DNA from: Deltaproteobacteria bacterium
GTDB lineage: Bacteria > Desulfobacterota > Dissulfuribacteria > Dissulfuribacterales > JALVPX01
Direction: 5' to 3'
DNA: 35,003 nt
NCBI GenBank assembly: GCA_027023445.1
Contig: JALVVK010000084.1
Coordinates: forward strand, 1-35,003
Of this stretch, positions 1-35,003 are shown piece after piece (positions within the stretch are counted from its first letter, which is position 1; every line of letters begins with the position of its first letter). The notes beneath the pieces were generated by a model, which saw nothing but the letters and a program-made list of their open reading frames with translations, was not told where the DNA came from and made no database searches. The position numbers and the translations under genes are program-made.

Positions 1-106
1 GCTTCAACCAGTAACGAGGTAGGATTTTAACAAGCCTTACATTAAATGATAATTGAAAAAACTTACTCAGATCCAGGGCGCAAATACTGTTCGGTACAAA
101 CTTCAT
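1..106 (-). CDS. 5' end of a CDS running off the left edge (MKFVPNSICALDLSKFFQLSFNVRLVKILPRYWLK...), product unknown
   Basis: Minus strand reads GGAGGAGGTATTTGTC-ATG, a strong Shine-Dalgarno, followed by 35 open codons to the window edge; not in the ORF track because it is truncated. Confidence 0.5.
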   Translation of the reverse strand, partial: MKFVPNSICALDLSKFFQLSFNVRLVKILPRYWLK

Positions 107-307
107 GACAAATACCTCCTCCTTTTGCTACAATTGGTTAGCCTATACCGGTAATGGGCTCGTCATCCAAAAAAGATTTAACCTGGAACGATACGAAAAC
201 TATTTTTTGATGATTTCTCCCCCAACAACTCTTATATATTAAAATCAGCGGCAGGAAAATTTTTTTTGCAAAAGACGGTTCACCTTTCACCCGGGACATG
301 CGAGTAA

Positions 308-3070
308 ATGGAACGACATAACAGCTGCATAAACTCCCTGGCAATAATCCAGTATGTGCGGGAAAAGGCACCGGACAGGCTTTCGGAATTATTCAAGGAC
401 CTGGGACCTGAAATGGCCAGCGTGGATAATCCCCAGGCCTTTTTGTCTGACCCGCATAACTGGACGTCTTCAAATGTGCTCATAAGGCTTTTTGATAACG
501 CCAGACAAATAACAGGAAATGAAAACGTCGCATACGAAATAGGCTTCAATTCCATCCTCAAAAAAAGACTGGGTTATATTCAGAAAATATTCCTTTATGC
601 CTTTGGTGATCCTTCCAACGCCTTGAAACAGATTCAGCGTGTCAACGATCATTTTAATAAAACGAAGACGGTTGCCATTGTTCGTTACAGCAAGCACGAT
701 GCCATTCTTAGACTGACATGGAACAGAGACATCCCCCTGAGCAGAGATTTCTGCCTTATGAACAGAGGCATATATACAGCTGTCCCCATGATGTGGGGGC
801 TGCCGCCAGCCAAATTGGTTGAAAAAAAATGTTTTTTCCGGGGGGATGATTGCTGCGAATACGAACTACAGTGGGAGAAAAGAAACTTCCTCAGAAAGGC
901 CTTTGAAAAGGTCTTTCTCCCATGGAAGATTGCAAAAGAAAGTATCCGGGAGCTTGAGAAAGACAAGGAAATTCTCAAGAGGAAATATGACCAGGTATAC
1001 AAGCTGAACAGGGATCTTCAGGAAAAAATAAACCAGCTTACCACGCTTCAGGAATCCAGTACCGCCATCCTTTCCACTCTCAAGCTCGAAGAACTCCTGG
1101 ACCTGATACTCAACCGCCTGCTGAAGGTCGCATCCCTTGACAGGGCGGGCATCTTCCTGTCAAACCCTGAAGAGCAGACTCTTACCCTTATTCACGCGGT
1201 AGGCCTGGAATCCTGCATCTTTGACGAACTCAGGGGCTATAAGATTTCACTGTCTAAAACGGATAATATTATTGCCAGGACTGCCAGACTGAACAAGCCC
1301 TTAATTGTGGAGGATGTGGGGAAAATGTCCCTTAATCCGCATAATGTTATTCTGAAAAAGCTGAAGCCCAAGGCCTTTATCCTTGTCCCCCTTACCGTTC
1401 GTGATCAGGTTATAGGCATCATGGTGGGGGATAATCATACGAATCAGAAGTTTTTCAAGGGTCTTGACAAGGATTTTCTCACCAGCTTTGCCAATCACAT
1501 TGCCATGGCCCTTGAAAACGCTAACCTTTACAGAAAACTGAAAGAATCCGAGAAAAAATACCGCAACATAGTTGAAAACGTAAATGAAGGGTTTTGCATA
1601 CTGAATCCCGAAGGCAACGTCAAATTTACCAACACCCATATCAAAGATATGTTTGGAAAGGATCTGCGTGGGGAAAACATTTATAATCTTGCAGACAAAG
1701 GCTCCAGAAAGAGGCTTCTTCATGTTTTCAAGGAAAATATTGCCGGCCGGCCTGCCAGAGACGAGTTGTTGCTGAAGAAAAATGATGGGACTGACATATG
1801 TGTGCTTTTAAGCAGCGTTCCCCTTAAAAAGAATGGAGAATTTGATGGATGCCTGGCATTGTTCACCGATCTTACTGAAAAAAAACGTATGGAAAACAGG
1901 CTGCTCCAGGCGCAGAAGCTCGAATCCGTCGGAACAATGGCAGGTGGAATAGCCCATGATTTCAATAATATTCTTACCGGGATCCTTGGATACGTGATGC
2001 TCATGAGGCAAAAGGTCAAAGATCAGCCTGACCTTGTAAGATATCTTGACACAATTCAACGATCCGGCAACCGGGCGTCAAACCTTATAAGCAAACTCCT
2101 GGCCTTCAGCAGGAACACCCAGCCGGGCGAGGATCAGCCCACAAGTATTAACTCCATAATTGAAGAGAGCATGGAACTCTTAAACACGTCCATGCCTAAA
2201 AATATCACGATCACCGCCACCCTGGCCCCAGATCTTCCCCTGATAAAATGTAACTCCACCCAGATACAACAGACAATATTGAATATCTGTCTGAATGCCA
2301 GGGACGCCATGCCTTCTGGAGGAACCCTGGATATCTCGACCTCTTTGATTACCGGGGAGGAATTGAAAAAGAATTATGGATATCCTGCGGCATTTGAAAA
2401 ATCATACATAAAATTAAAAATGACCGATACGGGTACAGGCATCTCTTCGGAAAACATGAGCAAGATATTTGACCCGTTTTTTACCACAAAGGAGGTTGGG
2501 AAGGGTACCGGCCTTGGTCTTGCCATGGTTTACGGCATCATGAAAAGCAACGGCGGTTTTGTGCATGTGGAAAGCCAGGTAAATAAGGGCACGAGCTTTT
2601 ACCTTTTCTTCCCGGTATCGACAGAGATCGGGGAGGCTGAATCCACACTAAATTCCGACGTCCGGCAATTGGAGGGAACGGAAACAATCCTGGTGGTGGA
2701 TGACGAGGAAATCGTCAGGGATCTTGCCTCAGAAATCCTTATGGAACATGGATACACGGTGTTGACAGCCTCAGACGGCCTTGAGGCCCTGCATGTCTGT
2801 GAGGCGGTGGGCCGCAATATCGATCTGGTTATTCTGGATATCATGATGCCGAGGATGAACGGCATAGAGACCCACAAAAGGCTGAAAGAATTCAAGCCGG
2901 ACATGAAGATCCTTTTCTGCAGCGGCCACGGCGCAGATGAGGAAACGGTAAAAGGGGTAATCGAAGGTCGCCTGCCCTATACACCCAAGCCTTTCACACC
3001 ACAGGAACTGCTTGCGGCGGTTCGTGATGCCCTGGATCCAAACGGAGAACCGGTTTCCAAGGCGGCGTAG
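308..3070 (+). CDS. Hybrid sensor histidine kinase: N-terminal V4R/heme-NO-binding-like sensor region, GAF, PAS, HisKA, HATPase_c, C-terminal receiver
   Basis: 920 aa; H-box GGIAHDFNNILTGILGY, N-box NICLNARDAM, G-boxes DTGTGIS/GKGTGLGLAMVYG, receiver ILVVDDEE...VILDIMMPRMNG; N-terminal CFFRGDDCCEYELQW resembles the end of V4R-type domains. Confidence 0.9.
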   Translation: MERHNSCINSLAIIQYVREKAPDRLSELFKDLGPEMASVDNPQAFLSDPHNWTSSNVLIRLFDNARQITGNENVAYEIGFNSILKKRLGYIQKIFLYAFGDPSNALKQIQRVNDHFNKTKTVAIVRYSKHDAILRLTWNRDIPLSRDFCLMNRGIYTAVPMMWGLPPAKLVEKKCFFRGDDCCEYELQWEKRNFLRKAFEKVFLPWKIAKESIRELEKDKEILKRKYDQVYKLNRDLQEKINQLTTLQESSTAILSTLKLEELLDLILNRLLKVASLDRAGIFLSNPEEQTLTLIHAVGLESCIFDELRGYKISLSKTDNIIARTARLNKPLIVEDVGKMSLNPHNVILKKLKPKAFILVPLTVRDQVIGIMVGDNHTNQKFFKGLDKDFLTSFANHIAMALENANLYRKLKESEKKYRNIVENVNEGFCILNPEGNVKFTNTHIKDMFGKDLRGENIYNLADKGSRKRLLHVFKENIAGRPARDELLLKKNDGTDICVLLSSVPLKKNGEFDGCLALFTDLTEKKRMENRLLQAQKLESVGTMAGGIAHDFNNILTGILGYVMLMRQKVKDQPDLVRYLDTIQRSGNRASNLISKLLAFSRNTQPGEDQPTSINSIIEESMELLNTSMPKNITITATLAPDLPLIKCNSTQIQQTILNICLNARDAMPSGGTLDISTSLITGEELKKNYGYPAAFEKSYIKLKMTDTGTGISSENMSKIFDPFFTTKEVGKGTGLGLAMVYGIMKSNGGFVHVESQVNKGTSFYLFFPVSTEIGEAESTLNSDVRQLEGTETILVVDDEEIVRDLASEILMEHGYTVLTASDGLEALHVCEAVGRNIDLVILDIMMPRMNGIETHKRLKEFKPDMKILFCSGHGADEETVKGVIEGRLPYTPKPFTPQELLAAVRDALDPNGEPVSKAA

Positions 3071-3121
3071 GAGGACAGGATCCGTGTCACCTCAGCGAGA
3101 CATAATCCGCCGGGATAATCC

Positions 3122-4480
3122 TTAACAGCGCCTTAACAGTGCCATTGCCTCTGTGTGAAAGGTGTGAGGGAACATGTCAAAGGCGTGAAGCGATTCCAGG
3201 TGAAAGCCCTGGGAGACAAGTGATTTCAGATCCCTTGCCAGGGTTGGAGGGTCGCAGGATATGTAGATCAGGCGTTTTGACGTCAGGGCCGGCAGGAGGG
3301 GCAGGATGCCGCGGCACCCTCCTCTGGGCGGATCAAGGATCACAGTGTCAAAGGATTCCCCGTTTTTGAGAAGTTCCATGGCTGCTTCATGGTCTGTTTT
3401 ATTGATGAAGTCCGCCTGGATACCAAGGGCCTGTGCATTAAGAACGGCATCTGTTACCGCCTGCGCGTCAGAATCCACTCCCATGGCCTTTGACGCGCGG
3501 GCGCCAAGGGCCAGGATGAAGTTGCCTATGCCACAGTGGAGATCAAGTATCCGTTCATGTTTGCCGCCGCCGGAAAATTCCAGCGCCTTTTTTACCATCA
3601 GTCTGTTGACCTTCCAGTTGTTCTGGACGAACACTCCCGGAGTAGCCATTATGCGCGGCTCTTTCATGCCCGGAGCAGATGATATGAAAGAAAATATCCT
3701 TTTCCCTTTGTCAGGGGCGTCCGGAGGATAAGGGCCGACCAGATTTTTGCCGCGTTTTTTCAAAAAGATGGCCTTTATTTCAGGGATATCCTTCAGTATA
3801 TCATCAATGTCACGATGCAGCCTGCGACGCGGTTTTCTTCCGGGCACTGAAATGGCCAGAAGCAGTGTAATCCTTGATTCTTCTGGGGATGATCCCATGG
3901 TGACATGTCTGACCATGCGGGCGGTTCTCTTCCACGCGGGATGCCGCGGCAGTGAGGCAAGGACAGTGTTTATTTCCGTCCGGGCAAGCAGGCATTTTTT
4001 GATTGGCACGATCCGGTGCGAGCCTTTTTCAAGGAAGCCCGGTTCGCCTGTGGCCGGTTTTACACGGAATTTGAGCCGGTGCCTGTAGTTAAAGGTTTCA
4101 GGTGATGCTGTTACCCTGTCTGGAAGTGGGCCTTGCGGCCCCATTATTCTTTCGAGGGAATCCCGGAGCATCTGTGCCTTTAACACGGTCTGCATCCGGT
4201 AATCCACGTGCAGGAGCTGGCAGCCGCCACATTCCGGATAATGGCGGCATGCGGGAGGGATTCTGTGGGCAGAGGGTTCCATTATTCGGAGCGGGCGGGC
4301 AAAGGCATAGTCTTTCCTGCGCCGCACAACCTCGGCCTCGATTTTTTCCCCTGGAATCGTGCCCGGTATGAACACGGCCAGTCCATCCGGCAGCCTGGCA
4401 AGCCCGTAGCCGCCATGGACCAGCTTTTCAATGGTCAGCACAGATGTCATTGATGCATGAGGAGACGTGAGTTCAGCCAA
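3122..4480 (-). CDS. rlmD: 23S rRNA (uracil(1939)-C5)-methyltransferase RlmD/TrmA family, TRAM domain
   Basis: 452 aa; CRHYPECGGCQLLHV Fe-S cysteines, LDLHCGIGNFILALG SAM motif, FDTVILDPPRGGCRG, LIYISCDPPTLARDL catalytic region. Confidence 0.88.
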   Translation of the reverse strand: MAELTSPHASMTSVLTIEKLVHGGYGLARLPDGLAVFIPGTIPGEKIEAEVVRRRKDYAFARPLRIMEPSAHRIPPACRHYPECGGCQLLHVDYRMQTVLKAQMLRDSLERIMGPQGPLPDRVTASPETFNYRHRLKFRVKPATGEPGFLEKGSHRIVPIKKCLLARTEINTVLASLPRHPAWKRTARMVRHVTMGSSPEESRITLLLAISVPGRKPRRRLHRDIDDILKDIPEIKAIFLKKRGKNLVGPYPPDAPDKGKRIFSFISSAPGMKEPRIMATPGVFVQNNWKVNRLMVKKALEFSGGGKHERILDLHCGIGNFILALGARASKAMGVDSDAQAVTDAVLNAQALGIQADFINKTDHEAAMELLKNGESFDTVILDPPRGGCRGILPLLPALTSKRLIYISCDPPTLARDLKSLVSQGFHLESLHAFDMFPHTFHTEAMALLRRC

Positions 4481-5573
4481 GTTCTCCCACGCCTACGCCT
4501 CTTACGTTTTTTCTCACCTTTTCGCTTTCATGGATAACATCTTCAATGTTTTCCCTGTTAAGACGTACAAGTTTGATGGTATCAGGGGAGACGCTGTCTG
4601 CGTGAAGTGGTTTGATGAATTCCCTCTCCACCCCTTGTTCCATCATCTGTTTCAGGAGTTCCGGCCCTTCCATGCGGTCTGATTCCATAAGATTTTCAAG
4701 GCCGTTCATGCCATGAAGAGACAGCAGGCGGGCAACAGCGGATATGATGGCGCTGTTGTGGCTCATGCAGGCCCATTTCGCGGCCCGTATCGCATACCTG
4801 TTGCCGTTAAAGGACATGGGAACACCGCCCGCGCCGGAGACAAGTTCCAGCGCCTGGACATCTGTTATGCTGTCTCCCACGTAAAACACCTCTGACAGGG
4901 GGTTTCCCGTAATTTTAAGGCTTTCCTTAACGGCCCGTGCCTTTTCAGCGCCTCCCACCGGATTTACATCATCAAGTATCCTGCCTATGTCCATGGATGG
5001 TATGATATCCCAGAAAATCTCGTTCAGCCGGTTGAGTACTGATTTGTCTTCATCGCTCAGATCATCAGGGGGTTTCGCGTGTTCGGGCCAGGACAGGATG
5101 GGCTGGCCTGTTATCTCCCGGGCAAGGCGCTTCAGGGTTTTGGCCTCGCTGTCTGTTATCCGGTATCCGTCAAGGTCCACCGAGGTGCAGAAGATCTGGC
5201 TCTCAGGAAATCCTGTAACCTCGCACAGCGCCCTTAGATAGGGCCAGTAGCTTGTGCTGATTATGAAAGTAGGCATAAGGGCCACCATCCTTGGCAGTAT
5301 TTCCCTGGTGCCTTTCAGGAGAACCAGTGTTCGCCTTGAGAAATCCTCCATCCGCTGGTTGGTGGCGCCGTACGCCTTCAGGAAGGGAAGAATGAGCTTG
5401 AGAGTGTCGCCCGCCTTGTATCCGGCACGTTTTTCAATGTCGGCAAGGTAGTCGTCATACCTGCTCACCCTGGAAAAAAAATCTCCTCCCCCAGGCAGGA
5501 ACGCCTCGCAGAGCTCAAAGGCGTTATCGTTTCGGGTGATGGGACCCTCACAGTCTATGTTGAGTTGTGCCAT
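4473..5573 (-). CDS. HAD-superfamily-like protein (possibly EhaR-like)
   Basis: Track ORF is 4473..5675; internal ATG at 5573 (MAQLNIDCEGPITRNDNAFEL) preferred because it lies just downstream of the neighbouring stop; HAD-like motifs NIDCEGPIT, ISTSYW, VFYVGDSITDVQAL. Confidence 0.7.
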   Translation of the reverse strand: MAQLNIDCEGPITRNDNAFELCEAFLPGGGDFFSRVSRYDDYLADIEKRAGYKAGDTLKLILPFLKAYGATNQRMEDFSRRTLVLLKGTREILPRMVALMPTFIISTSYWPYLRALCEVTGFPESQIFCTSVDLDGYRITDSEAKTLKRLAREITGQPILSWPEHAKPPDDLSDEDKSVLNRLNEIFWDIIPSMDIGRILDDVNPVGGAEKARAVKESLKITGNPLSEVFYVGDSITDVQALELVSGAGGVPMSFNGNRYAIRAAKWACMSHNSAIISAVARLLSLHGMNGLENLMESDRMEGPELLKQMMEQGVEREFIKPLHADSVSPDTIKLVRLNRENIEDVIHESEKVRKNVRGVGVGELG

Positions 5574-5581
5574 CCTGCCTC

Positions 5582-5914
5582 CTAAACGTTTATTCCCAGA
5601 TCCTTCATCATCTTGTCGGCAAAGGCCAGGATGAAATTTCTCTGTTGAGAAGTGGCCATCTGGATGCATTTGCACCGGATTTTCTTTCTGCTTCGTATCA
5701 GCATCTCGAATTTTACCATGGAATCCCCAAGTTCAACGGCGCTGCAATGGGGCTGGCAGTCCCTGTGCTCATACTGGACCGGCGACAGAATGTCGTCCGG
5801 CACGCGTATCCAGAACAGATTTCCAAGGTCTGAGGGTTCGCAGACCTTTTCAAGATAGTCCCTGACCTTGTCGATTTCATTGGGCCTCATTTCATCTATT
5901 ACATACTGACGCAT
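5582..5914 (-). CDS. Small conserved-looking hypothetical protein, 110 aa
   Basis: Compact ORF ending 8 nt upstream of the likely HAD-gene start; plausible composition with Cys residues (CEPS, DCQPHC, KIRCKC). Confidence 0.65.
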   Translation of the reverse strand: MRQYVIDEMRPNEIDKVRDYLEKVCEPSDLGNLFWIRVPDDILSPVQYEHRDCQPHCSAVELGDSMVKFEMLIRSRKKIRCKCIQMATSQQRNFILAFADKMMKDLGINV

Positions 5915-5932
5915 AATTTCTCCGGAAATACA

Positions 5933-5971
5933 ATGTTAAAATGTTAAATGGTAAATTCTGAATGTTAGATT
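5933..5971. repeat. Degenerate AT-rich heptamer array (ATGTTAA a ATGTTAA ATGGTAA ATTCTGA ATGTTAG ATT)
   Basis: 7-nt periodicity read directly; same motif family as in the elements near 24.2 kb and 30.0 kb. Confidence 0.6.
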
Positions 5972-6027
5972 AAGGTCCAAGTTATTATCCTGGCTTATCC
6001 CGGATAACGCACCGCATTAGTCCATAC

Positions 6028-7929
6028 ATGAAATTCTGCTTGTTCTCAAGTAAAAGGTGGAATAAAAATTCAGGCATGTCCGGCATACCCTACATAAAAG
6101 GCAGGCTTTACCCCATGGATTTCACAAAACGCCTGGGGGAAGCGGAAAAAGACGGGCCGTTTGTCTTTCTCGAGACCTCCCGTGTGGTGGAGGACGAGCG
6201 GTGCAGTTATCTTTTTACCCGTCCTGTGAGGATGCTTGAGGCCTTTGACGCGGATCAGGTCGAACTGGCCCGCAGAACGGCGGACGAGGCCCTTGGCGCC
6301 GGATACTGGATTGCGGGTTACTGGGCCTATGAGCTTGGCTATCTTTTTGAGTCGAGGCTCGTGGGCCTGCTGGACATGCACAGGCCCCGTGGCCCCCTGA
6401 TGTGGCTTGGCGTGTTCAGAAAGCCGGAGGTGTGGCGGCACGGGCTTGACGGCCCATCCGTTCCCCTTGACAGGGACATTGGCGTGCGGGATCAAATGGG
6501 CCCGCTTGAGCTGGAAGTGGACCGATCTGAATATGTCAGGGCCATAGCGAGGATAAAGGATTACATCAGGCAGGGGCATACGTATCAGGTAAATTACACG
6601 GTCAGGGGCAGGTTTGATTACAGCGGAACCCCGCTTGACATGTACCGCGCGCTAAGGGCGCAGCAGGCGGTCTCTTACTCCGCCCTGGTCAATACCGGGG
6701 AGAGATCGATCGTGTCCATGTCTCCCGAGCTTTTTTTCCATAAAAAAGGCGGATGGATCTGGTCAAGGCCAATGAAGGGCACTGTCCACAGGGGAAGAAC
6801 CGTGGCAGAGGATATGGAGCTTGCCCGCTTCCTCGCCTCGGATCCAAAGAACAGGGCGGAAAATGTCATGATCGTGGACCTTCTTAGAAACGATCTTGGC
6901 AGGCTGTGCGAGACAGGAAGCGTCAGTGTGCCGGATCTTTTTCCCGTTGAGCGGTATCAGACACTTTTCCAGATGACCTCTACCATCAGGGGCCGCCTTG
7001 CGCCTGGCGCCGACTGGTTCAGCCTGCTCCGGCACCTGTTCCCCTGCGGTTCGGTCACCGGCGCGCCCAAGATACGCACCATGGAGATCATCGCGGAGCT
7101 TGAATCCTCACCACGGGATGTCTACACAGGATCCATCGGATATGTTTCTCCTGGAGGCGAGAGCTGTCTCAGCGTGGCAATAAGAACGGTTATACTTCAG
7201 GGCGGGCGGGCAGAGATTGGAATCGGTAGCGGGGTCACCATGGATTCAGACCCGGACGCTGAATATGAGGAATGCGCGCTCAAGGCGGATTTTCTTAAAA
7301 GGCCGTTTAATGAATTTGAACTGATAGAGACCCTCAGGTGGGAACCTGAGAAGGGCTATTTTTTACTGGACAAGCATCTTGACAGGCTCATGGAATCCGC
7401 TGAGTATTTTTCCTTTGCGGTCAGCAGGGATGCGGTTGTCTCAAGGCTGCGCCAGGCGGCGGGAGATTTTATCAGGGTGACTCACAGGGTCAGGCTGACA
7501 GTCTCAAGGGATGGGCGTGTGGCAATATCCAGCCTCAGGCTCAAGGATGTGCCGACTCCTGTCCTGTTTGATATATCCGGCCAGAGAGTGGACGCGCATG
7601 ATCCCTTTCTTTTCCATAAAACAACCAACCGGTCTCTTTTCGATAAAGAACATGAAAGGGCGGTATCCCGGGGGCTTTTCGATACGTTGTTTCTGAATGA
7701 GAGGGGAGAGCTTACACAGGGAGCGATCACCAACCTCTTCATAAAAAAAGACAACAGGCTTTACACCCCTGTCCTCGATTCAGGCCTGCTTCCAGGAACC
7801 CTGCGAAGGCACCTGATCGAAACAGGAGAGGCACGGGAGGCCGTTTTGCGTCCTGAAGACCTCTCAAACGCCAGGGAGATATACCTGGGAAATTCAGTGA
7901 GAGGGCTCTTGAGGGCAAGGAAATTGTGA
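6028..7929 (+). CDS. pabBC: Bifunctional aminodeoxychorismate synthase component I / class IV aminotransferase (PabB-PabC fusion)
   Basis: 633 aa; chorismate-binding motifs RPMKGTVHRGRT, FPCGSVTGAPKIRTMEII, GIGSGVTMDSD; C-terminal aminotransferase-IV region LFLNERGELTQGAITNLFI and LLPGTLRRHL; start may be internal (6076 or 6115). Confidence 0.88.
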   Translation: MKFCLFSSKRWNKNSGMSGIPYIKGRLYPMDFTKRLGEAEKDGPFVFLETSRVVEDERCSYLFTRPVRMLEAFDADQVELARRTADEALGAGYWIAGYWAYELGYLFESRLVGLLDMHRPRGPLMWLGVFRKPEVWRHGLDGPSVPLDRDIGVRDQMGPLELEVDRSEYVRAIARIKDYIRQGHTYQVNYTVRGRFDYSGTPLDMYRALRAQQAVSYSALVNTGERSIVSMSPELFFHKKGGWIWSRPMKGTVHRGRTVAEDMELARFLASDPKNRAENVMIVDLLRNDLGRLCETGSVSVPDLFPVERYQTLFQMTSTIRGRLAPGADWFSLLRHLFPCGSVTGAPKIRTMEIIAELESSPRDVYTGSIGYVSPGGESCLSVAIRTVILQGGRAEIGIGSGVTMDSDPDAEYEECALKADFLKRPFNEFELIETLRWEPEKGYFLLDKHLDRLMESAEYFSFAVSRDAVVSRLRQAAGDFIRVTHRVRLTVSRDGRVAISSLRLKDVPTPVLFDISGQRVDAHDPFLFHKTTNRSLFDKEHERAVSRGLFDTLFLNERGELTQGAITNLFIKKDNRLYTPVLDSGLLPGTLRRHLIETGEAREAVLRPEDLSNAREIYLGNSVRGLLRARKL

Positions 7930-7951
7930 GCGGACCGGCGGCAGACCGTAT

Positions 7952-8773
7952 CTATGCCCTGGTTGCCTCTTTCAGGGACCTTACAAACCTGCCTACTTCT
8001 TTGACCAGTTCGGGTCTGGCCCTCAGCCCGCCGTCCGTTTCCACTGTGTTTGCCTGTATGACGCGCACAATGGCGCTTCCCACGATAACGCCGTCAACGT
8101 GCCCTGAGAGCATTTTTACCTGTTCAGGCCTGGAAATTCCAAAGCCTACGGCAACCGGGCAGTTTACCAGCCTTTCTGTTTTTTCAAGCCCGTCCTGCAG
8201 TTCTGCCGGCAGGTCCTGCCTGGCGCCGGTTATGCCGGTCACGGACACGTAGTACAGGAATCCCCTGGTTGCCTTTCCGATCTTTTTTATCCTCTCATCC
8301 GGGGTGTTAGGCGCGATGAGAAAGATGTTGTCAATGCCATGCGCCTTTGCCGATTTCATCCAGTCCGCCGCTTCCTCCAGTGGCAGATCAGGTATTATGG
8401 TGCCATCGATTCCGGCTGCCGAGGCATCCGCGGCAAACCTGTCAAGCCCGTATTGCAGTACGGGATTATAATAGCCCATCAGCACCAGCGGAATGTCCGT
8501 ATGCCTTCTGACCCTTTTTACCAGGTCAAGAACCTTTTCGGGATTCACTCCTCCCATGAGGGCGCGGTGGCTTGATGCCTGGATGGTCGGCCCGTCTGCC
8601 AGGGGGTCTGAAAAGGGCATTCCCAGTTCAATAAGATCGGCCTCCTGGTCCGCCATCTCCAGGATAAGGGATTCAGTGGTCTGGATGTCCGGGTCGCCTG
8701 CCGTGATGAAGGGGATCAGTGCGGTCTCATTTGCTGCCCGGAGTTTTTTGAACATTTTATCTATGCGTGTCAT
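7952..8773 (-). CDS. trpA: Tryptophan synthase alpha subunit
   Basis: LIPFITAGDPDIQTT, DLIELGMPFSDPLADGPTIQ, GFGISRPEQV; track ORF extends to 8839 but ATG at 8773 (MTRIDKMFKKL) fits the family. Confidence 0.95.
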   Translation of the reverse strand: MTRIDKMFKKLRAANETALIPFITAGDPDIQTTESLILEMADQEADLIELGMPFSDPLADGPTIQASSHRALMGGVNPEKVLDLVKRVRRHTDIPLVLMGYYNPVLQYGLDRFAADASAAGIDGTIIPDLPLEEAADWMKSAKAHGIDNIFLIAPNTPDERIKKIGKATRGFLYYVSVTGITGARQDLPAELQDGLEKTERLVNCPVAVGFGISRPEQVKMLSGHVDGVIVGSAIVRVIQANTVETDGGLRARPELVKEVGRFVRSLKEATRA

Positions 8774-8807
8774 GCCATTCTCCTGTAAAGGGGCAAAATA
8801 TAATCTG

Positions 8808-10025
8808 TTATACGAGGATTTCCGCAACGGTCTGGACATCCTTGTCTCCCCTGCCGGAAAGATTGATTACCACCACAGTGCCTCTTGGAAGTCCAGGCGC
8901 CAGTTTCTGCAGGTAGGCCACCGCGTGGGCGCTTTCCAGCGCTGGGATGATGCCCTCTGTCTCGGAAAGCAGCCTGAATCCGTTGAGGGCCTCCTCGTCG
9001 TCTATCGCCTCGTAACGCACCCTGCCCGTATCCTTGAGCGCGCTGTGTTCAGGCCCGACTCCGGGATAGTCAAGGCCGGGGGCCACGGAATGCGCGCCCT
9101 TTATCTGGCCCCATTTGTCCTGGAGCAGATAACTCATGGTGCCGTGCAGCACACCGGGAGAGCCGGCTATCAGGGTGGCTGAATGATGCTCTGTGTCAAT
9201 GCCCTCGCCCGCGGCCTCAACCCCTATGAGCCTGACCTCCTCATCCCTCACAAAGGGATGGAAAATTCCCATGGCGTTGCTGCCTCCGCCCACGCAGGCG
9301 ATTACAACATCGGGCAGTCTTCCCAGGGCCTTTTTGATCTGGCTTCTGGTTTCCCTGCCGATGACGCTCTGGAAGTCACGGACCATGACGGGATATGGAT
9401 GCGGCCCGACCACGGAGCCGATGACGTAATGCGTGTCCTGCACATTGGTAACCCAGTCCCTTATGGCCTCGTTTATGGCATCCTTTAGGGTCTGAGTGCC
9501 TGATTCCACTGTTATCACCCTGGCGCCGGTAAGTTGCATGCGGAAGACGTTCATGGACTGGCGGACCGTATCCTTTCTGCCCATGTAGACCTCGCATTCA
9601 AGTCCCATGAGAGCCGCTGCGGTAGCGGTGGCAACACCATGCTGCCCGGCCCCTGTCTCTGCGATGATCCTGGTCTTGTTCATGCGTTTGGCAAGCAGCA
9701 CCTGGCCTATGGTGTTGTTTATCTTATGAGCCCCTGTGTGGGTAAGGTCTTCCCGTTTAAGGAACACCTCCACGCCTCCCAGCGCCTCGCCAAGGCGTCT
9801 GGCGTGATAAAGCGGGGTAGGGCGGCCCACGTAGTCCTTGAGGATATCCCTCATCTCTTTTTTGAAATCCGGATCTCTTATGGCCTCTTTGTAGGCCTTT
9901 TCAAGCTCTGTAAGGGCGGGCATAAGGGTTTCCGGCACGAATTTTCCACCGTAAATCCCGAAATGTCCCCTCCTGTCCGGATTGATGGTCTTTTTTCCGT
10001 TGGAATCAGTCATTGTCTTGTTCAT
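8808..10025 (-). CDS. trpB: Tryptophan synthase beta subunit
   Basis: [33 protein letters not shown] (PLP Lys), [25 protein letters not shown]. Confidence 0.97.
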
Positions 10026-10677
10026 GATAGCTCCTGACCGCCTGTATAAAGGCCTCTACCTTTTTCATGTTTTTAATGCCCGGGGCGTCTTCAAGACCCG
10101 AACTTGCGTCGATTCCCCATGGCCCTGCCGCCCGTATGGCCGAGATTACGTTATCCGGGGTAAGCCCGCCAGCCAGTATCACGGGCCTTGTCAGGCGCCT
10201 GCAGGCATGCGCGGCAATACTCCAGTCAAAGGTTTTACCCGTTCCCCCGGATGCTTCCGGGGCCCAGGTATCCAGCAGAAAACCCCTTACAGCCTGCTGA
10301 TACCGATCAAGCGTGTTGATATCGTCCCTGTTCCTGATCCTGTGGGCCTTTATCACCCTGGGCGCGAATTTCGCGCACAGCTCAACGGATTCATTGCCGT
10401 GCATCTGGATAAGATCCAGCTGGCAGCTGGCCATGATCTCGGAAAGTTCTTCAGGGGACGGATCCACGAACACCCCGACCGTCTGGACCAGGGGAGGAAG
10501 GTCACTGATGATTTCCATGGCCTGCCGGACAGTAACCTGCCTGGGACTTTTTGCGAAAACCAGACCGATGGCATCAGCGCCTGCCGCCGCCACGGCTGTT
10601 GCCTGCTCCCTGGTGGTAATGCCGCAGATCTTGATCCTGGGCCGGGAGGTCTTTGCCGGGTATGTCAGATGCTTCAT
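10006..10677 (-). CDS. trpF: Phosphoribosylanthranilate isomerase
   Basis: [48 protein letters not shown]. Confidence 0.95.
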
Positions 10678-11453
10678 GCCCCTTTTCCTGCCTCAACAAG
10701 GCGGCGGAGATGCGATGGCCTCTCAGGAGATGCCGCCAGCGCCTCGCCGATAAGGGCCGCTGTCACCCCGTGTTCAAAAAGCTGTTTCATGTGATCGGCG
10801 CTTGAGATGCCGCTCTCACTTACCATCGGTATGTTCCCCGGCATGATCTGCCTGATGGCAAAGGTGGTCTCCAGGGACACGCTGAAATCGCGCAGGTTGC
10901 GGTTGTTCACGCCAATAAGGCCCGCGTCCGCGGCAAGCGCCCGTTCCATCTCGTGGGGGTCATGAACCTCCACCAGCGCGTCCAGGCCTGATTCCATGGC
11001 ATGGGCAAGAAGTTCCTCCAGGAGCACCTGATCAAGGATGGCAACTATAAGCAGTATGGCGTCGGCTCCAAAGGCCGCGGATTCATCTACCTGAAAATGA
11101 TCAATGATAAAATCCTTTCTCAGGAGAGGAAGGGAGACTTTTCCCCTTATTTGCGGAAGAAACGCAAGGTTTCCCTGAAAGAATTTTTCATCTGTCAGGA
11201 CGGATACGGCCCTTGCCCCGCCTGTTTCGTAATCCTCCGCAAGGGCTACCGGATCGAAATCAGGGCATATCAGGCCCTTGGAGGGAGAGGCCTTTTTTAC
11301 CTCGGCAATAATTGAAACACCGGGATCCGAGATAAGGGCCTTCTTAAACCCGCGCCCGGGGCCGGGGTCAAAGGAGGGTGGATTCAGGCCGCGGCTTTTG
11401 CGGTCTTTGACCTCTTCTTTTTTGTGAGCGACGATTGTATCCAGTATATTCAT
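10674..11453 (-). CDS. trpC: Indole-3-glycerol phosphate synthase
   Basis: SIIAEVKKASPSKGLI, LLRKDFIID, IGVNNRNLRDF, VSESGISS. Confidence 0.95.
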   Translation of the reverse strand: MNILDTIVAHKKEEVKDRKSRGLNPPSFDPGPGRGFKKALISDPGVSIIAEVKKASPSKGLICPDFDPVALAEDYETGGARAVSVLTDEKFFQGNLAFLPQIRGKVSLPLLRKDFIIDHFQVDESAAFGADAILLIVAILDQVLLEELLAHAMESGLDALVEVHDPHEMERALAADAGLIGVNNRNLRDFSVSLETTFAIRQIMPGNIPMVSESGISSADHMKQLFEHGVTAALIGEALAASPERPSHLRRLVEAGKGA

Positions 11454-12493
11454 GAGTTTTCTTTTTTACAGGCCTTTGATGCGGATATCAATGCCTTGAG
11501 CTTGTCCATGGCACGGCCTGAGTCAATGGTGTCCCGGGCGATTCCGACCCCTTCCCTTAATGAGGGCGCCTTTCCTGCCAGGAAGATGGCCGCCCCGGCA
11601 TTTAAAAGCACCATGTCGCGCCTGGGTCCTTTTTTTCCGGAGAGTATATCAAGGGTGATCCGGGCGTTTTCCGCGGGCCCGCCGCCCTTAAGATCTTCAA
11701 GGGAGCAGGGCTTAAGCCCGGCGTCCTCAGGCGTAATGACGGTTTGCGAGACCTTTGTGCCGTCCCATTCCGCGACCACGGTTGGCCCAAGCAGGCTCAG
11801 TTCGTCAAGGCCCCCTTCACCGTGTACCACCCATGCCCTCAGGGCGCCCAGGCGGCCGAGAACATCGGCCAGGACAGTGGTGAGCTCCGGATCGTAAACA
11901 CCCATGAGCTGGACGTTTGCCCCGGCAGGGTTGGTCAGGGGACCCAGCACATTGAATATGCTCCTGATTCCTATCTCCCTCCTCGGGCCGATGGCGTATT
12001 TCATCGCCGGATGAAGGCCGGGCGCAAACAGGAATCCTATGCCTGTCTGCTCAATACATCCTGCGACCTCCCCGGGTGAAAGCGAAAGTTCCACGCCAAG
12101 GGCCTCCAGCACGTCGGCGCTGCCCGACCGGCTGGATACCGAACGGTTTCCATGCTTTGCCACACTGCAGCCTGCCCCTGCCACCACAAAGGCCGAGGTC
12201 GTGGAGACATTGAATGTGCCAATCCCGTCCCCCCCTGTGCCGCATGTGTCCACGAGGACCTCGTCTTCCGCCAGTTTTACAGGCACCTTTATGGCCTTCA
12301 TCCTCATGGCCCTGGCGGCGCCTGTAATTTCCTCCGGCGTTTCCCCCTTTACGCGCAGGGCCACCAGAAAGGCCCCTATCTGCGCTGGAGTGGCCCGGCC
12401 CTCCATGATTTCCGTCATTACGGAGATGATCTCCTGTTCTTTCAGGTCCGTGCCCTGAACAAGCTGTCCAATCGCTTTCTTGATTGCTTCCAC
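11450..12493 (-). CDS. trpD: Anthranilate phosphoribosyltransferase
   Basis: DTCGTGGDGIGTFNVSTTSAFV, KHGNRSVSSRSGSADVLEALG, FLFAPGLHPAMK, FNVLGPLTNPA. Confidence 0.97.
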   Translation of the reverse strand: MEAIKKAIGQLVQGTDLKEQEIISVMTEIMEGRATPAQIGAFLVALRVKGETPEEITGAARAMRMKAIKVPVKLAEDEVLVDTCGTGGDGIGTFNVSTTSAFVVAGAGCSVAKHGNRSVSSRSGSADVLEALGVELSLSPGEVAGCIEQTGIGFLFAPGLHPAMKYAIGPRREIGIRSIFNVLGPLTNPAGANVQLMGVYDPELTTVLADVLGRLGALRAWVVHGEGGLDELSLLGPTVVAEWDGTKVSQTVITPEDAGLKPCSLEDLKGGGPAENARITLDILSGKKGPRRDMVLLNAGAAIFLAGKAPSLREGVGIARDTIDSGRAMDKLKALISASKACKKENS

Positions 12494-12495
12494 GT

Positions 12496-13059
12496 CTACA
12501 TCTCCAGGAAATTTTTCAAAAGATTCATGCCTTCAGGGGTCATGATTGATTCGGGATGGAACTGGACCCCTTCGATGGGAAGGCTCCTGTGCCTTATGCC
12601 CATAAGCTCATCCTGTTCAGACCACGCGGTCGGCTCCAGGCATTCAGGAAGGCTTTGCACATCGACAATCAGGGAATGGTATCTCATGGCCTCAAAGGGG
12701 TTTGGAAGGCCCCTGAAAACCCCGCGGCCGTCATGTCTGATCATGGAGGTCTTGCCGTGCATCAGCCTTTCCGCACGCACTACCCTGGCGCCAAAGGCGG
12801 CGCCAATTGACTGATGCCCGAGGCACACGCCAAGAATGGGAATCCTTCCGGCAAAGTGCCTGATGGCGGCTATGGAGATTCCGGCTTCATCAGGGGTGCA
12901 TGGGCCAGGAGAAATCAGAAGCCTGGAGGGATCCATGGATTCGATGCCTTTTATGTCGATTTCGTCGTTTCTGAATACCTTGATCCGGGCGCCCAATGTT
13001 CCCAGGAACTGGACAAGGTTATATGTAAAAGAGTCGTAGTTGTCGATTACAATAAGCAT
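12496..13059 (-). CDS. trpG: Anthranilate/aminodeoxychorismate synthase glutamine amidotransferase subunit
   Basis: [44 protein letters not shown] (Cys), [11 protein letters not shown]. Confidence 0.95.
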
Positions 13060-13115
13060 TTTTCTTCCATACCGTACCGTTCGATGACCCGCAAACGTCA
13101 GACCCGGATGGGGGC

Positions 13116-14588
13116 TCAGGAGTTTTCGGCCACGTGTATCGCCTTTAAAAGGGCCCCTCCCTTGTTAAGGGTTTCCTCCCATTCCCTTGTGGGATCTGAA
13201 TCCGCGACAATGCCGGCCCCTGCCTGCAGGTACAGCATGTCGCCCTTCTGGCACAGGGTCCTGATAGTAATTGCGAGGTCCATGTTTCCGGAAAAACCCA
13301 GATATCCCACCGCGCCCGCGTATGGTCCCCTCCGGCTGTGTTCAAGCTCCTCTATGATTTCCATGGCCCTTATCTTGGGCGCGCCACTCACGGTGCCGGC
13401 AGGGAAACATGCCCGTATCACGTCAAACATGTCCCTGCCCGGGAGAATTTCTCCGGTCACCCCGGATACTATATGCATTACATGCGAGTAACGTTCAATG
13501 GTCATCAGGTCCTTGACCTTGACCGTGCCCATTTTTGAGACACGGCCAACATCGTTTCTTCCCAGGTCAACGAGCATAAGATGCTCGGCCCGCTCCTTCG
13601 GGTCAGCTAACAGCTCCTTTTCCAGGGCCAGATCCTCGGCAGCAGTGGCTCCCCTGGGCCTGGTCCCGGCAATGGGCCTCAGCTCAATCGTTTTTCCGGT
13701 CAGGCGAACCAGAATTTCAGGAGATGAGCCGATCAGGACCTCGTCCCTCATGTGAAGGTAATACAGATATGGAGAGGGGTTAATGCGCCGCAGGGCCCTG
13801 TAGAGTTCAAAGGGAGGCACATGGCTCTGGCCTGAAAATCGCTGGGAAAGGACCACCTGTATGATGTCACCCGCCCTTATATACTCTTTGGCTCTCCTTA
13901 CCATCTGTTCAAATTTTTCCTGGGGCACTTCCGGGGAAAGCGCTGTGGGTGGCGTGGACCTGGATGGAGGATCAGGGTAGTCCAGGCCCTGACGGATTTT
14001 CCGGATCACCTTGTCAATGGATTTCAGGCCGTGGGAATAAAGGGCGTCCAGGTCGTCGTCCCTGTCTACTGAAAGGCAGGCGATAATCTGAAGGCTTTGC
14101 CTGATGTTATCGTATACGAGAAGAAGCTCAGGGAACATGAAAAGGGAATCGTGGAAGCCCATGTGTTCATCAAGGGTTTCCGGAAGCCTTTCCATGAAAC
14201 GTACCATGTCGTAGCCCAGGAAGCCTACAGCTCCACCGTAGAACCTGGGAAGGCCGGGGATGTCAGCGGGCCTGAACCGTTTCATGGTGTCTCTCAGCGC
14301 CTCCAGTGGATCCGGGACCGTGGATCTCGTTTTTTCCCCGCGAACCTCGGTAAAGACCTCGTTCCCCCGGGAGCCGAAGATCATGAACGGATTAAGGCCG
14401 ATAAAACTGTACCTGCCCCAGTTTTCGCCGCCCTCCAGGCTTTCCAGGAGAAACGAGTAGCCGTCTCCATCCAGTTTTTTATAAAGGGATACCGGGGTAT
14501 CCAGGTCAACCGGAAGTTCCTTCCATATGGGAACAATGTTGTTTTGACCGGCAAGTGCCTTAAAGGTATCCAGATCAGGGGTAACCAT
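13116..14588 (-). CDS. trpE: Anthranilate synthase component I
   Basis: LLES-type N-terminal motif ([19 protein letters not shown]), [42 protein letters not shown]. Confidence 0.97.
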
Positions 14589-14645
14589 GTGTGAATCCGC
14601 TTCCCAAGTCCGTGCCCTGGTTTGATCAGTTATGGGTTTTTAATA

Positions 14646-14684
14646 AAAAGGGCCGTGGACATCATTGTTGTCCACGGCCCTTTT
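14646..14684 (-). terminator. trp attenuator: intrinsic terminator upstream of trpE
   Basis: Perfect 16-bp inverted repeat AAAAGGGCCGTGGACA-(7 nt)-TGTCCACGGCCCTTTT; minus strand continues TTTTTATTAAAAA (U-rich tract). Confidence 0.88.
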
Positions 14685-14704
14685 GACTTCAGACGATATT
14701 GCTT

Positions 14705-14803
14705 TCAGCCTGAACGGTGTGGACACCGCCTTCCCGCATTCCAGTTACACCACTGCCATCGGATAGCTGAATTTGCCGGGCTGAAAGGTTTTTTTATTGC
14801 CAT
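14705..14803 (-). CDS. trpL: trp leader peptide MAIKKPFSPANSAIRWQWCNWNAGRRCPHRSG (start may be the in-frame ATG at 14809)
   Basis: 32 codons with three Trp codons in a six-codon stretch (TGG CAG TGG TGT AAC TGG), ending ~20 nt upstream of the attenuator hairpin and upstream of trpE; too short for the ORF track. Confidence 0.85.
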   Translation of the reverse strand: MAIKKPFSPANSAIRWQWCNWNAGRRCPHRSG

Positions 14804-14877
14804 TATCATTGAACCACGTAATTCCACTTGCAGATTTATTCATGCTGTCCATATCTCATCACATAAATGTTCAACTT

Positions 14878-14883
14878 TGTCAA
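14878..14883 (-). promoter_or_regulatory. Putative -35 element (TTGACA) of the trp operon promoter
   Basis: Perfect TTGACA on the minus strand, upstream of trpL; no convincing -10 at ideal spacing. Confidence 0.35.
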
Positions 14884-15344
14884 TAGGCGCAGTGGGTGTT
14901 TCCACGGCAACAACAAGGTAAATGAGGTGACAGGGCCTGTCGAGGGTTGATTATGGCTGGAGGATAATTCGTTTTGATCTGGCGCTGTCGGTCTGGTCTG
15001 GAGGGGCCTTTCAGCTCCGTCAGTCGGGCCTTTTCCGCTTCCGCCGCACTCCCGAATCACCCGGCCCTCCAGACCTGTGAGACGCTGCAGGCGATTCGTG
15101 CCGGATAAACGACCTGCCTTTCGGCAGGCATTGAGGAACAGAAGGCCTTTGAGTCCCCCTGGGTCCTTCCTTATCCCTTGCCGGGATCTGCATTAAAAAA
15201 ATCAGCAGCCCTTTTAACCAGGATTATAACCGAAAATCAGCGTCTTAATTGGTGGATGTGTGGGCCAGGCCGACTGGCGTAAATCGTCTGCGGGCAGTAT
15301 CCACCGTATCCGGTGATCCGGCACTGTATGCGGGAGTGCGTTGG

Positions 15345-16862
15345 TTATGCCTTCTGAATAATGCCGCAGCCGCCCCGCCTGGGATCTCCCACCCCTGATC
15401 CCCCGGGTTCCACCGCATGAACTCCCCCGAAGTATACGTCAATACCCGGCCATATGTTCACACGGAAGGATTCTCCGACCTGCGCCGTCGATTTTTCAGG
15501 ATACCCATCTTCCACCTGCAGGGATTCACCGTCCCAGTGGATCCGGGGAGAGTTTACCGCTGCTTCCAGGTCCATTTCAAAGTCCAGGCAGTTGACTATG
15601 ACCTGTGTAATGGCAGTGCGTATCCGTTTGCTGCCTCCGCTGCCAAGTACCAGCTTCACGTCATCTTTTCTCATTACTATGGTTGGAGACATCATGGATG
15701 AAACCCTGATCCCGGGGGGAGAACAATGGAAGCCCTGCGGATGCAGATCATCCTCCCCCATCATGTTGTTGAGCATGATGCCAGTGGACGGAGCAAAATA
15801 TCCTGAGCCTTCCCCGTTTGAATTGGTCATGCTTGCCACATTTCCAAAGGTGTCGGCAATGCTCATGTGCGTGGTGCCCCTGAAAAATCCCCTCCGGATT
15901 CCGGACGCAATGGCCCCGGGCACATCAGGATCAAGATGTTCAAGGTTTGAAAACCCGCTTTTCCTTTCCCTGTCCACCGCTTGCATAACCTCTGTCATCA
16001 GCAGCAGGTGGCCGGGAGAACCCCATTTCTGGCCGCGGAGCGGGAACCGTTCAAGGATCTTGAGCGCAAGGGCTATAAGCGAGCCTCCAGACGAGGGGGC
16101 TGGATTTGTCAGGATCCTGTTTTTTCTGTATGTGAATTCCAGCGGGTTTCTTTCAATTACCTGATAATCGCGCAGGTCCTTCAGTGTGATAAGCCCTCTG
16201 CCCTGATCCATGTCGAGCGCGACGCGTCTTGCCGTTTCTCCCTCATAAAATTCCCGGCCCATGTGTTCGGGCAGGGTTTCCAGGAAGGACGCGAGATCCG
16301 GGTTTTTAAGCAGGTCGCCCTCGCAAAGGTATCTGCCATCCGGGCTGAATATGGACCGGCCTTCAGGGGAATGAAGCATGATGGGGCGCAGAAGATCCAG
16401 GAAATAGGCCTGGTGGGAGTTGAGGCTGACGCCGTGTCTGGCAAGATGGATGGCAGGCTGCAGAATTTCCCTGAGGGGCATGGAGCCAAGGCGCCTGTGT
16501 ACGTGAAGCAGTCCCTTCAGTGTGCCGGGTACGGCAACCGAACCAAGACCTATATTAAAAATCTGGTCTGAACCTGGAAAACGCACGGTTACAGGGAAAA
16601 AATGCGGTTTTGGGCACGGGTCCGACCTGTCCTTTCCGGGGGTGTCCACAAAAAAATCAAAAAGTGTTTCCATACCCCCTGCTGTCCGTGCCAGCAGGAA
16701 TCCTCCGCCTCCAAGGCTCGTGAGGGCAGGTTCTGCCACCGAACCGGCAAAGCCCGCGGCAACAGCCGCGTCGAAGGCATTGCCCCCGGCCTTGAGTACC
16801 TCTGCCGCGGCATTGGCCACCATGGGATGTCCTGCCGCGATAGTCGCGTGGTCCATTTTCAT
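15345..16862 (-). CDS. ggt: Gamma-glutamyltransferase family protein, no evident signal peptide
   Basis: MKMDHATIAAGHPMVANAAAEVLKAGGNAFDAAVAAGFAGSVAEPALTSLGGGGF; catalytic Thr region GTTHMSIADTFGNVASMTNS; GSGGSKRIRTAI; start at 16862 overlaps the upstream stop (ATGA); track ORF reaches 17117. Confidence 0.88.
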   Translation of the reverse strand: MKMDHATIAAGHPMVANAAAEVLKAGGNAFDAAVAAGFAGSVAEPALTSLGGGGFLLARTAGGMETLFDFFVDTPGKDRSDPCPKPHFFPVTVRFPGSDQIFNIGLGSVAVPGTLKGLLHVHRRLGSMPLREILQPAIHLARHGVSLNSHQAYFLDLLRPIMLHSPEGRSIFSPDGRYLCEGDLLKNPDLASFLETLPEHMGREFYEGETARRVALDMDQGRGLITLKDLRDYQVIERNPLEFTYRKNRILTNPAPSSGGSLIALALKILERFPLRGQKWGSPGHLLLMTEVMQAVDRERKSGFSNLEHLDPDVPGAIASGIRRGFFRGTTHMSIADTFGNVASMTNSNGEGSGYFAPSTGIMLNNMMGEDDLHPQGFHCSPPGIRVSSMMSPTIVMRKDDVKLVLGSGGSKRIRTAITQVIVNCLDFEMDLEAAVNSPRIHWDGESLQVEDGYPEKSTAQVGESFRVNIWPGIDVYFGGVHAVEPGGSGVGDPRRGGCGIIQKA

Positions 16863-17950
16863 TTCCAGAATTCTCTCCTCAGCCTGTCTATGGTACGGGG
16901 AAAACTCAGCGTCCGGCGGTAAAGCGCCCTTTGCCTGTCGCTGCTTGTTCCCTCGCTCAGTATTCTGTTGAGTGGCAGCATATATACACGGGAGCCGAGG
17001 TTTCTGGCAATGGGTGAGAGGGTATCCACAAGGCTGGACGCGGCCTGGGCGATAGTGCTCATGCTGCCCGACGGCGAGACATAGTTTCCACGCAGACCGT
17101 ATCTTACCGCCTGCCATCTATTGGCCAGAATGAGCTGGCGGTGCATAAGCCCGCTGAGGGACCTGTTCATGATTGCCTGAACCGTTGCCTGGATAAGCGC
17201 TCCAATGGCAATTATTTCATCCAGTCGGCAGGGCAGGTCACATATCCTGACTTCCAGGGTGCCAAGCTCCGGATGGGGCCTTACGTCCCACCAGATGTCG
17301 CGCACCTGTTTGATGGCTCCTGTCTCCTTCAACATGTCCATGAGCCGCTGATATTCCTCCCATGTGCCAAGTGGGGCAGGTATGCCGGTTCTGGGCAGTG
17401 CGCCAAAGAGCCTTGAACGGTAGGAATAGAGGCCGGTGTCCCTGCCTTCAAAAAACGGGGAGGACGTGGTCAATGCGAGAAATATGGGCAGGAAGGCCCG
17501 GATATGATCAAAAACCATTATGGCGGTTTTGCCGTCCGGCATGCCTATGTGTACGTGAAGTCCCTGGGTGATAAGCCTTCTTCCGACCTCCTGGAGTTCC
17601 CGCATGATTTCCCTGTATCGTTCGCCACTGGTGAGGATCTGGCCTGACGAAGAGGAAAAGGGATGCAGACTGGCAGCATAGGTTACGCAGCGTGCCTGGC
17701 CGGATATCTTTTCCAGATAGCGGATGGTTGCTGCCAGATCATCCAATGCCTCATCAGGGGAATCGCATATCCCGGTGGTAATCTCTACCATGGATCGGAT
17801 AAATTCCTCCTTTACGCGGGTTTTATGCGCCTTGTCCACCATCTCAAGGATCCTGGGAGCGGCGGGTGTCAGCGCAAAAGAGTCCGGGTCAAGGAGCTGG
17901 AATTCCAGCTCAATGCCAATGGTAAGCGGTTTACTCGCTGTAAAAATCAT
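16859..17950 (-). CDS. GCS2/YbdK-type carboxylate-amine ligase (glutamate-cysteine ligase-like)
   Basis: TIGIELEFQLLDPDSFALTP, EEFIRSMVEITTGIC, QGLHVHIGMPDGKTAI, WWDVRPHPELGTLEVRICDLPCRLDE. Confidence 0.85.
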   Translation of the reverse strand: MIFTASKPLTIGIELEFQLLDPDSFALTPAAPRILEMVDKAHKTRVKEEFIRSMVEITTGICDSPDEALDDLAATIRYLEKISGQARCVTYAASLHPFSSSSGQILTSGERYREIMRELQEVGRRLITQGLHVHIGMPDGKTAIMVFDHIRAFLPIFLALTTSSPFFEGRDTGLYSYRSRLFGALPRTGIPAPLGTWEEYQRLMDMLKETGAIKQVRDIWWDVRPHPELGTLEVRICDLPCRLDEIIAIGALIQATVQAIMNRSLSGLMHRQLILANRWQAVRYGLRGNYVSPSGSMSTIAQAASSLVDTLSPIARNLGSRVYMLPLNRILSEGTSSDRQRALYRRTLSFPRTIDRLRREFWK

Positions 17951-19115
17951 TTCGCAGGTACATCATGACAACAGTTGCAAGGAAGGCCGCCCCTATGGGA
18001 AGTACCCCCTCGTCAAAGTCAAAGCGTGAGCTGTGGGCAGGGGCTGATTCCCATCCCTTTTTTGACGCCCCGAATCTTACAAAACATCCGGGAATCTCCC
18101 TGAGATAATAGGCGAAATCCTCTCCTCCAAGACTTGGGTGGGCCTGGCGTACCACACCCTGTTTCCCGACGACCCTGAGTGCGGCCTGCCTGGCCGTCTC
18201 CGCGGCATCTTCATGGTTTATCACAGGAGGGTAGCCCTGGGTGAAGGAGATTGATGTCCTGGCATGGTAAAGTTCTCCTGTTGCCTTGACCATGCGTTCC
18301 AGGCCGCTGATGAGTTTCTCCCTCACTTCGGCATGCGTGGTGCGAATGGTCCCTTCAAGATGGGCCTTGTCGGCAATGACGTTGGCAGCATGCCCTCCCT
18401 TTATGCTGCCTACCGTTACAACGCTGGGGTATACCGGGTTTATCTCCCTGGATACAAGGGTCTGGATGCTCATGACCAGGAGACTGGCCACCACAATGCT
18501 GTCCACCGTCTCGTGGGGCCTTGCCGCATGTCCTCCCCTGCCATTTATGTCAATGGAAAAGGTGTCCGCATAAGCGCATATTATGCCAGGTTGCACGGCG
18601 ATCTGCCCCACGTCGAAGTGCCGGTCTATATGCCCGCCGAAGATCGCATCCACCCCTGAAAGGGCGCCCCCTTCTATCATGCGCTTCGCACCTCCGGTGG
18701 ATTCTTCAGCGGGCTGGAAAAGCAGACGAACTCTGCCGCAAGGCCTGGCCCTTTGCAGCAGGGCGGCCGCCCCCAGAAGCATGGCCACGTGGCCGTCATG
18801 ACCGCACGCGTGCATTATGCCGGGGTTTTGGGACGCAAAGGCAAGCCCTGTTTTTTCCTTTATTGGCAGGGCATCCATGTCCGCCCTGAGAGCCACGCAT
18901 CTTTTATCCGGGGCCGCGTTTCCTGTCTCCCCGATAACACCTGTGCCGGCGATGCCTTTTTTGTACCTGATACCCAACCGCTCCAGCTCACGGCAAATCA
19001 GCTCAGAGGTTTTATGTTCGCTGAAGCCGAGTTCGGGGAATTCGTGTAACCTGCGCCTGATTTCCACCATGCGCGATGAAATTTCCGGATCTGCTCTTAA
19101 TGCCTGTCCGTTCAC
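17931..19115 (-). CDS. M20-family amidohydrolase / N-acyl-amino acid deacylase
   Basis: RRRLHEFPELGFSEHKTSELI, ALRADMDALPIKEKTGLAFAS, GIMHACGHDGHVAMLLGAA, SLGGEDFAYYL. Confidence 0.92.
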   Translation of the reverse strand: MNGQALRADPEISSRMVEIRRRLHEFPELGFSEHKTSELICRELERLGIRYKKGIAGTGVIGETGNAAPDKRCVALRADMDALPIKEKTGLAFASQNPGIMHACGHDGHVAMLLGAAALLQRARPCGRVRLLFQPAEESTGGAKRMIEGGALSGVDAIFGGHIDRHFDVGQIAVQPGIICAYADTFSIDINGRGGHAARPHETVDSIVVASLLVMSIQTLVSREINPVYPSVVTVGSIKGGHAANVIADKAHLEGTIRTTHAEVREKLISGLERMVKATGELYHARTSISFTQGYPPVINHEDAAETARQAALRVVGKQGVVRQAHPSLGGEDFAYYLREIPGCFVRFGASKKGWESAPAHSSRFDFDEGVLPIGAAFLATVVMMYLRNDFYSE

Positions 19116-19369
19116 TGGACCATCCTCTCTGATTTTGGAAACAGCTTAATATACATAAAAAAGGATATTGCCGTCATTAATTGGCGTCATTAAAGGATAA
19201 AGAATCAGTTCCGGCACTACGCGATTCTCCAAGAATTATCGCGAGGAACAGGTTGAGATGCTGGAATTTTCCCTGCCGGGTGGATAGGCCAGGCGTTTTA
19301 GTTAAAGAAAGGCCTCATAACTCCGATAACCTTTAACAGGCGGAATAATTAGTAAAGGAGGCCTTTAAA

Positions 19370-20554
19370 ATGAGTGCCAGAACAGTCGAGAAATTTTCAA
19401 TCATCAGGACGGTTGTTTGGTTTGCGATATCAATTTGCCTTGTGTTAGTCCCATTCCCCCTGGTCCATGCCTCGCAGGGGGTAACATCTACTTCCATATT
19501 ACTTTGTGCCTCCAATGCCCAGAGTGGACCGGCCATGTTTCTCGGAAAAGAGTACACAAAGGGTTTTAATGCGGTATTTTCCCAGGTCAATAAAAATAGT
19601 GGTATTAACGGCAGAAAGATTGAGCTGAATGTTCTCGATGATGGTTATGAGCCTGACAGGGCCATTGAAAACACCAATAAGTTTGTCAACTCTGGCTGCT
19701 TTCTCCTAACAGGTTATGTGGGGACTCCAACCTCCAAGGCAACCCTCCCTGTAGCAGAAAAGGCAGGCATTCCCTACTTTTTCCCCTTTACAGGCGCAGA
19801 ATTTTTAAGAAATCCGGTCCGGCCTCTGGTCTTTAATCTGAGGGCCTCATATTTTATGGAGACCGAAGAGATGGTCCATTACCTTGCGGATGTGAAGGGG
19901 CTGAAGAAAATAGCCATCTTCTATCAGGATGATTCATATGGCCGCGCAGGGCTTAAGGGGTTTAAAAAGGCCATGGACAAGAGGGGACTAAAAATAGCGG
20001 GGGAGGCCACATATCCAAGAAACACCGTTGCTGTGAGCAGGGCCGTTATAACTATGCGCAGGATAAGGCCTGAGGCGATAGTAATGATCGGGGCATATGA
20101 GCCATGTGCCGCCTTTATCAAGAAGGCGAAAAAGGTGGGGCTGACCAATACCCGCTTTATAAACATCTCTTTTGTGGGGAGCAAAGCGCTTCTCAAGGAA
20201 CTCGGGCCATATGGCGAGGGCGTACTGGTTACACAGGTGGTTCCTCTTCCATGGGATAGTTCCCTGCCAGGTATAAGGGATTATTTACAGACAATGAAGG
20301 CGGCCTATCCTGGCTTTGAACCCGGTTTTGTGAGTCTTGAGGGTTATCTTGCTGCAAAGACCCTGGTTCAGGTTTTAAAAAATGCAGGCAATGATCCCAC
20401 GAGGAAATCAGTTGTGGCCGCGGCTGATAATCTCAGAAATTTTGATCTTGGTATAAATGTGCCCATCTCCTTTTCACCCACAGACCATCAGGGCATGGAA
20501 AAGGTATATCTTACCGTGATAAAGGACGGAAAATTCCAGCAGGTCAACTATTGA
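19370..20554 (+). CDS. Leu/Ile/Val-type (type I fold) periplasmic substrate-binding protein
   Basis: Signal-peptide-like N-terminus ([22 protein letters not shown]); [57 protein letters not shown] aaaggaggcctttaaaATG. Confidence 0.85.
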
Positions 20555-20567
20555 TCAGGAGCATAAA

Positions 20568-22625
20568 ATGGGACAGATATTCAGCCGAATAAGGATATCA
20601 TGGCTTGTGGCAGCTACCTTTGTCTTTGGGATAACGGCCCTTGGCTTCATTTGCCTGTTGTCATACCTCAACATGAAAGATGGCCTTAAGGGCTTTGACC
20701 AGGTGGCATCTCTCGTGATTTCGCAAAGTCAAAACGCGGATCAGGACACGGATACCTCTGCCATCCTGACACTTGAGCGTGTAAAGGCAGATATTTTTTC
20801 ACTCTATGACGCCAACGAACCTCGACTCATAACAAAAGTACAAAAAAGGGCAGAAAGTGATTTTGATGCTATAGAATCCATTCCCAGGGCCAAATCAGTT
20901 GTTTCGGGCCTACGACAGTTCATAAAGAAGGCCTCTGAGGTTAACATTGGAATACTTGATGCCAGGAAAAGATGGAAGGCAAAGACGAAAGACATTCTCC
21001 AACAGTATGCACAGGTACGCAAAAACATACTGGATGCTGTGGATGAGGCCGAATTCAATCTTATAATGAGTGGAGATGCCATTGCCAGGGCCTCCAACCC
21101 TAAAGATGTAAAGAAAAAGACAGACAAGCTCATTAATGTGGACTACATGGCCGTTTCCACCCTCAAGAATATCCTTGGCCATTTCCAGGATTTTCTTTTG
21201 ATAAGGGCGGAGCTTGCTTCTGTTGACGAGCCGGAATACATGGAACCCTTGAAAGAACGGTTTAACGCCGCCTTTTACAAGATCTCCCAGCTTGTTGGAG
21301 GCCTTAACGGCTTGCCTATTGGAAGTAAAACCAAAACTTCCATAAAACATGCCCTGGATTCCATGAAAAGGGATGTTTCCACCATGTTCGGCCTGAGACA
21401 GGATATGCTGGCTAAAAAGGCCGAGAAGAATAAACTTATGCACCAGATGGCTGCATTGTCACACCAACTCGATAAAATTTCCGTTGATATTTCTGGGGCA
21501 ATCACGTCAGAGGTTTCTGCTATAGCAAAGCAACAGAAGGAGCAACTCAATAGCAGGCTTAAAATCATGGGAATAGTACTGGCTGTTAGCGTGTTTCTGT
21601 GCCTGTTCATTGGGGTATCTCTGACACGATTCCTTACAAAGCGGTTTGAGGCGGTTGCACGTCTGCTTAACAGTCTTTTTGACAGGATCTCCAGTGGAAA
21701 TTTCAACTTCAGTGACCTTGAAAGACTCAAGGGAGACGATGAGCTTGCACATATCCAAAATCTTCTTTTTGAGACGGTGGTAAAGGTTGGAAACATCCTG
21801 AAGGAGGTTTCCAAGAGCTCCGGAGAGGTCTTTGACAAGACCACCAAACTGGATAAGGCGGCCAACAGTATGGCCATATCGGCTGGCAGGGCAGAAGAAG
21901 TCGCAGTGGACATTCAGTCCCTTGCCAAGGTGACAAATGACTATGTCTCAAAGGTAAATTCCTCTATAGAAGAGGTTAACTATGCCATTGACCGGGTAGT
22001 TGACCACGTCAGTTCCTCAAGCGCGGATGCCGCAGAAGCGGAGGTAAAATTGACGGACGTAAAGAGTGCGGTAAACGAACTCGTGACATCTTCCCAGAAG
22101 ATTGGCGAGATCACCAGTCTTATCGGTTCCATTGCCCAACAGACCAATCTCTTGGCCCTTAATGCAACCATAGAGGCCGCAAGGGCTGGAGAGGCTGGTA
22201 AGGGTTTCGCTGTTGTGGCCAACGAGGTCAAGGAACTCGCAAAAGAAACAGGTGGATCAGTGGAGGAAATCGAGAGAATAGTATCTGAAATTCAGGACGG
22301 TGTTCGCCGGGTAAGTACGACCATAGATCATGCATCCACCACAATTGCCACTATTTCGCAGGAATCCGCCAGGGTAGAAAATAGCATAGAAGAAGAAAGA
22401 AACGCCATTCATGAAATCACAAGTCAGGCAGAAGAGACCAAGCACGAAACAGAGGCTATTGTGGAAAGAATAAAGGAAATTGTTGATACCTCACAGACCA
22501 CCTCTGTCCTTGCAAAAGAGGTGAAGAGTGTATCTGAAAATCTACAGAGTGTAGGGACAAGGCTGAGAGAGGCACTGTCGCGGTTCAGGCTTGGTGCCCA
22601 AAGAGATGCCGATGAGGCCGTGTAG
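20568..22625 (+). CDS. Methyl-accepting chemotaxis protein with periplasmic sensor domain
   Basis: TM1 near the N-terminus, TM2 [22 protein letters not shown], signalling tip [40 protein letters not shown]. Confidence 0.93.
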
Positions 22626-22859
22626 GCAGAATTGAAATGGGCTATATCCATTGAGTCCTGGCCCTAAGCCCTGAAATGACCATGCAGTATGCAAATCAAG
22701 GGCAGGAATGAAGTGACTTCTTGCGTCTTTAAATACCGTCTCCACCCTCTTTAAGGTACTTGGTCATAAAAGTACATTCGTTGATTTTTATCCCCAAGCC
22801 CCTTTTAAAAAAGGTCTTGAGGTAAGTTGTGTGTCACAATTGTTGGAGGTCTTTTCGTT

Positions 22860-23027
22860 ATGAGACCGCCTGACCTTGAGCTGTGTAGTTGGAATAATAT
22901 CCCCTTAATGTTTTTGGACCCTGATGTACGGTTCAGGATAATTTCGGGGTATAAATTGAATAATCCGTTGTCATCGTTTTTTTCTAATGGTAGTCTTTCG
23001 GCATGGACTTTCAACTTAAATGGTTAG
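22860..23027 (+). CDS. Small ORF (55 aa) overlapping the start of the radical SAM gene; uncertain
   Basis: GGAGG Shine-Dalgarno ~9 nt upstream of ATG (ggaggtcttttcgttATG); overlaps 23003 by 25 nt; part of track ORF 22827..23027. Confidence 0.3.
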
Positions 23028-24061
23028 CATGGGAAATTACAAGGCGATGTAATCTGCATTGTGTGCACTGCCGTTCATCCTCAGAGATGGACGTCAAGGG
23101 TCATCCGGATTTTCCCCTGGAGGAGGCACGCAGGGTAATAGACGATATAGCAGGTTTTGCAAGGCCTGTTGTGGTCCTGTCCGGCGGGGAGCCTCTTTTG
23201 AGAGACGATGTGTTTGAGATCGCCTCTTATGGCACGCGGAAAGGCCTCAGGATGTGCCTTGCCACCAACGGAACGCTGGTAACACCCGATGTGTGCGGGA
23301 AGATCAGGGATTCCGGTATCTGCATGGTTTCCCTGAGCCTTGATGGCTCCACCGCGGAGGTGCACGACAATTTCAGGCAGCAGCCGGGAGCCTTTGACGG
23401 CACCATCAACGCCGCCCGGCTGTTCAGGGAAAACGGCATCAGTTTCCTGATCAATTCCTCATTTACCAAAAGGAATCAGCCAGAGGTGCAGAAGGTTTAC
23501 AGACTGGCAAAGGAGATCGGGGCCACGGCGTGGTACATGTTTATGATTGTGCCTACAGGAAGAGGTAAGGAAATCCTGGACGAACTTATATCGCCTGAGG
23601 ATTATGAGGAACTTCTCAAGTGGCACTATGAGATGGAAAAACATGAGGACCAGATCCTTGTAAGGCCGACCTGCGCTCCCCATTACTATCGTATAAGGAT
23701 GCAGATGGCCAGGAAGGAAGGAATCAAGGTCCAGCATCGTTCCCTGAAGTTTTCCACGGGAGGGGCGAAGGGATGCCTGGCAGGCCAGCTTATCGCCCTG
23801 ATTGACGTGGATGGAAATGTTCTTCCCTGCAGCTACTTCCCCAAGGCCGCGGGCAACATAAGGGAATCCTCCATGAAAGATATATGGGAGAACAGCCGGC
23901 TTTTTAAAGAACTCAGGGATTATTCCTCATACAGGGGGCGTTGCGGCAAGTGTGAGTACGTGAGGGTTTGCGGGGGGTGCAGGGCCAGGGCCTATGCCAT
24001 AAACGGTGATTATCTGGCAGAGGAGCCCTTTTGTAACTACATGCCTAAAAATTATTCCTGA
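23003..24061 (+). CDS. Radical SAM/SPASM protein, AhbD-like (heme biosynthesis)
   Basis: [19 protein letters not shown] (CxxxCxxC); C-terminal [36 protein letters not shown]-type cysteines resembling AhbD. Confidence 0.82.
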
Positions 24062-24325
24062 TTATACACTTCAGATGCCTGAGAAAATGATTTACCGTGG
24101 AAATAGCTCATGGGGCATAGCTCATGATTTAAGGAAAAGGATGATTTTTTGTGACTATCATCTTGTGAGCCATGGGCATGAAAATGCTGGATGATAAGTG
24201 GTGAATTGTAAATTATAGCAAGCAAGATTTTTAATCTTTTACTTTGAGCTTTGAGCTATTTCTTCCAGTTGCGTTCCCTTTGCCATGTATGTTTGGCAAA
24301 CTTGCGAGCCGCATAATCCGGGATT
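24054..24325. repeat. Copy 1 of ~0.27 kb intergenic element with degenerate terminal inverted repeats and internal heptamer arrays
   Basis: Aligned by eye with 29881-30167 along its full length; right end GCATAATCCGGG at 24311-24322, left end CCTGATTATACAC. Confidence 0.8.
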
Positions 24326-24360
24326 ATACAGTGGATAAAGGCTGATACAGGAGGATACGA

Positions 24361-25386
24361 GTGAACGACGCTTTTTTGAAGGCCTGCGCAGGTGAACCCG
24401 TTCGCCCGGTGCCGGTATGGATCATGAGACAGGCCGGACGATATCTACCTGAGTACAGGGAAGTAAGGGGACAGACGGATTTCCTCACCCTTTGCAAGAC
24501 CCCTGAGCTGGCCGCAAAGGTAACATTGCAGCCGGTTGATATACTGGGAGTGGACGCGGCCATCCTCTTTTCAGACATACTTATTCCCCTGGAGGCCATG
24601 GGGTCCGGGCTTGTTTTTTCCGAGGGACGCGGCCCTGTGCTGGATCCTCCCTTCAGGTCAGAGGCCGACCTTGACCGCTTGCACTGCATAGACCCGGAAT
24701 CAGAGGTTCCTTTTGTGCTTGAGACCATTCGAATACTAAGGGAGCAGTTGAAACACAAGGTGCCACTTATCGGTTTTGCCGGCGCCCCGTTCACCCTGGC
24801 CACCTACCTGATTGAAGGTGGGACAACCAAGTCCTTTGTGCATACCAGGCGTCTGCTTTTTGGAGTTCCTGCGCTTTTTGCCAGTCTGATGGAACTGCTT
24901 ACCGACGTAACCATTGCGTATCTAAGTTCCCAGATTCGAGCCGGGGCCCAGGCCGTTCAGCTGTTTGATACCTGGGCAGGGATACTGTCCCGGGAGGAAT
25001 ACGGGGCCCATGTGCTTCCCCATGTAAAGCGCATCATGGAGGAGCTTTCATCCCTGGGGGTGCCGAGGATCTACTTTGTCCTGGATGGCTGTCACATACT
25101 GGAATCCATAAAAGAGACAGGAGCCGACGTGATCGGGCTTGACTGGCGCACAGAGATTTCCCGCGCTGTTTCAAGGCTTGGGCCAGAGGTGGTTCTTCAG
25201 GGCAACCTCGATCCCGGCTGCCTGTTCATGCAGGAGGAGGCCCTCAGGAGGCGGGTGGCCCGCATCCTTGAGCAGGGCAGGGAGGCAAGGGCCCACATAT
25301 TCAACCTGGGACACGGCATCATGCCTGAGGTGTCCCCGGAAAAGGCCAGGCTACTGGTCGAGATGGTCCATGAACTGTCTGCGTAA
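24361..25386 (+). CDS. hemE: Uroporphyrinogen decarboxylase
   Basis: PVWIMRQAGRYLPEYREVRG, FSDILIPLEAMG, GFAGAPFTLATYLIEGG, NLGHGIMPEVSPE; GTG start. Confidence 0.96.
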   Translation: MNDAFLKACAGEPVRPVPVWIMRQAGRYLPEYREVRGQTDFLTLCKTPELAAKVTLQPVDILGVDAAILFSDILIPLEAMGSGLVFSEGRGPVLDPPFRSEADLDRLHCIDPESEVPFVLETIRILREQLKHKVPLIGFAGAPFTLATYLIEGGTTKSFVHTRRLLFGVPALFASLMELLTDVTIAYLSSQIRAGAQAVQLFDTWAGILSREEYGAHVLPHVKRIMEELSSLGVPRIYFVLDGCHILESIKETGADVIGLDWRTEISRAVSRLGPEVVLQGNLDPGCLFMQEEALRRRVARILEQGREARAHIFNLGHGIMPEVSPEKARLLVEMVHELSA

Positions 25387-25394
25387 CTGCTGAA

Positions 25395-26360
25395 ATGACC
25401 GGGATTGTTCTTCTTAACATGGGAGGCCCTGATTCCCTGGACGCGGTAAGGCCTTTTCTCTACAATCTTTTTTCAGACAGGGATATTATTCAGCTTGGTC
25501 CCTCTTTCCTGCAGCCCCTGATCGCCTGGTCCATAGCACGCAAGAGGGCGCCTAAGAGCCGGGCCGCGTATGAGAAGATAGGCGGCAGGAGCCCCCTTGC
25601 CGATATCACCGCCAGGCAGGCGGATGCCCTGCAATCCCTTTTAAACAGTAGAGGAGCGGGGCGGGTGATCGTTGCTTCCGGCATGCGCTACTGGCATCCC
25701 CGCACCATTGATGCCTTGAAGGGGCTGAAGGCGCAGGGCGTTAAAAAGGTTCTTGGCCTGTCTCTTTATCCCCACTACAGCAGGGCCACAAGCGGCACGT
25801 CTCTCAGGGATTTCAAAAAGGCGGCGGCCTCGCTTGGTCTTGACGCCACCTCCATTGACTGTTATCCAGATCATCCCGGATATGTTGCCGCCCTTGCTCA
25901 GGTAGTGACAGAGGGAGAGCGCAGGCTCAGGCGGGAGGCTGAATCCTTCACCCTGGTGTACAGCGCCCACAGTCTTCCAAAGAGTATGATAGACCAGGGG
26001 GACCCATACGTGGATCACCTTCACCGGACCATCTCAGCGCTTGAGGCACTGACAGGCATAAGGGGCAGGCTTTGTTTCCAGAGCAGAAGCGGACCTGTTG
26101 AATGGCTTGAGCCTGCAACCGATGTCATGCTGAATGAGCTTGCGTCCAGGGGGGAAAAGGCCTTGCTGGTTCTCCCGATAAGTTTCGTTTCCGATCACAT
26201 TGAGACCCTGTACGAGATAGACATGCTATATGGAGATATGATGGCAAAAAGAGGAGTAAGACTTCTGCGAACACAGTCCCTTAACGATAACGCGTTGTTT
26301 ATCAGCGCCCTTGCGGATATGGCCCTGGAAAAAATAAAGGAGGAAGGATGGCAAGGGTAG
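25395..26360 (+). CDS. hemH: Ferrochelatase
   Basis: VLLNMGGPDSLDAVRPFLYNLFSDRDII, LYPHYSRATSGTS, YSAHSLPKSMIDQGDPY, FQSRSGPVEWLEP. Confidence 0.94.
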   Translation: MTGIVLLNMGGPDSLDAVRPFLYNLFSDRDIIQLGPSFLQPLIAWSIARKRAPKSRAAYEKIGGRSPLADITARQADALQSLLNSRGAGRVIVASGMRYWHPRTIDALKGLKAQGVKKVLGLSLYPHYSRATSGTSLRDFKKAAASLGLDATSIDCYPDHPGYVAALAQVVTEGERRLRREAESFTLVYSAHSLPKSMIDQGDPYVDHLHRTISALEALTGIRGRLCFQSRSGPVEWLEPATDVMLNELASRGEKALLVLPISFVSDHIETLYEIDMLYGDMMAKRGVRLLRTQSLNDNALFISALADMALEKIKEEGWQG

Positions 26361-27709
26361 TTGTCATTGGAGGGGGCATGTCCGGCCTTTCCCTTGGATA
26401 TTTTATAAGACAAATGCGTCCTGACTGGGAACTTGCCGTGCTTGAGGCGGAAAACAGGGCCGGAGGCAAGGCCTGGACCGTTGAGCAGGAAGGATTCGTT
26501 ATAGAGAGAGGAGTCAACGGGGTCCTGGACAACAAGCCGTCAACCCTGGATCTCGCGGAGTCTGTTGGTTTAAGGCCCCTGCGCAGTTTTGACACCTCCA
26601 GGAAGAGGTTCGTGGTAAAGGACGGAAGACTGGTAAAGCTGCCCGAGGGGGCGGGAGAGTTCCTGAAAACTCCTTTGCTTTCTCCCTGTGGCAAACTCCG
26701 GGTAATGGCTGAACTTTTTGTCCCCAGAGGGGATCTTTCCAGGGATGAGTCCCTGGAGGAGTTCGCGACAAGGCGCCTTGGCAGGCAGACGCTTGAGAGG
26801 CTGATTGATGCCATGTCCACTGGCATCTATGCGGGGGATTCGTCCCGCCTGTCACTGAAATCCTGTTTTCCCAGGATATATGAGCTTGAGAGGGATTACG
26901 GGGGGCTCATAAAGGCAATGCTGACCCTTCAGATAGAGGCAAGGAAGAAGGGCGGGAAGGGCCCTGGCGCAGGACCCGGAGGCACCCTTACCTCCTTTGA
27001 CCGGGGTATGTCTGAGCTGGCTGACGCCGTTGCGCGTTCCCTGGGGTCCAGCTTCAGGCCGGGCCATTGCGTGGAAGGCGTGGAACCGGCAAAATATGGC
27101 TGGCTGGTTCATCTGAAAGGGGGCAAAAGCATGGAGGCAACACACGTTGCTTTCGCGTGTCCCGCTACCCAGGCAGGGAACCTTCTCAGGCCGCTCAATC
27201 CGGAGGCGGCAGATATTATATCGAATATATATTATCCCCCGGTTGCTGTTGTCGCCCTGGGATTTAGGAAAGGTTCCCTTCCCCGGGAACTTGACGGATT
27301 CGGTTTTCTGTGTCCTGGGCGCGAAAGGCGAAAGATTCTGGGGTGCCTCTGGGATTCGTCCATCTTTAAGGGCAGGGCGCCTGAGGGCTACGAACTTTTA
27401 AGAGTGCTTGCGGGAGGCGCCCGCCTGCCGCAGTTGGTGACACTCTCTGACGAGGAGCTTCTTCACATCGTACGCAAGGACCTGGGGGACCTGATGGGCC
27501 TTAAGGCGGCCCCGGATTTTATCAGCATATTCCGCTGGGACAAGGCCATTCCGCAGTATGAGGTAGGATACGCGGATTCCATGGAAAGATTTTTCCGTTC
27601 CATGGCGCCTTATAAGAATCTTTATTTCCGGTGTAACTGGGTAGGTGGGGTAAGCCTTAACGACTGCGTTGCCAACTCAAGGTCCGTGGCGGAGTCCATG
27701 GCGGCATAG
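26348..27709 (+). CDS. hemY: FAD-dependent protoporphyrinogen/coproporphyrinogen oxidase
   Basis: VVVIGGGMSGLSLGYFIR dinucleotide fold, RAGGKAWTVEQEGFVIERG, STGIYAGDSSRLSLKSCFPRIYELE, C-terminal NWVGGVSLNDCVANSRSVAE. Confidence 0.9.
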   Translation: MARVVVIGGGMSGLSLGYFIRQMRPDWELAVLEAENRAGGKAWTVEQEGFVIERGVNGVLDNKPSTLDLAESVGLRPLRSFDTSRKRFVVKDGRLVKLPEGAGEFLKTPLLSPCGKLRVMAELFVPRGDLSRDESLEEFATRRLGRQTLERLIDAMSTGIYAGDSSRLSLKSCFPRIYELERDYGGLIKAMLTLQIEARKKGGKGPGAGPGGTLTSFDRGMSELADAVARSLGSSFRPGHCVEGVEPAKYGWLVHLKGGKSMEATHVAFACPATQAGNLLRPLNPEAADIISNIYYPPVAVVALGFRKGSLPRELDGFGFLCPGRERRKILGCLWDSSIFKGRAPEGYELLRVLAGGARLPQLVTLSDEELLHIVRKDLGDLMGLKAAPDFISIFRWDKAIPQYEVGYADSMERFFRSMAPYKNLYFRCNWVGGVSLNDCVANSRSVAESMAA

Positions 27710-27929
27710 TAAGAGAGGATTGCCGCTTGCTGTAGCGACGCGCCAGCGGGCGGTAACTCTGATGAACCAAGGGTTCATGATAATCCTGTTGTCCTGTCCA
27801 TGCGCCAGCGAGCAAGAAACAAGGTTGTCAGGGCTGGCAAGCCATATTACGATCAATTTATATTTGCTGTCTTTATAAAACCTTATCCGTTCCCTAAGGC
27901 CAATCACCTTATAAAAATGGAGGTTATCA

Positions 27930-28916
27930 ATGAATAAAGGTGACTTTAAAGGTCCTGACCTTTCAAGGATAAAACCATCCAAGTTGCCGATTCGTTCAGT
28001 CGTTGGTTTCATCGGGCTCTTCCTGGTGGCGCTTGTGCTGTGGAATTCATGGTTTACGGTTGAACCCGAGGAGGTCGGAGTCATATTGAGATTCGGCAAA
28101 TATGCCAGGGAGGCGCCGCCGGGCCTTAATTTCAAGCTCCCTGACCCGATAGAGACGGTAATAAAGGTGCCTGTGCAGAGGCAGCTTAAGGAGGAATTCG
28201 GATTCCGGACAACCGTGCCCGGCGTAAGGACCAAATATTCCAAGAGCAACTATGAAAACGAATCCCTTATGCTTACCGGAGATCTCAACGTGGCCGTGGT
28301 GGAATGGTCCACCCAGTACAGGATAAAAGATCCTTACAAATTTCTTTTTAAGGTCAAGGACTTGAGAAAGACCTTCAGGGACATGAACGAATCCATCATG
28401 CGCGAGGTGGTCGGGAATCGGAACGTAAACGATATACTCACGGTGGGACGCCAGGAGATAGCATCTGAGGTAAAAAGACGTCTCCAGAGGCTCTGTGATC
28501 AGTACGAAACCGGTATTGCCGTGGACCAGATCGTTTTACAGAATGTTAATCCTCCGGACCCTGTAAAGCCGTCATTCAACGAGGTCAATCAGGCTCAGCA
28601 GGAAAAGGAAAAGATGATAAACGAGGCTATGGCGGCATATAACCGGATAATCCCAAAGGCGAAGGGTGAGGCCCTTAAGACCATCCAGCAGGCCGAGGGC
28701 TATGCCACGGACAGGATCAACCGGGCAAAGGGTGATGCAGCGTTTTTTGACGAAATCCTCAAGGCTTATCAGAGGGCGCCTTCTGTCACCAGGGAGAGGT
28801 TATATCTTGAGACCATGGAGAATATCTATCCAAAGGTCAGGAACAAGATCATCATAGACAAAAAAATCAAAAGCCTCCTGCCTTTTTTATCACTTAGCAA
28901 GGGGGATAAAAGATAA
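27930..28916 (+). CDS. hflK: HflK, FtsH modulator SPFH-family membrane protein
   Basis: Single N-terminal TM, TVEPEEVGVILRFGKYAREAPPGLNFKLPDPIE, adjacent to hflC. Confidence 0.93.
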   Translation: MNKGDFKGPDLSRIKPSKLPIRSVVGFIGLFLVALVLWNSWFTVEPEEVGVILRFGKYAREAPPGLNFKLPDPIETVIKVPVQRQLKEEFGFRTTVPGVRTKYSKSNYENESLMLTGDLNVAVVEWSTQYRIKDPYKFLFKVKDLRKTFRDMNESIMREVVGNRNVNDILTVGRQEIASEVKRRLQRLCDQYETGIAVDQIVLQNVNPPDPVKPSFNEVNQAQQEKEKMINEAMAAYNRIIPKAKGEALKTIQQAEGYATDRINRAKGDAAFFDEILKAYQRAPSVTRERLYLETMENIYPKVRNKIIIDKKIKSLLPFLSLSKGDKR

Positions 28917-29857
28917 TGAAAAGTACTCTTTCTGTAATAGCGGCGGTTATTGTCGTTATTGTTATAATGGTGGTAGGCGGAAGTTTTTACATTGTGAATG
29001 AGACCCAGCAGGTGATCATTACCCAGTTCGGCAAACCTGTGGGTAAACCGATTGTGGACCCGGGGCTGCACGTAAAGCTCCCGTTTGTTCAACAGGCCAA
29101 CTACTTTGATAAGAGATTTCTTGCCTGGGATGGGAATCCCAACCAGATTCCAACCAAGGACAAGAGGTTCATATGGGTTGATACCTATGCCAGGTGGCGG
29201 ATAGCAAAACCGCTTCTTTTCTTTCAGCGCCTGAGGGACTTGCGGCGCGCCCAGTCCAGACTTGACGACATCCTGGACGGAGAGACACGAAATACCATTG
29301 CCAAACACAATCTGCTGGAACTTGTGCGAACATCTAGCCCCACGTCCGGTGACACGGGAACCCATGGTTACATACAGAAGGACGTGATGCAGGAGGTTAT
29401 CCATTTTGGCAGGGAGAAGCTCTCAAAAGAGGTCCTCAAGGCAGCGCAGGCAAGAAGCGCTGAACTCGGTATAGAGATCCTGGACTTCAGGTTCAAAAGG
29501 ATAAACTACGTTGAGGCGGTTCGCCGTGAGGTCTATGCAAGGATGATATCGGAGAGAAAACGTATTGCCGAACAGTACCGGTCCGAGGGAGCGGGACAGG
29601 CTGCCAAGATCCAGGGAGAAAGGGACAGACAACTCAAGGTGATACGGTCCGAGGCGTACAGAAAGGCCCAGGAGATAAAGGGAAAGGCAGATGCCCAGGC
29701 AGCCGATATCTACGCGTCCGCATATAATAAGGACAAGGATTTTTATAAGTTCTTAAAGACCATGAGTACCTATAATAAAATCCTGGATAAGGACACGCTG
29801 CTCATTCTTTCAACAGACAGTGAAATCCTGAAATATCTGCAGACGCCGGGCAAATAG
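28916..29857 (+). CDS. hflC: HflC, FtsH modulator SPFH-family membrane protein
   Basis: N-terminal TM, VNETQQVIITQFGKPVGKPIVDPGLHVKLPF, YRSEGAGQAAKIQGERDRQLKVIRSEAY. Confidence 0.93.
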   Translation: MKSTLSVIAAVIVVIVIMVVGGSFYIVNETQQVIITQFGKPVGKPIVDPGLHVKLPFVQQANYFDKRFLAWDGNPNQIPTKDKRFIWVDTYARWRIAKPLLFFQRLRDLRRAQSRLDDILDGETRNTIAKHNLLELVRTSSPTSGDTGTHGYIQKDVMQEVIHFGREKLSKEVLKAAQARSAELGIEILDFRFKRINYVEAVRREVYARMISERKRIAEQYRSEGAGQAAKIQGERDRQLKVIRSEAYRKAQEIKGKADAQAADIYASAYNKDKDFYKFLKTMSTYNKILDKDTLLILSTDSEILKYLQTPGK

Positions 29858-29880
29858 CCGTACAGGGGCCGCGCGCCTTA

Positions 29881-30167
29881 TAAACCCGGATTATGCACCT
29901 CAAATGGCTGAAAAAATGATTTACCGTGAAAATAGCTCATGGGTCATAGCTCATGGTTTAAGAAATAGGATGATTTTTTGTGACTATCATCTATGAGCCA
30001 TGAGCATGAAAATGTTGAATGATAAATGTTGAATTGTAAATTATGGCAGACAAATTTTTAATCTTTTACTTTGAGCCTTGAGCTTTCAGCTTTGAGCTAT
30101 TTCCTTCAGTTGCGTGCCCTTAGCCTTGCATCTTCGGCAAGCTTGCGAGCCGCATAATCCGGGTTTA
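29881..30167. repeat. Copy 2 of the TIR-bounded heptamer-array element (287 bp)
   Basis: Perfect 16-bp terminal inverted repeats TAAACCCGGATTATGC (29881-29896) / GCATAATCCGGGTTTA (30152-30167); internal heptamer arrays; homologous to 24054-24325. Confidence 0.85.
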
Positions 30168-30276
30168 AGGACCATTTAGCTTTTCCTCCATGTAGCCGAT
30201 AGATATAAAGATGTGCGTAATGCCAGGCTTGTTTTTTTACAGCCCTGAAAATGATCGTGGCAAGGGGGATATATTA

Positions 30277-31542
30277 ATGAATATTGAAACCGCCCTTTAC
30301 AGAATAAGCCCCAGGATTCAAAATCTGTTTTATATTTATCTCACACTGACTCTGTTTCTGTTTTTCGCCGTGGCGGCAGCAGGTCAGCACGCGTTTGTGT
30401 CCATGGAAACGACCTTGAATGAGGCACCAGGAAGCCTTGTGGCACAGGTGGAAACAGAGAATGGTGCTGCCGCTTACATGATGTCCGCGCGGGCAAAAGG
30501 CGCTGGAGAAAAGGCCATGCATTTGCTGTCCTCCCTGAGGTTTTTGTTGTTTTTGCTGGCAGGCAGTGCGTTTTTAATCACGTTATGCGCGGGCGTTATC
30601 CTTAACAAAACGTGTTTTGCTCCGCTCAGGGATCTTGGAACACACCTGAGGGAAATGGCCTCAGGACCTGCGGTTAAAGAGGCCCGGATACCTTCCGCGT
30701 CGGTTAAAAACGAGATCGGCGAGATTACCTTCCTTATAAACGCCGTGCTTGAAAGAACCGGGCAATACCTTTCCGGCATCGCGTCAAGGGTTAGCCAGGT
30801 ACAGCAGGAAGTGACTTCAATGGATGAAATTTCAGGGCTTATGTCCGCTGCGGTATCGAAGGTAACGGACATGGCTCATAAGGCGAAAGAGGCTACTGAA
30901 TCCGCGGATCAGAATGTTACGGTGGTTTCCGTGGCAATGGAAGAAATGAACGCAAGCGCTACGGAAATTGCTGAAAGCACGTCCGAGGCAAGTACCATTG
31001 CCAATAATGCTAAAACACAGGCTGACGAGGCAGACGAAGTGATCAACGCCCTTGCCCGCTCATCGCGTAAAATCAGCGAGGTAAGCAAACTCATAGGCTC
31101 CATTGCCGAGCAGACCAACCTTTTGGCGCTCAATGCCACAATAGAGGCCGCAAGGGCGGGCGAGGCCGGGAAGGGTTTTGCCGTAGTGGCAAACGAGGTC
31201 AAAGAGCTGGCAAGGCAGACCGCCCAGTCCGTACAGGAAATAGAAGATATCGTACGGGATTTGAACGTAAAAAGCGAGCAGGCAACCGGAGTTACACAGG
31301 AGATTGTGGATGTAATCGCAAAACTTGCCGAAATCGCTGATACCATAGCATCGGCAGCGGAAGAACAGACTGCTACCACGAATGAATTGAGCTCATACGC
31401 CCAGGGGGCTGCTGAGATGGTCGAACAGGCCACAAAATCCATTGAGGGCATTTCTGATATCGGCAGCCAGGCGGCGGAGACGGCAGACAGGGTAAAATCA
31501 GCCCTTAAAAGTCTCATTGACCTCACCGAAGACCTCAAATAG
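30277..31542 (+). CDS. Methyl-accepting chemotaxis protein (compact)
   Basis: Track ORF starts at 30211; ATG at 30277 preferred because of SD caaggggga; two TM segments, tip [40 protein letters not shown]. Confidence 0.9.
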
Positions 31543-31643
31543 CAGGCGTCAGGCATATCTGACTCAGCCTCCTTCCTTTCAGCCATACGGCATTTCCCCG
31601 ATTTGTCCGTTTTTTATGCCCTTATGCTGAATATGGCATCGTG

Positions 31644-31659
31644 TTTTCATGCATGAAAA
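31644..31659. promoter_or_regulatory. Perfect 16-bp palindrome TTTTCATGCATGAAAA, candidate operator
   Basis: Read directly; intergenic, upstream of the nrdD promoter. Confidence 0.4.
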
Positions 31660-31672
31660 TGTTAATGGGCCC

Positions 31673-31685
31673 AATGTGGCACATT
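31673..31685. promoter_or_regulatory. Palindrome AATGTG-G-CACATT, candidate operator
   Basis: Read directly; perfect 6-1-6 inverted repeat upstream of nrdD. Confidence 0.4.
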
Positions 31686-31729
31686 ATCCGAATCTGTTTT
31701 TGGGCAGGCGCCATTACCGAATTTTTTTC

Positions 31730-31758
31730 TTGACTACCACAATATATGGTGGTATAAA
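31730..31758 (+). promoter_or_regulatory. Sigma70-like promoter of the nrd operon: TTGACT-17 nt-TATAAA
   Basis: -35 at 31730-31735, -10 at 31753-31758, 17-nt spacer, upstream of nrdD. Confidence 0.7.
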
Positions 31759-31775
31759 GCCACAATATATACAAT
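31736..31775. promoter_or_regulatory. Tandem NrdR-box-like sites
   Basis: ACCACAATATATGGTGGT (31736-31753) and CCACAATATATACAAT (31760-31775); resemble the acaCwAtATaTwGtgt consensus; overlap the promoter. Confidence 0.75.
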
Positions 31776-31809
31776 ATTTTCCAAAAAATTCTTTAAAATG
31801 AGGTGGTTA

Positions 31810-33975
31810 ATGGCCAGCACAATTCATCAACTATTGCCCAGAACCGAATCCTCCCAGCCTGTCCACGAACACAAAAATGTTGAATCCACTGAAAGGGCGC
31901 TGTTTGTCCGCACTTCTGACGAAACCCTCAAGGGGTGGAACAGATCACGGATCGTGGAGGCCCTTGTCAAGGAAACCTTTGTTGACAGGGAAACGGCAGA
32001 GGACATAAGCCTTGAGGTAGAAAGCTTTATCCGTTCTTCCAGGATCAAGACAGTAACCGCGCCGCTGATCAGGGAGCTGGTGAACGCCCGGCTTGTGGAA
32101 AGGGGCCTTGAGGATGCGAGAAGGCTTCATACCAGGTTGGGGACACCGCTTTATGACGTGGAAGAGCTTATCGTGCTGCCAAACAAGGAAAACGCCAACG
32201 TGCCTCACGGTCCGGAGGCCACAAACCTTACCCTTGCCGAATGGATTAAAAAGGAGTACGCCCTGCTGCGGGTGTTCAGCGATCAGGTGGCTGAGGCGCA
32301 CCTGCGTGGCGACATACACCTGCATGACCTTGGCTTTGTTGATCGTCCTTACTGTTCCGGTCAGTCCATTGCCTATGTACAGAAGTTCGGGCTTCATCTT
32401 CCCAATTCACTTGCGAACGCCAAACCTGCCAAGCATGCCGAGGTACTGCTGGCCCACATGGTAAAATTCTCAGCGGCCCTTCAGTGCCATTTCGCCGGCG
32501 CCATTGGCTGGGATGCGGTCAATCTCTTCTTTGCTCCGTACATTGAGGATCTTACGGACCGGGAGGTAGAGCAGCTTGCGCAGATGCTGATTTTTGAATA
32601 TTCCCAGCAGGCGGTGGCAAGGGGCGGTCAGGCCATATTCTCAGATATCAATCTCTACTGGGAGATTCCAAAACATTTCGAGTCCGTCCCTGCCCTCGGG
32701 CCGGGCGGCGAATACACGGGCAAGACCTATGGCGACTACCTTGAGCAGGCCCAGAGATTTGTATGGGCGCTCTTTGATGTATACAAACAGGGAGATGCCG
32801 CGGGCAGGCCGTTCTTTTTCCCCAAGCCCCTTGTGCACATCACCGAGAGGTTTTTCTCCACCCCGGGGCACCAGGATTTTCTGAACCATATCTGTGATGT
32901 GGCAAGCCTTAAGGGCAACACCTATTTTGTCTTTGACCGGGGAGAAACCGCCAAGATTTCCGAGTGCTGCCGGCTTTCCTTTAAGCTTGAGGAATCAGAC
33001 CTGGAAGACGCAAGGCAGCCATGGAAAATGCGCTACAGTGCCCTTCAGAATGTCACGGTTAACCTTCCAAGGCTGGCCTACGAATCCCAGGGAGACGACA
33101 CGAGGCTGTTCCAGCTTCTGACCGAAAGGGTTGCTCTCTGCGTGCAGGCCCACAAGGAGAAAAAGGCCTTTATCCAGAGGCTCATGTCCTACAAGGACGA
33201 GGGTCCCCTGGGGCTCCTTAACATGGAACTTGACGGAGAGCCCTACCTGAGGATGCACCGGGCCTCCTACCTGATCGGCATGACCGGGCTGAACGAACTG
33301 GTCAGGGCCCACACGGGCGAGGAACTTCACGAATCAGAGACTGCTGTCAGGTTCGGCCTCAAGGTGATCGCCCACATGAAACTCGTTGCGGATAGGTTCT
33401 CCAGGCTGGAGAAGATGAAATTCGTGCTGGAACAGACCCCTGCCGAAAGTACGGCGTACCGTTTCGCAAGGCTTGACCTGGATGCCCACCTGTCTCCGGC
33501 AAGGGATGTAATCAAGGGAGACCTTGCGTCCAACCAGGTATATTATACCAATTCCACGCTGTTCGATGTGGGAGCGCCCATGGGGGCCATTGACAGGGTA
33601 CGTCTGGAAGGCCTGTTCCATCCCCTGATTGAGGCGGGCGCCATCTCGCATATCTGGCTGGGGGAGGCGCGCCCGGACGCAAAGGCACTGTCACAGTTTG
33701 TGATAAAGACCTTCCAGCTTACGAAAAACGACCAGATCGCCTTCTCACCGGAGTTCACAACCTGTAATGTCTGCGGAAAGACCTCCAGGGGCCTGCACGA
33801 CACCTGTGATGCCTGCGGATCCTCCGACGTGGATGGCATTACGAGGATCACCGGCTACTTTACCAAGGTTTCGAGCTGGAACCAGGGGAAGCGCGCGGAG
33901 CTTAGGGACCGCTACAGGAATCCGGAGTTCATGTCCCAGTTCACCCCATCGTACAGCAGCGAGGAGGATGCTTGA
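31810..33975 (+). CDS. nrdD: Anaerobic (class III) ribonucleoside-triphosphate reductase with ATP-cone, Zn-finger and glycyl-radical C-terminus
   Basis: ATP-cone VRTSDETLKGWNRSRIVEALVKET; Zn site CNVCGK...CDACGS; glycyl-radical region ITRITGYFTKVSSWNQGKRAELRDRYR; ATG at 31810 follows SD aggtgg (track ORF starts at 31798). Confidence 0.94.
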   Translation: MASTIHQLLPRTESSQPVHEHKNVESTERALFVRTSDETLKGWNRSRIVEALVKETFVDRETAEDISLEVESFIRSSRIKTVTAPLIRELVNARLVERGLEDARRLHTRLGTPLYDVEELIVLPNKENANVPHGPEATNLTLAEWIKKEYALLRVFSDQVAEAHLRGDIHLHDLGFVDRPYCSGQSIAYVQKFGLHLPNSLANAKPAKHAEVLLAHMVKFSAALQCHFAGAIGWDAVNLFFAPYIEDLTDREVEQLAQMLIFEYSQQAVARGGQAIFSDINLYWEIPKHFESVPALGPGGEYTGKTYGDYLEQAQRFVWALFDVYKQGDAAGRPFFFPKPLVHITERFFSTPGHQDFLNHICDVASLKGNTYFVFDRGETAKISECCRLSFKLEESDLEDARQPWKMRYSALQNVTVNLPRLAYESQGDDTRLFQLLTERVALCVQAHKEKKAFIQRLMSYKDEGPLGLLNMELDGEPYLRMHRASYLIGMTGLNELVRAHTGEELHESETAVRFGLKVIAHMKLVADRFSRLEKMKFVLEQTPAESTAYRFARLDLDAHLSPARDVIKGDLASNQVYYTNSTLFDVGAPMGAIDRVRLEGLFHPLIEAGAISHIWLGEARPDAKALSQFVIKTFQLTKNDQIAFSPEFTTCNVCGKTSRGLHDTCDACGSSDVDGITRITGYFTKVSSWNQGKRAELRDRYRNPEFMSQFTPSYSSEEDA

Positions 33976-34337
33976 AAATGATACTTTTTACCAGTCATAA
34001 GTGCACAAGATGCAGGGAAATTCATGATGTCTTTGTCCTGGAGTCTCTTAACATAAAAGAGGTGGTCCTCACCCAGGAAAACGCCGAGGGCCTGGCGGAG
34101 CTTGCCTGGATGGGCCTTGTGGAAGAGGCACAGAAATCCCTTCCCATCCTGGTGGAGCCTGACGGCAGTGTTCATACCGATGTCAGCAAAATAGTGGAGG
34201 TGCTCTCCCGGAGGGCCAGGGATGTTTTATCTCAAAGGCTTCTTTCAGGGGCAACGGTGGCGGAGGCGGCGGGATCCATGGAACAGACAGGCGGCGGCGC
34301 GGCTGTCTGCACGGATGGATCATGCAGGCTGAGTTGA
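33972..34337 (+). CDS. Glutaredoxin/NrdH-like redoxin with CTRC motif and C-terminal extension
   Basis: MILFTSHKCTRCREIHDVFV; thioredoxin-fold-like SLPILVEPDGSV; overlaps the nrdD stop by 4 nt. Confidence 0.75.
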   Translation: MKMILFTSHKCTRCREIHDVFVLESLNIKEVVLTQENAEGLAELAWMGLVEEAQKSLPILVEPDGSVHTDVSKIVEVLSRRARDVLSQRLLSGATVAEAAGSMEQTGGGAAVCTDGSCRLS

Positions 34338-35003
34338 GCCTTGGATCCATCTCCATCAAGGGCTTTATCGAAACCTCCTTCCTTGACTGGCGCGGCAGGA
34401 TGTGCTTCGTGCTGTTTCTTGGCGGATGCAATTTCAGGTGCCCGTTCTGTCACAACCGGGACCTTGTTCTCCACCACATGGATGTCCCCACCCTGGAAGC
34501 GGGTCAGATTTTTTCAAGGTTTCGAAAACTCAGGGGCTGGCAGGACTCTGTCTGTATAACAGGGGGAGAGCCGTGCATGCAGCCCGACCTTCCGGAATTG
34601 CTGAAGGCCCTTAAGGATGTGGGCCTTTTTATAAAGCTGGACACCAACGGTTCATTCCCCGATATGCTGGAACGCGTAATATCCCAAGGCCTTGTGGATG
34701 CCTTTGCAATGGATGTCAAAACCATTCCCTGTCCCCTTCTTTATTCCGAATGCGCGGGCGTCAAGGTTGACATCTCCAGGATCAGGCAGAGTATATCCAT
34801 CATAAAAACAAGCGGCCTGGAGCATCTTTTCAGGATGACCATTCTGCCAGTATTTCACCCACCCGAACTTATCTGTATGTGGGCGGATCACCTGAAAGGT
34901 GAAGGCAGCCTGCTTGCTATCCAGAACTTCAGGCCGGGTGTCACCCTTGATCCGGCCTTCTCCGGTGAGCGTGCCTACTCAGAGGATGAATTCCAGGCAA
35001 TGG
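34322..35003 (+). CDS. nrdG: Anaerobic RNR activating protein (radical SAM), 3' end beyond window
   Basis: Open frame from ATG 34322: MQAELSLGSISIKGFIETSFLDWRGRMCFVLFLGGCNFRCPFCHNRDL (CxxxCxxC), VCITGGEPCMQPDLPELLK; no stop before the window end, so missing from the track. Confidence 0.9.
   Translation, partial: MQAELSLGSISIKGFIETSFLDWRGRMCFVLFLGGCNFRCPFCHNRDLVLHHMDVPTLEAGQIFSRFRKLRGWQDSVCITGGEPCMQPDLPELLKALKDVGLFIKLDTNGSFPDMLERVISQGLVDAFAMDVKTIPCPLLYSECAGVKVDISRIRQSISIIKTSGLEHLFRMTILPVFHPPELICMWADHLKGEGSLLAIQNFRPGVTLDPAFSGERAYSEDEFQAM

Follow-up and report, generated by a model that had tools for sequence, protein, structure and literature searches.

The 35,003-nucleotide stretch of DNA analyzed here (the window) very probably carries, on its minus strand, a ribosome-mediated transcription attenuator of the trpEGDCFBA operon. 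A short ORF containing codons for the regulated amino acid lies upstream of the operon for its biosynthesis, an intrinsic terminator lies between this leader ORF and the first structural gene, and an antiterminator that shares a strand with the terminator is, by computation, freed by a ribosome stalled at the Trp codons. A preliminary description of this DNA had proposed attenuation through a leader peptide, a terminator, and an antiterminator formed by regions 2 and 3 (R2:R3). Comparison with relatives supports this interpretation, and every coordinate and pairing in that description matches the sequence to the base.

Leader ORF, terminator, and operon

The leader ORF (14803-14705, minus strand) has 32 codons (MAIKKPFSPANSAIRWQWCNWNAGRRCPHRSG, then stop), and its coordinates proved exact when rechecked against the sequence. 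Its RWQWCNW stretch contains three Trp codons in six, the putative regulatory codons, at 14758-14756, 14752-14750, and 14743-14741 (span, 14741 to 14758), and its stop codon lies at 14707-14705. Three in-frame starts are available (ATG 14803, ATG 14809, and GTG 14827) and the choice among them is uncertain; none has a strong Shine-Dalgarno sequence, the best reaching −3.3 kcal/mol versus −5 to −8 kcal/mol in most relatives. Another ORF (MDSMNKSASGITW...AVV, then stop; 14852-14745) was considered as the leader and rejected, as it has one Trp codon, is in another frame, and stops inside the Trp cluster. Short ORFs with at least three Trp codons in six number five in the 35-kb window versus 1.6 expected by chance; such clusters are not rare in themselves, and it is the full arrangement that is remarkable.

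Region 3 (AAAAGGGCCGTGGACA; 14669-14684, minus) and region 4 (TGTCCACGGCCCTTTT; 14646-14661, minus) are the 5′ and 3′ arms of a terminator hairpin (14684-14646) with 16 perfect pairs, a 7-nt loop, and a U tract of five (TTTTT; 14645-14649, minus). The perfect 16-bp terminator with U tract and then trpE, as first described, was confirmed, and the hairpin is conserved in relatives. The R2 core, TGTCCAC (14719-14725, minus), is the 5′ strand of the antiterminator and lies inside the leader ORF. Its partner, GTGGACA (14675-14669, minus), belongs to the terminator 5′ arm, which is common to both structures and more conserved than the 3′ arm. The leader region folds far more strongly than shuffled sequence (z = −5.3; 0 of 200 shuffles).

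The operon 3′ of the attenuator is complete: trpE (anthranilate synthase component I; 13116-14588, minus; TIGR00564, 569 bits) is the first regulated gene, followed by trpG, trpD, trpC, trpF, trpB, and trpA (7952-13059, minus). Just beyond trpA, a 633-amino-acid ORF on the plus strand (6028-7929) represents a second chorismate-utilizing enzyme; it is 40% identical to the C-terminal part of TrpE over about 266 residues and is possibly a pabB fusion. Upstream of the leader, a candidate −35 box (TTGACA; 14878-14883, minus) was recognized by inspection, with TTGAC-type boxes comparably placed in relatives, and was not detected by a promoter consensus scan of the window. A weak candidate −10 box (GATGAG, with a TG extension) lies at 14860-14855 (minus).

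Proposed mechanism and simulated ribosome states

From this arrangement we infer promoter activity, translation of the leader, ribosome stalling, and termination in vivo. Transcription would begin at a site before the leader ORF. Under a shortage of charged tRNA-Trp, the translating ribosome would halt at any of the three Trp codons, leaving R2 (14725-14719), just past its leading edge, free to pair with the newly made 5′ arm (14675-14669); this pairing would prevent the terminator from forming, and the polymerase would continue into trpE. With ample Trp, the ribosome would proceed to the stop codon (14707-14705) and cover R2, allowing the 16-bp terminator to form. If the leader is not translated, a 9-bp helix between CTTTCAGCC (14787-14779, minus) and GGCTGAAAG (14710-14702, minus, overlapping the leader stop codon) would sequester R2, making termination the default.

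Folding with and without ribosome-masked regions, as the preliminary description had proposed, agrees with this scheme. In the window, stalling at the first, second, or third Trp codon (W1, W2, or W3) gave R2:R3 pairing probabilities of 0.94, 0.95, and 0.95, respectively, compared with 0 for a ribosome positioned at the stop codon and 0.02 for RNA free of ribosomes; i.e., stalling gives the antiterminator and the other two states give termination. The low value without a ribosome arises because the 9-bp helix, which sequesters R2 with a probability of 0.91, and a local R2 hairpin form.

The 9-bp pairing is exact, as first described, and locks R2 in ribosome-free RNA of the window, but it has no conserved counterpart among relatives. 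As a perfect 9-bp complement within about 160 nt is expected ∼0.05 times by chance (an estimate; roughly 1 in 20), the role given to the helix here is conjectural. Ribosome-free RNA of relatives mostly favors the antiterminator. When the simulations retain the RNA behind the stalled ribosome, the 9-bp helix could close around the ribosome and work against antitermination, and this is the chief mechanical worry for the attenuation model. At equilibrium, full-length RNA favors the terminator in nearly all leaders, so the model depends on kinetics, as is general for attenuators. A further pairing of the preliminary description, CAGTGGTGT with ACACCGTT, found no conserved counterpart in relatives.

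Conservation within the order

Of the 49 genomes of the order, 45 gave a TrpE match at the threshold applied, and the regions upstream were then read. The module precedes trpE in 18 genomes (that of the window and 17 others) from nine genera and four families, as an ORF that carries two to four Trp codons and then a hairpin whose 5′ arm is GGCCGTGGAC or close to it. At three loci (L020, L027, and L032), the hairpin is present with just one Trp codon in the leader frame. The parts, their conservation, their spacing, and their pairing can be read directly from these genomes, and the combination in position, together with its conservation in 17 further genomes, is well beyond chance.

Several features of these leaders favor sensing by the ribosome. 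First, in eight relatives of one genus, 18 leader codons differ in amino acid and 2 differ silently, while the peptide stays at 30 residues and retains four Trp codons, one of them displaced; drift of this kind suits codon sensing and not a function of the peptide. Second, R2 starts mostly 19 to 23 nt (up to 30 nt) after the last Trp codon, such that a stalled ribosome would just clear it; in L026 the distance is 22 nt, a copy of R2 at 12 nt having been misassigned. Third, with a single exception among the leaders, the stop codon falls 11 to 18 nt beyond the start of R2, such that a ribosome completing the peptide would cover R2.

The TGTCCAC/GTGGACA antiterminator is likewise backed by comparison: the GUCCAC core is paired in all 15 aligned sequences, GUCCAC of R2 facing GUGGAC of the 5′ arm in 90 of 90 cells, with G-U pairs used where R2 varies. 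Terminator pairs close to the loop, by comparison, fail in up to 9 of the 15 sequences, and the 5′ arm is kept where they do, suggesting that the arm is held by its pairing with R2. Both Trp-codon conservation and covariation had been proposed as checks on the regions upstream of trpE in relatives. Trp codons are found at the equivalent place in relatives; formal covariation within the order was not above that of shuffles and is uninformative because the arms are nearly invariant.

The hairpin could alternatively be an ordinary intrinsic terminator of upstream transcription, e.g., of the gamma-glutamyltransferase gene (15345-17117) that precedes the leader on the same strand and ends at 15345, next to a Trp-rich frame that arose by chance. 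GGCC-type terminators with weak model scores do exist in relatives, and ORFs with three Trp codons in six do arise by chance in 35 kb. However, the hairpin lies ∼660 nt past the end of that gene and 58 nt before trpE, 17 other genomes have a Trp-rich ORF at the same spacing with an R2 complementary to the 5′ arm, and this arm persists even with terminator pairing broken. A plain terminator is thus extremely improbable.

Other bacteria regulate trp genes by other sensors, namely, T-boxes, Trp-binding riboswitches, TRAP-like proteins, or promoter repressors, and one of these could be the main sensor here; a repressor might also act in addition to attenuation. Rfam searches of the window gave no match at gathering score and nothing plausible at an E value of ≤1, only noise (plant and animal microRNAs and a Burkholderia small RNA matching the hairpin). 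A T-box structure with a tRNA specifier loop had no Rfam match in the window, and none of 15 related loci matched Rfam at gathering score. The conserved Trp codons, ribosome-sized spacing, and stop codon shortly after R2 make sense only if a ribosome is the sensor, and we consider another main sensor very unlikely.

The sister genus of the same family (two genomes; L019, L023, and L183) has no leader and no hairpin upstream of trpE. It keeps gamma-glutamyltransferase beside trpE, with a carboxylate-amine ligase before it where the contig reaches, and only a few tens of bases separate the end of the glutamyltransferase gene from trpE. The module has thus been gained or lost between close genera. 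The preliminary description had named loci that keep trpE without Trp codons or hairpins as evidence against attenuation. Such loci occur in the sister genus and not in the 18 genomes of nine genera; as these keep the module, the absence reads as lineage loss, not refutation. In one relative (L013; 524 bases preceding trpE), a transposase-like ORF occupies the place upstream of trpE that holds the attenuator in sister genomes.

In simulations of stalled leaders before the 3′ arm exists, antiterminator probability was 0.97 to 1.00 in 19 of 19 leaders versus means of 0.34 to 0.70 for shuffled R2 controls; at most 5% of shuffles reached the native value, the window being the 5% case. Pairing of the window R2 with its own arm alone (RNAduplex) was not significant against shuffles (P = 0.15), and the case rests on comparison. 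This duplex spans only 7 bp and ranks near the bottom for species matching, and few antiterminators in the set are weaker. Given this short, poorly matched duplex and the poor Shine-Dalgarno sequence, the window may hold a weak attenuator, though all its parts are intact. The attenuator might even be decaying in this lineage, such that it still terminates, antitermination is weak, and the operon remains largely attenuated regardless of Trp availability. An antiterminator of the weakest class, a leader without a strong Shine-Dalgarno sequence, and a sister genus without the module would all fit decay. Nevertheless, the ORF, the three Trp codons, the exact spacing, the R2 core, and the perfect terminator are intact, and the stalled simulation still gives a probability of ∼0.94; we regard decay as unlikely.

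A possible phylum-wide family

A covariance model (R1) of 15 modules of the order, window included, was used to search 398 genomes of the phylum; no phylum match outside the order had been used in its training. All of the 24 strongest matches outside the order have a Trp-rich leader with two to five Trp codons, and at least three Trp codons in eight were found at 45 of 84 inspected loci versus 6 of 539 background windows. Within the order, weak matches (E value of greater than about 1e−3) and some stronger ones are mostly plain terminators, GGCC-type among them, so the family counts rest on the leader test and not on the model alone; weak phylum matches were counted as members only if the leader was aromatic rich. 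One exception among the inspected order matches (L189) is a Trp-leader fragment on a contig end. The window, itself in the training set, combines a full-length match, a Trp-rich leader, and an R2 complementary to the 5′ arm.

The genes downstream of R1 loci are those for trpE (27 loci, including the TrpE-clade3 form), iorA (10 loci), trpD (8 loci), TrpB-like proteins (7 loci), DAHP synthase (7 loci), and ADH synthase (6 loci). The iorA leaders have three to five Trp codons (L062, L064, L065, L069, L074, L084, L094, L096, and L100) or two (L145), and the iorA member tested scored above the cutoff of TIGR03336. Trp-rich attenuators precede the TrpB-like genes (TIGR01415; L072, L078, L082, L089, L092, L098, and L105). 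Several leaders of DAHP synthase and ADH synthase genes combine many Phe, Tyr, and Trp codons (e.g., MKQGLADRFYGFWFYFNYFYGGPPVG, then stop). Such mixed leaders share the hairpin core of the Trp leaders and precede shikimate pathway genes, namely, those for DAHP synthase (L101, L106, L125, and L139), those for ADH synthase (L111, L121, L123, L136, L140, and L142), and genes judged aroK-like and chorismate synthase-like by inspection (L118). At L122, a Tyr-rich leader (AYLYYYYYY) with a GGCCGTGGGC hairpin lies upstream of a further gene. In the window's own genome, a search for a DAHP synthase attenuator found a hairpin and no aromatic leader; this hairpin (AGGCCGTGAGATCTGCTGCTCCACGGCCT; genome G000, contig C20, 57670-57730; L148 and L156) is probably the terminator of the preceding gene.

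At the loci beyond the order, antiterminator pairing often reaches into the loop of the terminator (e.g., GGGAGGUCUAUCCACCGC with GGCCGUGGGGACCUCCC), and R2 is matched to the arm of its own species: the native mean was −21.5 kcal/mol versus −16.0 kcal/mol for between-family swaps, and 0 of 20,000 permutations of 23 family representatives attained the observed value (P < 5e−5). We see an even chance that the window belongs to an undescribed attenuator RNA family spanning the phylum, in which a near-fixed triple (GUCCAC-like R2, GCCGUGG-type 5′ arm, and CCACGGC 3′ arm) with Trp-only or mixed Phe/Tyr/Trp leaders would control trpE, trpD, TrpB-like, DAHP synthase, archaeal-type ADH synthase, and iorA genes.

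Taken alone, the window is well supported as an ordinary trp gene regulator of known type, and the more interesting part is the phylum-wide family. With species-matched antiterminators, such a family would make the mechanism widespread in this deltaproteobacterial group. Rfam has no model detecting these attenuators, and the family offers a ready way of annotating them. It would also yield testable predictions of gene function, i.e., a biosynthetic iorA and aromatic control of ADH synthase. Trp-rich attenuators before iorA suggest a biosynthetic, Trp-repressed role of indolepyruvate ferredoxin oxidoreductase at these loci, where the enzyme would make tryptophan and not degrade it.

Comparison with known systems

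Attenuators of amino acid genes have been described as mainly a feature of gammaproteobacteria that was seldom transferred (PMC3766115); trp attenuators have been reported from both proteobacteria and Actinobacteria (PMC1262725). A literature search with thin coverage of subscription journals gave no description of such attenuators in this deltaproteobacterial group, and an earlier mention is possible.

The window module resembles trpL of Escherichia coli and other gammaproteobacteria (RF00513) in having Trp codons in a short leader ORF, in its location before trpE, and in mutually exclusive antiterminator and terminator structures with region 3 common to both. Unlike E. coli trpL, which spans 45 nt, the leader ORF here has 32 codons, R2 lies inside it, before the stop codon, and no conserved 1:2 hairpin was found across relatives. 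Model R1 has no match at the E. coli locus; conversely, the window module has no Rfam match, and the RF00513 Trp_leader covariance model gave none in the window even at an E value of ≤1.

The trp attenuator of Sinorhizobium meliloti (rnTrpL) also lies upstream of trpE(G), and trans functions have been reported for its peptide (peTrpL) and small RNA (PMC7298713). The leader peptide here drifts freely apart from its Trp codons, which lends no support to a similar trans role. The uORFC-13-1 aroF and uORFC-8-2 cysS motifs, reported from Acholeplasma and Rhodobacterales (PMC8632094), are likewise uORF-type attenuators of amino acid-related genes, one with an aromatic target, but the RNA here is a different one. 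The classical trp attenuators of Actinobacteria have a UGG-repeat leader and complementary triples conserved over large distances (Seliverstov et al. 2005, PMC1262725). The modules described here share with them the UGG-repeat leader and the conserved complementary antiterminator/terminator triple, in another phylum and with other sequences, the core being gGCC-rGCy-GGCC in Actinobacteria and GUCCAC-GUGGAC-GUCCAC here.
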